This document shows positions 1 through 64,000 of a stretch of 64,000 bases of DNA, one piece after another. A model generated the notes under the pieces. That model was not told where the DNA came from and ran no database searches. It saw nothing but the letters and a program-made list of their open reading frames with translations. Within the stretch, counting starts at the first letter, position 1, and each line of letters opens with the position of its first letter. Origin of the DNA: Akkermansia muciniphila (GTDB lineage: Bacteria > Verrucomicrobiota > Verrucomicrobiia > Limisphaerales > SIAT01); the NCBI GenBank assembly GCA_945900775.1, contig CAMDJP010000001.1, positions 17,822 through 81,821 on the forward strand, given 5' to 3'. The position numbers and the translations under genes were made by a program.

Positions 1-1115
1 ACCTCGTCCTTGAAGAGGCGGGCGAGCGGCTCGACGAGCTTGAACTTCATGTTCTTTGGCAGGCCGCCAACGTTGTGGTGGCTCTTGATCATCGCCGCTG
101 GGTTGCCGGCAATCGGGATGGACTCGATGACATCCGGGTAGAGCGTCCCTTGTGCGAGAAACTTGGACTTGCCGGCTCGCTTGGTGGCGGCTTGGAAGAC
201 GTCGATGAAGGCCTTGCCAATGACCTTGCGCTTCCGCTCGGGGTCGGTGACGCCCTTGAGCTTCCTGAGGAAGAGAGCGGAGGCGTCCTCGTACTGGAGC
301 TTCACCTTGAAGTTTCTGCCAAAGACCTCTTGGACGACCGCGGCTTCATGGGCACGCAGTAGGCCGTTATTGACGAAGATACAAGTGAGTTGGTCGCCAA
401 TGGCCTTGTGGATGAGTGCGGCGGCGACGGACGAGTCGACTCCCCCGGAGAGACCAAGAATGACGCGCTCGGAGCCGACTTGTGCGCGGATCTCCTCGAC
501 GGCCTGCTCGACATAGCTGCGCATCGTCCAGCTCTTGCCGCAGCCGCAGACGCCGTGGACAAAGTTGGCGAGGACCTCTTTGCCGCGAGGGGAGTGGACG
601 ACCTCTGGGTGAAACTGAAGGCCGAAGAATTTACGCGCGTGGTCCTCGATGGCGGCGTACTCACTATTCTCGGTGGTGGCGACCGAGACGAAGCCCTTGG
701 GGAGCTTGGTCAGCTTATCACCGTGGGAGTTCCAGACCTGGAGCGAGTCGGGGAGCTTGCGGAAGAGAGCGCACGAAGCGTCCTTCACCGTGAGCGTCCC
801 CTTGCCGTACTCGCGCTTGAGGCCCTTCTCCACGCGGCCGCCGAGGAAGTGGGCCAGGAGTTGGACGCCGTAACAGATACCGAGGACAGGGACGCCGAAG
901 GCGAAAATCCCCTTGTCGGGCATCGGGGCGCCCTTGGCGTAGACGCTGTTGGGCCCTCCGGAGAGAATGATGCCTTTGGGGGCGAGCCTGGCGATTTCAG
1001 CCGCCGGGGTGTTATACGGGAGGATGGTGGAGTACACGTTGCACTCGCGAATACGGCGCGCGATGACCTGGGTGTACTGCGATCCGAAATCAAGGATGAT
1101 AATCTGCTCGTTCAT
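1..1115 (-). CDS. guaA: GMP synthase (glutamine-hydrolysing), 3' end truncated by window edge
   Basis: Reverse-strand translation from ATG at 1115 begins [59 protein letters not shown], typical of the GuaA amidotransferase domain; open to the window edge. Confidence 0.95.
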
Positions 1116-1182
1116 CTTAAAAAGAAGGCGGAGTCTTTGCCTGCGTGAATCGTTTTTGGCGAGGAAAAACTCAACCACCAGC

Positions 1183-1539
1183 TCACTGGTTGATGATTTG
1201 CACGGTGCCAGTGGCGGGAGTGTAGACGAGTCGTTGATTTGGTGGCAATGGGGGCAGAGCGGTGAGATACCCTTTGACGACGACTTCCTGAAGATCTTTT
1301 GGGTTACGCCCTTCTGCCGCAGAGAACTGCTGGATGGCCTCCGTAATCTGCAGGAGGTTCAGTTTGCCGACAGCAGCTTTCTTGCCTTTGTTCACCGCGC
1401 CAAGATAGTCCGTTGGCGCATTCAGCGGATTTTCGCCGAGCTTCGGTTCGGGCTTCGCTTTCGGGTTCTCGACGGACTTTTCACTGCAAGCGATGAAAGC
1501 CAATGCAATCAACGTAGCGAGGAGCGAACGGGACTTCAT
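1183..1539 (-). CDS. small putative lipoprotein of unknown function (118 aa)
   Basis: N-terminus [21 protein letters not shown] resembles a lipoprotein signal peptide with Cys; lies between guaA and the degP-like gene on the same strand. Confidence 0.6.
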
Positions 1540-1575
1540 GCGTGCAGTGTGGCGGAAGGTGGATTGGCAGCACCG

Positions 1576-3108
1576 CTATTCGCCGCCTTCGCGGAGTACC
1601 TCGAGCTTTGTGCCACCCTTCTGGACGAGGTTCAGCAGGACGCCTTTCTTCGGGTTCGCGTCGGTGAAGGCGTCGTTGAACTCGTTCACGTTGACGATTT
1701 TCTTTTGGTTCACCTCGGTGATGAGATCGCCGAGCTTGATACCGCGGGCCTCTGCGGAGCTCTTCGGGGTCACGGCCGTGACGACGACGCCGACGGTGGT
1801 CTTGAGTTTAAATTTCTCCGCGAGGGTCGGCGTGATGTTCTCGACGGTGAGGCCGAGGCTCTTCGAAATATTTACGCTGGCTGGTTGGCTCTCGGTTTTT
1901 TTGGCTGGGGGCGGAGTTCCTCCTTGCTTGGGTGCCGGCGGGGCGGGCTTGCTGGAAACCTCACTGCCGTCCGGCCACGCCTCGGGCTTAATCTTCACCT
2001 TGATGTTTTTCCCGTTGCGATTGATATCGAGTGTCACGTCGGTGCCGATGCCTTTGGCGCGAACCTGATTGCGAAGTTGTTGAGAAGAGGCGACAGCCTT
2101 GCCGTCCACGGCGGTAATGACGTCGAACGGCTTGAGGTCAGCCTTGGCTCCGGGGCCGCTGGGGTCGATTTCCTTCACCACCACGCCGTCGGTGACGCCG
2201 CGGACGAGGTTGCGGTACTCGGGATTCTCGCTCAGGCCTTGAATGTCGACGCCGAGCCACGGGCGAATCACCTTACCGTCGGCGATGATGCGTAGACCGA
2301 TGTCCTTGGCGAAGTTCGACGGGATGGCGAAGCCGATGCCGGTGCCGATGCCGCGGATCAGAGTGTTGATGCCGATGACCTCGCCCTCGATGTTCACGAG
2401 CGGGCCACCGGAGTTGCCGGGGTTAATGGGCGCGTCGGTCTGGACGAAATCTTGATCCTGCATCGAAGGATCTTGAATGATGCGGTTGCGGCCCTTGGCG
2501 CTGACGTGGCCGATGGTGACGGTGTAATCGAGTCGAAACGGCGTGCCGACAGCTATGGCGAATTCGCCGACCCTCACCTTGTCCGAGTCAGCGAACTTGG
2601 CGGGCGTGAGGCCCGAGGCTTTGATCTTGATGACGGCGATGTCCGACTGTGTGTCGATGCCGCGTAGTTCGGCCTCGAATTCCTTACCGTCCACGAAGGC
2701 GACCTTGATCTTGTCCGCACCCTCGACGACGTGGCGGTTGGTGAGGATGTAGCCGTCCTCGCGCACGACGATGCCGGAGCCTTGCCTATCGAAGACGGGG
2801 TTGCGGCGCTGTTGGGGCACGGGCGCGGATTTCTTTTTCCGCATCTCCTCTTCCATCTGGTCACGGAACTGCTTGGGGAGGAACTCGAAGAGCGGGTTCT
2901 GCTGCGGTGCTTGGTTACGGGCAAAATCGGGCTTTTGCGCGACAGAGATGACGACCACCGACGGCGCGACCTTCTCAGCCACCTCGACGAAGGCTTGGTT
3001 AAGCTGGCGCGCGAGATTGAGCGCCGCGGAATCAGCCGCGTGCAGAGGGGCGGCGAACAACTGGGCGACAAAGATTGCTACCGATAACGAAGACCAGAGA
3101 TGTTTCAT
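1576..3108 (-). CDS. DegP/HtrA (Do)-like periplasmic serine protease with two PDZ domains
   Basis: Motifs SGIVVREDGYILTNRHVVEGAD, DSDIAVIKIKA, NPGNSGGPLVNIEGEVIGINT plus two PDZ-like repeats; likely start is MKHLWSSLSVAIFVAQLFAAPLHA at 3108 rather than the longest ORF (3186). Confidence 0.93.
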   Translation of the reverse strand: MKHLWSSLSVAIFVAQLFAAPLHAADSAALNLARQLNQAFVEVAEKVAPSVVVISVAQKPDFARNQAPQQNPLFEFLPKQFRDQMEEEMRKKKSAPVPQQRRNPVFDRQGSGIVVREDGYILTNRHVVEGADKIKVAFVDGKEFEAELRGIDTQSDIAVIKIKASGLTPAKFADSDKVRVGEFAIAVGTPFRLDYTVTIGHVSAKGRNRIIQDPSMQDQDFVQTDAPINPGNSGGPLVNIEGEVIGINTLIRGIGTGIGFAIPSNFAKDIGLRIIADGKVIRPWLGVDIQGLSENPEYRNLVRGVTDGVVVKEIDPSGPGAKADLKPFDVITAVDGKAVASSQQLRNQVRAKGIGTDVTLDINRNGKNIKVKIKPEAWPDGSEVSSKPAPPAPKQGGTPPPAKKTESQPASVNISKSLGLTVENITPTLAEKFKLKTTVGVVVTAVTPKSSAEARGIKLGDLITEVNQKKIVNVNEFNDAFTDANPKKGVLLNLVQKGGTKLEVLREGGE

Positions 3109-3234
3109 AGGGGAATGGTATGTCACGGACGGCACGGCGGCAAACACAACGTTACGTTTATACGACAAGTTTCCTGTGACGCGCATTGACTTGTTTTTAG
3201 TTGCTCCCTACGGTTCCAGCAACTCGAAAAACGC

Positions 3235-3960
3235 ATGTTTCCCCTCGTTGAAAAGCTCCTAATTCTCCAAGATCGTGACCGCCAACTCATTCGCACCCGC
3301 GCCGAGTTGGCCGGCCTTGCCCACGAACGTCACAGCATCCAGACCCGTGCCGCCGAGGCTCAGACCGCTCTCACCGCCGCCCGCGAGCGCGTGAAGCATA
3401 ACGAGTCCGACCGCAAGAAGCTCGAGTTGGATGCCCAAGCTCAGCAAGCCTCGATTGACAAGTACGCGGGCCAGCAGCTTCAGACGCGTAAGAACGAGGA
3501 ATACAGCGCCTTGAGCGAGCAGATCGGCCACTGCAAGAAGGTCATCGCCCAACTGGAGGACCAGCAACTCGAGATCATGGAGCGCGGCGAGCAGTTGCAG
3601 AAAGAGACCGCCGCCGCCAACACCGTTTTCCAAGAGGCCAAGAAGCTGCTCGACGGCCAGTCCACGGCTATCGACGAGCGCGAGCGCAACCTCAAGCTGC
3701 AACTCGCAGACTATGAAATTCAGCGTGTCGCCGCAGGTGCCGAGGTGGATGAGGATGTCCGCACCCGGTACGAACGCTTACTTAAGACTAAGGGCGAGAA
3801 CGTCATTGTCGGTGTCGCCAATGCGGTTTGTGGCGGTTGCCACATGACGCTTCCCACTCAGGTCATCCTCTCCTGCAAAGCTGATTCCGAGATAAACTTC
3901 TGTCCCCACTGCAGCCGCGTGCTCTACTACACGCGCGACATGGAGACGGTCCCCGCCTGA
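3235..3960 (+). CDS. coiled-coil protein with C-terminal C4 zinc ribbon (zf-RING_7 / DUF164-like)
   Basis: Long coiled coil followed by VCGGCHMTLPTQVILSCKADSEINFCPHCSRVLYY. Confidence 0.85.
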   Translation: MFPLVEKLLILQDRDRQLIRTRAELAGLAHERHSIQTRAAEAQTALTAARERVKHNESDRKKLELDAQAQQASIDKYAGQQLQTRKNEEYSALSEQIGHCKKVIAQLEDQQLEIMERGEQLQKETAAANTVFQEAKKLLDGQSTAIDERERNLKLQLADYEIQRVAAGAEVDEDVRTRYERLLKTKGENVIVGVANAVCGGCHMTLPTQVILSCKADSEINFCPHCSRVLYYTRDMETVPA

Positions 3961-4012
3961 CCGAGTGCACCCGCGCCTTGTCTTTCCCACCGTTCTCCCG
4001 TAGTGTGACCTC

Positions 4013-4409
4013 GGTTTTGGAAGGGCGGAGAATCGCTCTCGGGGAAACCCGAGGGAGGAAAGTCCGAACTCCGCAGGGCGCGATGCCGCGTAACTCCGGT
4101 TCAACCGGAGATACACGCGGGCGGTTATGGCGTGAGCCGTGCCGACGGACAGTGCCACAGAGAACATACCGCCAACCGGCGCAAGCCGGCGGTAAGGGTG
4201 AAAAGGTGGGGTAAGAGCCCACCGCGCCAAGCGCAAGCGAGGCGGCACGGAAAACCCCATCGGGTGCAAGGCCAAATAGGAAACCTTGAGGCTGCCCGCC
4301 TCGTGTCCGGCGAAAGCAGGACGGGTTTCGGGTATTGGCCGCTAAGACAAATGATTCTCTCCCCGCGCAAGTGGGTAGACAGAAATCGGCTTACAGCCCT
4401 TCCAAAACC
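4013..4409 (+). ncRNA. rnpB: RNase P RNA, bacterial type A
   Basis: P1 helix ggttttggaagggc (4013-4026) pairs with gcccttccaaaacc (4396-4409); conserved GAGGAAAGTCCGAACTCC, GACAGTGCCACAGAGAA, AAGGGTGAAAAGGTGGGGTAAGAGCCCACC, GGTGCAAGGCCAAATAG and ACAGAAATCGGCTTACAG. Confidence 0.96.
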
Positions 4410-4590
4410 ACTTCGCCCATTCCTCCAATGTGGGCCTGTTCGAGTTTAATTAAGTTTATCGCGGCGACCGCTCTGCGCGCGGCATCATCAACGAGTTCTC
4501 CCTATTCCGTCTTCATGCCTAGTCAGTCTCGCAGGCGAAGACCGGACTTCTGATTGATTCCTCAGCGACTGTTCGGCAGAGTCGCCCACG

Positions 4591-5358
4591 ATGTTCAGCT
4601 TGAAGGATAAGATTACGCTCGTGACCGGGGCTGGCTCCGGCATCGGTGCGGCTATCGCCGAGACTTTTGCTAGTGCGGGCGGCTTCGTATTCGTCACTGA
4701 CCGCGACGAGATCGGCGGCCGCGAAACGATTGGCCGGATTGCTGCTCAGGGTGGTCAGGCAGAATTTCTTTCACTTGATGTTTCTAGTGAAGCCGACTCT
4801 GCCCGCGTGGCTAAGACCGTTCACGGGCGCTTTGACCGACTCGATGTGTTGGTGAACAATGCCGGCATCGGTCACGTGGGCACGATGCTCACAACCACCG
4901 GCGCCGACCTCGACCGCCTGTACGCAGTGAACGTGCGCGGTATGTTCAACGTGACGAAGGTGTTCATCGAGGGAATGGTCCAACGCAAGTCGGGAGCGAT
5001 TGTGAACATGGCCTCGATTGGCGCTGTGGTAGGAGTTCGCGAACGGCTGGCGTATGTCACAACGAAGTTTGCCATTGCTGGACTCACCAAAGCGATGGCG
5101 CTCGATCACGCACTCGATGGCGTGCGTGTGAACTGCATCTGTCCTGGACGCGTGGAAACGCCGTTTGTGACAGGCTGGCTCAAAAAATATGCCGATCCTG
5201 AAAAGGCTTACCGCGATGCGTGCGCGACGCAGGCGGTGAATCGAATGGCCAAGCCGGAAGAGATTGCCGCCGCGGCGCTCTACCTAGCGAGCGACGAGTC
5301 GAGTTTTGTGACGGGCACCGAATTCATCATTGACGGTGGATTTAGTGCTGGGAAATAA
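4591..5358 (+). CDS. SDR-family NAD(P)-dependent oxidoreductase
   Basis: TGAGSGIG, NNAGIGH, YVTTKFAI and PGRVETPFV motifs. Confidence 0.92.
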   Translation: MFSLKDKITLVTGAGSGIGAAIAETFASAGGFVFVTDRDEIGGRETIGRIAAQGGQAEFLSLDVSSEADSARVAKTVHGRFDRLDVLVNNAGIGHVGTMLTTTGADLDRLYAVNVRGMFNVTKVFIEGMVQRKSGAIVNMASIGAVVGVRERLAYVTTKFAIAGLTKAMALDHALDGVRVNCICPGRVETPFVTGWLKKYADPEKAYRDACATQAVNRMAKPEEIAAAALYLASDESSFVTGTEFIIDGGFSAGK

Positions 5359-5405
5359 CCACGGCCGCCTCGCGTCCAAAGACTGCCAATTTAGTTGAGA
5401 AATTT

Positions 5406-6221
5406 ATGAGCCTACCGATTGTGAAACTCGACAAGGGCATCCACGCGATGCACCTCTTTTACCGTATCGACCGCGCGCGTTGGGCGCAGTTGCCGGCTGG
5501 AGAATCAGCGAAGGCGCTCGGATGCTTGGAGGCACTGTGCGCGGCGAACAGTGCTCCATCAAATCCCTCTTTGCGCACGTATACCAACGTTGGTGGCAAG
5601 GCGGATTTCGCCTTCTTCTTGCTCGCGGCTGATTTGGTTCAGCTCGCACAGATGCATCGCGACCTCGAGGCTTGCTTCCCTCCCGGAACGCTTCAACCGG
5701 TTTACAGCTATCTGAGCGTGACGGAGTTGGTCGAGTACATGCCGACGGAGGAGGATTCCAAACGCCGCGTCGCAAACGAATTCAAACTCACGCCGGGCAC
5801 GCCGGAGTTCGATGCGAAGCTGGCCGAACTCGCCAAACTTCGCGCCGAATACGAACAGTACCGTCTCTATCCCGAGCTGCCCGACTGGGAGGTGATGAGC
5901 TTCTACCCGATGCTCAAACGTCGTGACGGCAGTGATAACTGGTACACGCTCGACCTCGAGACTCGGAAAAAACTCATGGCCGGCCATGCAAGGGTAGGGC
6001 GCAAATACGGCGGGCGCGTCTCGCAGCTCATCAGCGGCTCGACCGGTCTTGATAACTTGGAATGGGGTGTCACGTTGATGGTGCATCAAGTAGATGCCTT
6101 GAAGGAGATTGTGTACGAAATGCGCTTCGATGAAGTGACCGCGCGCTATGGTGGTTTTGGTGATTTTTACGTGAACATCCGCCTTTCGCCCGCGCAGCTT
6201 TGGCCTCATCTGCACCTCTGA
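5406..6221 (+). CDS. hemQ: chlorite dismutase family / HemQ-like coproheme decarboxylase
   Basis: FYPMLKRR (catalytic Tyr context) and VYEMRFDEVTARYGGFGDFYVN signature of the HemQ branch. Confidence 0.85.
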   Translation: MSLPIVKLDKGIHAMHLFYRIDRARWAQLPAGESAKALGCLEALCAANSAPSNPSLRTYTNVGGKADFAFFLLAADLVQLAQMHRDLEACFPPGTLQPVYSYLSVTELVEYMPTEEDSKRRVANEFKLTPGTPEFDAKLAELAKLRAEYEQYRLYPELPDWEVMSFYPMLKRRDGSDNWYTLDLETRKKLMAGHARVGRKYGGRVSQLISGSTGLDNLEWGVTLMVHQVDALKEIVYEMRFDEVTARYGGFGDFYVNIRLSPAQLWPHLHL

Positions 6222-6356
6222 TTCTGCACATCTGGCAACGCCGTTGGGTCGCAAGGCGTTTACCGGCATCCACTTCAGCCCTTGACCTTCGACCATTGCA
6301 AGAGTATGTCTTTTAGAGGAGCCAAGCAGTTTCAAATCCAACAGCCTGAATAACCT

Positions 6357-6659
6357 ATGACAAAGCGTGATATCGTGATTCGCGTCAGCGACAAGACGAG
6401 CCTGACGCAGCAAGAGGTGATGAAGGTGGTGCAGGGAACCTTCGACGCCATTGCCGAGGCGTTAGCGAAAGGAACGACGGTCGAACTCCGCAACTTCGGC
6501 GTATTCGAGGTGAAGGTGCGCAAAGCTCGCGTGGGTCGCAATCCGAACGCCCCCGCGACCGACGTCGCCATCCCCGCGCGAGCTGTTGTAAAGTTCAAGC
6601 CCGGCAAGAACATGCGCCAAGCGGTCATCAAACTTTCGCCCAAGACCGACGCGGTCTGA
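6357..6659 (+). CDS. HU/IHF family DNA-binding protein
   Basis: MTKRDIVIRVSDKTSLTQQEVMKVVQGTFDAI...VELRNFGVFEVKVRKARVGRNP. Confidence 0.93.
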   Translation: MTKRDIVIRVSDKTSLTQQEVMKVVQGTFDAIAEALAKGTTVELRNFGVFEVKVRKARVGRNPNAPATDVAIPARAVVKFKPGKNMRQAVIKLSPKTDAV

Positions 6660-6683
6660 AACAAATTTCGGCCCGGACTCTTT

Positions 6684-6712
6684 GGTGTCCGTTTATGTGG
6701 ACGCCTTTTTTG
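6684..6712 (+). terminator. Rho-independent terminator after HU/IHF gene
   Basis: ggtgtcc-gtttatgt-ggacgcc stem followed by ttttttgttg. Confidence 0.75.
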
Positions 6713-6784
6713 TTGTTTGGCGCGGCGAAATGGCCAATGGTCTCGGCTTCATAAGCAGCCGCTTGTGGCAGGCTGTACACTCAC

Positions 6785-8038
6785 ATGGAAAGACTGCCCG
6801 GATTCCGCGACTTCTACCCCGAGCCGCTCCCCAACGCCGACGCGTGGAGCGCCGACGCGCGCAACCATATCTTCCGCGCCTGGCGCGAGACGGCCCGCCG
6901 CTACGGCTTCCGCGAGTACGACGGTCCGCCGCTCGAGTCGCTCGAGCTCTTCACCCTGAAGAGCGGCGACGAGATCGTCGACCAACTCTTCAACTTCGTG
7001 GACAAAGGGGAGCGCGCCGTGGCGATGCGGCCCGAGATGACACCGACCCTCGCCCGCATGATTGCCACGAGCGAGCGAGCCTATAAGAAGCCGATCAAGT
7101 GGTTCGCTCTCCCACAGCTCTTCCGCTACGAGAAGCAGCAGAAAGGTCGGCTTCGCGAACACTTCCAGCTCAACTGCGACATCTTCGGCGAGGCCGACAC
7201 AGCCGCCGACGCTGAGCTCATCGCGCTCCTCATCGATACCCTTCGCGCCTTGGGCCTTTCGAGCGACGACTTCGTCATACGGCTCTCCAGTCGCAACGCT
7301 TGGCAGGAGTTCTTCGCCAAGCGCTGCGCCGACGAGTCCAAGGCCTACGCCTTCTACCAGGTCATCGACAAACTCGCACGCGAGTCGGCCGAGAACAGCC
7401 ACGCCCGGCTCGCCGCGCTCGGCTTCTCGCTCGACGAGGTGCGCGCCTTCATCGCCGCAGGCGAGCCCACGGCCGAGTTGCGCAGCGTACTCGACAGCCT
7501 CACCGCGCGCGGGCTCGGCGCCTTCGTGCAGGTCGACTACAACGTCATCCGCGGGCTTGCCTACTACACTGGCGTCGTCTTCGAGGCATTCGACAAGAAG
7601 GGCGAGTTTCGCGCCATCGCAGGCGGCGGTCGCTACAATAACCTCGTCAAGCTCATCTCCGGCGGAAAGGTGGACCTCCCGGCCCTCGGTTTCGGCATGG
7701 GGGACGTCGTCTTACTCGAGCTAATCAAGTCTCGCGGCCTCCTGCCGAAGTTCACCGCCGGGGTGGACGTCGTCGCGCTCGTCGAGGACGAGGCACTCCG
7801 ACCCGAGACGCTCGCCCTCGTGCAGCGGCTTCGCGAGGCCGGCTTCGCCGCGGACTTCTCGCTCGTACCGGTGAAGGGGGATAAGCAGTTCAAGCGTGCT
7901 CTCGAGCTCGGTGCGGCCCATACCGTCCGCCTCGAACGCAGCCCGGAAGGCGAGGTTGTGGCTCGCCTCAAGCACCTCCAGACGCGCGAGGAGAAGGTGC
8001 TCGCGCCGGACACCGTCGTGGCCGCGCTCGGGCGTTAA
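6785..8038 (+). CDS. hisS: histidyl-tRNA synthetase
   Basis: LPGFRDFYP, AMRPEMTPTLARM, RGLAYYTGVVFEAF, GGGRYNNL motifs. Confidence 0.95.
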   Translation: MERLPGFRDFYPEPLPNADAWSADARNHIFRAWRETARRYGFREYDGPPLESLELFTLKSGDEIVDQLFNFVDKGERAVAMRPEMTPTLARMIATSERAYKKPIKWFALPQLFRYEKQQKGRLREHFQLNCDIFGEADTAADAELIALLIDTLRALGLSSDDFVIRLSSRNAWQEFFAKRCADESKAYAFYQVIDKLARESAENSHARLAALGFSLDEVRAFIAAGEPTAELRSVLDSLTARGLGAFVQVDYNVIRGLAYYTGVVFEAFDKKGEFRAIAGGGRYNNLVKLISGGKVDLPALGFGMGDVVLLELIKSRGLLPKFTAGVDVVALVEDEALRPETLALVQRLREAGFAADFSLVPVKGDKQFKRALELGAAHTVRLERSPEGEVVARLKHLQTREEKVLAPDTVVAALGR

Positions 8039-8108
8039 TCAGAGAAAGGTTGGACAGGGCAAGGTCTCTTCGCCATCTTTCGGACGGTTTCAGGACAGAA
8101 GGTTTTCT

Positions 8109-9638
8109 ATGCGCACACTCCTTATCGGTATCGACAGCGGCACTCAATCCACCAAGGCGCTCGTCGTCGACGCCAAGTCTGGCAAGGTCCTCGGCGCAGC
8201 CTCCCAGTCGCACGGGCTGATTCCGAACCTGCCGCCCGGTGCCAAGGAGCAGCATCCGCGGTCGTGGCGCGAAGCGACAGCGAAGGCCATCAAGGCTGCA
8301 CTCAAGGTCGCGAAGGCGAAAGTCGGCGAGGTTGTGGCTATCGGCGTCTCCGGTCAGCAGCACGGCTTCGTGCCGTTGGATAAATCGGGCGAGGTCATCC
8401 GCCCAGCCAAGCTCTGGTGCGACACCGCCACGGCGGCCGAGTGCGAGGAGATTACTCTCAATCTCGGCGGCGCCAAAGCGACACGCAAAGCTATCGGCAA
8501 CGCCGTGCTGCCGGGCTTCACCGCCTCGAAGATTCTCTGGCTGAAAAAGCACGAACCGAAGAATTTCGCACGCCTCGCCACGGTTCTCCTGCCTCACGAC
8601 TACCTGAATTTCTGGCTGACTGGCCATGCGTTCATGGAGTACGGCGACGCCTCCGGCACGGCGCTGATGGATGTTCGCAAGCGCCAGTGGAGCGAGGCGG
8701 CTGTGAAAGCGATTGACGCCGACTTGCTCTGCAAGTTGCCAAAACTCTCTTCGAGCGACCAACCTGCCGGGATGCTCCAGCCGAGTACCGCGAGAGAGTT
8801 AGGGCTGAACCCCGGAGTGCTCGTCAGCGCCGGCGGCGGGGATAATATGATGGGCGCGATTGGCACGGGTAATACGCGCGAAGGGGTCGTCACCGCCAGT
8901 TTCGGCACGAGCGGCACCATCTACGCCTGCGCTGAGAAGCCGGTCGTGGATCCGCTCGGCGAAATCGCTGCATTCTGCGACTCGACGAACCGATGGCTAC
9001 CGCTCCTCTGCACAATGAACGTGACCGTCGCCACCGAGATGGTGCGAGAGGATTTCCAATGGACGAACGAGAAGTTCGCCGCCGAAGCAGCGAAGGCGCC
9101 GACTGGCTCGGACGGCCTTCTTCTTCTGCCGTACCTCGAGGGCGAGCGGACCCCAAACGTGCCAGCCGGCACAGGCGTTTTCTTCGGCGTCAACCACCGC
9201 ACCTTCAAAGCCGGCCACTACGCCCGCGCCACAATGGAAGGCGTAACGCTTGGGATGAACTATGGCCTTCGCCGACTCTCTAAATTAGGCGTGAGGGCGA
9301 AGCAGATACGTGCCACTGGCGGCGGCGCCAAAAGCAAACTCTGGCGTCAGATTATGGCGGACGTCTTCGACGCCGAAGTCGTCACGCTCAAGGTGAGCGA
9401 GGGGGCGGCTTACGGGGCGGCGTTGCAGGCGCTCTGGTGCTGGCGCAGCCAAAAGGGTGAGAAAGTGGACATTGCTGAGATTACCGATCGATTTGTGACG
9501 CTGAACAGGTCTGAAACTGCTGAACCGAATGCGAAGGCTACATCCGTGTACCGCGAGTTGCAGGCTTTGCAGGACGAGATTTCGCGCTCACTGCAAGGCG
9601 CGTTCGTCCGCCATCGGCGGCTGGTTTTGAGTGCTTGA
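8109..9638 (+). CDS. xylB: xylulokinase (FGGY family)
   Basis: MRTLLIGIDSGTQSTKALVVDA; GVSGQQHGFVPLD; ATGGGAKSKLWRQIMADVF; in-frame ATG at 8109 inside longer ORF. Confidence 0.92.
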   Translation: MRTLLIGIDSGTQSTKALVVDAKSGKVLGAASQSHGLIPNLPPGAKEQHPRSWREATAKAIKAALKVAKAKVGEVVAIGVSGQQHGFVPLDKSGEVIRPAKLWCDTATAAECEEITLNLGGAKATRKAIGNAVLPGFTASKILWLKKHEPKNFARLATVLLPHDYLNFWLTGHAFMEYGDASGTALMDVRKRQWSEAAVKAIDADLLCKLPKLSSSDQPAGMLQPSTARELGLNPGVLVSAGGGDNMMGAIGTGNTREGVVTASFGTSGTIYACAEKPVVDPLGEIAAFCDSTNRWLPLLCTMNVTVATEMVREDFQWTNEKFAAEAAKAPTGSDGLLLLPYLEGERTPNVPAGTGVFFGVNHRTFKAGHYARATMEGVTLGMNYGLRRLSKLGVRAKQIRATGGGAKSKLWRQIMADVFDAEVVTLKVSEGAAYGAALQALWCWRSQKGEKVDIAEITDRFVTLNRSETAEPNAKATSVYRELQALQDEISRSLQGAFVRHRRLVLSA

Positions 9639-9693
9639 ATAATTTTGAGTTTGCCCCCTAGACAATTCGCGGGGCTGTGGCAGCTTGGGCCTT

Positions 9694-10047
9694 ATGAAGA
9701 TTCTCCTCTCAACCCACAACATCAGACTTACTCAAGCCATCCAAGACCACGTTCACAATCGCATCAGCAAGCTGGAGAACTACGACCGCTTTTGCACCAA
9801 CGCGCGCGTGATGCTAGAGCGAGATCACACCCGTATTCCGGAGCGTCAGTTCACCTGCGCCGTGCAGTTCTCGATGCCGGGGCCGGACCTCTTCGCTGAA
9901 GATGCGGAGATCGACCTCTACTCGGCCATAGACCTGGCTACCAAGAAAATCGAACAGCAAATCCGCAAGCGCCACAGCAAATTCAAGGCGCGTAATCACA
10001 CAGAAGTCTCCCGAAGCAAGCGCGCGCGACAAGAAGCGGTCGCTTAA
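9694..10047 (+). CDS. ribosome hibernation promoting factor / RaiA family
   Basis: MKILLSTHNIRLTQAIQDHVHNRISKLENY...EDAEIDLYSAIDLATKKIEQQIRKRHSK. Confidence 0.92.
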   Translation: MKILLSTHNIRLTQAIQDHVHNRISKLENYDRFCTNARVMLERDHTRIPERQFTCAVQFSMPGPDLFAEDAEIDLYSAIDLATKKIEQQIRKRHSKFKARNHTEVSRSKRARQEAVA

Positions 10048-10076
10048 GAACAGGCAAAAGCCCGAAAAATATTTGC

Positions 10077-10126
10077 CCGCCCGCGCCGCGAGGCTTGACT
10101 CGCGCCGTCGGTGGGTCTTTTTGTTT
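10077..10126 (+). terminator. probable Rho-independent terminator after hpf/raiA
   Basis: Imperfect hairpin cccgcccgcgccgcgag-gcttga-ctcgcgccgtcggtggg followed by tctttttgttt. Confidence 0.65.
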
Positions 10127-10131
10127 AGGCG

Positions 10132-11379
10132 ATGATTCTACGCGCTCGCGTTGTCCTGCCAATCTGCCGCCCACCGATCGAGAATGGGGCCGTCGCCATT
10201 GCGGGTGGGCGCATCACGGCGGTCGGGTCGTGGCCGGAGCTTGCCAAGAATGGCGGCGGCGCAGTCAAAGACTTGGGTGAGTCGATTCTCCTGCCTGGAC
10301 TGGTCAATGCCCACTGCCACCTTGACTATACTGCGATGGCTGGAGAAATCGCGCCAACCCAGTCCTTCACCGATTGGATCAAGTGTATCACTGCTCTCAA
10401 GGCTTCGTGGAGCTACAGCGAGTTTGCCGAGTCGTGGTTGGATGGCGCACGCATGTTGCTCGCAACCGGTACAACCACGGTGGCTGACATCGAAGCTGTG
10501 CCCGAACTTCTTCCAGAAGTGTGGGCAGCAACGCCATTGCGCATCTTTTCCTTCCTCGAAATGACCGGCATCAAAAGCCGACGCAAGCCCGAAGAGATTT
10601 TGGAGGTGGCTCTGTCCATGATAGCCGCACTGCCAGTGGGTCGCTGTCACGCCGGGCTCTCACCGCACGCACTGTATTCGACCCAACCGGCGCTGCTCCA
10701 ACTCGGCGCCAAGCGCGCTCGGGAAAAAGGATTCCGCCTCACGACACACGTGGCTGAATCGGCCGAGGAATTCGAGATGTTCTTTCACGGACGTGGTCCA
10801 CTGCATAATTGGCTCCGCCGTAACAATCGGGAAATGGACGACTGCGGACGCGGGTCCCCGGTAAAACAACTTGAGGCCAGCGGCTTGCTGGGCGAAAATC
10901 TGCTGGCGGTCCACGCAAACTACCTTCACACCGGCGACGCCTCATTGCTGGCTAAAGCCAAAACGAGCGTGGCGCACTGTCCGCGAAGCCACGATTTCTT
11001 CCGTCATTGTCCATTTCCATTTCGTGAATTGAGTGAGGCGGGTGTGAATATTTGCCTCGGCACTGATAGCCTCGCCACAACCCGCAAAATGCGAGGGCAA
11101 CCTCTGCGGCTCGATCTATTCGCCGAGATGCGCGCTTTCTCGAAAGCGAATCCCACTGTGCCGTCTGATGTGATTCTTCGAATGGCCACTCTGAATGGCG
11201 CGAAAGCATTGGGACTCGCCGGGGAAGTCGGCGAGTTGGCACCCAGTGCGTCTGCTGATCTCATCGCGGTGCCATTCGGCGGATCGATTCGTCAGTCGGC
11301 CGAAGCGGTTATCCAGCAAACAAATGGCGTAGTCGCCTCGATGATTGACGGCTGCTGGGCGCTGCCACCAGAGTCGTGA
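10132..11379 (+). CDS. amidohydrolase family protein (MtaD/SsnA-like deaminase)
   Basis: NAHCHLDYTAM metal motif, THVAESAEEFEMF, VHANYL, GTDSLATTRKM. Confidence 0.85.
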   Translation: MILRARVVLPICRPPIENGAVAIAGGRITAVGSWPELAKNGGGAVKDLGESILLPGLVNAHCHLDYTAMAGEIAPTQSFTDWIKCITALKASWSYSEFAESWLDGARMLLATGTTTVADIEAVPELLPEVWAATPLRIFSFLEMTGIKSRRKPEEILEVALSMIAALPVGRCHAGLSPHALYSTQPALLQLGAKRAREKGFRLTTHVAESAEEFEMFFHGRGPLHNWLRRNNREMDDCGRGSPVKQLEASGLLGENLLAVHANYLHTGDASLLAKAKTSVAHCPRSHDFFRHCPFPFRELSEAGVNICLGTDSLATTRKMRGQPLRLDLFAEMRAFSKANPTVPSDVILRMATLNGAKALGLAGEVGELAPSASADLIAVPFGGSIRQSAEAVIQQTNGVVASMIDGCWALPPES

Positions 11380-11383
11380 GCTA

Positions 11384-12583
11384 ATGAGCGGATTAGACGT
11401 AGAGTTGCGACGTGAGTTGGCAGCCATCCAAAAGGATGCCTTGCTTCGTGAATTGCACCGCGTGGACTCATCGCAATCCAGGTGCATTGAAATCGATGGG
11501 CGGCCGTTTCTTAATTTTTCATCGAACGACTATCTCGGATTATCAAATCACCCCGCATTGAAAGAAGCCGCCACTAGGGCGGTCGCAAAATTCGGTGTGG
11601 GTGCAGGCTCCTCACGGCTCGTCTGTGGATCCCTCGCGCCACACCACGAGCTAGAGGAGATGCTAGCGGTCTTTAAAGGAACGGAAGCCGCAATCAGCTT
11701 CCCAACTGGTTACGCTGCCGCGCTCGGCGCCATCACTTCGGTCGCAGGCAAAGACGACGTCGTCATTCTCGACAAGCTTGTCCACGCCTGCATCGTGGAT
11801 GCAGCTCGGCTCAGTGGCGCAAAACTGCGCGTCTTCATCCACAACGACCTCAGCGATTTGGAGAGGAAATTGGAGTGGGCGCGAGACCTCCCGTTCGTTT
11901 CATCCAAATCACGGCGACGAATCTTGATTCTCACCGAGAGCATCTTTTCGATGGATGGCGACCTCGCGGCGCTTCGTGATATCGCTGATCTTAAAGACAA
12001 GTATGGCGCATGGCTAATGGTCGATGAGGCGCATGCCACCGGACTCTTTGGCGAAAACCGGCGTGGATTGGCAGAGGAATTTGGCGTTGCCGATCGCATT
12101 GAAATTCAGATGGGTACGCTTAGTAAGGCCTGCGGTGCGGCAGGGGGATACATCTGCGGCTCACGTTCTTTGATTGATTTGCTCGTCAATCGCGCTCGGA
12201 GCTTCATCTTCTCGACCGCACCTGTTCCAGCCGCCGTCGCCGCTGCTCGGGCAGGCATCGGAGTGATACAATCAGCTGAAGGCGAGATTTTGAGGCAACG
12301 CCTTTGGGCAATCGTCGATCTTCTCAAGTCCGAGTTGATTAAGGCAGGATGGGCATTGCCGCCGATTCGCAGCGCAATCCTCCCCTTGCTGGTTGGAAAG
12401 GAGACTGAAGCGGTATCCATTGCGACGGCGTTGCGAGCGAGAGGTGTTTTCGTTCCAGCAATCCGTTATCCGACGGTCGCGCGCGGCAAAGCACGATTGC
12501 GCCTGACAGCGAGCGCTGCACACACAGCCGCCGACGTGACGGAAATAGTGAACGCTTTGACTGCCGCGAAGACCGGCAACTGA
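11384..12583 (+). CDS. bioF: 8-amino-7-oxononanoate synthase / AOS family PLP enzyme
   Basis: FSSNDYLGLSNHPALKEAA, VDEAHATGLFGENRRG, GTLSKACGAAGGYICGS; followed directly by bioA. Confidence 0.92.
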   Translation: MSGLDVELRRELAAIQKDALLRELHRVDSSQSRCIEIDGRPFLNFSSNDYLGLSNHPALKEAATRAVAKFGVGAGSSRLVCGSLAPHHELEEMLAVFKGTEAAISFPTGYAAALGAITSVAGKDDVVILDKLVHACIVDAARLSGAKLRVFIHNDLSDLERKLEWARDLPFVSSKSRRRILILTESIFSMDGDLAALRDIADLKDKYGAWLMVDEAHATGLFGENRRGLAEEFGVADRIEIQMGTLSKACGAAGGYICGSRSLIDLLVNRARSFIFSTAPVPAAVAAARAGIGVIQSAEGEILRQRLWAIVDLLKSELIKAGWALPPIRSAILPLLVGKETEAVSIATALRARGVFVPAIRYPTVARGKARLRLTASAAHTAADVTEIVNALTAAKTGN

Positions 12584-12591
12584 CTCTAAAC

Positions 12592-14022
12592 GTGAACAAG
12601 CTGGCCAAACTTGATCGCGCCTATGTCTGGCATCCGTTCACCCAGATGCGTGACTGGGTGCGTCGCGAGCCGATTGTCATCACTGCCGGAAAAGGGGCAG
12701 TGCTGTGGGACGTGCAGGGCAGGGAATATCTCGATGCCAACGCCTCGATTTGGACGAACCTCCACGGGCACAGGCATCCTCACATCACCGGAGCTATTAA
12801 GCGGCAGCTCGGAAAAATTGCCCACTCGTCTGCGCTTGGCTTTGCCAATGAACCAGCATCCCTTCTGGCTGAACGCTTGGTGAAAGCTGCGAACAGAAAG
12901 ACTCCTCGAGCAAAGGACGCCCAGCAGCCGCTAAGCAAAGTCTTCTTCTCCGACGATGGTTCGACGGCTGTAGAAGTGGCTTTAAAACTCGCCTATGAAG
13001 TCGCCCGCCGTTTGGGGCGCACTCAAAAACCTCGCTTTCTCTCGCTCACGGGCGCGTACCACGGCGATACGGTGGGCGCTGTTAGTGTTGGACACATCGA
13101 CCTCTTTCATAAGGCCTATGATAGTCTTCTTTTCAAGTCGGATGCGGTGATGGCGCCATATTGTTACCGGTGCCCCTTCAACCGAGCGAAGCCGGATCGA
13201 GCCGATGCGCGTGAATACCGCAAATGCAACTGGGAGTGTGTTGGTAAAGTTGAGCGCCGTGTTGGTGCGCAACGGAAAAAAGGGAATCCATACGCCGCAA
13301 TGGTCGTTGAACCACTGATGCAGGGGGCGGCGGGAATGATTCCTCAGCCCGAGGGTTGGTTGCGGCGTGTGGCGGAAATCGTACGCGCTGACGGAGCCCA
13401 ACTCATCGCGGATGAAGTAATGACTGGTTTTGCCAGGACAGGTCAGGCATCGGCTTCCTTATTCGCATCGCATCACGAAGGTGTGCAGCCGGATTTTCTC
13501 TGTCTCGCGAAAGGCCTGACTGGCGGTTATTTGCCGATGGCGGCGACATTGACAACACAGGCCGTGTTCGATGCTTTCCTCGGAAAATACGACGAGTTCA
13601 AAACTTTCTTCCACGGTCACAGTTACACTGGGAACCAACTTGGCGCCGCAGCGGCGATTGCCAGTTTGGATCTCCTGGAAAAACCGGAGAACCGCCGCAC
13701 TCGACTTCAGCTCGAGAAGACATTGCGGGAAGAATTAAAATCACTCTGGTCTCTACCAAACGTTGGCGACGTGCGACAGGTTGGGCTTGTTGCTGGCATT
13801 GAGTTGGTGCGCGACTGGCGGACGCGAGAGGCATTTGATGTGCGTGAGCGAGCGGGTATCCGTGTCTGCGAGGCAATGGCGCGACGCGGCGTGCTTACGC
13901 GTCCGATTGGCAGTGTGCTACTGTTGGTGCCGCCGTACTGCACAACCTTGAAGCAGATTCAGCGGATGGTCGCCGCCATGCGCGAGTCCATCCAGGAAGT
14001 CTTCGGAAGAAGAGAGGCCTGA
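12592..14022 (+). CDS. bioA: adenosylmethionine-8-amino-7-oxononanoate aminotransferase
   Basis: YVWHPFTQMRDWVRREPIVI, GAYHGDTVGAVSVG, LIADEVMTGFARTG, LAKGLTGGYLPMAAT. Confidence 0.94.
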   Translation: MNKLAKLDRAYVWHPFTQMRDWVRREPIVITAGKGAVLWDVQGREYLDANASIWTNLHGHRHPHITGAIKRQLGKIAHSSALGFANEPASLLAERLVKAANRKTPRAKDAQQPLSKVFFSDDGSTAVEVALKLAYEVARRLGRTQKPRFLSLTGAYHGDTVGAVSVGHIDLFHKAYDSLLFKSDAVMAPYCYRCPFNRAKPDRADAREYRKCNWECVGKVERRVGAQRKKGNPYAAMVVEPLMQGAAGMIPQPEGWLRRVAEIVRADGAQLIADEVMTGFARTGQASASLFASHHEGVQPDFLCLAKGLTGGYLPMAATLTTQAVFDAFLGKYDEFKTFFHGHSYTGNQLGAAAAIASLDLLEKPENRRTRLQLEKTLREELKSLWSLPNVGDVRQVGLVAGIELVRDWRTREAFDVRERAGIRVCEAMARRGVLTRPIGSVLLLVPPYCTTLKQIQRMVAAMRESIQEVFGRREA

Positions 14023-14027
14023 ACGAT

Positions 14028-15539
14028 TCACTGCTTCTGCTGTTCCATAACTACGGCAGGGCTGATGTTGCCCGCGCGATCTACAGCAATCAAAGCGACA
14101 AGTTCTGGAAAAATCCCCCCGCTCTTGACGATGTTTCCGGACTTGCTGGACCCTGCTGCAATAAATGACTCCCAACGTCCGCCGGTGCGGGTCTGCACGA
14201 GCCAGCGGGCGACTGGTTCGTTCTCGGAGGGCTGCCACAACATTGCGAAGCGGTCTTTAGCCGCGTCATATTGGAGACTGACGGCAGGACGGGGCGGCGC
14301 GGTCTTGTCCAGCCACGGCGAGGCAGGAACGAGTGCGGGTTGCGTATAGACACTGGTAGCGAGGACTGTAGATAGGCCTTTCGCCTCCGACATGAGCGAA
14401 CTTACGTTCCAGTGAATGTTTCCGCTGGCGCCGGCTTGTTTCCGGGTGATTGCGATCTGGTTTGCAATTTCACTTGGATTCCATGGGCTGCCAACGCGAG
14501 CCGAATTGTTGCCGGGCCAGAGGTGTCGGTTTTTAAGGTTCTGCTCGGTCCACCATTTTAGGAGAACGGGGTAGCTCTGTGCCTCGGGTTCGATAGCCCA
14601 ATAGAGCTGCGGTGCACAATAGTCTAGCCATCCGTTCTGGAGCCATTTGCGCGCATCGGCGTACAGCGCATCGTAGGCGTCCAGACCTTTTATTTTTTCT
14701 GGGTGACCCGGGCGCCAGATGCCGAAGGGACTGATGCCGAACTTCACGTGGGGCTTCACGACGTGAATGGCTGAATGAAGGCGTTGCACGAATAAATTGA
14801 TATTCTCACGCCGCCAATCGTCGCGGCTCATTTTTCCAGCCACGCCGGCACGTTTCCAACTGGCATCGTCTGGAAAGTCTATCAAACGTTTCTCGCTGTC
14901 CTTCTCTTTGTACGGATAGAAATAGTCATCAATGTGCACGCCATCAATTTCGTAGCGTTTCACGACATCCAAAATAACGGCGAGCGAGTGCTCCTGCGCA
15001 TCGCGCTCACCGGGATCGAGCCAGAGGTATTTGCCGTAGGTGCGGACGAGTCGGGATTTCGTTTTGCTGACATGCGTTGCGTCGACAGGCGACTTGGCCA
15101 AGTTATAACGGGCGCGAAAGGGGTTGAACCATGCGTGCAATTCGATACCGCGCTTGTGGGCTTCCTCTACCGCGAATGCGAGGGGATCATAGAATGGGGT
15201 GGGTGCCTGACCCATCTTGCCGGTGAGATATTCCGACCACGGCTCGAGCTTGGAGTCGTATAGCGCGTCGCATGAGGTGCGCACTTGAAAAATCAGCGCG
15301 TTGAGGCGGAGTTGGGTTGCGCGATCAAAGATGGCGAGCAATTCGTTTTTTTGCTGTTCGGTGGTAAGCCCAGGTTTGGAGGGCCAGTCAATGTTTCCGA
15401 CCGTGGCAATCCAGGCACCGCGAAACTCTCGCGCAGGCGGTGGAGGGAGTTGGCTTGATGGCGTGTAGGAGGGAGCGGAGAAGAGTGATGAGACTGCGGC
15501 AAGGAACGCCGCTCCGCAGAATCTGATTCGCCCAAACAT
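14028..15539 (-). CDS. GHL10-like (DUF187/YngK family) glycoside hydrolase, secreted
   Basis: EFRGAWIATVGNIDWPSKPGLTTEQQKNELLAIFDRATQLRLNALIFQVRTSCDALYDSKLEPWSEYLTG. Confidence 0.92.
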   Translation of the reverse strand: MFGRIRFCGAAFLAAVSSLFSAPSYTPSSQLPPPPAREFRGAWIATVGNIDWPSKPGLTTEQQKNELLAIFDRATQLRLNALIFQVRTSCDALYDSKLEPWSEYLTGKMGQAPTPFYDPLAFAVEEAHKRGIELHAWFNPFRARYNLAKSPVDATHVSKTKSRLVRTYGKYLWLDPGERDAQEHSLAVILDVVKRYEIDGVHIDDYFYPYKEKDSEKRLIDFPDDASWKRAGVAGKMSRDDWRRENINLFVQRLHSAIHVVKPHVKFGISPFGIWRPGHPEKIKGLDAYDALYADARKWLQNGWLDYCAPQLYWAIEPEAQSYPVLLKWWTEQNLKNRHLWPGNNSARVGSPWNPSEIANQIAITRKQAGASGNIHWNVSSLMSEAKGLSTVLATSVYTQPALVPASPWLDKTAPPRPAVSLQYDAAKDRFAMLWQPSENEPVARWLVQTRTGGRWESFIAAGSSKSGNIVKSGGIFPELVALIAVDRAGNISPAVVMEQQKQ

Positions 15540-15656
15540 GGGACCATGTTTTACCCTTTATGCGCTTTGAAAACAAGCACGCGGTAGGGCGGCTCTGTTC
15601 CCGATGAAGCGGCGATTGCAACTTGCTTCAGAGTATGGTTTGATTAAAGCCCAACT

Positions 15657-16466
15657 GTGTCTTGGAACGACAAAGTTTTTTTCGCGATCGCCGTGGCCAT
15701 TTACGGGCTGGGGATGTTCCACGCTTTTTTCCTGTGGCGCCGCGGCTTCCGCCGGGATGACTGGGTGCTCTACGGCGTGCTGGCGCTCGGCATGGTGTTA
15801 CACACCGTGGCGATGGCCAAGCGCGGATTCTCGCTGCACCGTTGTCCGGTCAACAATCTGTACGAGGCCACAGCGTTTGTGATGTGGGCCATCGTGTCCG
15901 GCTATTTGGTGATGGGGCTGTGGCCGCGACTGCGTTTTTTGGGCGCATTTGTTTCGCCGCTGCTCTTCGCTCTGGGTGTCTTTGCGATGATGCCCGCGCT
16001 CGATGCACAGCCGCAATTCACGGGCGGTATCGTCAGCCTGCACGTGGCGCTCATCGCGTTGGCGTACGGTGCGCTCGGGTTGAGCTTCGGCGGATCGCTC
16101 ATGTACCTGAGCCAAGAGCACGACTTAAAGTTCGACAAGCTGCGCGCGATCATCTCGCGGCTGCCCGCCATTCAGCAACTGGAACGTGTGATGGTGCGTT
16201 TGATGTTCTGCGGCATTGTGCTGTTGACGGCGGGTTTGGCGGTGAGTTTTCTGGGCATGAAAGCGCCGCACGGGCAGAGCTTCCTGCAAGACCCCAAAGT
16301 CATCTGGTCGCTGGCCGTCTGGCTTTTCTACGTAGGCCTACTAGTTTGGTATCGGCGCGCGGATCACGGCGGGCATCGATTGGCGTGGGGCAACCTGCTG
16401 GGATTCGCGTTCGTGCTGCTCACGTTTTGGGGCGTGAATCTGCTGTCCAAAATACACAACCCCTGA
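15657..16466 (+). CDS. CcsA/HemX-like cytochrome c assembly integral membrane protein
   Basis: Multi-TM protein with CPVNNLYEATAFVMW and GAFVSPLLFALGVFAMM; GTG start; directly upstream of hemA. Confidence 0.85.
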   Translation: MSWNDKVFFAIAVAIYGLGMFHAFFLWRRGFRRDDWVLYGVLALGMVLHTVAMAKRGFSLHRCPVNNLYEATAFVMWAIVSGYLVMGLWPRLRFLGAFVSPLLFALGVFAMMPALDAQPQFTGGIVSLHVALIALAYGALGLSFGGSLMYLSQEHDLKFDKLRAIISRLPAIQQLERVMVRLMFCGIVLLTAGLAVSFLGMKAPHGQSFLQDPKVIWSLAVWLFYVGLLVWYRRADHGGHRLAWGNLLGFAFVLLTFWGVNLLSKIHNP

Positions 16467-16468
16467 CC

Positions 16469-17524
16469 ATGCCCATCGTCTGCCTTGGCCTCAATCACCG
16501 CACCGCGCCTGTGGAGGTGCGCGAGCGTTTTGCCATCGCCGACAAAACGTTGCCGGAAGCGCTGGCGCGTCTATGTGCTGACGCAGGAGCGCAGGAAGCC
16601 GTCATCCTTTCTACCTGCAACCGCGTGGAACTGTACGCTGCCACGACGGGCGACAGCGCAGCGTTGTTGGCTGCACTGCGCCGTTTCCTGCTGGCCGACC
16701 AGCCCGAGCCTGCGGACGGGGTGTTGTACGCACACGCCGAGCCGCAGAGTGTGCAGCATCTTTTCAAGGTGGCCAGCGGGCTGGACTCGATGATTTTGGG
16801 CGAAACGGAAATCCTGGGTCAACTCAAGTCCGCCTACGAAGTGGCGCTACAACACAAGCGCACTGGCCCGCGCTTGAACCGTGCCTTCCAGCGTGCCTTC
16901 AACGTCGCCAAGCTCATCCGCACCGACACCAACATCCAGCGCGGTAGCGTCTCGGTCGCCTCCGTCGCGGTTGAGTTGGCCGAAAAAATCTTTGATTCGC
17001 TCAACGGACGCACCGTGATGGTTATTGGCGCGGGCGATACGGGTGAGAAAACCGCACGTGCGTTGCTCAGCCGTGGCGCGCAAAGTGTGCTGGTCTCCAA
17101 CCGTTCGCACGAGCGCGCGGAAGCGCTGGCCCAGGAATTGGGCGGCCGCGCGGTGCAGTTCGATGCGTGGGAGGAAACATTCAGCCAGATTGATATTATC
17201 ATCAGCAGCACCAGCGCGCCGCACTACGTGATCGACCGCAAAAAGCTCGAACCGCTCCAGCGCCGCCGCCATCGCCGCCCGCTTTTGCTCATCGACATCG
17301 CCGTGCCTCGTGACATCGAGCCGGAAGTGAATTATCTGGAGGACGTGTACCTTTACAACATCGATGATTTGCATGCCATCGCTGACGATTATCTGCGCCT
17401 GCGCCAGGAAGAGGTGGCCAAGTGTGAGGCTATCATCGCTGGCAAAGCGCGAGAGATGTTGGAATCCCTGCGCGACGCGCCCGGGTCGATGGGCGCCGCG
17501 CGATTGGCTTTCGGCGGAGAATAG
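16469..17524 (+). CDS. hemA: glutamyl-tRNA reductase
   Basis: MPIVCLGLNHRTAPVEVRERF, STCNRVELYA, SGLDSMILGETEILGQ, VIGAGDTGEKTARAL. Confidence 0.97.
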   Translation: MPIVCLGLNHRTAPVEVRERFAIADKTLPEALARLCADAGAQEAVILSTCNRVELYAATTGDSAALLAALRRFLLADQPEPADGVLYAHAEPQSVQHLFKVASGLDSMILGETEILGQLKSAYEVALQHKRTGPRLNRAFQRAFNVAKLIRTDTNIQRGSVSVASVAVELAEKIFDSLNGRTVMVIGAGDTGEKTARALLSRGAQSVLVSNRSHERAEALAQELGGRAVQFDAWEETFSQIDIIISSTSAPHYVIDRKKLEPLQRRRHRRPLLLIDIAVPRDIEPEVNYLEDVYLYNIDDLHAIADDYLRLRQEEVAKCEAIIAGKAREMLESLRDAPGSMGAARLAFGGE

Positions 17525-17525
17525 T

Positions 17526-18551
17526 ATGTCGCCTGAACGCCCCATCATCATTGCCACGCGAGGCAGCGCACTCGCGCTTGCTCAGGCGAATGCCATTTTT
17601 AATCAATGCCGGAAAGCATTTCCGCGACTCGCATTCGAAATCAAAATCATCAAAACCACTGGCGATAAGCTCCAGACTGCGGCTCTGAATCAGGAGGGAC
17701 AGAGTTTGCCGAAAGGTCTCTTCACAAAAGAGCTCGAGGTCGCCCTGCTCAAGCATAAGGCTGACCTTGCGGTGCATAGCCTCAAGGATCTCCCCACCGA
17801 ACTTCCAGGGGGGCTCAAACTCGGCGCCGTCGGAAAAAGAGCCGATGTACGTGACGTCCTGATTTATCGCGATGCCGCATACCTGCGCGAGATGGCCTCA
17901 AAACAGAGTGTCGTTGAATGGGCGCCAGGTCAGGCTGATCGTCGCGGATTGAATCCGAAATCGGGCATCAAGGATTTGCCGAAAGGTTGGGTCATTGCCA
18001 CTAGCAGCCCGCGGCGCAAGGTGCAGGTGCTCGCGTTACGCCCTGAACTGACAGTCGTGGATATCCGCGGAAATGTACCGACACGTCTTCAAAAACTCGA
18101 TGAACGCGCGGAGTTGGATGCGCTTATCCTCGCCGCCGCCGGCCTCGAGCGGCTTCATTTTCAGATTAAACCCGATGGACGGCTTGTCGGTGATGCAGTT
18201 CCGGACGGCCTTTTCGCTGTCCACCTAGATCCGGAGGTCATGCTGCCGTGCGTGGGCCAAGGTGCTATAGGCATCGAGATCCGAGAGAACGATGAACGCA
18301 TCGCGACGATTTGCGAGCGGTTGAACCATTTTAATACGCAGCAATGCGTCACCGCCGAGCGAGCCTTTCTCACCGCGATGGGTGGCGGCTGCAAATCGCC
18401 CGTGGGTGCGCACGCCGAGGTGCTCGGGCATCAAATTCGGATGCGGGTCGTGTCGTTCCAGAACGGGCCGGCACGGCGAGCTGAAGCGCGACGTGTAGTA
18501 AAAGAAGCCACAGAACTTGGCCAGCAGCTTGCAGTAGAATTGAAGGCGTGA
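17526..18551 (+). CDS. hemC: hydroxymethylbilane synthase (porphobilinogen deaminase)
   Basis: IIATRGSALALAQAN, HSLKDLPTELPGGL, ATSSPRRKVQV, VGQGAIGIEIR, GGCKSPVGAHA. Confidence 0.96.
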   Translation: MSPERPIIIATRGSALALAQANAIFNQCRKAFPRLAFEIKIIKTTGDKLQTAALNQEGQSLPKGLFTKELEVALLKHKADLAVHSLKDLPTELPGGLKLGAVGKRADVRDVLIYRDAAYLREMASKQSVVEWAPGQADRRGLNPKSGIKDLPKGWVIATSSPRRKVQVLALRPELTVVDIRGNVPTRLQKLDERAELDALILAAAGLERLHFQIKPDGRLVGDAVPDGLFAVHLDPEVMLPCVGQGAIGIEIRENDERIATICERLNHFNTQQCVTAERAFLTAMGGGCKSPVGAHAEVLGHQIRMRVVSFQNGPARRAEARRVVKEATELGQQLAVELKA

Positions 18552-19282
18552 CTGGAACCATCATCAATGCGGCAGCCGTACTCGTCGGCGGTGCAATTGG
18601 GCTTGCGGCAAGTGGACGGATTTCGCTGGCACACCAGCGGCGGATTAAATTGATTCTCGCTCTGCTTACTATCGCTGCTGGCGGGAGTATGATTTGGGAT
18701 GGGATTAAAGAAGGGCTAACCCGTGGGGAATTTGCGCGCATCGCGAAACTGTTCGGTGTTGTTCTTGTCGCCCTAATGCTTGGCAGTCTGACGGGACATT
18801 TGCTGGGCATTCAACGGCGCTTGAACAAACTCGGTCAGTATGCGAAAGAGCGCTTTTCAAAAGCGCAGACAGACGGCACGAAGAATGTGAGTGACGGTTT
18901 CGTGACCTGCACGCTGCTTTTCTGCGTTGGCCCGATGGCGATTCTCGGTTCTCTCCAAGATGGGTTGACTGGTGATTTCACCATTCTGGCCGTGAAAGGG
19001 GCGATGGACGGCCTCGCCACATTGGCCTTCACTGTCACCTTCGGCTGGGGCGTCATGCTGGCCGTTTTGCCGTTGGTGGCCTATCAAGGCGCGATTACTT
19101 TGCTGGCGCAGTTGATCGAGCCGTACTTGAAGCAGCCGGAGCTGATGCAGTCCATCAATCTCACCGGTGGCTTTCTCGTGTTTTGCATCGTCCTCATCAT
19201 TCTCGAGGTGAGAAAGGTTGAGTTGGCCAACTACCTGCCTGCGCTCTGTTTCGCACCCTTGCTGATGTGGCTGCTGGGGTAA
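18548..19282 (+). CDS. DUF554 family membrane protein
   Basis: TGTIINAAAVLVGGAIGLA...DGFVTCTLLFCVGPMAILGSLQDGLTGD; start overlaps hemC stop. Confidence 0.88.
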   Translation: MTGTIINAAAVLVGGAIGLAASGRISLAHQRRIKLILALLTIAAGGSMIWDGIKEGLTRGEFARIAKLFGVVLVALMLGSLTGHLLGIQRRLNKLGQYAKERFSKAQTDGTKNVSDGFVTCTLLFCVGPMAILGSLQDGLTGDFTILAVKGAMDGLATLAFTVTFGWGVMLAVLPLVAYQGAITLLAQLIEPYLKQPELMQSINLTGGFLVFCIVLIILEVRKVELANYLPALCFAPLLMWLLG

Positions 19283-19285
19283 GCC

Positions 19286-19831
19286 TCAGTGCCGAAGCGA
19301 AGGAACATCCGCTTGATGCTCCGGCGCGAGAAGTTTCCTTCCCATCCAATTGAACGGATGGACCAGGTTCGCTGTGCCGGCGTCGTTGAGGAGAAGATGC
19401 CCATCGCTTATCCATGCGAAAATTGACCCTTCGAGATTGAAGATGTTGGTCCTTCCGGCGGCTTGCAAACGCCGAGCCACCTTGCTGGAGCGATAGCCAA
19501 CTGCGCAGTACAAAACGATAGGCTTATTGGTCGGGATACTGGGGAGTATCTCCGCAGCGCTAGCTTCAGGATTAATCCGGCGCGCATCGGCAATCCGGCT
19601 TATGGCGAACTCAGCTGAATCGCGTACGTCGAACAAGATCGGAGCGGGTCGGTTTGTGTTCGCAAGCCAGAGGGCAAGTTCGCTCGGCTTGATTTGTTGC
19701 ACGTCGCTGAACTTGGCGCGAAGAACGTTTTTGGCCAAGGCGAGCCACGGACCAGGCAGCGGCATTAGCAGCGCGGTGGTTATTGCCAGTAACGATATTA
19801 CAAGAAGGAGCTTGGCGGAGTTGGTCTTCAT
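19286..19831 (-). CDS. rhodanese-like domain protein, membrane/secreted
   Basis: FDVRDSAEFAISRIADARRINPEA...PIVLYCAVGYRSSKVARRLQAAG. Confidence 0.88.
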   Translation of the reverse strand: MKTNSAKLLLVISLLAITTALLMPLPGPWLALAKNVLRAKFSDVQQIKPSELALWLANTNRPAPILFDVRDSAEFAISRIADARRINPEASAAEILPSIPTNKPIVLYCAVGYRSSKVARRLQAAGRTNIFNLEGSIFAWISDGHLLLNDAGTANLVHPFNWMGRKLLAPEHQADVPSLRH

Positions 19832-19923
19832 CGTTCCAACAGCAGAATGGAACGTTCTGCAAAAATTGGCAAACCGCCAAAAAGACTTGCCCTGCTTTTT
19901 AAGGAGCGGCGATACTAAGGGTA

Positions 19924-21084
19924 ATGAGCGCGGTTCGCATCGGCATCATTGGGATGGGCAATATCGGCAAGTTCCACGCCGACTATCTGCTGGCTGACAA
20001 GGTGAAGCGCGCGAAGTTGGTCGCCGTTTGCAGCACCTCGCCGCAGAAGCTGGAGAATTTCAAGGAGAAGGGGGTCAAGGTCTGGGGCGACCCGACGCAA
20101 CTCCTCCGCTCGGGCGAAGTGGACGCCGTGATCATTGCCACGCCACATTACCAACACACCACACTCGGCATCGCAGCGATCGAGGCTGGCTTGCATGTGC
20201 TGGTCGAGAAGCCAATCTCCGCTCATAAGGCAGATGCCGAGCGGCTCATCGCTGCGGCTAAGGCGCGCCCGAAGGTGAAATTCGCAGCGATGTTCCAGAT
20301 GCGCGCCGAGCCGCGCTACGCGAAGATTCGCAAGCTGATTCAAGAGGGTGAGTTGGGGGAGATTGTCCGCGTTAATTGGATCAACACCGATTGGTTCCGG
20401 AGTGAAGCGTATTATTCGAGCGGCGGTTGGCGAGCCACATGGAAGGGCGAGGGGGGCGGTGTGCTCATCAATCAATGCCTACACAACCTCGATATGCTGC
20501 AATGGCTCTGCGGAATGCCCGCGCGCGTACGCGGCTTTTGCCAGTTGGGCCGATTTCATGCAATCGAGGTGGAGGACAATGTGACGGTCTGCCTCGAATG
20601 GGCGAACGGCGCGACGGGCGTTTTCGTCAGTTCCACTGGCGAATTGCCGGGTACAAACCGTTTTGAGATCTGCGGCGTTCGCGGCAAGGTTGTCCTGGAA
20701 AAAGACACGCTCACCTTCACGCGCAACGAAGTGCCGTCTGACACGTGGAACAAGACTTCAAAGATCGGCTTTGCCCGACCTGACACATGGCAGATCTCCA
20801 TCCCATTTACTAATGCCGAGGCGCCGCACGCGCTTCTCATGCAAAGTTTTGTGGACGCCATACTCGATGCTACGCCGCTGAGTTGTCCTGGCGAAGAGGG
20901 GCTCGGCTCCATCGAACTAGCGAACGCGATGCTCTACTCCTCGCTGATCGAGCAGACTGTCGAGTTGCCTATGGATGGCGCAGCTTATGAGAAAAAGCTG
21001 AACGAACTGATTGCCGGCTCAAAACTGCAGAAGAAAGTGGTTGAGATTTCGACCGAGGATTTCACGAAGTCGTTCACTCGTTGA
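19924..21084 (+). CDS. Gfo/Idh/MocA family oxidoreductase
   Basis: VRIGIIGMGNIGKFHADYL, GLHVLVEKPISAHKADAERLI. Confidence 0.92.
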   Translation: MSAVRIGIIGMGNIGKFHADYLLADKVKRAKLVAVCSTSPQKLENFKEKGVKVWGDPTQLLRSGEVDAVIIATPHYQHTTLGIAAIEAGLHVLVEKPISAHKADAERLIAAAKARPKVKFAAMFQMRAEPRYAKIRKLIQEGELGEIVRVNWINTDWFRSEAYYSSGGWRATWKGEGGGVLINQCLHNLDMLQWLCGMPARVRGFCQLGRFHAIEVEDNVTVCLEWANGATGVFVSSTGELPGTNRFEICGVRGKVVLEKDTLTFTRNEVPSDTWNKTSKIGFARPDTWQISIPFTNAEAPHALLMQSFVDAILDATPLSCPGEEGLGSIELANAMLYSSLIEQTVELPMDGAAYEKKLNELIAGSKLQKKVVEISTEDFTKSFTR

Positions 21085-21135
21085 ACAACCGCAAACGGCC
21101 GCAAGTTTCTTGCGGCTGAAGTACTGGAAAAAACT

Positions 21136-22014
21136 ATGATTCTGATGGGAATTGCTGATGAAGGGGCTGTGACCATAGACGGCCAAATCAAGGTAACACA
21201 AGCGCTAGGCTGGAAACACATCGAGGGTCGTGCCGTCGAGGTTTCAGGTTTTTCGAAGGCCAATTACCACGATATCCCTGATGCTGCGTTCGACATCGTA
21301 GCGAACAAGCTGCATGACGCGAATCTCTCAGTCTATTGCTTTGGCTCCACCATCTGCAACTGGGCTAAGACTATTGAGACGCCACACGATGTAACGCTTT
21401 CCGAAGTGCGTCGTGCCATTCCACGGATGCAGCGACTCGGCACCAAGTTCGTTCGCATCATGAGCTACAAGCCAGCCGATGACGCCGAACACACCCCGCC
21501 AGTCGTCTTCGATCGCGTGCGCGAGGTAACGGAGATGTTTCTCGCCGCAGGCATTCAGCCTGTGCACGAGAATTGTATGAACCACGGCGGGATGAGCTCG
21601 CGGCATGGCCTAGAAATGCTGGAGAAGGTTCCCGGCCTGAAGTGGGTGTTCGATACCGCCAATCCCATCTTCAATGCGGATCGCGCAAAGTCCAAACCGT
21701 GGCCGAAGCAGGATCCGTGGGAATTCTGGACGCAAGTGAAACCACACGTTGCGCACATCCACATCAAGGACTGCCTCTGGAATCCCGGGAAGAATGACGC
21801 GGACTACACGTTCCCCGGAGAAGGCGAAGGGGCTGTGCGCCGTATTTTGAAGGATGCGTTCGCCAGCGGCTATGACGCCGGCATTTCAATCGAGCCGCAT
21901 ATGACCGTCGTCTTCCACGACGCGCACTCCGTCGCTCCGGAGCAGGCGATGTTCAATAACTTTGTCGAGTATGGCCAGCGCTTGGAGCGGCTTATCAAAG
22001 AGGTTAAAGCCTAG
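21136..22014 (+). CDS. sugar phosphate isomerase/epimerase (TIM barrel)
   Basis: PVHENCMNHGGMSS, WVFDTANPIF, HIHIKDCLWNPGKNDADYTFPGEGEGAVRRIL. Confidence 0.88.
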   Translation: MILMGIADEGAVTIDGQIKVTQALGWKHIEGRAVEVSGFSKANYHDIPDAAFDIVANKLHDANLSVYCFGSTICNWAKTIETPHDVTLSEVRRAIPRMQRLGTKFVRIMSYKPADDAEHTPPVVFDRVREVTEMFLAAGIQPVHENCMNHGGMSSRHGLEMLEKVPGLKWVFDTANPIFNADRAKSKPWPKQDPWEFWTQVKPHVAHIHIKDCLWNPGKNDADYTFPGEGEGAVRRILKDAFASGYDAGISIEPHMTVVFHDAHSVAPEQAMFNNFVEYGQRLERLIKEVKA

Positions 22015-22055
22015 TTAGTCTCGAAGAAGCAGTGGTAACTTCGCTCGATATTCGC

Positions 22056-22841
22056 TCACAACAGGCTGACCGAATCGGCGTCGAGCAACAAGGTGCACTG
22101 GGGCTGCTTACGGAGGAATGACGCAGGGCAGGCGGTGCTAATCGGTCCAGTCAAGGCGTCCTTCACGGCTTGAGCCTTTCGCTTCTCGGGACAGAGACAA
22201 ACCATCTTCTTCGCCGAGCAGAGCATCGGGATAGTTAGCGTCAGCGCATATTGCGGCACGGCTTCGAGGTTCGGGAAATGCCCCTCGCCGACCTGCTGCA
22301 TTCGGCAGGCGTAATCGAGTTGAACAATCTTCACTGCGAGCGGATCAGCAAAGTCGGCCACCGGTGGGTCGTTGAAGGCGATGTGCCCGTTTTCGCCGAC
22401 GCCGAGGCAGCAGAGATCGATGGGTGCCTCCCGCAGTAGTCGTGTGTACCGATCGCACTCCTTAATCGGTTCAGCGGCGTCGCCTTCCAAATAGTGAAAC
22501 GTCCGAGGCTTAACGACGGTCTCGACCCGCTCGCGCATATATCGGCGAAAGCTTGCCTTGTGCGTCGAGGTAATCCCGAGGTACTCGTCCATGTGGAAAA
22601 GAGTAATTTTCGACCAGTCCAGTCCACGCATCGCGGCAAGCTGGGAAAGGAACTGGAGTTGGGAATTCCCCGTGGCAAGAATCACATGCGCGCGGTCTTG
22701 CTTGGCGATGGTGTCACAAAGATAGGCGTGCACCTCGCGAGCCGCATCGGCAGCCATTTCGGATTGCTCGCCGCACACTCGAACAGACAACGCATCTACG
22801 GTGAACTGTTTTACTGAATTCACATTTGCAATCGGCTTCAT
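22056..22841 (-). CDS. nagB: glucosamine-6-phosphate deaminase family
   Basis: LATGNSQLQFLSQLAA, ITLFHMDEYLGI, CLGVGENGHIAFNDPPVADFADP. Confidence 0.88.
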   Translation of the reverse strand: MKPIANVNSVKQFTVDALSVRVCGEQSEMAADAAREVHAYLCDTIAKQDRAHVILATGNSQLQFLSQLAAMRGLDWSKITLFHMDEYLGITSTHKASFRRYMRERVETVVKPRTFHYLEGDAAEPIKECDRYTRLLREAPIDLCCLGVGENGHIAFNDPPVADFADPLAVKIVQLDYACRMQQVGEGHFPNLEAVPQYALTLTIPMLCSAKKMVCLCPEKRKAQAVKDALTGPISTACPASFLRKQPQCTLLLDADSVSLL

Positions 22842-22950
22842 ATTCAAAATCACTGCTCGCGAACGGGACTTATACTCTATTAAGTCTTCGTACTCATTTC
22901 AAGCGCGCTGCTTTGACTTTTGCAGGCGCATTTCCTAGCCTCACCGCGGG

Positions 22951-24249
22951 ATGAATGTCCTCCGCCACACCGATACAGGTTTCACCAGCAAGCTCGAGCG
23001 ATTGATGCGCGCCTCCAGCCTGTTTGATCCGGAGATTGAGCAACGCGTCCGTGGCATTCTTGAAGACGTGCGCGCCCGCGGTGACGTCGCGCTCCTCGAA
23101 TTCGCTGAGCGATTTGATGCCGTTAAGCTAACGACAGAACAATTGACAGTATCTCGCGCCGAACTCTTCAACGCCGCCCTTGCCGTCGAGGACCCACTGC
23201 GCGCCGCTATGACCCTTGCGGAGAAGAACATCACCGCGTTCGCGCGCGGTTCATTGCGCAAAAACTGGTCCCGTCGGAACGCACAGGGCGGGAAGGTTGG
23301 TGAAAAATTTGACCCTTTTCAGCGCGTCGGAATCTACGTTCCCGGTGGAAAGGCACCACTTGCCTCTACCGCGTTGATGACCATCACCCTCGCGCGCGCA
23401 GCCGGCTGCCATGAAATCATCGTCTGCACTCCATGCGGCAAGGATGGGAATGTGAATCCAGCGCTGCTGCACGCTGCACGCATGGCTGGCGCGACAGAAA
23501 TCTACAAGGTTGGCGGTGCGCAGGCCATCGCTGCGATGGCGCTTGGCACGGCAACCATCCGGCGTGTTCAGAAAATATTCGGTCCTGGAAACGCCTACGT
23601 GGTCGCGGCCAAACGCCTCCTCTTTGGCCAAGTCGCAATGGACTTGCTACCCGGGCCGAGTGAAGTGCTTGTGATTGCCGACGACACGGCTAACGCACGG
23701 TTCGCGGCCGCTGACCTGCTCGCACAGGCTGAGCACGGCTCCGGACACGAACGAGTTTGGCTTGTCACGCCTTCGCTGAAAATGCTCCGCGCTGTCGAGA
23801 GAGAGATCGCGAAACAGCTCTCGAAGCGATCGCGTCGTGAATTCATCGGCAAAGTACTTGCCGAAAACGGTTGGCTCATCCACGTAAAGTCCGTGGATCA
23901 GGGAATCGACATCACTAACCGCCTCGCTCCAGAGCATTGCGAGGTGATGACCCGCCGCGCTCGGCAGATCTCGGAACGGATTGTCACAGCTGGGGCTATC
24001 TTTCTCGGTAACAATTCTCCCACGGTACTCGGAGACTACGTGGCCGGACCAAGCCACACCCTGCCTACCGGTGGTGCGGGCGCTTCATTCGCCGGTCTTA
24101 CGGTGGATCAGTTCCAACGCCGCACGAGTGTGGTCGAATACAGTGCCGCGGCGCTTAAAAAATCACTCGCGGCAGTTGAGCAGTTTGCCGCAATCGAAGG
24201 TTTGGAGGCTCACGGTCAATCCGCCGCAATCCGCCTGGAGGGTAAATGA
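22951..24249 (+). CDS. hisD: histidinol dehydrogenase
   Basis: QRVGIYVPGGKAPLASTALM, GPGNAYVVAAKRLLFGQVAMDLLPGPSEVLVIAD, APEHCEVMT. Confidence 0.97.
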   Translation: MNVLRHTDTGFTSKLERLMRASSLFDPEIEQRVRGILEDVRARGDVALLEFAERFDAVKLTTEQLTVSRAELFNAALAVEDPLRAAMTLAEKNITAFARGSLRKNWSRRNAQGGKVGEKFDPFQRVGIYVPGGKAPLASTALMTITLARAAGCHEIIVCTPCGKDGNVNPALLHAARMAGATEIYKVGGAQAIAAMALGTATIRRVQKIFGPGNAYVVAAKRLLFGQVAMDLLPGPSEVLVIADDTANARFAAADLLAQAEHGSGHERVWLVTPSLKMLRAVEREIAKQLSKRSRREFIGKVLAENGWLIHVKSVDQGIDITNRLAPEHCEVMTRRARQISERIVTAGAIFLGNNSPTVLGDYVAGPSHTLPTGGAGASFAGLTVDQFQRRTSVVEYSAAALKKSLAAVEQFAAIEGLEAHGQSAAIRLEGK

Positions 24250-25337
24250 AACTGGTGCGCCCACTCCTCACGCAGCTTCATGCCTATATGCCGGGTGAGC
24301 AGCCAAAAATGAAGGGGCTGATCAAACTCAATACTAACGAGAATCCATATCCTCCATCCCCAAAAGTATTGCGTACAGTGAAGGCGGCTGTGGACGGGCG
24401 CCTAAGGCTTTATCCGAATCCAACCGCTCACGAGTTGCGCAAAAAACTCGCCAAGCTCCATCACTGTGCGACGGAGAATATTATCATCGGAAATGGCTCG
24501 GATGAACTGCTGGCTTTAGCGACGAGAGCTTTTGTCGAACCGAAGGCAGCCAGCACTGCCGAGTTTTCGCGCTCGACCGTCCAGTACTTCACGCCAAGCT
24601 ATTCACTCTACCCCGTACTCGCGGAGATTCACGGTTCGCGGCAAAACGCCGTGCCGCTGCGAGCGGATTTCAGTTTGCCTTCGCCGCGCGAGCTGAAGCG
24701 AGACCGGCAATGGGATTTCAAGGCGGCACTATCGTTTATCACGACGCCAAACGCCCCAACGGGCCGTGGCTACTCGGCTGCCGAATTGCGCGCGCTCTGC
24801 AAGGCTCAGCAGGGCGTTGTAATCCTAGATGAGGCTTACGTTGATTTTGCCCAGGAAGATGCCCAGCGGCTCGCGCTCGAGTTCCCGCATGTCCTTGTCT
24901 CTCGCACGTTCAGCAAGGCCTACTCGCTCTGTTTCCAGCGCATTGGCTATTTCATCGGCCATCCTCTGCTCATTGCGGCGTTGGACAAGGTTCGTGACAG
25001 CTACAACGTGAATGGGCTCGGGCAGATTGCCGCATTAGCGACGCTCAGTGATTTGCCGTATTATCTTAGGAATTTTCGCCGCATCATCGCCACGCGGGAG
25101 CAATTGCGCCGTGAACTAACCGGGCTGGGCTTTGCAGTGTTGCCGAGCCAGGCGAATTTTCTGTTCACAAAGCCACCCTGTTTTCCAGCAGGAGAATGGC
25201 TTAAGAAATTGCGTAGTCGAAAGGTTCTTGTGCGCTGGTTCAACTCCGATACCGGGCGTGATTACCTCCGCATCACTATCGGTTCCGAGCGCGAAGCGGC
25301 CATGCTGTTGCGCGCCGTGCGTTCTATCCTCAAATAA
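24246..25337 (+). CDS. hisC: histidinol-phosphate aminotransferase
   Basis: IKLNTNENPYPPSPKV, TPNAPTGRGYS, LDEAYVDFA, RTFSKAYSLCFQRIGY; ATGA overlap with hisD. Confidence 0.95.
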   Translation: MKLVRPLLTQLHAYMPGEQPKMKGLIKLNTNENPYPPSPKVLRTVKAAVDGRLRLYPNPTAHELRKKLAKLHHCATENIIIGNGSDELLALATRAFVEPKAASTAEFSRSTVQYFTPSYSLYPVLAEIHGSRQNAVPLRADFSLPSPRELKRDRQWDFKAALSFITTPNAPTGRGYSAAELRALCKAQQGVVILDEAYVDFAQEDAQRLALEFPHVLVSRTFSKAYSLCFQRIGYFIGHPLLIAALDKVRDSYNVNGLGQIAALATLSDLPYYLRNFRRIIATREQLRRELTGLGFAVLPSQANFLFTKPPCFPAGEWLKKLRSRKVLVRWFNSDTGRDYLRITIGSEREAAMLLRAVRSILK

Positions 25338-25338
25338 A

Positions 25339-26967
25339 ATGCCAGCCAGCCTCCCCTCCTGCGTTATTCATGAGGACGAGCATCTGCTCGTGGTGAACAA
25401 GCCGGCTGGATGGAATACTCACGCCCCTAGTTCGTATGCTGGAGAAGGCATCTATGATTGGCTGCGCCATCGCGAACCGCGTTGGGCCGCCCTTGCCATT
25501 ATCCAGCGTCTGGATAAGGAGACGAGCGGCGTGATGGTTTTCGCTAAAACTCCCGCGGCGAACCAATCCCTCACCGAGCAGTTTACCAATCGTGAAGTCC
25601 GGAAGAAATACCTGCTCCTCACCGATTGCAACGTCGCGCAGGACCAATTTACGGTGAAATCGAGCATCGCCCGTCTCGGCGACCGCTACGCGAGCAACCC
25701 TAATGGCGAACCTGCAGAGACGCGTTTCCGAGTGCTTGAACGACAGAATGGCCGAACACTCGTCGAGGCTGAGCCGTTGACTGGTCGGACACATCAGATC
25801 CGTGTCCACGCGAGCGAGAGCGGCTTTTCCATTCTCGGAGACACGCTCTACGGAGGAACGTCGGCGACGCGAACGTGCCTTCATTCCGCGGAGCTAGCAT
25901 TCGCGCACCCTGCCGATCATAAATCCGTGAGTTTCACTGTGCCCACGGATTTTGACGCCGATGCCCGCTTGCTGCTGCGAGCTGCTGCGATTGATTCCGA
26001 GCAAACCGATGCATTTCGCATCATCCACGGAGCTTCGGATGGCTGGCCTGGCTGGTACGTGGAACGACTCGGGGACTTTGGCTTGTCACAAAGCGAACAG
26101 CTCCTGAGCGACCGTCAACGCATCTTGCTCGCTCAACTTTGCGAAATGCCTTCGCCTAAAGCCACCCATCCGCAGGGCGCCACCCCTGTCTTACGCGGTG
26201 TCTATCACAAAACCCTTACGCGACGGCTCCTGAAAACAGCAGTCAGCGAAGCTTCACCGCAATTGCTGCTCGGGGAATCTTCCCTAGAACGTTTTGGAAT
26301 TCGCGAGAACGGCTTTCAATTCGAGCTTAGTTTTGCCGAGGGCTACTCGATGGGTCTATTCCTCGACCAGCGCGACAACCGCCGCCGGTTTATCACCAAC
26401 CACCTGGCAGCAGGGTTTCCGCTGTTTCCCGATGGGATTGCAGCTAAAGAGGTCCTGAACACGTTCGCCTACACGTGCGGTTTTTCAGTTTGCGCAGCCT
26501 CTGCAGGCGCGCGCGTGACAAGCCTTGATCTCTCGCGGAAATATTTGGATTGGGGACGCCGCAACTTCGTACTGAACGGGCTAGACCCATCGGGGCACGA
26601 CTTCATCTACGGCGACGTGTTCGATTGGCTGCGGCGGTTTGCAAAAAAGGGCAGGGGCTTTGACGCCATCGCACTCGATCCCCCCACATTTTCACAATCA
26701 AAGGAAAGTGGCGTGTTCCGTGCTGAGAAAGATTATGGCCGGTTGGTGGACGCAGCATTGAAGCTTCTTCGACCTTCTGGCGTGCTGTTCGCCTCGACCA
26801 ACGCCGCAACCATGCGCCCTGAGGATTTCGTCGGGACGGTGACCGCAGCGGTGCGAACTTCAGGTCGGCGAGTGCTGCAACAGCACTACGCTCCGCAGCC
26901 GCCAGATTTTCCAATCAGCCGCGAAGAGCCTGCATATTTGAAAACGCTCTGGATGCGGGTTTCCTAA
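25339..26967 (+). CDS. fused RluA-family pseudouridine synthase and RlmI/RlmK-type class I SAM methyltransferase
   Basis: N-terminal EDEHLLVVNKPAGWNTHAP, IQRLDKETSGVMVFAKT, GRTHQIRVHA; then RlmI-like linker FRIIHGASDGWPGWYVERLGD; C-terminal SMGLFLDQRDNRRRF, AYTCGFSVCAASAGARVTSLDLSRKYLDWGRRNFVLNGL, DPPTFSQSK; single uninterrupted ORF. Confidence 0.9.
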   Translation: MPASLPSCVIHEDEHLLVVNKPAGWNTHAPSSYAGEGIYDWLRHREPRWAALAIIQRLDKETSGVMVFAKTPAANQSLTEQFTNREVRKKYLLLTDCNVAQDQFTVKSSIARLGDRYASNPNGEPAETRFRVLERQNGRTLVEAEPLTGRTHQIRVHASESGFSILGDTLYGGTSATRTCLHSAELAFAHPADHKSVSFTVPTDFDADARLLLRAAAIDSEQTDAFRIIHGASDGWPGWYVERLGDFGLSQSEQLLSDRQRILLAQLCEMPSPKATHPQGATPVLRGVYHKTLTRRLLKTAVSEASPQLLLGESSLERFGIRENGFQFELSFAEGYSMGLFLDQRDNRRRFITNHLAAGFPLFPDGIAAKEVLNTFAYTCGFSVCAASAGARVTSLDLSRKYLDWGRRNFVLNGLDPSGHDFIYGDVFDWLRRFAKKGRGFDAIALDPPTFSQSKESGVFRAEKDYGRLVDAALKLLRPSGVLFASTNAATMRPEDFVGTVTAAVRTSGRRVLQQHYAPQPPDFPISREEPAYLKTLWMRVS

Positions 26968-26999
26968 AACCTGTACACAGCGACGAGCCAGAAAAAGTT

Positions 27000-27470
27000 T
27001 CAGTGCGGTTTACGAAAACGCTCCCGTTCACGGCGATTGAACGTCTCAACGTCAGCCTTCATCTCGCCGAGAGATTGGGCGAGCACGCGGATGAATTGGC
27101 CGCAACTCTGAGCCATTCCGCCAAGCCCGATGACGGTGTCGCGTTCAGCAAAATCATCGGTAATGACGAGCACTTCTCCGTAGGGCTTCATCCGATGCGC
27201 TGTGCGCTCGATCATGTCGTCGGCGGTCTGTCCAGCCTTCGAATAGAGCACCTCGACTGCAGAAGTTGAAATCGGTTTGGGTGCGCCAGTGGGAGCATTC
27301 GCTCCATCGAAAAAGATGCTGAGGGGCGTTCCCGAGGCGTCGTGATACTGGGTGAGGATCGCGATTAACTCGTCTCGCGCGGCGGCGGAGAACCGAGGTT
27401 TCCCCTCGGCTAGTTCCGGCCACGCGTGCAGCAGGCTGTAGCCATCCACAAGAATGCGAACGAGCGCCAT
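27000..27470 (-). CDS. NYN domain (YacP-like) putative ribonuclease
   Basis: VRILVDGYSLLHAWPEL, SIFFDGANAPTG, LVITDDFAERDTVIGLGG. Confidence 0.85.
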   Translation of the reverse strand: MALVRILVDGYSLLHAWPELAEGKPRFSAAARDELIAILTQYHDASGTPLSIFFDGANAPTGAPKPISTSAVEVLYSKAGQTADDMIERTAHRMKPYGEVLVITDDFAERDTVIGLGGMAQSCGQFIRVLAQSLGEMKADVETFNRRERERFRKPH

Positions 27471-27597
27471 GGCACTAAATTACGAAAGTAAGGTCAGAAG
27501 TAGAATCAGAAAGTGCTGACAAAATGTACCGCGGCGATTGCGTGCTGCAAAGGCTTCTCAAACCCGAACCGTGTTGCTAGGATGGACGCGGTTATTT

Positions 27598-28638
27598 ATG
27601 AAGAAGAAACCGATTGTGCCGGCGACGGTGCTGACTGGCTTCCTAGGAGCAGGGAAAACAACTCTGCTCACACATTTGCTTACGCAACCACACGGTTACA
27701 AGTGTGCGATCATTATCAACGAGTTCGGATCGGTGGGCATCGATCACCAGATTGTGGTGGGGACCGATGAGGAAATCGTGGAACTAAGCAACGGCTGCCT
27801 TTGCTGCCGGGTGCGCGGCGATCTGGTGAAAAGTATCGAAGGCCTGTTCGATCGGGCAAAAAAGTTCGACTACATCATCATCGAGACGACCGGTTTGGCC
27901 GATCCTAGCCCAATCTCATACACGTTCTTTCAGGAAAACTTCGCCAACCGAGTCCGACTCGACGCCATCGTGACGGTGGTGGATGCGCGCCATATCGAAA
28001 AATCGTTGAGCGAGGCGCCGGAGGCCTCCGCGCAGGTGGCTTTCGCCGATGTGCTGCTCCTGAATAAAACAGACCTTGTGGACAGATCGGCGCTGGAACG
28101 AATCACAGCGCGACTGCGCCGAATGAATCGGCTGGCTCAAATTCACCGAACAGAGCGCTCTCAGATTGATGTTGGTAAAATCCTGAACGTGCGCTCCCGC
28201 GACCTCTCGGCGCCGACGATTCCGCTGGAAGCCCAGACGCACGACGAGCACTGTTCCCACTCAGACCACGACCACGATCATTCGCACGACTGTGGCCATG
28301 ATCATGATCACGGGCACGCTGATCATGGGCATCACGATGACACGGTGAAATCCTTCGTCCTCACCGAGGAACGTCCTTTGGACCTGAAGAAGACCGAACA
28401 GTGGCTGGCTGAGTTGCTCGGGAAATCGGGGGAGCAGATTTATCGCAGCAAAGGCATTCTTCACATCAAGGGGCAGGCGAAGCGCGTAGTATTTCAAGGT
28501 GTCCAGATGATGTTCGACAATGTGCCTGATCGCTTTTGGAATCCGGGTGAGAAACGCCAAAGCCAACTCGTGTTCATCGGCCGGGACATCGATGAAGTCG
28601 CTATCCGCCAGGGCTTCGCCGAGTGTGTAGCCGCTTGA
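27598..28638 (+). CDS. COG0523/CobW-family GTPase metallochaperone with His-rich linker
   Basis: TVLTGFLGAGKTTLLTHLL, SNGCLCCRVRGDL (CXCC), HDEHCSHSDHDHDHSHDCGHDHDHGHADHGHHDD, CobW_C-like tail. Confidence 0.93.
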   Translation: MKKKPIVPATVLTGFLGAGKTTLLTHLLTQPHGYKCAIIINEFGSVGIDHQIVVGTDEEIVELSNGCLCCRVRGDLVKSIEGLFDRAKKFDYIIIETTGLADPSPISYTFFQENFANRVRLDAIVTVVDARHIEKSLSEAPEASAQVAFADVLLLNKTDLVDRSALERITARLRRMNRLAQIHRTERSQIDVGKILNVRSRDLSAPTIPLEAQTHDEHCSHSDHDHDHSHDCGHDHDHGHADHGHHDDTVKSFVLTEERPLDLKKTEQWLAELLGKSGEQIYRSKGILHIKGQAKRVVFQGVQMMFDNVPDRFWNPGEKRQSQLVFIGRDIDEVAIRQGFAECVAA

Positions 28639-28668
28639 TTGCCCTCGTTAGATTGATTTAATTGAGCT

Positions 28669-28926
28669 ATGCCTATTTACGAGTACGAGCTGTGCGAGGG
28701 TGATTGCAAGGTTTGCGGCGGCAAGTTCACCCTGCATCGGCCCATAAGTGCGCCGATGCTGAAGGAATGCCCTGCCTGTCACAAGCCAGTGCGGAAGATT
28801 TTCTCTGTGTTCAACTCCCCGAATTTGGGGGTCTCTGTCTCGAAGGCGAACGATGCCGGCTTTACTGTCCTCAAGCGAATCAGCAAAGGCGAATACGAGG
28901 TTCACAAACCCAAGAAAGGGGTGTGA
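28669..28926 (+). CDS. FmdB-family zinc ribbon protein
   Basis: MPIYEYELCEGDCKVCGGKF...LKECPACHKPVRKIFSVFNSP. Confidence 0.85.
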   Translation: MPIYEYELCEGDCKVCGGKFTLHRPISAPMLKECPACHKPVRKIFSVFNSPNLGVSVSKANDAGFTVLKRISKGEYEVHKPKKGV

Positions 28927-28927
28927 T

Positions 28928-29206
28928 GTGCCGCGCGTCCGACTCCACGTCTTCTATGCCGGGCGCGTCCAGGGTGTCGGGTTTCGCTACGCCGCCAAGC
29001 AAGCGGCGGCTGGTTACGAGGTCACGGGCACGGTGCGCAACCTGAACGATGGCCGCGTGGAGTTAGTGGCCGAGGGCGAGCGTGCCGAACTAGAGACTTT
29101 TCAAGACGGAATCCGTGAGGCAGGGTTGCGGCGCTTGATCCGGGACGAGCAGGTGCTCTGGAGTGAAGCCAGCGGTGAATTCCGCGGTTTCGAGATTGTC
29201 CGGTAG
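28928..29206 (+). CDS. acylphosphatase
   Basis: RLHVFYAGRVQGVGFRYAAKQAAAGYEVTGTVRNLNDGRVELVAEG; GTG start at 28928 overlapping the upstream region. Confidence 0.92.
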   Translation: MPRVRLHVFYAGRVQGVGFRYAAKQAAAGYEVTGTVRNLNDGRVELVAEGERAELETFQDGIREAGLRRLIRDEQVLWSEASGEFRGFEIVR

Positions 29207-29227
29207 GCTCAAAATTTAGTTCCGCTT

Positions 29228-29962
29228 GTGAAATTCGCGATTATTTCCGATATCCACGCCAACTTGGAGGCGTTGCAGGCAGTGTTGGCTGATGCCAAAC
29301 AGCGAGGGTGCACGAACTACGCCTGCGCGGGGGATGTGGTGGGCTACAACGCCAACCCCAAGGAATGTCTCGATATCGTCCGCGAAATGGAAATGCCCTG
29401 CGTGTTGGGCAACCACGACGAGTATTGTTCCGCGGATATCGACCTGACCTCCTTCAACGAATCGGCGGCGGCCGCCGTGCTTTGGACTCGAAATCATCTT
29501 ATCGAGGCTGACAAGCAGTGGCTCAAGGAGCTCCGATACATTCGTCTCGTCGAAAGTTTCTCCATCGTTCACGCCACAATGGATGGCCCGCGGCGTTGGG
29601 GTTATGTGACCGACAAGCTGGCTGCCGCAGCCAGTTTCTCCTATCAAACCACGAACGTCTGTTTCCACGGCCACACTCACGTGCCCGTTGCGTTCATGCA
29701 GGTGAAGGGTGCTCAGGGATTTGTGCAAGGCGGCACCTACACGCGCATCATCGTTGAGCCAACCAAGCGTTATTTCGTGAACGTCGGCAGTGTAGGGCAA
29801 CCACGGGACGGTGATCCCCGGGCGTCCTACGCGACCTACGATTTTGCCAAACGTGAGATCGAGTTGCACCGTCTCGACTACGACATCGCCACAACGCAGC
29901 GGAAAATCAGGGAAGCCGGTCTGCCTGAGCGGTTGGCCATGCGCCTTGAAGTCGGGCGCTAG
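29228..29962 (+). CDS. metallophosphoesterase (YfcE/ApaH-like)
   Basis: FAIISDIHANLEALQAVL, CAGDVVGYN, LGNHDEY, CFHGHTHVPVAF, VNVGSVGQPRDGDPRASYA. Confidence 0.93.
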   Translation: MKFAIISDIHANLEALQAVLADAKQRGCTNYACAGDVVGYNANPKECLDIVREMEMPCVLGNHDEYCSADIDLTSFNESAAAAVLWTRNHLIEADKQWLKELRYIRLVESFSIVHATMDGPRRWGYVTDKLAAAASFSYQTTNVCFHGHTHVPVAFMQVKGAQGFVQGGTYTRIIVEPTKRYFVNVGSVGQPRDGDPRASYATYDFAKREIELHRLDYDIATTQRKIREAGLPERLAMRLEVGR

Positions 29963-29977
29963 CCAGCTTGCCAGAGC

Positions 29978-31000
29978 GTGAAAATTCTCATTCTCAAGCC
30001 TAGCTCCATCGGTGATGTGGTGCAGGCGCTCCCCGTCCTCCGTTTGCTTAGGCGGCATTTTCCTCAGAGCGAGATCCATTGGTGGATTGATCGTGCGCTC
30101 GCTCCGCTTCTGGAAGGCGATCCAGATTTGACGGGTATTATTCCATTCGATCGGCGCGAGTTTCACACATTTCAAGGATGGAATCATGTTTTCCGCTCCG
30201 TTCGCGCGATGCGTGCTCAGCACTTCGACTGGGTGATTGATTTGCAAGGCCTCGCACGCAGCGGTGCCATTGCGTGGATGGCCAAAGGTGGTTTTAGCAT
30301 TGGCGTTAACACCGGGCGCGAATGCGGGCGAGGTTTCTACAACTGCACAGTCGACCGCCCATCGCCCAGCAGTCATGCGGTCGATTGGTACCTTGCGGTG
30401 TTGCGCGCGCTCGATGTGCCAGTGCATCTGGATTACGACTGGCTTCCGCAGCGCGCATCGCAAGCGGCTTCCTTCGCCCAAAAATGGCCTCAGGACGGCA
30501 GTCGCTGGATTGCGATTGCCCCCGGCGCGCGCTGGGACAACAAGCGCTGGCCGGTCGAACATTTCGCGAAGGCCATCCAACGCCTGTTAGCTTACGATAT
30601 GCGGCTGCGCATTGTTATTCTTGGCAGCCGTGATGACGTGGTCCGCGGCGCGGCGCTGGCAGGGATGGACACGACTCGCTGCCTTGATTTGACGGGACAG
30701 ACGACATTGCCGGAGATGATTGAATGGGTTCGTCGAAGCGATTTACTCATCTCGAATGACACTGGGACAATTCACGTGGCCGCGGCATTGCAAAAGCCCG
30801 TCGTGGCACTCTTTGGCCCAACGGATCCAGCTCAGACGGGGCCTTACGGGCAGCAGCACCAGGTTCTACGCACCGTCCTGCCGTGCGCGCCTTGCATGAA
30901 AGGTCGGTGCAGCTACGAACTGCCAGTGGAATGCTTACGCGCCATCACACCCGAGCGGGTCGCCACTGAGGCGTTGCGCCGACTGAGCGGTGCTCTGTGA
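29978..31000 (+). CDS. glycosyltransferase family 9 (heptosyltransferase-like)
   Basis: MKILILKPSSIGDVVQALPVLRLLRRHFP, DWVIDLQGLARSG, LISNDTGTIHVAAALQKPVVALFGPTDPAQTGPYG. Confidence 0.93.
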   Translation: MKILILKPSSIGDVVQALPVLRLLRRHFPQSEIHWWIDRALAPLLEGDPDLTGIIPFDRREFHTFQGWNHVFRSVRAMRAQHFDWVIDLQGLARSGAIAWMAKGGFSIGVNTGRECGRGFYNCTVDRPSPSSHAVDWYLAVLRALDVPVHLDYDWLPQRASQAASFAQKWPQDGSRWIAIAPGARWDNKRWPVEHFAKAIQRLLAYDMRLRIVILGSRDDVVRGAALAGMDTTRCLDLTGQTTLPEMIEWVRRSDLLISNDTGTIHVAAALQKPVVALFGPTDPAQTGPYGQQHQVLRTVLPCAPCMKGRCSYELPVECLRAITPERVATEALRRLSGAL

Positions 31001-31056
31001 ACAGAGTGGCGATAATTTCCCATTGCGTCCGCAGGTGTCTGACCTAAATTTGTTGG

Positions 31057-31941
31057 GTGCGATGGGCCCTTTCAATTTTGTCCCTCTCCCTACTCGTGGT
31101 TTCCACCGCCCTGTCACAGCGCGTGGCGATTGAACTGGTCACGGAGCAGGATACTTTCCTGCCGAATGAGCCACTGTACGTAGGCGTACGTATCACCAAC
31201 CGCTCCGGCCAGCCGGTCATCTTCGGCCAAGACGAAGACTGGATTAAATTCTCGGTGTTCGGTCAGAAGCGGATGCCGGTGGCAAAAGCTGGCGATCCTG
31301 CTGGCGGCGGGATCTTTGTGGTTCCATCATCGTCGCGGTCGATCAAGTGGTTCGATCTCGCGCCTTTCTTTGAGATGAACCAAATTGGCCCTTACACCAT
31401 CAGTGCCACCGTGAAGGTCAAGCAATGGAACGAGGTGATTATTGCAAACCCTCCCAAAACCGTCAACGTGGTCAAAGGCGTGACCATCGGAGAGCAGGAG
31501 TTCGGTCTGCCGACGCCCATCGGCAGCAGTAAACCGCCGGAACTGCGCAAATATATTCTTCAACAGGTGCGGCATCCCAACCAACACCGCCTCTACGTGC
31601 GCGTGACGGACGATACGGGGTTCAAGATTTTCGGTGTGACGCCCATTGGTACGCTGGTGTCTTTCAGCAAACCAGAGTTTCAGGTGGATCAAGTCGGCAA
31701 CCTGCACGTGCTGCACCAAAATGGCGCGAAGACCTTCAACTACTGTATCGCCAACCCCGCCGGAACCGTCGTGGCACGGCAGACGCACGAATACACGGCG
31801 AAGCGACCTGTGCTCGCGGTGGATGAAGTCGGCAGGACGGTCGTTCAGGGAGGACAGCGCAAGCCTTTGCCCTCGGACATTCCACCCTCGCTGCCACCAG
31901 AGAAATCTGACACGACGAACAACCTCGTCCTGCCCCGCTGA
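31057..31941 (+). CDS. secreted protein of unknown function
   Basis: GTG start, signal-peptide-like N-terminus RWALSILSLSLLVVSTALSQ; no confident domain. Confidence 0.65.
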   Translation: MRWALSILSLSLLVVSTALSQRVAIELVTEQDTFLPNEPLYVGVRITNRSGQPVIFGQDEDWIKFSVFGQKRMPVAKAGDPAGGGIFVVPSSSRSIKWFDLAPFFEMNQIGPYTISATVKVKQWNEVIIANPPKTVNVVKGVTIGEQEFGLPTPIGSSKPPELRKYILQQVRHPNQHRLYVRVTDDTGFKIFGVTPIGTLVSFSKPEFQVDQVGNLHVLHQNGAKTFNYCIANPAGTVVARQTHEYTAKRPVLAVDEVGRTVVQGGQRKPLPSDIPPSLPPEKSDTTNNLVLPR

Positions 31942-31947
31942 CCTTGC

Positions 31948-32985
31948 TCAGTCGGTGAGGTCCTTGGCGGTCTTCAGTCTCATCTCAAGCTTCTTGACCA
32001 CCTTTAGGGCGTAATTCACCGCTCCTTCTTCCGTCTGCGTAGCAGACGGCCGTGTAATGATTTGTGCTGCAGCGATGATGTCGCCGTTTTTATCGCGGAG
32101 CGGCAGGCTAACGATGACGGCTTCAGCACTTTTTAGGTAGTAGTTTTTCCCTTTCGCGAGCGCATCCTTTGGGGCTTTTTCGGCGGGAGCCCCGACAACC
32201 TTCTCGTCGTGACTGGCAATCACACGCGGCTCTTCACCTTCCTTTGCAGCAGCGACAATGCGAAGCCCCGTGAGCTTGTCGTCGGCATCGAGCGTTTCAC
32301 GCACCACAAGCCTCGCCAAAGCCTCCTTGACCGTTACGCGAGACTCCGTGAATTGCACGCGAGTGTCGGAGCGCGTCCAAAAAGCGATTTTGCCCGCAGG
32401 AAAAATCGGCGCCGTTGCGGGGTCGAGCGTGAGGTCGTAGCCACGCCCATTCAGCGTCCATGCAATGCGACCGCCCTCCGCGGTGAAGGTGAGTTCCTGC
32501 CAGCCATTTTCAGAGAGAGGAATGTTTTCACCGACCAATCCGCTTTTAGCTTCGCCATCTTTGAATATGGTGAAAAAAACCTTCCGATCTTTCGGCCGAA
32601 CGGCCAGAAGATAGAAATTCTTCTCGTCCACCATCCGGAACGCCATGCCCGCCGCCTGAGTGCCGCGTCCGCCTAGGATCTGGAATCGAACCGAGAATGT
32701 GAAGTTTCGATAGTCGAATGATTCAGAGATGAGCAATGGCAGGCGGCTGTCATCGGCATCTTCACCGAGATGAGCGAGAACCGGCTGCTTTGTCTCACCA
32801 CCTTTTCCGGGCACGGGGCCGAGGGTGATTTGCCATTGGCTTGGTTTTGTCGCCCCAAGAACCGAACTGCGGAAACCTTTGGGCGCTTGGCCGGTCGGTG
32901 TCTTTGTGAAGTCGAAAGGGCTCTCGGCAATCTGGGCAAAGCCAGTTGTAGCCGCCGCAAGGAACAGAATCAGAAGGCGCAGCAT
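31948..32985 (-). CDS. secreted protein with LamG/DUF1080-like fold of unknown function
   Basis: MLRLLILFLAAATTGFAQ signal peptide at 32985; RNFTFSVRFQILGGRGTQAAGMAFRMVDEKNFYLLAVR typical of laminin-G-like folds; longest ORF start (33024) runs into the ilvB terminator. Confidence 0.65.
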   Translation of the reverse strand: MLRLLILFLAAATTGFAQIAESPFDFTKTPTGQAPKGFRSSVLGATKPSQWQITLGPVPGKGGETKQPVLAHLGEDADDSRLPLLISESFDYRNFTFSVRFQILGGRGTQAAGMAFRMVDEKNFYLLAVRPKDRKVFFTIFKDGEAKSGLVGENIPLSENGWQELTFTAEGGRIAWTLNGRGYDLTLDPATAPIFPAGKIAFWTRSDTRVQFTESRVTVKEALARLVVRETLDADDKLTGLRIVAAAKEGEEPRVIASHDEKVVGAPAEKAPKDALAKGKNYYLKSAEAVIVSLPLRDKNGDIIAAAQIITRPSATQTEEGAVNYALKVVKKLEMRLKTAKDLTD

Positions 32986-33003
32986 GACGTGGTCGAGCGT
33001 GGC

Positions 33004-33040
33004 AAAAAAACAAACGGGCGGCAAGTGCGGCCCGTTTGTT
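33004..33040 (-). terminator. Rho-independent terminator of ilvB
   Basis: On minus strand: aacaaacgggc-cgcacttgcc-gcccgtttgtt followed by ttttt; perfect 11-bp arms at 33009-33019 and 33030-33040. Confidence 0.85.
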
Positions 33041-33069
33041 GAAGGGCGGTCAAGGAATTTGGCAGGCGC

Positions 33070-34944
33070 TTATTTCTCGCGATAGATCATGTCGGCCACA
33101 GTACGGCCGGCGGGGATGAACGGCAGCACGTGCTCGGTGTACGGAGTGATGACGTCCAGGACGTACGGCTCGTCTGTTGCGAGCATCCGCTGGAGCGCAG
33201 CGCGGAGGTCTTTCCGGTACATCACGCGCTCGCACTTCACATTAAAGGCCTTGGCCATCTGCACGTAATCGGGATAAATTTGATTCATGTTCGCCGGGTC
33301 ACCGAGGTAGGTGTGCCCGCGGTTGCCGGCATAGAAACGGTCTTCCCACTGCACGACCATTCCGAGGTGCTGGTTGTTCAGGATGATGGCCTTCGCGGCA
33401 ATCTTCTCGATATGCGCCGTGGCTAACTCCTGCACGTTCATCAGGAAGGAACCATCGCCGTCGATGTCTATGACCTGCTTGTCGGGCCGTGCGACCTTGA
33501 TACCGATGGCGGAAGGGTAGCCGAAGCCCATCGCCCCAAGGCCAGCGCTGGTGATGAACTGGCGCGGAAACTTGTACTGGTACCACTGGCCGGCCCACAT
33601 CTGATGCTGGCCCACGCCGGTGGTGATAATGGCCTCGCCTTGCGTCAACTCGTAGAGCATCTCAATCACTATCTGCGGCAGAATGACCTCGTTTTCCTTG
33701 CCCTGCAGATGCTCGCGCATGTGATGCGACTTCGTCATCCCCTCGGTGACATGGTAGCTGAAGGGCGCCTTCGCCTTCCATTTCACAACCTGCGCATGCC
33801 AAGGGGAAAACTTCTTCGCAATGGGCCGCTTGACAATCATCTTGTTCAGGCGATCAAGGGCGTACTTGATGTCGCTGATGATGGGTAGGTGGACGAACTT
33901 ATTCTTGTTGTGCTCGCAGGGGTCAATGTCCACGTGAACGATGGTGCCGGTCTCGCAGAACTTCTCGACCTTGCCCGTCACTCGGTCGTCGAATCGAACA
34001 CCGAAGGCGAGCAGAAGATCCGCCCCGTCGGCGATTTTTTCCGCCGGCGCCGTGGGGTTCGTGCGCAGCTTGAATTCACCGCTCACGGCCCAGTTCGCGT
34101 AAGCCGCACCGTGCATTCCGAGCCAGCGCAGTGAGAGTGGATGCGTCTCCGGAAAGGCACCAATGCCCATCAACGTTGTCGTGACGGGAATCTGCGCCGC
34201 CTCGGCAAACTTGAACAGTTCAGCCGTCGCCTCGCCGGTGATGATGCCGCCGCCGACGTAGAGCACCGGCCGCTCGGCTTTCTCGATGAGGCCGATGATT
34301 TCGTTGAGGGCCAGATCGTCCGCCTTGGGCGGAGCAGGGTAGCCGCGCAAACTGATTTCACTGGGCCACACGGGCTGCGCGCGTTGCTGCTGGAGGTTCT
34401 TGGGAAAATCGACCACTACAGGCCCGGGGCGCCCCGACTGCGCGACGTGAAATGCTTCTTTGATGATGCGCGGGATGTCGTTGATATCGGTGATGAGATA
34501 ACTGTGCTTCACAATGGGCAGTGTCATCCCAAAGAAGTCCGTTTCCTGAAATGCGCCTTTGCCGATCATCGCTTGCGGCACCTGGCCGGTGATTGCAATG
34601 AGCGGCACCGAATCCATGTACGCGTCTGCGATGGCAGTGACGAGGTTGGTTGCGCCGGGACCACTGGTGGCCATGCAGACGCCGGCCTTGCCACAAGCCC
34701 GTGCGTAACCTTCGGCCGCGAACGAGCCACCCTGCTCGTGCCGAGGCAGGATGGTACGGATTTGCTTCGAGCGCGTGAGAGCTTGGTGTAATTCCATGCT
34801 CGCACCGCCGGGGTAGGCGAAAATGACCTCCACGCCTTCGCGTTCTAGCGCGGCGACAAGGATTTCGCTGCCGAGCATCGGATGTCCGAGCTCAGATTTA
34901 CTGGGCGCGGCTGTCTTCTTCGCTTTCGTCGTTGTCTTGCTCAT
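33070..34944 (-). CDS. ilvB: acetolactate synthase large subunit
   Basis: [92 protein letters not shown]; start [10 protein letters not shown] at 34944. Confidence 0.96.
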
Positions 34945-34984
34945 TGTGTTTTGCGGTTTTGACTGGAGCCGCAGGCGAAACAAA

Positions 34985-35012
34985 AACCCACGGCCGTTAC
35001 CAGCCGTGGGTT
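34985..35012 (-). terminator. intrinsic terminator (attenuator 3:4 hairpin) in ilvB leader
   Basis: Minus strand aacccacggc-tggtaacg-gccgtgggtttttgttt; 10-bp perfect arms plus U-tract, between leader peptide and ilvB start. Confidence 0.9.
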
Positions 35013-35028
35013 CCTGTCGAAATCTTCA

Positions 35029-35106
35029 CTAATTACGACAGGTACCCGCGGCGTCGCCAGTTACGACGACTGCCACTACAACGACCTGTCGAACATTCTC
35101 CAACAT
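35029..35106 (-). CDS. ilvB leader peptide MLENVRQVVVVAVVVTGDAAGTCRN
   Basis: ATG at 35106 to TAG at 35029; eight Val in 25 aa, seven of them in QVVVVAVVVT (GTC GTT GTA GTG GCA GTC GTC GTA); lies directly before overlapping 1:2, 2:3, 3:4 stems. Confidence 0.85.
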   Translation of the reverse strand: MLENVRQVVVVAVVVTGDAAGTCRN

Positions 35107-35252
35107 CCTGTAGAGCGTAGCCACCAACCTGAGGTCGGGTCAAGCCTGCTTTCAGCCTCCGACGAGCTTGCGACTAAGTTCCCAGAGGGCAACTCGCCAA
35201 TCAGTTATAGGCGATCCGAGCGGAGCGTAACTCGCCGCGGATCAGTTCTACA

Positions 35253-36320
35253 TCAGTGGCTATCTATGTCGCGAAACGGCGAGGGTTCCTGTTGGCTGAT
35301 GCAGTGGAAGGAGCCGAGGCCCCAGATCAGCTCGGTGGAGTCGACGCCGATGATCTTGCGATCCGGGAATTCGCGCTGGAGTATCCCGAGTGCCGTGGCG
35401 TCGTTCGCGTGGCGGAAGGTCGGTACGACGACGATTTGGTTCGCGATGTAGAAGTTTGCATAGCTGGCCGGGAGGCGCTGTCCGTCGTACTCGACGAGTC
35501 CGGGCATCGGCAACTCCACCACACGCAGCGGCCGCCCATCTTGATCCTTCATCGAGCGAAGTCGGTGGAGGTTCTCTTGCAGCAACGCGTGGTTCGCGTC
35601 CGCTGGATCCTCTTCTACCACCGTCACGACAGTGGTCGGGCTCACGAATCGGGTGAGGTCGTCCACGTGACCGTCGGTGTCGTCACCCACGATACCGTCG
35701 CCGAGCCAGAGAATGTTTGTCACGCCGAGGTAGTCTTTGAGGAACTGTTCGATCTGCGGCTTGCCGAGGTGCGGGTTGCGGTTCGGGTTGAGCAGGCAGC
35801 TCTCCGTGGTGAGGAGCGTGCCACAGCCGTTCACCTCGAGCGCACCCCCTTCCATCACGATGCCGGGTGAGAAGAGCGGCAGATCGCGTAGTTTGGCCAC
35901 GTGCTGGGGGACGGCGTCGTCGAGGTCGAACGGAGGATACTTGTTGCCCCAGGCGTTGTAACCCCAGTCTACGACGGCGCGCTCCTTCCTTCCACTGTGC
36001 TCGCGGACGAGGAAAATCGGACCGTGGTCGCGGCACCATGGCTCATAGGCGGGGAAGTGATGAAAATGGACGCGCTCGAGCGGCGTCTTCTCCTTCTGCA
36101 GAAGGTTTCGGACCCACTGTTCCATCTCCGCATGCCAGACGTTGATGTGGACCTCCTCGACCTTGACGAGCTCCTTGATCAATGCGGCGTAGACGGGCGG
36201 GACGCTGTCGTACTTGTCCGGAAAACTAATCCCCTCCGGGCGCGGCCAGGTGAGCCAGGTGCCGACGTGAGGCTCCCATTCTGCGGGCATATGGTAACCA
36301 AGCTGGGTAGGGGTCTTCAT
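35253..36320 (-). CDS. aguA: agmatine deiminase
   Basis: MPAEWEPHVGTWLTWP, EPWCRDHGPIF, GIVMEGGALEVNGCGTLLTTESCLLNPNRNP, DDTDGHVDDLTRF; start MKTPTQLGY at 36320. Confidence 0.95.
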   Translation of the reverse strand: MKTPTQLGYHMPAEWEPHVGTWLTWPRPEGISFPDKYDSVPPVYAALIKELVKVEEVHINVWHAEMEQWVRNLLQKEKTPLERVHFHHFPAYEPWCRDHGPIFLVREHSGRKERAVVDWGYNAWGNKYPPFDLDDAVPQHVAKLRDLPLFSPGIVMEGGALEVNGCGTLLTTESCLLNPNRNPHLGKPQIEQFLKDYLGVTNILWLGDGIVGDDTDGHVDDLTRFVSPTTVVTVVEEDPADANHALLQENLHRLRSMKDQDGRPLRVVELPMPGLVEYDGQRLPASYANFYIANQIVVVPTFRHANDATALGILQREFPDRKIIGVDSTELIWGLGSFHCISQQEPSPFRDIDSH

Positions 36321-36353
36321 GAAATTCTTTGTGTCTCGCAAATCACCGGAGTG

Positions 36354-38117
36354 ATGCGCGAGAAACGTAAGATCAAGAATGTCGCGCGGAAAGTGAATTG
36401 TGAGCGGCACATTCCTAAGCCCGCTTGCCTTTCAAATCTGTTCGGGCAAGCTGCTCGTGTTTTGAAATCGGCCACCTATCGTCAACGCCTCGCCTATGCG
36501 GCGGCCGCTGGAGTGCTGCTCACACTTGCATTCCCTCGATTCAATTTGTCGGCTTTCGCGTGGGTGGTGCCCGGTTTGTGGCTCCTCACCTCGGCGGGCG
36601 TCTCTCCCCGGGAGGCGTTCAAAATTGGCTACGCCGGGGGGTTGGCGCACTACCTCAGCTCGCTCCATTGGCTTCTCCACCTCCCGTTCCCGCAGACCGC
36701 CTGGCTCGGTTGGCTGGCGTTGAGTGGGTACTGCGCCCTCTACCCAGCGACATGGATTTGGCTCTGCTGGAAACTGGCGCCAACATCACGAGTCACTTTC
36801 GATGCGAAAATCCCAGCCGCGCATTACCCCTGCTTGGATTCGCTTTTCGCCGCCGGATGGTGTCAGCGGCAACTCTGGCTCCTCCTCTGTGCCGCTGCGT
36901 GGGCGGCCTTGGAATTAACGCGCGGGCAGTTCCTCACCGGGTTCCCTTGGAACTTCCTCGGCGTATCGCATCATCAGATCTTGCCTCTGGTGCAGATTGC
37001 CTCCGTGACGGGGGTGCTCGGCCTGTCCTTTCTTTTGGTTTGGTTCTCAGTCGGGCTGCTCTGCGCGGTGACGAGCATCATTCGCCGACCAACGGAGCGC
37101 TGGGCGTGGCTAGGGGAAACATTTTGTCCCATCACCGCGCTGATGCTCGTGGTCGGTTGGGGATTTCTTGAAGTCTCACGGAAAGAATCGGATGTACGTT
37201 ATTTACGGGTGGCACTGGTGCAGCCGAGTATTCCGCAGAAGATAAAATTCAATCCGGAAGAGAATGCAAAGGCATTCCAACGAGTCTTGAATTTGTCTGA
37301 GGTGGCACTGGCGACGAAACCTGATCTGCTCATCTGGCCCGAGGCGGTGGCGCCGGGCTTCCTGCGTTACGACGAAAAGCTGCTCGCGACCGTGACAAAT
37401 CTGGCGCGGACCAACAATGTCTGGATTCTCCTCGGTGCGGACGATGCCGAGCGGCGGAAGGACGATTCGCAGGAGGCGAATTATTTCAATAGCGCATTCC
37501 TCGTCTCACCCGAGGGAAAACTGGCGGGTAAATATGACAAGCGGCACCTCGTAATTTTTGGCGAGTATGTGCCGCTGGCAAAATGGCTTCCTTTCTTGAA
37601 ATGGCTCACACCCATCGGCGAAGGCTTTACTCCAGGAACGGTGCCGGCACGTTTTAACCTATTGCATGGGGCGCATCGAACAAGGTTGACGACGTTGATT
37701 TGCTTTGAAGACTTGCTGCCTCATCTCGCCCGCGAAAGCGCAGCGAACGCGGATATTCTGGTGAATCTGACGAACGACGGGTGGTTCGGCGAAAGCGCGC
37801 AACAGTGGCAGCACGCGGCCAACGCGGCTTTCCGTGCCGTGGAAACGGGTCGACCGCTGGTGCGCTGCACGAACAACGGCCTGACTTGCTGGGTGGACAC
37901 GCGCGGGCGGTTTCACGAAACTCACTTCGGCGATTCGCCAGATATTTATGGTGCGGGTTTTAAGACGGTGCTCATTCCCATTGGGTCGCCGATTGAGACG
38001 TTCTACCAGCGCTACGGCGATTGGTTTGGCTGGAGCTGCGCGGCAGTGACATTGCTGGCGTGGCTGTTGGCTGAGCGCTCCAAAAAAGGCTGGGCAAGCG
38101 CAGCCGGCAGACCCTAA
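36354..38117 (+). CDS. lnt: apolipoprotein N-acyltransferase (start uncertain)
   Basis: Multi-TM N-terminus, then VALVQPSIPQKIKF, LLIWPEAVAPG, KRHLVIFGEYVPL, LICFEDLLPHLAR, NLTNDGWFG. Confidence 0.93.
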   Translation: MREKRKIKNVARKVNCERHIPKPACLSNLFGQAARVLKSATYRQRLAYAAAAGVLLTLAFPRFNLSAFAWVVPGLWLLTSAGVSPREAFKIGYAGGLAHYLSSLHWLLHLPFPQTAWLGWLALSGYCALYPATWIWLCWKLAPTSRVTFDAKIPAAHYPCLDSLFAAGWCQRQLWLLLCAAAWAALELTRGQFLTGFPWNFLGVSHHQILPLVQIASVTGVLGLSFLLVWFSVGLLCAVTSIIRRPTERWAWLGETFCPITALMLVVGWGFLEVSRKESDVRYLRVALVQPSIPQKIKFNPEENAKAFQRVLNLSEVALATKPDLLIWPEAVAPGFLRYDEKLLATVTNLARTNNVWILLGADDAERRKDDSQEANYFNSAFLVSPEGKLAGKYDKRHLVIFGEYVPLAKWLPFLKWLTPIGEGFTPGTVPARFNLLHGAHRTRLTTLICFEDLLPHLARESAANADILVNLTNDGWFGESAQQWQHAANAAFRAVETGRPLVRCTNNGLTCWVDTRGRFHETHFGDSPDIYGAGFKTVLIPIGSPIETFYQRYGDWFGWSCAAVTLLAWLLAERSKKGWASAAGRP

Positions 38118-38128
38118 CTTCACTGATT

Positions 38129-39278
38129 ATGTTTGACGTCGCAAAAGCTCGGTTGACGGCACAGTCGGAGAAACTTGCCAACCTGCGGAGGTTTCTTTGA
38201 CGTCCCAGGCGCGCAGAAGCGGCTAGCGGAGCTGGACTCCCTAATGGCCGCGGAGGCTTTCTGGAGCAACCGTGAGCAGGCGCAGAAGGTGATCGACGAA
38301 GCCGGTGGCTTGCGCAAGAAGATGGAGCCGCTCATCGCGGCGGAAAAACAGGTAGCCGATTTCTACGTCCTCCTCGAACTAGGTGAAGCCGAGCCTGTGT
38401 CCGCACAGATTGGCGTGCTGACAGAACTGAATACGGAACTGGACCAGTTCGAGAGCCGACTTTCTCAAATGGAATTGCGCGTGCTGCTGAACGGCCCGCA
38501 CGACAAGAAGAACTGCATCTTTTCCATCAACGCCGGCGCGGGTGGAACGGAATCGTGCGACTGGGCGAACATGATGCTGCGCATGTACCAGCGCTGGGGC
38601 GAGAGCCGCGGGTGGCAGGTGGAGGTGACCGACGCGCTTCCCGGCGAGGTGGCAGGCATCAAGAGCGTCACGCTGCTTGTCACCGGTGAAAATGCCTACG
38701 GTTTTTGCAAAGCTGAACGCGGCGTGCACCGTCTGGTCCGCATTTCGCCCTTCGACTCGAACAAGCGCCGCCATACGAGCTTCGCCAGCGTGGACGTGAT
38801 TGCCGAGATTGAAGAGACCAATTCCGACATTGTGATTCCACCGGTTGAATTGCAGGTGGACACGTTCCGATCCGGCGGCAAAGGGGGCCAAAACGTGAAC
38901 AAGGTGGAAACCGCCGTGCGCATCACCCACCTACCAACTGGCCTCGTGGCTGCGAGCCAGAGCCAACGTTCGCAGCATCAGAACCGCGCTACGGCGATGA
39001 AAATGCTGCTCTCGAAGCTCTACGCAAAACGTGTAGACGAGCAGAAAGCGGAGATGGAGCGCTTCTACGGCGACAAGGGCAGCATCTCGTGGGGCAATCA
39101 GATCCGCAGCTACGTCCTCCAGCCTTACCAGTTGGTCAAGGATCTGCGAACGGGTGTGCAGACGAGCGATGTGCAGGGTGTGCTGGATGGTGAGATGGAC
39201 CCGTTCGTCGAAGGCTGGCTCAAGGGTGGGTGTCCTTCGAAGAAGATGCAGGGCGTGAAGGAGGAGGAGGAGGAATGA
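38129..39278 (+). CDS. prfB: peptide chain release factor 2, with programmed +1 frameshift at 38195-38200
   Basis: Frame 0 [26 protein letters not shown], then +1 frame [16 protein letters not shown]...; RF2 body contains [19 protein letters not shown] (GGQ). Confidence 0.97.
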
Positions 39279-40075
39279 CGGACATCCTTGCAACTATTGT
39301 GGCAGAAAAGCAGCGGGAGATTGCGCGCCTGCCTGTCGCGAATGTGACGGTGGAGATGCTCCGTGCAGTGCTTGCAAAGCGTCAAGACCAGCGTGATTTT
39401 TTTGGCGCACTCAAGCATGGCAGTGTGGCCTTGATTGCTGAGGTGAAAAAAGCGTCCCCGTCTGCTGGCGTGATCTGTGCCAACTTCGACCCCGTCCGTA
39501 TCGCGTGCGAATACGAAGCAGCCGGAGCGAATTGTCTTTCAGTCCTCACTGATGAGAAGTTTTTCCAAGGGTCGCTCGATTATCTAAGGCGGATTCGCGC
39601 GGCTGTGAAGTTGCCGCTGCTCCGCAAAGATTTCATTGTGGATGAGCGCCAAATTCTCGAGTCAGTCGAGTGGGGCGCAGACGCCATCCTGCTCATCGTG
39701 GCGATCCTCGACGATGCGCGCCTGCGCCGGTTTCACGATCTGGCGACCGGCGCCGGACTGAGCGTGTTGGTCGAAGTCCATGACGCGCCCGAATTAGAGC
39801 GAGCCGTCGCCATCGGAGCACGCTTGATTGGTGTCAATAATCGCGACCTGAAAACATTTAAGGTCAATCTCGGAACGACTGAACAACTTGCGGCGAAGCT
39901 CCACGCCACCTCGGCAGCGGAATGCCTGGAGAGAGTGTTGGTGGCCGAGAGTGGCATCCATACACGTGCCGACGTGTCGCGGTTGGCGGGATGCGGCGCG
40001 AGGGCGATCTTGGTTGGTGAGTCCTTGATGCGCAGCGGCAGCATCGCAGGGAAGGTGAAGGAATTAATCGGATGA
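39275..40075 (+). CDS. trpC: indole-3-glycerol phosphate synthase
   Basis: [57 protein letters not shown]. Confidence 0.96.
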
Positions 40076-41607
40076 AGAGCCAACTTCGAGTGCTGATCGT
40101 GGAGGATTCCGAATTTGACGCTCGAATCCTTGTCAGTCTCTTGCGCGCCGGTGGCTGCGAGGTGATTTCACGCCGTGTCGAGACGGCTGTCGCATTTACT
40201 GAAGCATTGTCGGAGCAACCGTGGGACCTAGTGCTGGCGGATTACAATCTGCCGCAATTCAGCGCTCCCGAGGCGTTGAAGCTCCTGCAGGAGCAGGGCG
40301 TTGATCTGCCATTTGTGATTATCTCTGGCGGTATCGGCGAGGACATCGCTGTAGCTGCGATGAAGGCCGGCGCACACGATTACCTGATGAAGGGCAATCT
40401 CACGCGCCTGCTGCCGGCGATTGAGCGCGAATTGCGCGAAGCGGAGGTCCGATTGGCTCGGAGAGCTGCCGAACACTCGCTCCGCGAGAGCGAAGCGCGC
40501 TATCGCCTGTTGTGGGAGACAGCTTCGGACGCGGTGCTCCTGATGGACACGGACAGCCGAATCTATTTCGCCAACCCAGCGACCTACCCCGTTTTCGGTT
40601 ATGTGCCGGAAGAATTGGTCGGGCAAAATCTTGCGATGTTACTGCCGGAAGAGTCGCAGAAAGCTAGGTCTGATTTGGTGCAGATGCTCCATTCGAGCGT
40701 GCGAGAGGCGGGTGACCGGCACCGGCGCGTGATGGAAACTCTCGGCCAACGGAAAGACGGCACGAGGGTAATCATCGAAATCGCCTTCAACGATATGGAG
40801 TTCCAGCACAAGCGCTGGTTCGTCGTCTTCATTCGTGACATCACCGCGCGCAAACAGGCCGAAGAAGAACTGCGCCAGACCCACGAGCAGTTCCGAGTGG
40901 CTCGCGAGATACAGCAGCGCCTCTTTCCGAAGGCTGCACCGCAGTTGCCTAGCTTCGATATCGCGGGCGTGTCGTATCCAGCCGAGGCGACCGGCGGTGA
41001 TTACTTCGATTACATTCCGATGCTCAATGGTTGCTGGGGTATTGTGGTCGGCGACGTCACTGGGCACGGGATTGGTCCGGCGCTCCTGATGGCCGAGACG
41101 CGCGCCTATCTAAGACTTCTCGCGCGGAACCGCGATGACGTGGGGGATATCCTCACGCGGGCCAATCGCGTGCTAGCAGAGGACGTGGGAAGTGAGCGCT
41201 TCGTGACCTTGCTGTTGGCGCAGATTGACCCGGAACGTAGAACCTTGCGCTACGCTAGTGCGGGGCATCCACCAGCTTATGTGCTGGGGCAGGATGGGGG
41301 CTTGCGTGCAGAATTGAAACGCACGGGTGTTCCGCTTGGGATTGATTCGGAGACGACTTACACCTCGTCAGAGCCTATTGAGCTGAAAACCGGCGATACG
41401 TTGACTTTCCTTACTGATGGCATAGAGGAAACAATGTCACCGAAAAACGAGTTTTTCGGAGATGGGCGAGTGCTGGAAGTTTTGCAAGGAAACCGGCATC
41501 TTCCGGCTGCCGCGATGGTTGATGCACTGCATCGAGCGGTGCGCGAATTTGCTTCGGGCGCACCGCAGATTGACGACTTCACGATTATCGTGATGAAAGT
41601 CACCTAG
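40072..41607 (+). CDS. response regulator - PAS - SpoIIE/RsbU-type PP2C phosphatase
   Basis: Receiver VLIVEDSEFDARI, LADYNLPQFSAPEAL; PAS RYRLLWETASDAVLLMDTDSRIYFANPA; phosphatase AREIQQRLFP, GGDYFDYIP, GDVTGHGIGPALLM. Confidence 0.93.
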   Translation: MKSQLRVLIVEDSEFDARILVSLLRAGGCEVISRRVETAVAFTEALSEQPWDLVLADYNLPQFSAPEALKLLQEQGVDLPFVIISGGIGEDIAVAAMKAGAHDYLMKGNLTRLLPAIERELREAEVRLARRAAEHSLRESEARYRLLWETASDAVLLMDTDSRIYFANPATYPVFGYVPEELVGQNLAMLLPEESQKARSDLVQMLHSSVREAGDRHRRVMETLGQRKDGTRVIIEIAFNDMEFQHKRWFVVFIRDITARKQAEEELRQTHEQFRVAREIQQRLFPKAAPQLPSFDIAGVSYPAEATGGDYFDYIPMLNGCWGIVVGDVTGHGIGPALLMAETRAYLRLLARNRDDVGDILTRANRVLAEDVGSERFVTLLLAQIDPERRTLRYASAGHPPAYVLGQDGGLRAELKRTGVPLGIDSETTYTSSEPIELKTGDTLTFLTDGIEETMSPKNEFFGDGRVLEVLQGNRHLPAAAMVDALHRAVREFASGAPQIDDFTIIVMKVT

Positions 41608-41686
41608 CGGGAAACGCGAAAAGATTTGAAAACGTCGAGCTGACGAATAGTATCCCTCTGCGTCTGCTTCAGACAGCGCAATGGTT

Positions 41687-41763
41687 CGGGACGTAGCGTA
41701 GCTTGGTAGCGCGCTTCCTTGGGGTGGAAGAGGTCGTGAGTTCAAATCTCACCGTCCCGACCA
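41687..41763 (+). tRNA. tRNA-Pro (anticodon GGG), CCA encoded
   Basis: Acceptor cgggacg/cgtcccg, anticodon stem-loop cttcc-ttGGGgt-ggaag, T-loop ttcaaatc, terminal acca. Confidence 0.95.
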
Positions 41764-41809
41764 TTTTGCGCAGAGAAGTCCGGGAGGATTAGTAATTGCA
41801 CATGCGCTA

Positions 41810-42964
41810 ATGATAACTGTCCTTTTCATTTCTTTATTGAGCAGTGCCGTCTCGGCCTTTTTTATTGTTCGTTTTTCCCACCTTCATCTACACGTCACGT
41901 CTGACACTGCATTTGGCGAAGGTCCTCAAAAAATTCATCACGAAATCACGCCTCGCATCGGTGGAGTGGCTATTGCGATTGGCCTAATCGCCGGTCTGTT
42001 AGCGGCAGTTCAAACTGATGTATTGTCCGGCAAGAAATTCCAAATGTGGATACTTTGTGTCACTCCCGTATTTTTCGCAGGTCTAGCGGAAGACATCACA
42101 AAAAAGGTCGGCGCGCGCTGGAGACTTGGCGCCGCCTTTGGAGCGGCATTACTCGCTTTGATTCTGCTTGATGGAGAAGTGCCTCCACTCGGCACCGCAG
42201 CATTCATTGGTCAACCTTTTTATCCCGCGCTCTGCGTTGCGTTCACTCTCTTCGCTGTTGGCGGCGTTACGCACGCCTTCAATATTATGGATGGTCTCCA
42301 CGGTTTATTGGGTGGCATGTCGATATTGACCCTCGCTGCTCTTGCGTGGATGTCGGACAGGATCGGAGATAGCGAGTTGTTTATTGCTTGCTTGAGTCTG
42401 CTCGGTGGCGTGTTTGGCTTTCTTATTTTCAATTTCCCATTTGGAAAACTCTTTGCCGGCGATGCTGGCGCCTATCTCATAGGGTTTGTGATTGCCGAGA
42501 TTTCTGTCCTGCTGAGCGCAAGACATCCAGAGGTCTCCCCGTGGTTTATCCTATTGCTGCTGGCGTATCCGGTAACAGAAGTCTTGTTTTCTATTTATCG
42601 GCGGTCTTTTTTGAAGCAGCAACCCGCAGGCAAACCCGACGGCTTGCATCTCCATTCGCTTTTATACAAACGAATTGGGATCTGGATTTGGGACGATGAC
42701 ACCAACGTCTTAGCCAAAGCGCTTTCCAATTCCTTCGCGACCGTCTTAGTGTGGGTTTTGATGTTATTGCCCTTGGGGATGGCGGTGCTTTTCTGCGATC
42801 GTCCTCCACTTCTGATCTGCGGCTGCATAGGTTTTATGCTTTGCTACGTTTCTCTGTACTGGGGATTGGTTCGATTCAAGACCCCACGGTGGCTGCTTTG
42901 GATTAAAGCCGTTCGCTACCATAAAAACGCGAAACGCCTCTTAGATCCCGCATGCCGCGAATGA
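41810..42964 (+). CDS. MraY/WecA-like glycosyltransferase family 4 (undecaprenyl-phosphate sugar-1-P transferase)
   Basis: HHEITPRIGGVAIAIGLIAG, LAEDITKKVGARWRL, AFNIMDGLHGLLGG, FPFGKLFAGDAGAYLIGF. Confidence 0.9.
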   Translation: MITVLFISLLSSAVSAFFIVRFSHLHLHVTSDTAFGEGPQKIHHEITPRIGGVAIAIGLIAGLLAAVQTDVLSGKKFQMWILCVTPVFFAGLAEDITKKVGARWRLGAAFGAALLALILLDGEVPPLGTAAFIGQPFYPALCVAFTLFAVGGVTHAFNIMDGLHGLLGGMSILTLAALAWMSDRIGDSELFIACLSLLGGVFGFLIFNFPFGKLFAGDAGAYLIGFVIAEISVLLSARHPEVSPWFILLLLAYPVTEVLFSIYRRSFLKQQPAGKPDGLHLHSLLYKRIGIWIWDDDTNVLAKALSNSFATVLVWVLMLLPLGMAVLFCDRPPLLICGCIGFMLCYVSLYWGLVRFKTPRWLLWIKAVRYHKNAKRLLDPACRE

Positions 42965-43047
42965 AATCTCTCTATTCGCTAAGGCGTTTTGCTCGTCACT
43001 AGGCCGAGTGATTGACTTTTCCATGCCTAACGTCTAAGTATTGTGTG

Positions 43048-44439
43048 ATGAAGAATGCTTTCATTTGCCTCTTGGGTGCTACAGTGGGCGTTTCTCACAT
43101 TGCCGGTGCGCCGGTCGATTTCGTTAAGGAAATACAACCACTTCTCGAATTCAACTGTGTGGCCTGCCACCGCGAAGGGTACGCGAAGGGGGGCTTACGA
43201 CTCGACCGCCGCGATGAGGCCTTCAAGGGTGGCGACTTGGGTGTTGGCATCGTTGCTGGAAAACCGGAGAAAAGCCCCGTTTATACTTGGACCGTGGTTC
43301 CAGCGGATGACGAGCGCTTGATGCCACCGAAGGCGAAGAACGGCCCATTGTCCAAGGACAAGACCGACCTCATTCGTGACTGGATAGCTCAAGGCGCTCA
43401 GTGGCCGAAGGATCTTGTGCTTATAGGGAAGAAAATCGATGAGATTGCTGGCGATGAGAAGACGCTCGCGATCGAACTGCACAAGCGCATCGTGAGTGCA
43501 ATAAGCGAGACATCCGCTTCGCAGATGAAGCCCTATACCTCGAAGATTCCGGGTGCCGACATCGAGTTTTCGATGCAGCCGATTCCCGCTGGCGACTTTG
43601 TCATGGGCAGCGCGACGGCTGAAGCGGGTCGCAAGACGGATGAAAGTCCCCAGCACAAGGTGAAGATTGCCCCTTTCTGGATGGGTAAATTCGAGGTGAC
43701 ATGGGATGAGTTTGAACTCTTCATGTATCCCGAGGAAGAGAAGCGCACGATGGTCCGCTTCGGCCCGACAAAGGAGGACAAGGTTCTTGACGCTGTCAGT
43801 CGACCGACCAAGCCGTACGTGGAGATGAGCTTCGGTATGGGTAAAGTCGGTTTTCCTGCGATTTCGATGACGCACTATGCGGCTAATAAGTATTGTCAGT
43901 GGCTCAGCTCGAAGACGGGGCATTTCTATCGCCTGCCAACCGAAGCGGAGTGGGAATACGCCTGTCGTGCTGGCACGCAGACGGCCTATTCGTGGGGCGA
44001 CGATCCGAAGCTGGCGAAGGAATATGCGTGGTTCGAGAACAACAGCGAGTTCAAGTACCAGAAGATTGGCAAGAAGAAGCCAAATGCATGGGGTCTCCAC
44101 GACATGCACGGCAACGTCGCCGAGTGGTGTATCGACCAGTACGCCGCAGATTACGCCCGATTCAAAGCATCAGTAACCGAAAATCCGTGGACGAAATCCA
44201 CTACACCCTATCCACACGTGGCTCGTGGCGGCTCATGGGATGACGCACCGGATAAACTCCGCAGCGCGGCGCGGCGCGCCTCGGACAAGTCATGGAAACA
44301 GCAGGACCCTCAACTCCCGAAGAGCATCTGGTATCTTACCGACGCCCAGTTCCTCGGCTTCCGCGTCGTACGTCCGCTCAAAGTGCCCTCGGCCGAAGAG
44401 TTGCAGGCCTTCTGGAACAACGGTGTGGAACGCGAGTAA
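43048..44439 (+). CDS. PSCyt1-like cytochrome c domain fused to SUMF1/FGE-like domain, secreted
   Basis: FNCVACHREGYAKGGLRLDRRDEAFKGG; then IPAGDFVMGS, YRLPTEAEWEYACRAGTQTAYSWG, HGNVAEWCIDQY, RGGSWDDAP, FLGFRVVRP. Confidence 0.9.
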   Translation: MKNAFICLLGATVGVSHIAGAPVDFVKEIQPLLEFNCVACHREGYAKGGLRLDRRDEAFKGGDLGVGIVAGKPEKSPVYTWTVVPADDERLMPPKAKNGPLSKDKTDLIRDWIAQGAQWPKDLVLIGKKIDEIAGDEKTLAIELHKRIVSAISETSASQMKPYTSKIPGADIEFSMQPIPAGDFVMGSATAEAGRKTDESPQHKVKIAPFWMGKFEVTWDEFELFMYPEEEKRTMVRFGPTKEDKVLDAVSRPTKPYVEMSFGMGKVGFPAISMTHYAANKYCQWLSSKTGHFYRLPTEAEWEYACRAGTQTAYSWGDDPKLAKEYAWFENNSEFKYQKIGKKKPNAWGLHDMHGNVAEWCIDQYAADYARFKASVTENPWTKSTTPYPHVARGGSWDDAPDKLRSAARRASDKSWKQQDPQLPKSIWYLTDAQFLGFRVVRPLKVPSAEELQAFWNNGVERE

Positions 44440-44663
44440 CTCGAAGCCTGAGCGGTTCATCGATTCGCGACCGCAGGGAGTAAAAACACGAGAATCCTTG
44501 CGCGACCCTTCCAGGGCCTGATGGGACTGAAAGCACCAGTTTTGCGCCGGGTTACCCAACAGTTTTTTCGGTGATGGACAATTCACACGGGAGACGATAG
44601 AGAATCACCCGCTCCAGCGACACAGCACGCGCCGGCGCACCGAAGAACGAACCTAAACGATTT

Positions 44664-46034
44664 ATGAACCAAAACACACCGCTGAACCCGAGCTTTTCGC
44701 GCCGGGATTTCCTCTCCAACACCACCAAGGCGACAGCTGCCGCCTCGCTGCTCGGCACGCTGCCGATTGAGCGTTTCGCTCTTGGCGCCTCGCCGAGCGA
44801 CACGGTGAAGGTCGCTCTCATCGGCTGCGGCGGGCGCGGTTCCGGCGCGGCGAACCAAGCCCTGAGCACTGACGGCTCCGTTAAGCTCGTGGCCGCGGCG
44901 GACGTGCATCCGGACCGGATGAATGGCGCCATCGGCAATCTTACGAAGGGTCACAAGGACAAGGTGGACATTAAGAAGGAGAACATGTTTCTCGGGTTCG
45001 ACGGTTATAAGAAAGCCATCTCGCTCGCCGACGTGGTGATTCTTGCCACGCCGCCGGGCTTTCGCCCGATGCAGTTCGAGGAGGCGGTGCGCCAGGGCAA
45101 ACACGTGTTCATGGAGAAGCCGGTCTGCGTGGACGCGCCCGGCTTCCGCAAAGTGATGGCTGCCGCCCAAGAGGCGAAGAAGAAGAACCTCAAGGTCGGC
45201 GTCGGTCTTCAGCGGCATCATCAGGCTGGGTATCTGGAGACGATGAAGCGCCTGCATGACGGCGCCATTGGTGACATCGTGGCGATGCGCGCCTACTGGA
45301 ATGGCAACACCCCGTGGGTGCGTCGCCGCGACGAACTCGAAAAACAATACGGCCGCAAGCTCACCGAGATGGAGTACCAACTCCGCAATTGGTACTACTT
45401 CGTCTGGCTCTGCGGCGACCATATCGCCGAGCAGCACATCCATAATCTCGATGTCATTAACTGGGTGAAAAAAGGCCCGCCCGTCCGCGCTCGCGGCAAC
45501 GGTGGTTGCGAAACCCGCAAAGGCAAGGACTACGGCGAAATCTTCGACCACCATGTCGTCGAGTTCACATACGAAGACGGCTCCGTCTGCTTCAGCCAGT
45601 GCCGCCATCAGCAGGGTTGCTGGAACGATGTCTCCGAGTCTGTCATCGGTACGAAGGGCAAGAGCGACATCAGCCGCCATACCATCACCGGCGACAACGC
45701 ATGGCGCTTCCAAGCCCAAGACCAAGCCAAGCGCAAGGATGCTTACCAGCAGGAGCACGACAACCTCTTCGCCGCCATCCGCAACAACACTCCGTTCAAC
45801 GAAGCCGAGTATGGCGCGACCAGCTCGATGACCTCTGTACTCGGTCGCATGGCGACCTACTCGGGCAAGGAGGTCACTTGGGATCAGGCCATCAAATCTG
45901 AAGTGGACACGATGGTTCCGAACATCGACAAGGTGTCGTTCGAAGAGGCGATGCAGCTAATGCCGAAGAGCCTGCCGGATCCGGTCACCGGACTCTACAA
46001 GCTGTCCGTGCCCGGCCAGACCACCGTCATCTAA
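44664..46034 (+). CDS. Gfo/Idh/MocA family oxidoreductase with Tat-type signal
   Basis: FSRRDFLSNTTKATAAASLLGTLP; VALIGCGGRGSGAANQAL; HVFMEKPVCVDAPGFRKVM. Confidence 0.92.
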   Translation: MNQNTPLNPSFSRRDFLSNTTKATAAASLLGTLPIERFALGASPSDTVKVALIGCGGRGSGAANQALSTDGSVKLVAAADVHPDRMNGAIGNLTKGHKDKVDIKKENMFLGFDGYKKAISLADVVILATPPGFRPMQFEEAVRQGKHVFMEKPVCVDAPGFRKVMAAAQEAKKKNLKVGVGLQRHHQAGYLETMKRLHDGAIGDIVAMRAYWNGNTPWVRRRDELEKQYGRKLTEMEYQLRNWYYFVWLCGDHIAEQHIHNLDVINWVKKGPPVRARGNGGCETRKGKDYGEIFDHHVVEFTYEDGSVCFSQCRHQQGCWNDVSESVIGTKGKSDISRHTITGDNAWRFQAQDQAKRKDAYQQEHDNLFAAIRNNTPFNEAEYGATSSMTSVLGRMATYSGKEVTWDQAIKSEVDTMVPNIDKVSFEEAMQLMPKSLPDPVTGLYKLSVPGQTTVI

Positions 46035-46056
46035 TTAAGTGTTTCCGTTTTCTCAT

Positions 46057-46093
46057 AACACCCGCATCTGGCGACAGGTGCGGGTGTTTTGTT
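46057..46093 (+). terminator. Rho-independent terminator after MocA-like gene
   Basis: aacacccgca (46057-46066) / tgcgggtgtt (46079-46088) then ttgttt. Confidence 0.85.
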
Positions 46094-47088
46094 TACTACT
46101 ACTCACTGGTTGCGCAACGACACGCGAGGAAATAGGCCGCGAAACGCTCTCTCGCCTCGAGTTCGCTCAGCCCGCGATGGGCACGATGTTCCGTATCGTT
46201 CTCTACGCATCAGATCAAAAACGTGGCGAGGCGGCTGCGAAGGCCGCCTTTGCCCGTGTCATCGAACTCGAGCGCGCGATGACCGACTACAATCCCGAAA
46301 GTGAACTGCTTCGCCTCTGCCGCCAACCGCACGGCCAGCCGATTCATGTAAGCCACGATCTCTTCGCCGCGTTGCGATACGCTCGTGAGTTAGCCGAATT
46401 GACTAGCGGTGCGGTTGACCCGACCGTCGGCCCCTATGTCCAGCTCTGGCGTCGCGGCCGTCGTCAACGTGAATTACCAGCGCCCGAAAAGATTGCCGAG
46501 GCAGCTCCTGCTGTCGGCTGGAAAAAGTTTCAACTCGATCCCACAAAGCAGACCGTTACGTTGTTCGCACCGAACATGCGCCTCGACCTCGGCGGCGTTG
46601 GAAAAGGGTACGCGGCTGATGCGGCGCTGACGCTATTGCGAAATCGCGGCATCACGGCGGCTCTCGTCGCCGCCAGTGGCGATCTTGCCATTGGTGATCC
46701 GCCGCCGGGCAAGACTGGCTGGGATATTGGATTGATGTCCTTCACCAGTGATAAACCGGGCCAGCAGGTGACGCTTCGAAATTGTGCCGTCTCCACTTCG
46801 GGCGACACCGAACAGTTTCTGTTGTTCGACGGCGTGCGTTACTCCCACATCGTGGACCCGCGTACCGGTCGCGCGCTCACAAACCGCGTTAGCGCCAACG
46901 TTGTTGCGCCAACGGCCACGCAGAGTGACCTCCTAGCCACAGCCGTTTGCGTGCTCGGGGCGGAGAAAAGCTTGGAGATTTTCAGAAAGCTCGACGGAGT
47001 TCATTTCCGCGCTGTCATGCTGCGTGGTGAAAAGCCGTCGGAAATCGTTTCGCCCGAATTCCCGCCAGCAAAAAAGACAGAGAAGTGA
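46078..47088 (+). CDS. FAD:protein FMN transferase (ApbE family lipoprotein); likely GTG start within terminator arm
   Basis: Lipobox VRVFCLLLLTGC; AQPAMGTMFRIVLYA, GGVGKGYAADAALTLLR, ALVAASGDLAIG, YSHIVDPRTGRAL. Confidence 0.88.
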   Translation: MRVFCLLLLTGCATTREEIGRETLSRLEFAQPAMGTMFRIVLYASDQKRGEAAAKAAFARVIELERAMTDYNPESELLRLCRQPHGQPIHVSHDLFAALRYARELAELTSGAVDPTVGPYVQLWRRGRRQRELPAPEKIAEAAPAVGWKKFQLDPTKQTVTLFAPNMRLDLGGVGKGYAADAALTLLRNRGITAALVAASGDLAIGDPPPGKTGWDIGLMSFTSDKPGQQVTLRNCAVSTSGDTEQFLLFDGVRYSHIVDPRTGRALTNRVSANVVAPTATQSDLLATAVCVLGAEKSLEIFRKLDGVHFRAVMLRGEKPSEIVSPEFPPAKKTEK

Positions 47089-47111
47089 GCGCCGCGTAAT
47101 CGTCGATGGCG

Positions 47112-48131
47112 TCAGGTCACCAACCGTTCGCGCAGTTGTGCTACGCTCGCGGTGCCCGTGGTGCCAAGCTGGTGGATAACCACCGAGGATGCGACCATCG
47201 CAATCTCTAGCGCCTCGCCCAGTGCGGCCCCGGCGGCGAACGCACAGGTGAGGTTCGCCGTCACCGCATCGCCCGCGCCGACAATGTCGATTTCGCCCCG
47301 CACCGGCAGTGAAGCGACATGCTCCACCGCTCCCGCCGCGTTGGCTCCGATGATTCCCTCCTCCGAAAGAGTGACGAAAACAGGTCTGCTGGTTTTTCGG
47401 GCGAGCTCTGCCGCGGCCTGTTTTACTTCCGAGAGGCTGGAGGATTCTCTGCTTCCAGTCATAGCCGTTAGTTCTGCGCGGTTCATTTTGAGAGAGACCG
47501 CTGGCCAACCGCACAAGCCGCGTCGGCTATCGCCGAGAATCAGAAGTTTCGGACGACTACTCGCGATTTCGCCAGCCGCATCGAGCAGGCGATTAGTCAC
47601 CACGCCGGTTTCCCGGACATCGACTTGGTCGAGCAGGATGATGGCGTCGACCGTCGCCGCGATTTCCCGCAGCGAAGCGATGAGTTGCTCTTGAACTACG
47701 GTGGGCGTCGGCGATGAATTCTTGCTGTCGAGCCGGCTCAACTCTTCGGGCGGGCGCGTGGGGTGGATGACGAGCGGTTTGCAGTAGGTGAAGGTGCGGC
47801 GCTCGGCGGTCTGGAGGAAGTATTCCATCCGCACGCCCGGCATTTGGCGCAGAGCGCGCTGCAGTTCGTAACCCTCGCCGTCCTCACCGCAGAAGCCGAC
47901 CGGCCGAAGCTCGCCCACGCCGAGCGCGACGAGGTTGTTGAGGATGGTTCCTGCGCCGCCCGGTTGACTGCGGACGTTCACCACATTGTAGACAGGCAAG
48001 CCGGTCTCGATCGATGTCTCGGCACGTGCTGGGTCGATTTCGAGGTAACGATCGAGGCAGAAGTCGCCCACCACCGCGATGCGCAGCGCCGCGTATCTGC
48101 TGGTGATATCCTGTAGGCGTTCCCGGTTCAC
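47112..48131 (-). CDS. PfkB/RfaE-type carbohydrate kinase
   Basis: VVGDFCLDRYLEIDP, QPGGAGTILNNLVALG, EIDIVGAGDAVTANLTCAFAAG. Confidence 0.87.
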   Translation of the reverse strand: MNRERLQDITSRYAALRIAVVGDFCLDRYLEIDPARAETSIETGLPVYNVVNVRSQPGGAGTILNNLVALGVGELRPVGFCGEDGEGYELQRALRQMPGVRMEYFLQTAERRTFTYCKPLVIHPTRPPEELSRLDSKNSSPTPTVVQEQLIASLREIAATVDAIILLDQVDVRETGVVTNRLLDAAGEIASSRPKLLILGDSRRGLCGWPAVSLKMNRAELTAMTGSRESSSLSEVKQAAAELARKTSRPVFVTLSEEGIIGANAAGAVEHVASLPVRGEIDIVGAGDAVTANLTCAFAAGAALGEALEIAMVASSVVIHQLGTTGTASVAQLRERLVT

Positions 48132-49243
48132 GCGCTATGAGTGAGTTCGTGCAATAGGTGCTGGACGAAGACGAGGTTGTCACATTCTAGATAATGCATC
48201 TCGCCGCCCATTCGCGAGAAGCTCTTGCAAAAGCGGAGGTAGTAGGCCGGATTGTCTTTGGGCGGCTCGCCCTGCGTCCAGTCCCAGTTCCCGCCATCCT
48301 GCAGGTCCACCACGTACATGCTGTGGCCCTTCACAATCGGCCGGTTGGCCTGCAGGCGAAGGTTGTTCACGCAGCTGAGGCTCTTCTCGAAGACCTGAGG
48401 ACCCATGATGGCCGAGCCGACGGAGAGAACCGCGCCGCCGTCGAGGCCTTCCACCGCGGTGCTGAAGAGACGGAAGTCGGTCGTAGCCGCGCGGCCGAGC
48501 ACAGCGCCGTTGAACATCGGGTGGTTGGAGATGATGTCATAGCCGATGCCGGGATGGACAGTGATTGGGATGTTCCGGCGGAACGCCTGCGCCAAAACAG
48601 AGCTTGCCTTCCACGGATGCTTCACCTCGATACGGCCCGACGGTAGGCGATGACGAAGGATTACCTGCAACAGCTCAGCCCGCGCCGGCGCGAGTGGATG
48701 AGATGGCTCGGCGCGAAGCTGATTTTCCAATTCGTCGCTGCTAGGAAGGATTACGCCATCGTCCGCGATGAAGCGGCCAAGACTTCGCCCGAAACCATCC
48801 TCACGCAACGCACCGACGAGTAGCGCGAGGTGAATATTGCGCCCCGTCTCGTCCCACGCGCCGAACGTGCCAGTGGCGACATTTTTCGCGACACTCTCGG
48901 TGGAGCGGCCGAGAAACGCCCATTCCCAGTCGTGGATGATGCCGGCGCCGTTGGTGGCGAGGTGCGTGATCCAGTCACCGTCCATCAATCGGTCGAGAAT
49001 GAGATGGCCGCCGTTCTTGAGCAGGTGAGCGCCGTAGATGAGTAACACGCTCGCACCGCGGACGCGCGCCGCACGAATGTTTTCTGTAGCGTGGCGGATG
49101 AGCTTGGCGGTCATTTCGCCGCAGGGCGGCAGGGGACGGTCGAGTGGCACGAGCGTCTCCTCGATGGTCGCCATGCTCGCGCGCTCGGCGAGCGGGAAGA
49201 CCTTGAGCTTCGTGAGGTCGAGCGGTTCGGGAAACGGTTGCAT
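48128..49243 (-). CDS. uncharacterised protein, tentatively deoxyhypusine-synthase-like fold
   Basis: DWITHLATNGAGIIHDWEWAFLGRSTESVAKNVATGTFGAWDETG; ITVHPGIGYDIISNHPMFNGAVLGRAATTDFRLF; ATGA overlap with PfkB-type gene. Fold assignment tentative. Confidence 0.45.
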   Translation of the reverse strand: MQPFPEPLDLTKLKVFPLAERASMATIEETLVPLDRPLPPCGEMTAKLIRHATENIRAARVRGASVLLIYGAHLLKNGGHLILDRLMDGDWITHLATNGAGIIHDWEWAFLGRSTESVAKNVATGTFGAWDETGRNIHLALLVGALREDGFGRSLGRFIADDGVILPSSDELENQLRAEPSHPLAPARAELLQVILRHRLPSGRIEVKHPWKASSVLAQAFRRNIPITVHPGIGYDIISNHPMFNGAVLGRAATTDFRLFSTAVEGLDGGAVLSVGSAIMGPQVFEKSLSCVNNLRLQANRPIVKGHSMYVVDLQDGGNWDWTQGEPPKDNPAYYLRFCKSFSRMGGEMHYLECDNLVFVQHLLHELTHSA

Positions 49244-49258
49244 ACGTTGGCGATGAGC

Positions 49259-50092
49259 TTAAGCGTCCAGCAACCGCGCAAGCAAGGCGTCTGGCTCGCG
49301 GTAATCGGGGATGAGAGCGTCCGCGCCAGCAGCAATTAAAGCACGGCGCTTGTGCGACTCCATCACACCAGAGCCGTTTTGCAACTCGTCGCTAGCGACG
49401 CCGATAGCGAGACCGCCGATTTTTTTCGTCGCTTCGATTTCGACGGCGCCGTCGCCGAATGACAGTAGGCGTGAGCTATTGATCTGCTCCTCTCGCAAGA
49501 TTTGTTCAAGGTGTGCCAGCTTAGAGAAAGTCCGGCGAGGCTTACTGCCGATGACACGTCCACCGAAGAAGCGGCCGACGCCAATTAATTCACTTTCCAC
49601 GCGGACGCGATCCTCGACCGTGCCGCTCAGGATGAAGAGTTTCATGCCGCGCGCAGCGAGCTTTTCTAAAATAACGACCGCGCCATGCACGACGAAGTCT
49701 TCGGGGCGCATCTTCGCTTCGTGGACTTTCGCAGAACGCTCGACAATGTTCCGGTCGAGCGAATCCTGGAACTGTTGTCGCAGCGCCTCAGGATCAGGCG
49801 GTGTACCGCCGCGCTCGCGGACGCGCTCAGCGAACCGCTCCATCTGGTGAATAGTCAGTTTACCGTTCAGCGCATAGATGTCGGCGAGCATCATCTCGTG
49901 CAGGGCCGATTCCGTGTCGCCTACGCGGCGCGGCAGGAGCGGAAGGAAAATCTCCAGCATGATTTCCGGCCAGCCGTGGCGCAACCACGAGAGTGTGCCG
50001 TCGAAGTCGAAGACGACGTGTGTGATGCCCGGCCGAGGCGCGAAACTTGCCGACGCCTCGAACGCGCTCGTCTTCGTCGTCGCAGAAACCAT
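49259..50092 (-). CDS. HAD-superfamily hydrolase
   Basis: VVFDFDGTLSWLRHGWPEIM; LFILSGTVEDRVRVESEL; LLSFGDGAVEIEATKKIGGLAIGVA. Confidence 0.88.
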   Translation of the reverse strand: MVSATTKTSAFEASASFAPRPGITHVVFDFDGTLSWLRHGWPEIMLEIFLPLLPRRVGDTESALHEMMLADIYALNGKLTIHQMERFAERVRERGGTPPDPEALRQQFQDSLDRNIVERSAKVHEAKMRPEDFVVHGAVVILEKLAARGMKLFILSGTVEDRVRVESELIGVGRFFGGRVIGSKPRRTFSKLAHLEQILREEQINSSRLLSFGDGAVEIEATKKIGGLAIGVASDELQNGSGVMESHKRRALIAAGADALIPDYREPDALLARLLDA

Positions 50093-50186
50093 GCGACGAG
50101 AGTAAACGACGGCGCCGCGAAAAGGTCAATTGCCGCTCAGGGAATGATTGCAGTCGTCGTTGGGCTTTGATAGGCAAGCGGAACAA

Positions 50187-51281
50187 ATGAACGTACATAC
50201 CGAGAACACGACGCGTCGCGAGTTTCTCAAGTCCGCAACTCTCGGCACTGCTGCTTTAGCTCTCGCCCAAACCGGAGTTGCCGCTGCGCCGAAGCGCCGA
50301 CTCAAACTCGGCTACGACAACTTCGCCGTGCGCGCGATGGGTTGGAAGGCGCCGCAACTCATCGACTACGCGGCCAAACTCAAGACCGATTCGCTCTTCA
50401 TCACCGACTTTGGCCCGTTCGAAAAGACCGATGACGCTTATCTAAAGGACCTTCGCAAGCAGGCGGCCGACAAAGGAATCCAGCTCTGGCTAGGCTCGTG
50501 GAGCATCTGCCCCACGTCGAAGTCGTTCAAGAAGGACTGGGGGACGGCGGAGGAGCATCTCGCCCTCGGCATCCGCATGGCGAAGGCCCTCGGCTCACCT
50601 GCCTTCCGCGTCGTGCTCGGCAACGGCAGCGACCGCCTCACCGAGGGCGGCATCGACGCCCGTATCGCCGACACCGTAAAAGTGATTAAGAGCCAACGCT
50701 CCAAGGCGCGCGACGCCGACGTGAAGATTGCTATGGAGAACCACGCGGGTGACCTCCATTCGCTCGAGCTAGTCCGCCTCATCGAGGAGGCTGGCAAAGA
50801 GTTTGTCGGTGCGAACATGGATTCCGGCAACGCCGTCTGGACGCTTGAGGATCCTCTTCAGACCCTCGAGAACCTCGGGCCCTACACTCTAACTACGAGC
50901 CTACGCGACTCCGCCGCGTGGGAGAGCGAGAACGGCATCACCGCGCAGTGGACCGCGATGGGCGAGGGGCAGGTCGATTGGAAGCGGTACTTCGCCCGCT
51001 TCGCCGAGCTCTGCCCAAACGTCGCCGTGCACATCGAGACCATCTCCGGCTTCAACCGCGAGCTGGCGGTAAAGAAGGAAGAATTCTGGAAGGCGTGGCC
51101 CGGTGGCAAGCCGAAGGGCTACGACCAATTCCTCGCCTTCGCAAAGCTGGGCAAACCTCGCGCTGCCTGGAAGGCGCCCGAGGGCAAAGACCGCAAACTC
51201 GCCGACCAAGAGTATCAGAAGGGCGACGTAGAGCGGAGCATCGCCTTCTGCAAGACGCTCGGGCTCGGTCCACAGGTGTAG
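50187..51281 (+). CDS. sugar phosphate isomerase/epimerase (TIM barrel) with Tat-type signal
   Basis: TTRREFLKSATLGTAALALAQTG; VKIAMENHAGDLHSLELVRLIEEAGKEFVGANMDSGNAVW. Confidence 0.86.
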   Translation: MNVHTENTTRREFLKSATLGTAALALAQTGVAAAPKRRLKLGYDNFAVRAMGWKAPQLIDYAAKLKTDSLFITDFGPFEKTDDAYLKDLRKQAADKGIQLWLGSWSICPTSKSFKKDWGTAEEHLALGIRMAKALGSPAFRVVLGNGSDRLTEGGIDARIADTVKVIKSQRSKARDADVKIAMENHAGDLHSLELVRLIEEAGKEFVGANMDSGNAVWTLEDPLQTLENLGPYTLTTSLRDSAAWESENGITAQWTAMGEGQVDWKRYFARFAELCPNVAVHIETISGFNRELAVKKEEFWKAWPGGKPKGYDQFLAFAKLGKPRAAWKAPEGKDRKLADQEYQKGDVERSIAFCKTLGLGPQV

Positions 51282-51397
51282 GTTGCTAAACTGGTGAATG
51301 TCCGACAGCCATCGGCCGTCACAGCTGGGACTTTGGCAGCGGCAGGCGGAGCAGGGCGGGCTTGGCTTCAGCGGTCGCCATCGGCATATTTAACTCT

Positions 51398-54364
51398 ATG
51401 TTCATTCGAACCAATGCAGCGTTAGGAACTCTCCTGTGCATTCTTTGCGCAGCCATCTCGGTGCAGGCGGCGGAACCGGCAGCCACGGAAGCGACACTCC
51501 TCGGCAACATTCGCCAGCTCACCTTTGAGGGAAAGCGCAGTGGCGAAGGTTACTTCTCGACCGACGGCAACCAGCTCATCTTCCAGAGCGAACGCGAGGC
51601 AGACAATCCGTTCTACCAGATCTACATCCTCGACCTGAAAACGGGCGACACGCGGCGCGTCTCGACCGGCACAGGCAAAACCACGTGCGCCTTCTTCCGT
51701 CCGAAATCGGATGAGGTGCTCTTCGCCTCGACTCATCTCGACGCCGAGACGAAGCAGAAGCAGAAGACCGAACTCGATTTTCGCGCGAGCGGCAAGACGC
51801 GCCGGTACGCATGGGACTATGACGAGCGGATGGATATCTTCACCAGCCGTCGCGATGGCTCGGGTTTGAAGCGCCTGACCGATTCTCTCGGCTACGACGC
51901 GGAGGCGGCCTATTCACCTGATGGTTCAAAAATCATCTTCTGTTCCATTCGCGACGCCTATCCGGAATCGAAACTAAGCCCAGCCGAGCAGCAAAAGCTC
52001 AAACTTGATCCTTCTTATTTTGCTGAAATCTACATCATGAACGCCGATGGCAGTGGAGCGAAGCGACTCACCCGCACCCCCGGTTACGATGGCGGGCCGT
52101 TCTTCTCGCCCGACGGTCAGCGCATCATCTGGCGGCGGTTCAGCGAGAAGGGCGATACGGCTGATGTGTACACGATGAAACTCGACGGCAGCGATGTGCG
52201 CCAGCTCACCGACTTCGCATCGGTTTCGTGGGCACCGTATTTTCATCCGATGGGGGGCTACGTCCTCTTCGCGGCGAATAAGCTCGGCTTCGCGAACTTC
52301 GAGCTCTACCTCGTCGACGCCGCGGGTACGAAGGAGCCGGTGCGCGTGACCTTTACCGACGGCTTCGATGGTCTGCCGGTCTTTTCGCCGGACGGCAAGA
52401 AACTCTGCTGGACTTCGAACCGCACCGCAGAAAACAAGTCGCAGCTCTTCCTCGCGGACTGGAACCATGAAGCCGCGCTCGCGTCCCTCAAAGCCGCCTC
52501 AGCGCGCGTGGTCAAACCTCTGCCGGTCACATCGACTAACGCTCCGGCGCCGTCGCAGACAAACAAGGTGACACTGCCCTCGGCAAAGCTTTCCTCGGAA
52601 ATCCGTGCGGGCGATTTCCGTCGTCACGTGGATGTGCTCGCTTCTGCAAAGCTCGAGGGTCGAATGACAGGCACACCCGGCATCCGGCTCGCCGCCGATT
52701 ATCTTGTCGAACGTCTAAAGGAGACTGGTCTCCAGCCGGGTGGTGAAAGCAATACGTGGTTTCACTCCTTTGAATTCAATGCCGCCAGCGCCATTGTGAC
52801 AAATCAGACGAAGTTTACGACTATCAGTGCGGACGGAAAAGCGGTACCGCTCCAACTCGACCGAGATTTCCGGCCGTTCAGCTTCTCAGCCAACCAGAGC
52901 GTTGAAGGGGAGCTGGTCTTTGGCGGTTACGGTCTCGCAATCACACGCGGGCACGACGTCTCGGACCCATTCGGCGGGGTCAACATCTCGAACAAGATTG
53001 TCATCGTGCTTCGCTACTGGCCAACGACCAAAGATGAAAAGCTCGCTACTGAGCAGCGTAATGCCGCGGGATTGATTCAGAAAGCGCAAGCGGCCAAGCA
53101 GCGCGGCGCGAAAGGGATGCTGATCGTCTCCGGACCGAACTCGGAAAACGCCGGCCGACTAGCCCCATTTGATCTGGGCGGCGGCAACGCGGGTATTCCT
53201 TGCGCGAGCATCACAGGCGAAACCGCCCAGAAGCTGCTCGCATCCTCCGGCAAGACGCTCAAGCAATTACAGGATACTGCGGACCAAGGCGCGACCAACG
53301 CGACCGCGGCTTTTGCCTTATCGGGCGTGAAGGTGAAACTCGCTGTTGAACTGAAGCGCGAGAAAAAGGCCGATCGCAATGTGATCGCGATGCTGCCGCC
53401 CAGCGGAAAAGCCGCGACGAACGAATATGTGATGCTCGGCGCGCACTACGATCACCTCGGTCTCCGGCTCATGCCGCCGCCGCAGGGGAAAACCGGCCCT
53501 GACACAGAAGCGACCCACTTCGGTGCGGATGACAACGCCTCGGGCACCGCACTCGTGCTCGAATTGGCCGCGGCGCTAGCTGAGGAGCGGCGCAAAAACC
53601 CGCAGGCATTTCCGCGCGGCGTACTGTTCGGCTTTTGGTCGGGCGAAGAAATCGGGCTGCTGGGGTCGGCGAAGTTCGCCGAAAAGCCGACCGTGCCGCT
53701 GACAAACATCACGGCCTATCTCAACTTCGATATGGTCGGCCGCCTACGAAACAACAAGCTGGTCATGCAAGGGCTGGCGTCATCGCCCGGCTGGAAGCGG
53801 CTCATCGAGAAGGGCAATGTCGCTGCCGGCTTCAGTCTGACGTTGCAGGACGACCCGTTTCAGCCAACCGACACAACCTCGTTTTATCCCAAAGGCATTC
53901 CCGTGCTCGCGCTCTTTACCGGCTTACACGACGAATACCATAAGCCCACAGATACTGCGATCACCCTCGAGTACGCAGGCGCCGAGCGCATCGCGCAATT
54001 TGCACAGCAAATCACCTTAGATCTGGTGAAAATGCCCGAGCGGCTTTCTTACGTGAAGGTGGAGCGTGGCGGCGCTAATCGCGGCCAGCGCGAAGGGTTG
54101 CGCGCTTACATCGGCACCATTCCCGACTACGCGAGCGACATCAAGGGACTCCGTCTCTCCGATGTGCGAGCCGGTGGACCGGCAGCCAAAGGTGGATTGA
54201 AGGGCGGCGATGTGATCACCGAGTTCAACGGCAAGAAAGTGGAGAACATCAATGACTACACGGCTGCGATTGATGGGGTGAAGATTGGCCAACCGGTGAA
54301 GGTCGTCGTGCAACGCGATGGGAAACGAGTGGAACTGAGTGTCACGCCTGAGGCTCGGAACTAA
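51398..54364 (+). CDS. TolB-like beta-propeller + M28 family zinc peptidase + PDZ domain protein, secreted
   Basis: Repeats such as YSPDGSKIIFCS, FSPDGQRIIWRR, FSPDGKKLCWTSNR; M28 motifs LGAHYDHLGL, GADDNASGTALVLELA, FWSGEEIGLLGS; C-terminal PDZ LRLSDVRAGGPAAKGGLKGGDVITEFNGKKVENINDY. Confidence 0.9.
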   Translation: MFIRTNAALGTLLCILCAAISVQAAEPAATEATLLGNIRQLTFEGKRSGEGYFSTDGNQLIFQSEREADNPFYQIYILDLKTGDTRRVSTGTGKTTCAFFRPKSDEVLFASTHLDAETKQKQKTELDFRASGKTRRYAWDYDERMDIFTSRRDGSGLKRLTDSLGYDAEAAYSPDGSKIIFCSIRDAYPESKLSPAEQQKLKLDPSYFAEIYIMNADGSGAKRLTRTPGYDGGPFFSPDGQRIIWRRFSEKGDTADVYTMKLDGSDVRQLTDFASVSWAPYFHPMGGYVLFAANKLGFANFELYLVDAAGTKEPVRVTFTDGFDGLPVFSPDGKKLCWTSNRTAENKSQLFLADWNHEAALASLKAASARVVKPLPVTSTNAPAPSQTNKVTLPSAKLSSEIRAGDFRRHVDVLASAKLEGRMTGTPGIRLAADYLVERLKETGLQPGGESNTWFHSFEFNAASAIVTNQTKFTTISADGKAVPLQLDRDFRPFSFSANQSVEGELVFGGYGLAITRGHDVSDPFGGVNISNKIVIVLRYWPTTKDEKLATEQRNAAGLIQKAQAAKQRGAKGMLIVSGPNSENAGRLAPFDLGGGNAGIPCASITGETAQKLLASSGKTLKQLQDTADQGATNATAAFALSGVKVKLAVELKREKKADRNVIAMLPPSGKAATNEYVMLGAHYDHLGLRLMPPPQGKTGPDTEATHFGADDNASGTALVLELAAALAEERRKNPQAFPRGVLFGFWSGEEIGLLGSAKFAEKPTVPLTNITAYLNFDMVGRLRNNKLVMQGLASSPGWKRLIEKGNVAAGFSLTLQDDPFQPTDTTSFYPKGIPVLALFTGLHDEYHKPTDTAITLEYAGAERIAQFAQQITLDLVKMPERLSYVKVERGGANRGQREGLRAYIGTIPDYASDIKGLRLSDVRAGGPAAKGGLKGGDVITEFNGKKVENINDYTAAIDGVKIGQPVKVVVQRDGKRVELSVTPEARN

Positions 54365-54387
54365 CGCGAACGGCTCTTCGTGACCGA

Positions 54388-56604
54388 TTAGTTGTCTAGT
54401 GAGCGATACAGCTCACGGAGGCGATTGGTGTCGAGTCCGGGCGCATCACGGTCAAGTAACCAACTGATATCCTCCTTCGCGCCTATTTTATCACCTGACT
54501 GGGCGCGGAGTAGGGCACGGTTCAGTCGTTCGCCTGCTGCGTCTGGCGAGAGCGCAATCAGCGTGTCGAGATAATGCAGACCTCCCTGTGGTGCCTCGCC
54601 ACCATTGTTAATGCCGATGAGGTTGCGCAGCATCCGCACGATGATTTCTCGTTTGGTCGTCGGCTTAAGATGTTCTTCACGTAGCTCGCCGCCAGTGTTG
54701 GCGCGCACGATTGCTGCCGCGTCCGATTGGCTGAGTTTCTTGCCACCTTCATACACGTCAATCAACTGCCCTTTGCCGACCTTCGGACGATACTCGACAA
54801 CGAAATGGCTGGGCAGCGGAACACCGACAACCTCCGGTACACCGATGCGCGCCGCGAGTTCCATATAGAGTACCGCGAGCGTGATAGGAATGCCCTCGCG
54901 GTCATCCATCACCTCGTTAAGATAGCTGTTGGCACGGTTGTAATAATCGCCGCGGCTGCCGTGAAATCCGCTCTCAAAAAAAAGAAACTTTGAGAGTGTG
55001 TCGAGGCGGGTCTCTGGCGCCGCATCCTTCGGCAGCTTCATGGAAACCTGCTTGGCAAACTCGTCTAACTCGCGCCGGTAGTGGAGAAAATCAAGTTCGG
55101 CATTGTCGAGTTTTGAGACCAGCAATGCCGCTTGAAAGAGGTCAATCTTCTCCTCGGGTTGAGCGAGAGTTTTCAAGAGCTCAGCCTGCACGCCACTTTG
55201 GTGGACAGCCGCGGCAAGCCGGCGTAACTGCGCAGCTTGCTTTTCCATTCGCTTGGCACGCTCTCGAAGTAGATTTTGATTTGCGTTGGCTTTTTCTTTC
55301 AGCGCGCCGACCAGCAATGAATCGAGTGCCGCATCTGGTGTCATGGCTGCGAGTTGCTTCTCCAAGGCGTCGCTTAAGACGGCAGGAGATTCGACGGGCG
55401 GCAATTTGGCGGCGATCTGGAATTGTTTGAACTCAGCTTTCGTATTGCGGAACTTCGCGAGGCCGGTCTTGCCGTCCCGCAGACCGTCATCCTCGATTTC
55501 GATTACGAGTTGGCCATTCACGGAGCCGAATATTTTCCCCTTCTCGTGTCGGATCTTGAGTGCATTCCATTCTCCAGGTCGGTAATGGGGGGTTGAGACC
55601 TCGCGAAGGATGGTCCACTCGAAGACAGTCGGCCCGTCAAAACGCGTGAGGCGTATTTTTCCTGCGGACGGATAGAAACCGTAATGCTTGTCGGCGCCAT
55701 CCGCGGCGAAAGCAAGTCCAGCCGCGCCCGCTTCATCATCGAGTTTTACCATGACGCTGACTTCGTACGCCGGCGTCGGCATGGGGCGCTGTGAGAGACA
55801 AAGCGCCCGCCCGCCAAAACCTTTGCCGCTGCCTTCGACAAGAATCCGACCGGCACGCTGACTCCAGCGGGCATCGAAAATCGGCTGCCAGTCGGCGGAA
55901 TTGAGGGTGCCGATGGTAAGCCATCGGCTCATAGGTACGGGATTGGGTTTGGCGAGAAGCGGCTTGAGCGCATTCACCGGCATCGCGAATCCAAGGTTCG
56001 GCGTGAGTGTGGACTTGAGCGTCATCACCCCTTGCACGCGTCCCTCCAAATCGAGCAACGGACCGCCGCTGTTGCCGGGCTCGACCGGAATGGCGACCTG
56101 AATCATCTCGCTGAACTCGAAGTCGCGCTTGGCGGAAACTACCCCAGCCACGACGCTGCCGCGCAGACCAAGAGGATTGCCGATGGCTACGACGACGGTT
56201 CCTTGTGCCAGCTTTTCGGAATCGCCTAGCACCAGCGGCTTGAGATCTTTTGCTGCGATGCGCAGCACGGCGAGGTCGAGCTTGCGATCCCAAGCATGAA
56301 TTTCAACGACATCGAATTTCTTGCCGTCAGCGAGTTGCACCGCGATGGGGCGTGCCTCGCCGATCACGTGGAAGCTGGTGGCAATCAGACCGTCGCCGAC
56401 GACAAAGCCGGTGCCGGTGCCGTCAATCGCGTTGCCGCGACCGCCATGGAGAACAGTGACGACCGAAGCGCGCGCTGCCGCCGCGACTTCTGCGACGGAT
56501 TTCGCCGGCGCGTTGACTTTTGTGAGTGGGTCAATTTTCTCAGCCGCGATGAGCAGAGCGACCGAGGTGAGCCATAACGCAGCAAGAACGCCAACGCGTT
56601 TCAT
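54388..56604 (-). CDS. trypsin-like (HtrA-type) protease domain + LamG/DUF1080-like domain + SirB1/transglutaminase-like domain, secreted
   Basis: GTGFVVGDGLIATSFHVIGEARP, PVEPGNSGGPLLDLEGRVQGVMT; KLDDEAGAAGLAFAADGADKHYGFYPSAG; SYLNEVMDDREGIPITLAVLYMELAARIGVPEVVGVPLPSHFVVEY. Confidence 0.9.
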   Translation of the reverse strand: MKRVGVLAALWLTSVALLIAAEKIDPLTKVNAPAKSVAEVAAAARASVVTVLHGGRGNAIDGTGTGFVVGDGLIATSFHVIGEARPIAVQLADGKKFDVVEIHAWDRKLDLAVLRIAAKDLKPLVLGDSEKLAQGTVVVAIGNPLGLRGSVVAGVVSAKRDFEFSEMIQVAIPVEPGNSGGPLLDLEGRVQGVMTLKSTLTPNLGFAMPVNALKPLLAKPNPVPMSRWLTIGTLNSADWQPIFDARWSQRAGRILVEGSGKGFGGRALCLSQRPMPTPAYEVSVMVKLDDEAGAAGLAFAADGADKHYGFYPSAGKIRLTRFDGPTVFEWTILREVSTPHYRPGEWNALKIRHEKGKIFGSVNGQLVIEIEDDGLRDGKTGLAKFRNTKAEFKQFQIAAKLPPVESPAVLSDALEKQLAAMTPDAALDSLLVGALKEKANANQNLLRERAKRMEKQAAQLRRLAAAVHQSGVQAELLKTLAQPEEKIDLFQAALLVSKLDNAELDFLHYRRELDEFAKQVSMKLPKDAAPETRLDTLSKFLFFESGFHGSRGDYYNRANSYLNEVMDDREGIPITLAVLYMELAARIGVPEVVGVPLPSHFVVEYRPKVGKGQLIDVYEGGKKLSQSDAAAIVRANTGGELREEHLKPTTKREIIVRMLRNLIGINNGGEAPQGGLHYLDTLIALSPDAAGERLNRALLRAQSGDKIGAKEDISWLLDRDAPGLDTNRLRELYRSLDN

Positions 56605-57515
56605 ACATCGCAGAGTTCGATGGCCTGCGCGAGCGAGGCAATCTTATCGCGCACAGGAATGAATTCCTGTCCGACGTAACCTTGGTAGCCGGTTTCGACA
56701 ATGGCTTTCATGATGGGTCGATAGTTGATTTCCTGCGACTCATCGATTTCGTTCCGGCCAGGATTACCAGCGGTATGGTAATGACCGATCCAATTCTTGT
56801 GCTGCTTGATTCGGGCGATGACGTCGCCGTGCATGATCTGCACATGATAAATGTCGAAGAGTACCTTCAGGCGTTCTGAGCTGATGAGTCGGCAGATTTC
56901 GACCGATTGATCGATGTTGTCGCAGAAGTAATCCGGATGGCCCTTCATTTCCACGGCCACCCGCGAGTTGAGCATCTCGAGGCAGAGGGTGACCTTCTTC
57001 TTCTCGGCGTGACCAACAATCTTCTTCAATCCAGCAACCATGTTCCGCATCGCAATGTCATCGGTGAGGCCGCGGCGGAACCCAGAAAAGGTGATGACAC
57101 TCGCCACGCCCGCCGCCGCACACTCGTCGATGCGCTTCTCGAGGGTGGCAATGCACTCAGCGTGTTCCTCCGTGTGCGCAAAGCCTTTGGCGAACCCGTG
57201 GCTACCTGCGATGGCGCAGGCAAGGCCGCGCTCCTTGAGCAACGGCCAGAATTTCGGCGCGATTAGCTCGACAGATTTCAACCCCAGTCGCGCAGCGTGG
57301 CCAATCAATTCCTCTTCCGGCAGGGGCTTGAAACACCACGGGACAACGGACTGTTTAATGCGGCCGTTCTTCACCTTCGAATTCACAGGAGAAGGGGCAG
57401 TGGAAACAACGGTCGAGCTGGAAGCAAGACCAACCGCGGCAGTGGCGACAAGACCGAGTGCTTCACGACGGTTCAGCATGGTGGCTGGATTGGTCGATTC
57501 TGTGCGTATTTTCAT
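56601..57515 (-). CDS. hydroxypyruvate isomerase-like TIM barrel protein with Tat-type signal
   Basis: LNRREALGLVATAAVGLASSS; SVVPWCFKPLPEEELIGHAARLGLKSVEL; VLFDIYHVQIMHGDVIARI; HYHTAGNPGRNEIDESQEINYRPIMKAI. Confidence 0.87.
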   Translation of the reverse strand: MKIRTESTNPATMLNRREALGLVATAAVGLASSSTVVSTAPSPVNSKVKNGRIKQSVVPWCFKPLPEEELIGHAARLGLKSVELIAPKFWPLLKERGLACAIAGSHGFAKGFAHTEEHAECIATLEKRIDECAAAGVASVITFSGFRRGLTDDIAMRNMVAGLKKIVGHAEKKKVTLCLEMLNSRVAVEMKGHPDYFCDNIDQSVEICRLISSERLKVLFDIYHVQIMHGDVIARIKQHKNWIGHYHTAGNPGRNEIDESQEINYRPIMKAIVETGYQGYVGQEFIPVRDKIASLAQAIELCDV

Positions 57516-57640
57516 GTCGGCAGTCTCGGCGAATGGCGGGGATTGGCAAGCGTCAATCCGCGTCTACAGAGTGCTTCACTTTCTCCAACACCACCATATG
57601 TAAGCTTGCTTTTATCGTCAAAAAGCAGCGTATTTATTGA

Positions 57641-59836
57641 GTGTATCGGCTTCCGCAAATCGTCGTTTTATTGTCGCTCGCCTTTACGGTGACGGCGGCT
57701 GAAGTCTCTTTCCGGAATGACGTTCTCCCTATCCTCTCGAAAGCCGGCTGCAATCTGGGTGTCTGCCATGGCAGCGCTAATGGCAAAAATGGGTTCAAGC
57801 TTTCCCTTCGCGAAGAAGATTCCCAAGCCGACTATCTCGAATTGACCGGCGACATCTCCGGCCGACGAGTGAATCGTGCTGCGCCCGATCAAAGTTTACT
57901 CCTCCTCAAAGCGACGGCTCAAGTGCCTCACGAAGGGCGGGAGCGTTTCGCGGTTGATTCACGCGAACACCGTGTGCTGCGCGATTGGATTGCCAGCGGT
58001 TTAAAGAATGACACCGGCAGCGCGGCAAAACTCACACGCTTGGCAGTCACTCCGGCTGATCAGATTCTCATCGGCAAAGAGAAAACCGTACGCCTCAGGG
58101 TCGAGGCTACATTCGATGATGGCAGCCGACGGGATGTGAGCAGCCTCGCCGTCTATGAACCGGTGAACACGCTCGTCAACGTGTCCGCCGACGGAGTCGT
58201 GAAAGCGAACGGCGATGGGGAGACAGTAGTACTGGCCCGCTTCATCGATCGCCAGACACCGGTCCGACTGGCATTCATTCCTGAACGAGCACGTGTCTGG
58301 TCCCAACGCGAAAAGCCACTCAACTATATTGACCGGCACGTCTTCGACAAACTCCAGCGGCTGCGCCTCCAGCCAGCCGCGAAGTGTAGCGACACGGTCT
58401 TCATACGCCGTGCCTCTCTCGATTTGCTCGGTATCGTCCCGACGGCGGGAGAGGTCCGCGCGTTCATTGCCGATCCCGCCCAAGATAAACGTGCGAAGCT
58501 AGTGGACCAACTACTGACGCGTCCCGAGTTTGCCGATTATTGGGGGTTAAAATGGGCTGATCTTTTCAAGGTCGAGCTCCGTGCACTGGACGAGCGCGGC
58601 TTGCGAACCTTTCATACTTGGCTACGCGAGAGCGTGGAGCAGAACCGGCCGCTGAACGAATTCGCCCGCGATCTGCTGGCTGCACGTGGCAGCACGTACA
58701 CAAATGCGCCCGCGAACTTCTACCGCGCCCATCGCACCCCGGTGCTACGAGCCGAGGCAGCCGCTCAGGTCTTCCTCGGGTTGCGCCTCCACTGCGCGCA
58801 GTGCCATAACCACCCCTACGACCGCTGGTCACAGGACGATTATCACAACTGGGCTGCTGTCTTTGCGCGTGTGAATTACAAAATCATCGAGAACAAGCGC
58901 ACCGATAAAAATGACCAGCATGAGTTCGTCGGCGAGCAGATTGTCCTCATTAGCGACAAGGGCGACCACCAGAACCCGCGCATCGGTGCGCCGGCCACGC
59001 CGCGTTTACTCGGGGCAGGGGAGATAAAGACTGACCCGACGAGCGATGCCGTAAAATCCGCAGCCGACTGGGTCGCGAACCCGACGAACCCGCACTTTGC
59101 GCGCGCCCAGGCGAATCGCATCTGGTTTCATTTGATGGGTCGCGGTCTGGTGGATCCGGTGGACGACTTGCGCCCGACGAATCCGCCGTCACATCCCGAA
59201 CTGCTCGATGAGCTAGCAGTGGATTTGGTGAAGAGCCGCTTCGACCTGCGCCACCTCATTCGTCGAATTATGTCATCGCACACCTATCAAGGCGCGGGTG
59301 AATCGGCTCTCTCCTTGCCTTCCGATGCCGTTCACTACGGCTACATCCCGGCACGCCCGCTTGCAGCTGAGCAGTTATTCGACTCGCTTTCACGCGTAAT
59401 TGACGCACCAATCAAGATGACCGGACTCTCAGCTGGTCAGCGCGTCGCACAGCTTGCCGGCGCGGTGAGCGATCGGAAGAAGGATGACGCGGAGAAGTTC
59501 CTCGTCGTCTTCGGAAAGCCGCCACGCATCCTGAATAGCGAATGTGAACGACTCTGCGAGCCGACGCTGGGCCAGACATTCCAGATGATGAACGGGCCCG
59601 TGATTGCAGCAATGATTTCTCGGCCGGACAACCGCTTGGGCCAACTCCTCGCCACGAACAAAAGCGATCCGGAGATCGTCGATGAGCTGTCGGTAGCCGT
59701 TTTAGGTCACGCCCCAACGAGAGCTAGTCTCGAAGGATTTAAGCAATATCTGGCAAAAACGAAAGATCGCCGCGCCGCATTGGAGGACATTCTTTGGGCG
59801 CTGGTGAATGCCAAAGAGTTCGTTTTGCGGAATTGA
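57641..59836 (+). CDS. DUF1549/DUF1553 (PSCyt2/PSD1) domain protein
   Basis: CNLGVCHGSANGKNGFKLSLR; HVFDKLQRLRLQPAAKCSDTVFIRRASLDLLGIVPT; LHCAQCHNHPYDRWSQDDYHNWAAVFA; ANRIWFHLMGRGLVDPVDDLRPTNPPSHPELLDELA; GTG start. Confidence 0.93.
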   Translation: MYRLPQIVVLLSLAFTVTAAEVSFRNDVLPILSKAGCNLGVCHGSANGKNGFKLSLREEDSQADYLELTGDISGRRVNRAAPDQSLLLLKATAQVPHEGRERFAVDSREHRVLRDWIASGLKNDTGSAAKLTRLAVTPADQILIGKEKTVRLRVEATFDDGSRRDVSSLAVYEPVNTLVNVSADGVVKANGDGETVVLARFIDRQTPVRLAFIPERARVWSQREKPLNYIDRHVFDKLQRLRLQPAAKCSDTVFIRRASLDLLGIVPTAGEVRAFIADPAQDKRAKLVDQLLTRPEFADYWGLKWADLFKVELRALDERGLRTFHTWLRESVEQNRPLNEFARDLLAARGSTYTNAPANFYRAHRTPVLRAEAAAQVFLGLRLHCAQCHNHPYDRWSQDDYHNWAAVFARVNYKIIENKRTDKNDQHEFVGEQIVLISDKGDHQNPRIGAPATPRLLGAGEIKTDPTSDAVKSAADWVANPTNPHFARAQANRIWFHLMGRGLVDPVDDLRPTNPPSHPELLDELAVDLVKSRFDLRHLIRRIMSSHTYQGAGESALSLPSDAVHYGYIPARPLAAEQLFDSLSRVIDAPIKMTGLSAGQRVAQLAGAVSDRKKDDAEKFLVVFGKPPRILNSECERLCEPTLGQTFQMMNGPVIAAMISRPDNRLGQLLATNKSDPEIVDELSVAVLGHAPTRASLEGFKQYLAKTKDRRAALEDILWALVNAKEFVLRN

Positions 59837-59843
59837 GTTTGCG

Positions 59844-61223
59844 ATGAACAGAGGATTTTTGAATCAAGCACTGGCCCGTCGGCACGCGCTGAAGATTGGG
59901 GGCCTCGGGCTGCTGGGGCTGACGTTGCCGAAGATTCTGGCGGCGGAGGCAGCCAAGCCAGCTAAGGCTGCCCGCATCAAGTCCGTTGTATTTCTTTTTC
60001 AATGGGGAGGTCCGAGTCACATCGACATGTTCGATATGAAACCGGATGCGCCCACGACGCATCGCAGTCCGCACAAGGCAATCCGCTCCAGCGCCGATGG
60101 AATCCAAGTCTCCGAGCATCTGCCCCGTGTGGCGAAGGTGATGGACAAGGTGACGCTCATCCGCAGCGTGCACCACACGATGAAGAACCACAACTCGGCT
60201 GGCTACTACGCGCTTACGGGTCACGCGCCGCCGAGTGATGATCAAAGGTTGCGGGATGGAATCGAATTGTTTCCCGCCTACGGTTCGATGGTAGACCGCC
60301 TTGCCCCTAGCCATAATGGGATTCCAACATCCGTGTCCTATCCGCATGTGGTGCGAGACGGTTCGGTGACGCCCGGTCAGCACGCGAGTTTTCTGGGCAA
60401 AGTTCACGATCCGTTGTTGATTACACAGGATCCGAACGTGTCCGGTTTCGCGCTGCCGGAACTGAGTCTTCCGGCGGGCATCAGCCACGAACGGATGACC
60501 GCACGTCGCGAATTGCAAAAGCTCGTAGATGCGCAATCCCGCTTGCTGGAAACCTCGCCGATTGCCCGCGGCATCGACGGCTATTACGAGCGGGCGCTGG
60601 AGATGTTTCAAAATGAGAAATGGCGGACTGCCTTCGATCTCGCAAAAGAGCCAGAGCGCGAACGCGATGCCTACGGGCGGACGACTTACGGGCAAAGCTG
60701 TCTGCTGGCACGGCGATTGGTCGAGGCGGGGACAAAGTTCGTGACCGTCTATTTCTCGGATAATATCGGCGGGCAACGCACCGATTCTGGCGGCTGGGAT
60801 ACGCACGGATTCAACGACACGCGAATGTTTCCCATCGTGGAGAAATACCATCTGCCGATTACCGACCAAACGCTGCCGGTGTTCCTGAATGATCTCGAGG
60901 CGCGCGGATTGCTCGACACTACGCTGGTCGTCTGGATGGGTGAGTTCGGCCGCACGCCAAAGATTAACGCCAACGTAAGCCGCGACCACTGGCCGCAATG
61001 TTACACCGTGCTGCTGGCTGGTGGCGGAGTGAAGCGCGGCTATGTGCACGGGGCGTCGGATTCGAAAGGCGAATTCCCAGCTGAAAAGCCTGTGCGCCCG
61101 GATGATCTCGCCGCGACGATGTACCACCTGTTCGGCATCGCACCGCACAGCGAAGTGCGCGATGTGAACAATCGCCCGCTGGCGGCCACCAACGGCAAAG
61201 TCATCGAAGAAATCCTTATTTAA
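59844..61223 (+). CDS. DUF1501 domain protein
   Basis: KSVVFLFQWGGPSHIDMFDMKPDAPTTHR; GQSCLLARRLVEAGTKFVTVYF; GGWDTHGFNDTRMF; VVWMGEFGRTPKINANVSRDHWP. Confidence 0.94.
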   Translation: MNRGFLNQALARRHALKIGGLGLLGLTLPKILAAEAAKPAKAARIKSVVFLFQWGGPSHIDMFDMKPDAPTTHRSPHKAIRSSADGIQVSEHLPRVAKVMDKVTLIRSVHHTMKNHNSAGYYALTGHAPPSDDQRLRDGIELFPAYGSMVDRLAPSHNGIPTSVSYPHVVRDGSVTPGQHASFLGKVHDPLLITQDPNVSGFALPELSLPAGISHERMTARRELQKLVDAQSRLLETSPIARGIDGYYERALEMFQNEKWRTAFDLAKEPERERDAYGRTTYGQSCLLARRLVEAGTKFVTVYFSDNIGGQRTDSGGWDTHGFNDTRMFPIVEKYHLPITDQTLPVFLNDLEARGLLDTTLVVWMGEFGRTPKINANVSRDHWPQCYTVLLAGGGVKRGYVHGASDSKGEFPAEKPVRPDDLAATMYHLFGIAPHSEVRDVNNRPLAATNGKVIEEILI

Positions 61224-61255
61224 AACCCTCGGAAAACCGAACGGTCGTTCTGAAT

Positions 61256-61366
61256 ATGTCGCTCCTTCTGCTCCTGATCATCGCATTTTCGGGCGCACTC
61301 CTCCTCGCAGCCATCGGCGTCGGAATCTATTTCGCCATCCGCAGCAAAGATGACAGCTCCGAGTAA
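61256..61366 (+). CDS. 36-aa single-TM microprotein (MSLLLLLIIAFSGALLLAAIGVGIYFAIRSKDDSSE)
   Basis: Intergenic ORF 61256-61366 between two convergent DUF1501 genes; hydrophobic helix followed by charged tail. Confidence 0.45.
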   Translation: MSLLLLLIIAFSGALLLAAIGVGIYFAIRSKDDSSE

Positions 61367-61379
61367 GGCTCCCGCTCCG

Positions 61380-62669
61380 TCAGATGAACAACTTCTCCAC
61401 CGGCCGACCGTAGTCGGTGATCGGTACCGGGCGGTCGTCCGGCGTGTAGAGGCGCTTGTGGGGGTTGATGCCGAGGGCGCAGTGCATGGTGGCGTGGAAA
61501 TCTGGCATCGTGAGCGGCATCTCAGCAATCTTGCTGCCGCTCTCATCGGTCGCGCCGATGACTTGGCCGCTGCGCAATCCGCCGCCGGCCAGCACGCCGG
61601 TAAAAGCCTGCGATTGGTGCCCACGCCCGCCGCGCGAGTCGAATCCCGGTGGTCGTCCGAACTCGGTGGCAATCACCACCAGCGTCTTCTCCAACATCTT
61701 GTGCTTTTCTAGGTCGAGCACCAACGTGGCAAAAGCCTTGTCCAGTTCTTGGATCAGCTTGTGCTGATCGCGCTGGCCCTCGTTGTGGGTGTCCCAGCCA
61801 GTGCCATTAATGAAGTTGAGGTTGAAGGACACTTCGACAAAACGGACGCCCGATTGCACGAGTCGCCGCGCGAGCAGGCAGCGCTGACCGAACTCGCCAC
61901 CGTAGCTGTCACGTAACGTCTTTGGCTCGTGCGTGAGATCGAACACGTTCATGAACTCGGGCCCGGCAATCTTGAAGCCGCGTCGGCTGATTTCCCCTTG
62001 GGCAATCGCTGCCTTGTCAGTTGGATTTCGCTGCTCAAATTCTTTCTGCCACGTGCCGAGAAGCCCTTCGCGACGCTGCTGGCGTGCGGCGTCCACATCC
62101 GGCGCGCGCATCAGTCCGTTCGGCCCGGTCTCCAACTGCGTGAGATAGACGTAGCCGTGCTCTGGGCCGAGGAAGCCGGGGTCACGCGCGATGTTCGGAT
62201 AGCCCATCACCACGTAAGGCGGCACGGCTTGCGTGCGCGAACCGAGTTGGTGCGCTACGACCGAGCCGATGGAAGGATAGACGACCGTCTCGCTCGGCTT
62301 GCGTGCGGTATGAACGAGGTAAGTCGCCGCGCCGTGCTCGGCGGATTGCTCGTGCGAAAGCGAACGGAGCAACACGCAGCGATCGAGGATGCCGGCTGTT
62401 TGCTTCAGATGCTCGCTGATCTTCACGCCCGGAATCGCGGTGCCGATGGTGTTGTAATAGCAGCCGGGAATCTTCTTACCATCCCCGCGGCCTTTCGGGT
62501 CGAACGTGTCGATCTGCGCCATTCCGCCACCCATCCAGAGGAAGATGCAGGCCTCGGCTTTGCCCTTCGGTACGGCCTTGCCAGCATCGGCGAGGCTGGC
62601 TAAGGGCGCGGTGAGCGCACTGGCGGCGCTGGCCTTCAGAAATTCACGACGGTTCAAGTTCAGTTTCAT
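61380..62669 (-). CDS. DUF1501 domain protein
   Basis: ACIFLWMGGGMAQIDTFDPKGRGDGKKIPG; GQRCLLARRLVQSGVRFVEV; VIATEFGRPPGFDSRGGRGHQSQAF. Confidence 0.93.
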   Translation of the reverse strand: MKLNLNRREFLKASAASALTAPLASLADAGKAVPKGKAEACIFLWMGGGMAQIDTFDPKGRGDGKKIPGCYYNTIGTAIPGVKISEHLKQTAGILDRCVLLRSLSHEQSAEHGAATYLVHTARKPSETVVYPSIGSVVAHQLGSRTQAVPPYVVMGYPNIARDPGFLGPEHGYVYLTQLETGPNGLMRAPDVDAARQQRREGLLGTWQKEFEQRNPTDKAAIAQGEISRRGFKIAGPEFMNVFDLTHEPKTLRDSYGGEFGQRCLLARRLVQSGVRFVEVSFNLNFINGTGWDTHNEGQRDQHKLIQELDKAFATLVLDLEKHKMLEKTLVVIATEFGRPPGFDSRGGRGHQSQAFTGVLAGGGLRSGQVIGATDESGSKIAEMPLTMPDFHATMHCALGINPHKRLYTPDDRPVPITDYGRPVEKLFI

Positions 62670-62675
62670 GAGCGG

Positions 62676-64000
62676 TCAGGGAATCAGCACAAACTCCGAC
62701 GCGTTGAGAAGCGACCAGAGGAAATCCTCGTAGCGCTCGCGGAACTCCGGGCGAAGCCGTTTCGTTGGTTCGTCGCCCATCCGCAGGCGCCGCTCCTCTT
62801 CCATGCGGATATAGTTGGCCGCGGTGCTGAGGTGATTCGCCCAACCAATGCGGTCGTCGGGCCGAACTCTTTTCACCTGCTTCACCGCATCGGCGACGAT
62901 CCGGATTGCATGACTGGATTTCAGATACTCCGTCGCGGACTTGGTCTCGCTTACGGAAGGTGGACGGTTGAGCACGCGGAGGAAAGTCTCTGAAACAAGT
63001 GCCTCGACCGGCTGCGTCTTGAGCGCCAGTTCGGTGAAGGCGCTATCGTCGGAGAGTCGTGCGATGCGCGTGCCGACGACGCCATTGGCAAGCAGTAGCG
63101 TCTGCATTGGCGAAGGCGCGTCGGCGCGCGTGGTGGTTGGGTTCTGGCGCGATTGACGCCAGCCATACGTGGTGAGCACGTCCACAATGGATTGCGCGGC
63201 GGGCTTGGCGAGCGAAGGGCGATCGCGCTCGTTCATCGTCGCGGTGAACTCCCATGCGCGGCGCGGTACGCCGAGGTTGAGGAAGGTCTCCAGTGGGCGG
63301 TTGCCAGCAGGGCTTGTATTTAGCTCCTCGCTGCCGAATTCCTTACCGGCGATGAGGAAGAGCGAATCCACAAGCTGCTCGGCGGACAGACGGCGTCGAG
63401 CGGGACCGGTGAAGAGGCGATCCTCGGCACGCGTGTCGGCCCACGATGTATCCACCGGCCGTCGCTGGTAGGCGTATGAGGAGAAGATAAGCCTAGAGAG
63501 TGCCTTCAGATCGTAACTGCTGACGATAAATTCGCGAGCCAGCCATTCAATCAGCCCGGGATGCGAAACGAGCGCGTTGTTCCAATCCTCGGCCGGTTCG
63601 ACAAGGCCACCGCCGAAGTACCGCTTCCAAACGCGATTAGATACAACCTTTGCGAAACGCCCGTTATCCAGCGTGACGAAGAGGCGTGCGGCCTGGCTGC
63701 GCGTGGCGGGTGCGGTCGCACTAATCGGCACCAGCGCGGCGAGTTGAGTTAGCTTCGCGTGTTGCTCGAACGGCCAGTGCGGATCGAGCGATTGGCCGGG
63801 CTTGAGTGTGATGGTAATTTTCGGTTTTCGGAAACCTTCGACGACCGACACAGTGCTCGATGACGGAAGTTTGAGCGGCTTGCCTTCGAGCATTGCGGCG
63901 AGGCTAAAGGTGTCGCTCTGCTTGTGCGGATGATCTGGCGCATCGTGACAGCGAGCGCATGAGAGTTTCTCGCCGAGAAACGCCTGCGCGAGAACATCTG
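62676..64000 (-). CDS. DUF1549/DUF1553-type cytochrome protein, 5' end truncated by window edge
   Basis: Frame is open upstream of the listed Met: AQAFLGEKLSCARCHDAPDHPHKQSDTFSLAAMLEGKPLKLP; then NRVWKRYFGGGLVEPAEDWNNALVSHPGLIEWLAREFI; SSYAYQRRPVDTSW. Confidence 0.92.
   Translation of the reverse strand, partial: DVLAQAFLGEKLSCARCHDAPDHPHKQSDTFSLAAMLEGKPLKLPSSSTVSVVEGFRKPKITITLKPGQSLDPHWPFEQHAKLTQLAALVPISATAPATRSQAARLFVTLDNGRFAKVVSNRVWKRYFGGGLVEPAEDWNNALVSHPGLIEWLAREFIVSSYDLKALSRLIFSSYAYQRRPVDTSWADTRAEDRLFTGPARRRLSAEQLVDSLFLIAGKEFGSEELNTSPAGNRPLETFLNLGVPRRAWEFTATMNERDRPSLAKPAAQSIVDVLTTYGWRQSRQNPTTTRADAPSPMQTLLLANGVVGTRIARLSDDSAFTELALKTQPVEALVSETFLRVLNRPPSVSETKSATEYLKSSHAIRIVADAVKQVKRVRPDDRIGWANHLSTAANYIRMEEERRLRMGDEPTKRLRPEFRERYEDFLWSLLNASEFVLIP

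Follow-up and report, generated by a model that had tools for sequence, protein, structure and literature searches.

A conserved gene fusing an RluA-type pseudouridine synthase to a COG1092-type methyltransferase: a probable two-in-one RNA-modification enzyme

Introduction

The stretch of DNA analysed here, a window of 64,000 nucleotides, carries a gene in which an RluA-type pseudouridine synthase is joined to a COG1092-type methyltransferase, two enzymes usually found as individual proteins. Most members of a verrucomicrobial order retain this fusion, as does part of a second phylum, which we take to be Myxococcota. Its product is a conserved and uncharacterised two-in-one RNA-modification enzyme that is probably bifunctional. 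We consider it fairly probable, judging from conserved residues and domain content, that the protein is a 23S rRNA enzyme composed of an N-terminal pseudouridine (Psi) synthase and a C-terminal methyltransferase, the latter most probably forming m7G, with the two modules anchoring one another. To our knowledge, fused rRNA-modifying enzymes are rare, with RlmKL as the textbook case, and a literature search of incomplete coverage found no paper on a fusion of pseudouridylation with base methylation. We likewise know of hardly any mapping of the rRNA modifications of either phylum; in these little-mapped lineages, the fusion is a candidate enzyme for two marks. Lineages that have lost the RluA half permit direct comparison with fusion carriers. 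Should the two marks prove to be neighbours, the fusion would offer a naturally occurring test case for rRNA modification that is coupled and ordered as the ribosome assembles.

Gene Structure and Domain Content

Translation of positions 25339-26967 on the forward strand is free of stops and gives a single ORF of 542 amino acids, in which an RluA-type domain is followed by an RlmI/RlmK-type methyltransferase, as the preliminary description of this DNA had proposed. The two Pfam families that it had suggested searching for are both matched, PF00849 at residues 15-159 (E 1.6e-30; 106.8 bits, cut-off 26.8) and PF10672 at residues 303-500 (E 7.4e-26, far over the cut-off), and the motifs that it had listed (VVNKPAGW, QRLDKETSG, GRTHQIRVHA and DPPTFSQSK) are all found in the ORF. 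The features of the gene are as follows.

25339..26967, + strand: fused RluA-type pseudouridine synthase / COG1092-type methyltransferase gene, 542 aa, ATG start, TAA stop
25360..25953, + strand: RluA-type catalytic domain, about aa 8-205, without S4 domain (PF00849; structure matches to RluC, RluA and RluD)
25504..25515, + strand: QRLD motif, aa 56-59, with the predicted catalytic Asp, D59
25609..25611, + strand: conserved active-site Tyr, Y91
25801..25803, + strand: conserved Arg, R155, in the GRTHQIR motif
25996..26964, + strand: PUA-less methyltransferase half, about aa 220-542, an RlmI-like pre-domain followed by a Rossmann methyltransferase (profile matches)
26677..26703, + strand: methyltransferase motif IV, DPPTFSQSK, aa 447-455 (compare DPPTFSNSK of RlmK; unlike DPPKF of RlmI)
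26794..26808, + strand: methyltransferase motif VI, STNAA, aa 486-490, with N488 aligned to the cysteine of the m5C enzymes

In a profile search of the window protein, no curated NCBIfam model spanned the whole fusion. The N-terminal half drew matches from RluA-family models and the C-terminal half from models of 23S rRNA methyltransferases, none of which reached its cut-off. The match to TIGR00005 (177.8 bits against a curated cut-off of 192.7) starts at model position 71, the S4 part being absent, and the synthase domain begins at about residue 8 of the protein with no S4 domain before it. RlmI-type models align to the methyltransferase half only from model positions 79-99, past their PUA part, and the fusion protein has no Pfam match to PUA_3, although this domain is present in two paralogues from the same genome, L002 and L003.

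Catalytic Residues, Selection, and Predicted Structure

An alignment of 54 fusions shows no variation at D59, Y91 and R155 of the RluA half or at D447-P448-P449 and N488 of the methyltransferase half; the loss of catalytic residues in homologues, against which the preliminary description had cautioned, is not seen among these fusions. The active site of RluB is built from Asp, Tyr and Arg in the corresponding motifs (PMC3919597). These three residues and the catalytic fold are common to the fusion and to RluC, RluD and RluA; RluC and RluD carry an S4 domain, whereas the fusion is without one and has a methyltransferase added at its C-terminus. It had also been remarked that the usual HRLD motif reads QRLD in the window protein. 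This is correct, and it is the window protein's own variant among close relatives: 15 of the 16 verrucomicrobial fusions in the RluA tree have HRLD, many distant relatives have QRLD (second-phylum fusions mostly read HQRLD), and the Asp is retained in all of them. An RluA half inactivated through QRLD was ruled out, as both H- and Q-bearing relatives keep the Asp and the window protein keeps the Tyr and Arg; by sequence comparison, the change is a seemingly harmless variant.

Both halves are under purifying selection of similar strength. Against the nearest relative, the RluA half has a dN/dS of 0.10 and the methyltransferase half one of 0.09, with synonymous change near saturation; in eight further pairs it ranges from 0.14 to 0.51 and from 0.13 to 0.30, respectively, and it lies below 1 for each half in nine of nine pairs tested. 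The AlphaFold model of the protein (mean pLDDT 93, pTM 0.90) has a synthase half whose fold matches RluA (rmsd 1.6 Å), RluC and RluD, and a methyltransferase half whose fold matches 3vse, SMU.776 and RlmI. The two halves therefore look active on the evidence of their residues, and the earlier suggestion of a bifunctional rRNA modifier stands as likely, given that the fusion is conserved and that neither half has lost its catalytic residues.

The Predicted Methyl Mark and the Relation to RlmK

C5-cytosine methylation requires a cysteine nucleophile. RlmI and RlmO, which make m5C1962 and m5C1942, share their superfamily and the pre-domain with the fusion, but they have a PUA domain and a motif-VI cysteine and the fusion has neither. 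The cysteine (SCS or CCS) occurs in every RlmI/RlmO-type relative compared, including L002 and L003, whereas every fusion has Asn in its column. The window genome encodes two COG1092 proteins besides the fusion, namely L002 and L003, each with PUA and cysteine, which leaves the fusion as the one protein of the three that lacks the cysteine. Motif VI is also cysteine-free in RlmK (SNN) and in 3vse and SMU.776 (CTNAS/STNAA), and these proteins group with the fusions in two methyltransferase trees (support 100/98 and 100/96). RlmK and RlmQ are known to methylate guanine at N7. Since Asn replaces the cysteine in all fusions, m5C is disfavoured as the methyl product, and this, together with the grouping with cysteine-free RlmK and 3vse/SMU.776, favours m7G. 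Of the two products that the preliminary description had left open, m5C thus recedes and m7G is the probable one; the missing cysteine speaks against canonical m5C chemistry without proving m7G.

RlmQ (YwbD of B. subtilis, also in S. aureus) makes m7G2574. The fusion resembles it through 3vse and SMU.776, the probable structural relatives of RlmQ, which have a COG1092-type fold and a cysteine-free motif VI and are the nearest solved folds. We infer that 3vse is RlmQ; a literature search on 3vse found nothing. Unlike the fusion, 3vse keeps the PUA region, as its alignment to RlmI runs from residue 6 on, and it is without an RluA domain. Other Verrucomicrobiota possess solo PUA-less methyltransferases of about 300-350 aa with the same motifs, orthologous or nearly so to the methyltransferase half, and these differ from the fusion in having no RluA domain.

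E. coli RlmKL (YcbY), which makes m7G2069 and m2G2445, likewise carries two 23S rRNA modifiers on one chain, with an RlmL methyltransferase as the partner where the fusion has a pseudouridine synthase. This raises the alternative that the fusion is simply the verrucomicrobial RlmK, making m7G2069, with an RluA domain where RlmKL has its RlmL domain. The two are alike in their PUA-less Rossmann domain, their lack of the cysteine, the DPPTFS motif (DPPTFSQSK in the fusion) and the D.SR.YL.W region; RlmK is nearer to the fusions than 3vse is in the larger tree (96/91); and the window genome, whose assembly is 91% complete, yielded neither an RlmL-type protein over the cut-off in a PF01170 search nor another RlmK candidate. 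Nevertheless, RlmK and three second-phylum paralogues form a separate clade (100/100) with the fusions outside it, and genomes G202-G204 of the second phylum encode both an RlmK-type protein (two of these were scanned with NF008748, scoring 356 and 393 bits) and a fusion, which makes the two paralogues there. Because a separate RlmK-type protein coexists with the fusion in these three genomes, the fusion is not RlmK itself, and we regard the alternative as unlikely. The likeness of DPPTFSQSK to the RlmK half, noted previously, accordingly holds for the motif and not for identity: the methyltransferase half is a paralogue of RlmK, not an orthologue.

Proposed Mutual Anchoring and Loss of the RluA Half

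In the bifunctional 23S rRNA enzyme that we favour, the RluA-type module would convert uridine to pseudouridine using Asp59, Tyr91 and Arg155, the PUA-less C-terminal module would carry out SAM-dependent base methylation, most probably at guanine N7, and each module would probably help to anchor the other on early 23S rRNA or a 50S precursor. Mutual anchoring is proposed because neither module has the RNA-binding appendage usual in its relatives, S4 in RluC and RluD and PUA in RlmI. The activity of both modules, the rRNA substrate, the m7G product and the anchoring are what we infer for this protein. Solo PUA-less methyltransferases do occur with no RluA partner nearby (the retrieved flanks of related loci held no RluA gene next to them), so that the RluA half appears unneeded as an anchor for the methyltransferase.

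It might instead be supposed that only one half is active and the other serves as an RNA-binding platform, for example an RluA domain that positions the methyltransferase. The losses seen within the verrucomicrobial order lend this some weight. In the methyltransferase tree, the solo proteins L131, L132, L133, L083 and L088 and the degraded L080 fall among the order's fusions; L080 (2800-4209) is an intact methyltransferase with an eroded RluA remnant from which the RLD motif is gone, apparently an intermediate in loss of the RluA half. The nested solo proteins together with the L080 remnant indicate that the RluA half was lost at least once, and the nesting of L131, L083 and L088 makes it dispensable in some lineages. 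Against an idle half speak the fusions' invariant Asp, Tyr and Arg at the RluA active site, their equally invariant methyltransferase DPP and Asn motifs, and the similar purifying selection across the two halves, and we hold this alternative to be distinctly improbable.

The fused RluA domains of the order form one clade (100/99) in the RluA tree. The methyltransferase tree rejects the fusions as one strict clade that leaves out the solo proteins (AU p 0.008); one origin with the order's nested solo proteins counted in was not rejected (p-AU 0.106), nor was a single clade of all fused RluA domains (p-AU 0.32). A single origin with later losses, transfer between the phyla, and two origins are all possible histories of the fusion.

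The Predicted Pseudouridine Mark and RNA Substrate

Among named enzymes, RluC comes closest to the window's RluA half, with 123 bits where RluD scores 96 and RluA 87.5; PDB scores agree, and in one RluA tree E. coli RluC stands beside the verrucomicrobial fusions (90/84), a grouping that is absent from the smaller tree. E. coli RluA acts on both tRNA and rRNA. Such tRNA enzymes within the RluA family (RluA, TruC) leave room for tRNA or some other RNA as substrate in place of 23S rRNA, and in the second-phylum fusions the RluA and TruC models do score at or above RluD and RluC (in L169, RluC scores below RluA, TruC and RluD). For the methyltransferase half, however, the closest equivalogs in NCBIfam are 23S rRNA enzymes, and every characterised COG1092-type methyltransferase that we know of acts on 23S rRNA; a substrate other than 23S rRNA is in our estimation very improbable.

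Where on 23S rRNA a bifunctional enzyme would act is a matter for speculation. The sites of RluC are 955, 2504 and 2580; that of RlmQ is m7G2574 (from the title of Wolff et al., 2024, a reference in both PMC12672651 and PMC12805891), and G2574 lies in H90 (PMC12149560). As position 2580 is six nucleotides from G2574, Psi2580 and m7G2574 form an attractive pairing, and one may speculate that the two marks are such neighbours in the peptidyl-transferase region. The fuller version, in which a Psi and m7G enzyme places two neighbouring marks of this region in a single binding event, each module serving as the other's RNA-binding domain, is a tentative idea that we rate as rather doubtful.

Distribution of the Fusion

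The survey of fusion distribution that the preliminary description had called for was made by scanning GTDB species genomes, scoring only the best-ranked candidates per genome, which makes absences in large genomes less certain than presences. Among 80 related loci, 70 have both domains in a single ORF, and in the remaining 10 the methyltransferase stands by itself or carries a degraded RluA portion. Within the window's order, the fusion is one ORF in 47 of the 58 sampled genomes; the two parts lie at contig ends, apparently split there, in four, a solo methyltransferase is present in four, and three are without a close match. When 145 genomes spread across the class and phylum were sampled, the full fusion was found only in the window genome among the matches listed, and the best other matches were solo methyltransferases, most of them about 300-340 aa long. 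Of 113 second-phylum genomes, 17 have fused relatives; these too are single ORFs, and the majority are 510-670 codons long. Dozens of independent assemblies, drawn from two phyla, show the same single-ORF layout, which excludes an assembly or sequencing artefact joining two neighbouring genes, including the frameshift or missed stop that had been raised as a concern, and leaves it a negligible probability.

Genomic Neighbourhood and Other Proteins

Two genes precede the fusion.

24246..25337, + strand: hisC-like aminotransferase gene directly upstream of the fusion; a single base separates the hisC-like stop from the ATG of the fusion
22951-24249: hisD-like gene preceding the hisC-like gene

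The hisC-like, hisD-like and fusion genes probably share an operon. As a conserved arrangement, an operon with his genes holds partially: a minority of related loci have hisC upstream of the fusion, and hisC is also found beside the solo gene L132. Convergent to the fusion gene is a gene with an NYN_YacP domain (YacP/Rae1-like ribonuclease family; window 27000-27470, - strand), and such a gene is near the fusion in more than 10 related loci.

Among the other proteins of the window genome, L002 (1363-2892), which has PUA and cysteine, scores 646 bits against a cut-off of 650 with the model for the enzyme that makes m5C2499 in 23S rRNA, a mark that has been reported from Deinococcus. The RluA-family paralogue L010 (1255-2106) has HRAD and no Tyr at the usual place (SQVQLAL), and may be degenerate or of altered function. 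In genome G192, a TrhO-type tRNA uridine hydroxylase (UPF0176_N plus rhodanese) is fused to an RluA-type synthase in L183 (238-2127), as confirmed by Pfam, and L195 of genome G125, which groups with L183 in the RluA tree, is a fusion of the same kind.

Follow-up and report, generated by a model that had tools for sequence, protein, structure and literature searches.

The 64,000 nt stretch of DNA that was analysed (the window) carries on its minus strand a gene for the large subunit of biosynthetic acetolactate synthase, ilvB (33070..34944; TIGR00118, 667 bits against a cut-off of 538), whose product makes the precursor of Val and which is the putative regulated gene. The description of this gene in the initial annotation as a lone ilvB is borne out by another contig, on which ilvN and ilvC adjoin each other without ilvB. 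Upstream and in the same direction, an agmatine deiminase gene (35253-36410, minus strand) ends approximately 146 nt before the ATG of a short leader ORF of 25 codons followed by TAG (35029..35106, minus strand), encoding the peptide MLENVRQVVVVAVVVTGDAAGTCRN, and an intrinsic terminator is located just before the start of ilvB at 34944. Elsewhere in the window, an RNase P RNA of class A (4017-4409, plus strand) and a tRNA-Pro(GGG) (41687-41763, plus strand) are ordinary.

Within the leader, seven of eight consecutive codons specify Val (GTC GTT GTA GTG GCA GTC GTC GTA; 35062..35085, minus strand), a run that is unique in the six frames of the 64 kb window and was found in none of 40 first-order Markov simulations of it. 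The transcript can be divided into segments, all on the minus strand. Segment 1 (CGACAGGT, 35084..35091), a candidate protector strand, is perfectly complementary to ACCTGTCG at the end of segment 2. Segment 2 (35036..35052), which lies inside the leader ORF, would form the 5' strand of an antiterminator with segment 3 (35003..35019) as its 3' strand, and the second half of segment 3 also serves as the 5' arm of the terminator (34982..35012); antiterminator 2:3 and terminator 3:4 thus have one strand in common and are mutually exclusive. The terminator consists of a 10-bp stem (AACCCACGGC/GCCGTGGGTT, arms at 35012-35003 and 34994-34985) and a U-tract that is short in this copy, T5 only (34986-34982). 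The letters therefore agree with the initial annotation as regards the seven Val codons within eight, the perfect complement of segment 1, the pairing of segments 2 and 3 at 15 of 17 positions, and the 10-bp stem with UUUUU whose 5' arm lies inside segment 3. Folding of 35115-34960 gave -73.7 kcal/mol (z = -6.45), and none of 200 shuffled sequences was as low. A generic scan with strict rules scored neither a promoter nor a terminator here.

Named members of the order to which the window belongs go by Limisphaerales, Pedosphaera or Verrucomicrobia subdivision 3. Among 58 related genomes, ilvB was present in 55 and its upstream DNA could be read for 54, and in 53 of these 54 loci (Limisphaerales/Pedosphaera group, over 50 families) a Val-rich ORF and a closely following terminator precede ilvB. 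One relative has a Val run of three only (L007), another a divergent version that lacks the TTGAC box described below (L043), and the region upstream of a distant ilvB (L055, 58% identity) is without the attenuator. The initial annotation had named orthologous leaders lacking the Val run as grounds for rejection; instead, conservation throughout the order extends to the run, the 2:3 pairing, the terminator and its distance from the stop codon. The gap between leader stop and terminator arm is 16 nt (10-90% range among relatives, 16-20), and the terminator is nearly invariant (ACCCACGGCTGG-AACGGTCGTGGGTTTTTT), with its stem paired in 98.8% of cells of 52 aligned sequences.

When a covariance model built from 52 sequences was run on a sample covering the class, it matched 50 of the 52 genomes from the same order: 48 with E-values below 1e-13 and two weakly. 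In other orders of the class, where approximately 57 ilvB upstream regions were readable, one clear case was found, with leader MNQVLVQLVTISVVVVSDSAAVELCA in G192, and a paralogous ilvB outside the order, in G171, was picked up through the model; this second ilvB paralogue of the latter genome (L116, G171:C19; 44% identical) has a Val-run leader of its own, MKLTLVVLLVKVVVVVVTSNEFARA, whose terminator differs. Matches elsewhere in the phylum were few and weak. Most weak matches outside the order are plain terminators. Opposite-strand matches on the same terminator were set aside as palindrome artefacts, and a further match in the window's own genome (C5, 20 bits) was dropped since it is located between two genes and no Val leader accompanies it. 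Two public MAG records titled Akkermansia muciniphila (L056 and L068) bear the ilvB attenuator of this order, so that these labels look wrong.

Leaders of the relatives are about 25 codons long, with Val making up 27% of codons; in most of the 53, Val is concentrated between codons -14 and -10 (counted from the stop), while segment 2 starts at approximately codon -7, which is GCC in 41 of 53. The Val codons are also unusually chosen: GTA accounts for 30% of Val codons in leaders, 9% in the genes of the window and 2% in ilvB, and the share of GTG drops from 42-56% outside leaders to 15% within them. Biased control codons are a known trait of attenuators. Theory ties this bias to selective tRNA charging and not solely to rarity (PMC1183508), and limits set by RNA structure on the Val codons of the leader may contribute to the choice.

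The attenuator unit extends upstream to a promoter at 35143-35114 (minus strand), composed of a -35 element, TTGACC (35138..35143), with TTGAC at the same place in 52 of 53 relatives, and a -10 element, TACGCT (35114..35119), which is separated from it by 18 nt and matches the consensus weakly, and which was assigned from the sequence together with the relatives. The leaders of 52 of 53 relatives are preceded by a TTGAC box and a TAnnnT-like box, which stand 15-18 nt apart (in most cases 17 or 18). Transcription usually starts approximately 7 nt downstream of the -10 element. The leader ATG of the window (35106) is 7 nt past it, and the first in-frame ATG or GTG of the relatives follows at a median of 8 nt (10-90% range, 6-10); since the start codon thus lies about where the transcript is expected to begin, the leader peptide is probably leaderless. 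Judging from promoter consensus and spacing, translation would then begin at the 5' end of the RNA.

Covariation of the stems among relatives had been suggested as a check, and compensatory changes were found in 2:3, where both sides have changed in 8 of 17 pairs and 20 double-changed cells were observed against 7.3 in shuffles, a comparison that leaves shared descent in. In contrast, covariation of the 1:2 hairpin did not rise above shuffles, though 75.9% of it is paired in the alignment of relatives, and segment 1 was assigned by its complementarity. When leaders were recoded synonymously with the peptide kept, the natural 2:3 pairing was stronger than the mean of the recodings in all 53 relatives and fell below the 5% level in 37 of 53 (median -21.5 kcal/mol versus -12.8 for random synonymous codons; median z -2.2). 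Pairing was also stronger with a genome's own segment 3 than with that of another genome (-21.4 versus -19.6 kcal/mol; 0 of 20,000 permutations, descent not being fully removed), and the divergent copies L043, L023, L049 and L020 keep the 2:3 pairing with other letters. Selection on this pairing at synonymous sites, with compensatory changes, is thus supported by the sequences.

Plain equilibrium folding, proposed in the initial annotation as a test of the switch, proved unsuitable: the terminator formed nearly always, as it did for an E. coli trp control, and even with a stalled ribosome the full-length fold still gave the terminator in 51 of 53 relatives. Since the terminator is favoured at equilibrium in the E. 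coli trp system too, this outcome speaks against the test and not against the model, but the switch must be kinetic and take place during transcription. Full-length folding was therefore replaced by folding of intermediates, i.e., transcripts ended before segment 4 with a ribosome mask placed on the Val codons or at the stop codon. Going by general ribosome footprints, the edge of a ribosome that has codon -11 in its A site falls just before segment 2, whereas a ribosome at the stop codon covers segment 2 and leaves free a terminator arm located 16 nt past the stop. With the ribosome on the Val codons, the terminator arm of the intermediates was engaged in 2:3 with a mean probability of 0.79, exceeding 0.5 in 53 of 53, compared to a mean of 0.08 and 1 of 53 with the ribosome at the stop, where the mask covers segment 2 by design. 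In this model, it is the conserved geometry that puts the stop-state ribosome over segment 2.

Taken together, the locus shows a run of codons for the end product, a terminator between leader and gene, a mutually exclusive antiterminator and a suitably placed stop codon, and the order-wide retention of the Val run, 2:3, the terminator and their spacing supports the layout of a ribosome-mediated attenuator that the initial annotation had proposed. On these grounds, which are those of sequence comparison, we propose, with a probability of about 0.9, that ilvB is governed by a transcription attenuator of the trp/ivbL kind that responds to the charging of tRNA-Val. The transcript would begin at the leader ATG or beside it, and a ribosome would load with no Shine-Dalgarno site to guide it. 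With ample valyl-tRNA, the ribosome would reach TAG and cover segment 2, leaving segment 3 free, so that the terminator forms and transcription ends before ilvB. With too little valyl-tRNA, the ribosome would stall at the Val codons, directly before segment 2, and 2:3 would form ahead of the transcription of segment 4; with the terminator arm thus sequestered, ilvB would be transcribed. If the leader is not translated, segment 1 may reduce expression, which is a weakly supported step.

The same attenuator could respond to branched-chain amino acids in general, including Leu and Ile, since the enzyme is common to the Val, Leu and Ile pathways and Leu accounts for 9% of leader codons in the family, with CTG clustering at codons -17 to -15. 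However, Val accounts for 27%, the enrichment of rare codons concerns Val (GTA) while leader Leu is mostly CTG and not the rare CTA or TTA, and the leader of the window has a single Leu (codon 2) and no Ile, making this broader response rather unlikely. Far less probable is a mechanism other than the sensing of tRNA charging, be it action mainly in trans by the leader peptide or by the short terminated RNA, or ribosome arrest by the peptide itself. The S. meliloti peTrpL peptide, which is leaderless too, acts in trans (PMC7298713), and the leader C-terminus GDAxGxCR is conserved across relatives; yet the pairing that segment 2 must preserve accounts for this conservation, frame and codons are kept and not a fixed peptide, and a Val run before a gene of the Val pathway points to tRNA sensing. 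That the hairpin merely terminates the agmatine deiminase gene, which does run in the same direction and end shortly upstream, with the leader ORF being fortuitous, is already largely refuted by the promoter before the leader in 52 of 53 relatives, the Val-rich leaders of almost all of them and a 2:3 pairing that exceeds coding need, and is scarcely credible.

Besides the ilvB leaders, Leu-rich leaders (e.g., MNRNLNLLLTSALLTGAAVGF) with a terminator AACCCACTGCC..GGCGGTGGGTTTTTT were observed in the same order before genes that by eye resemble 2-isopropylmalate synthase, leuA (L110, G255:C78; L118, G043:C17; L109, G112:C11), and these are probable Leu attenuators. In sister orders, leaders alternating Val and Ser (e.g., MIKVSVAVVAVSDPAVVDYCA and KISVVSKAVVGLGAVALLRS) occur with the same terminator before a class I SAM methyltransferase gene (Methyltransf_11/31) at L105 (G192:C9), L106 (G140:C19), L107 (G142:C49), L113 (G230:C59), L114 (G207:C96) and L123 (G125:C11). 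By eye, the locus in G192 is preceded by metY-like and metA-like genes, and a homoserine dehydrogenase-like gene follows that in G125. We tentatively raise the possibility, while leaning against it, that an old leaderless module in Verrucomicrobiia has been reused with different control codons for different genes: Val for ilvB order-wide, Leu for leuA, and, in sister orders, the Val/Ser-alternating leader for the methyltransferase. With the ilvB leaders, translation-coupled attenuation, probably with a leaderless peptide, would reach throughout an order in a phylum from which the literature searched gave no such report; the covariance model is ready for use, GTA offers a natural test of how rare codons are chosen in control regions, and the leuA and methyltransferase leaders point to further attenuators in these bacteria.

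In the open-licence literature, no earlier report of an ilvB attenuator in Verrucomicrobiota was found. The His_leader family of Rfam (RF00514) aligned weakly through its two-hairpin layout, at 25.1 bits versus a gathering score of 49, and the locus has no His codons and no his operon; no other leader or riboswitch family of Rfam 15 (T-box, ppGpp and others) matched at its gathering score, and relaxed thresholds likewise gave nothing. Mutating the codons presumed to control ilvB was without effect in Streptomyces coelicolor, a caution that an attenuator anatomy of this kind calls for experiment. The Corynebacterium ilvB-II uORF and ilvBNC attenuator share a uORF rich in branched-chain amino acids and a terminator before ilvB (PMC10272879; PMC11857589), and the system described here would work like them (PMC10272879; PMC1262725), without evident sequence kinship by eye; however, they belong to another phylum and differ in structure, and the run here is nearly pure Val. 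According to a title cited in PMC10272879, a leader peptide of C. glutamicum is formed without a ribosome binding site. A leader ORF that begins at the RNA 5' end has a precedent in trpL of S. meliloti (PMC7298713), although that leader concerns Trp and trpE(G) in a different phylum. The ivbL-ilvBN attenuator of E. coli (MTTSMLNAKLLPTAPSAAVVVVRVVVVVGNAP) likewise has a Val-rich leader, a terminator and the same regulated gene, but shows no evident sequence kinship by eye; the leader here is shorter and probably leaderless, ilvB is not in an operon with ilvN, and the system is, as far as searched, restricted to Verrucomicrobiota. Hence, while the principle of attenuation is itself known from E. 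coli, the ilvB leader of this order is a new, lineage-wide case.
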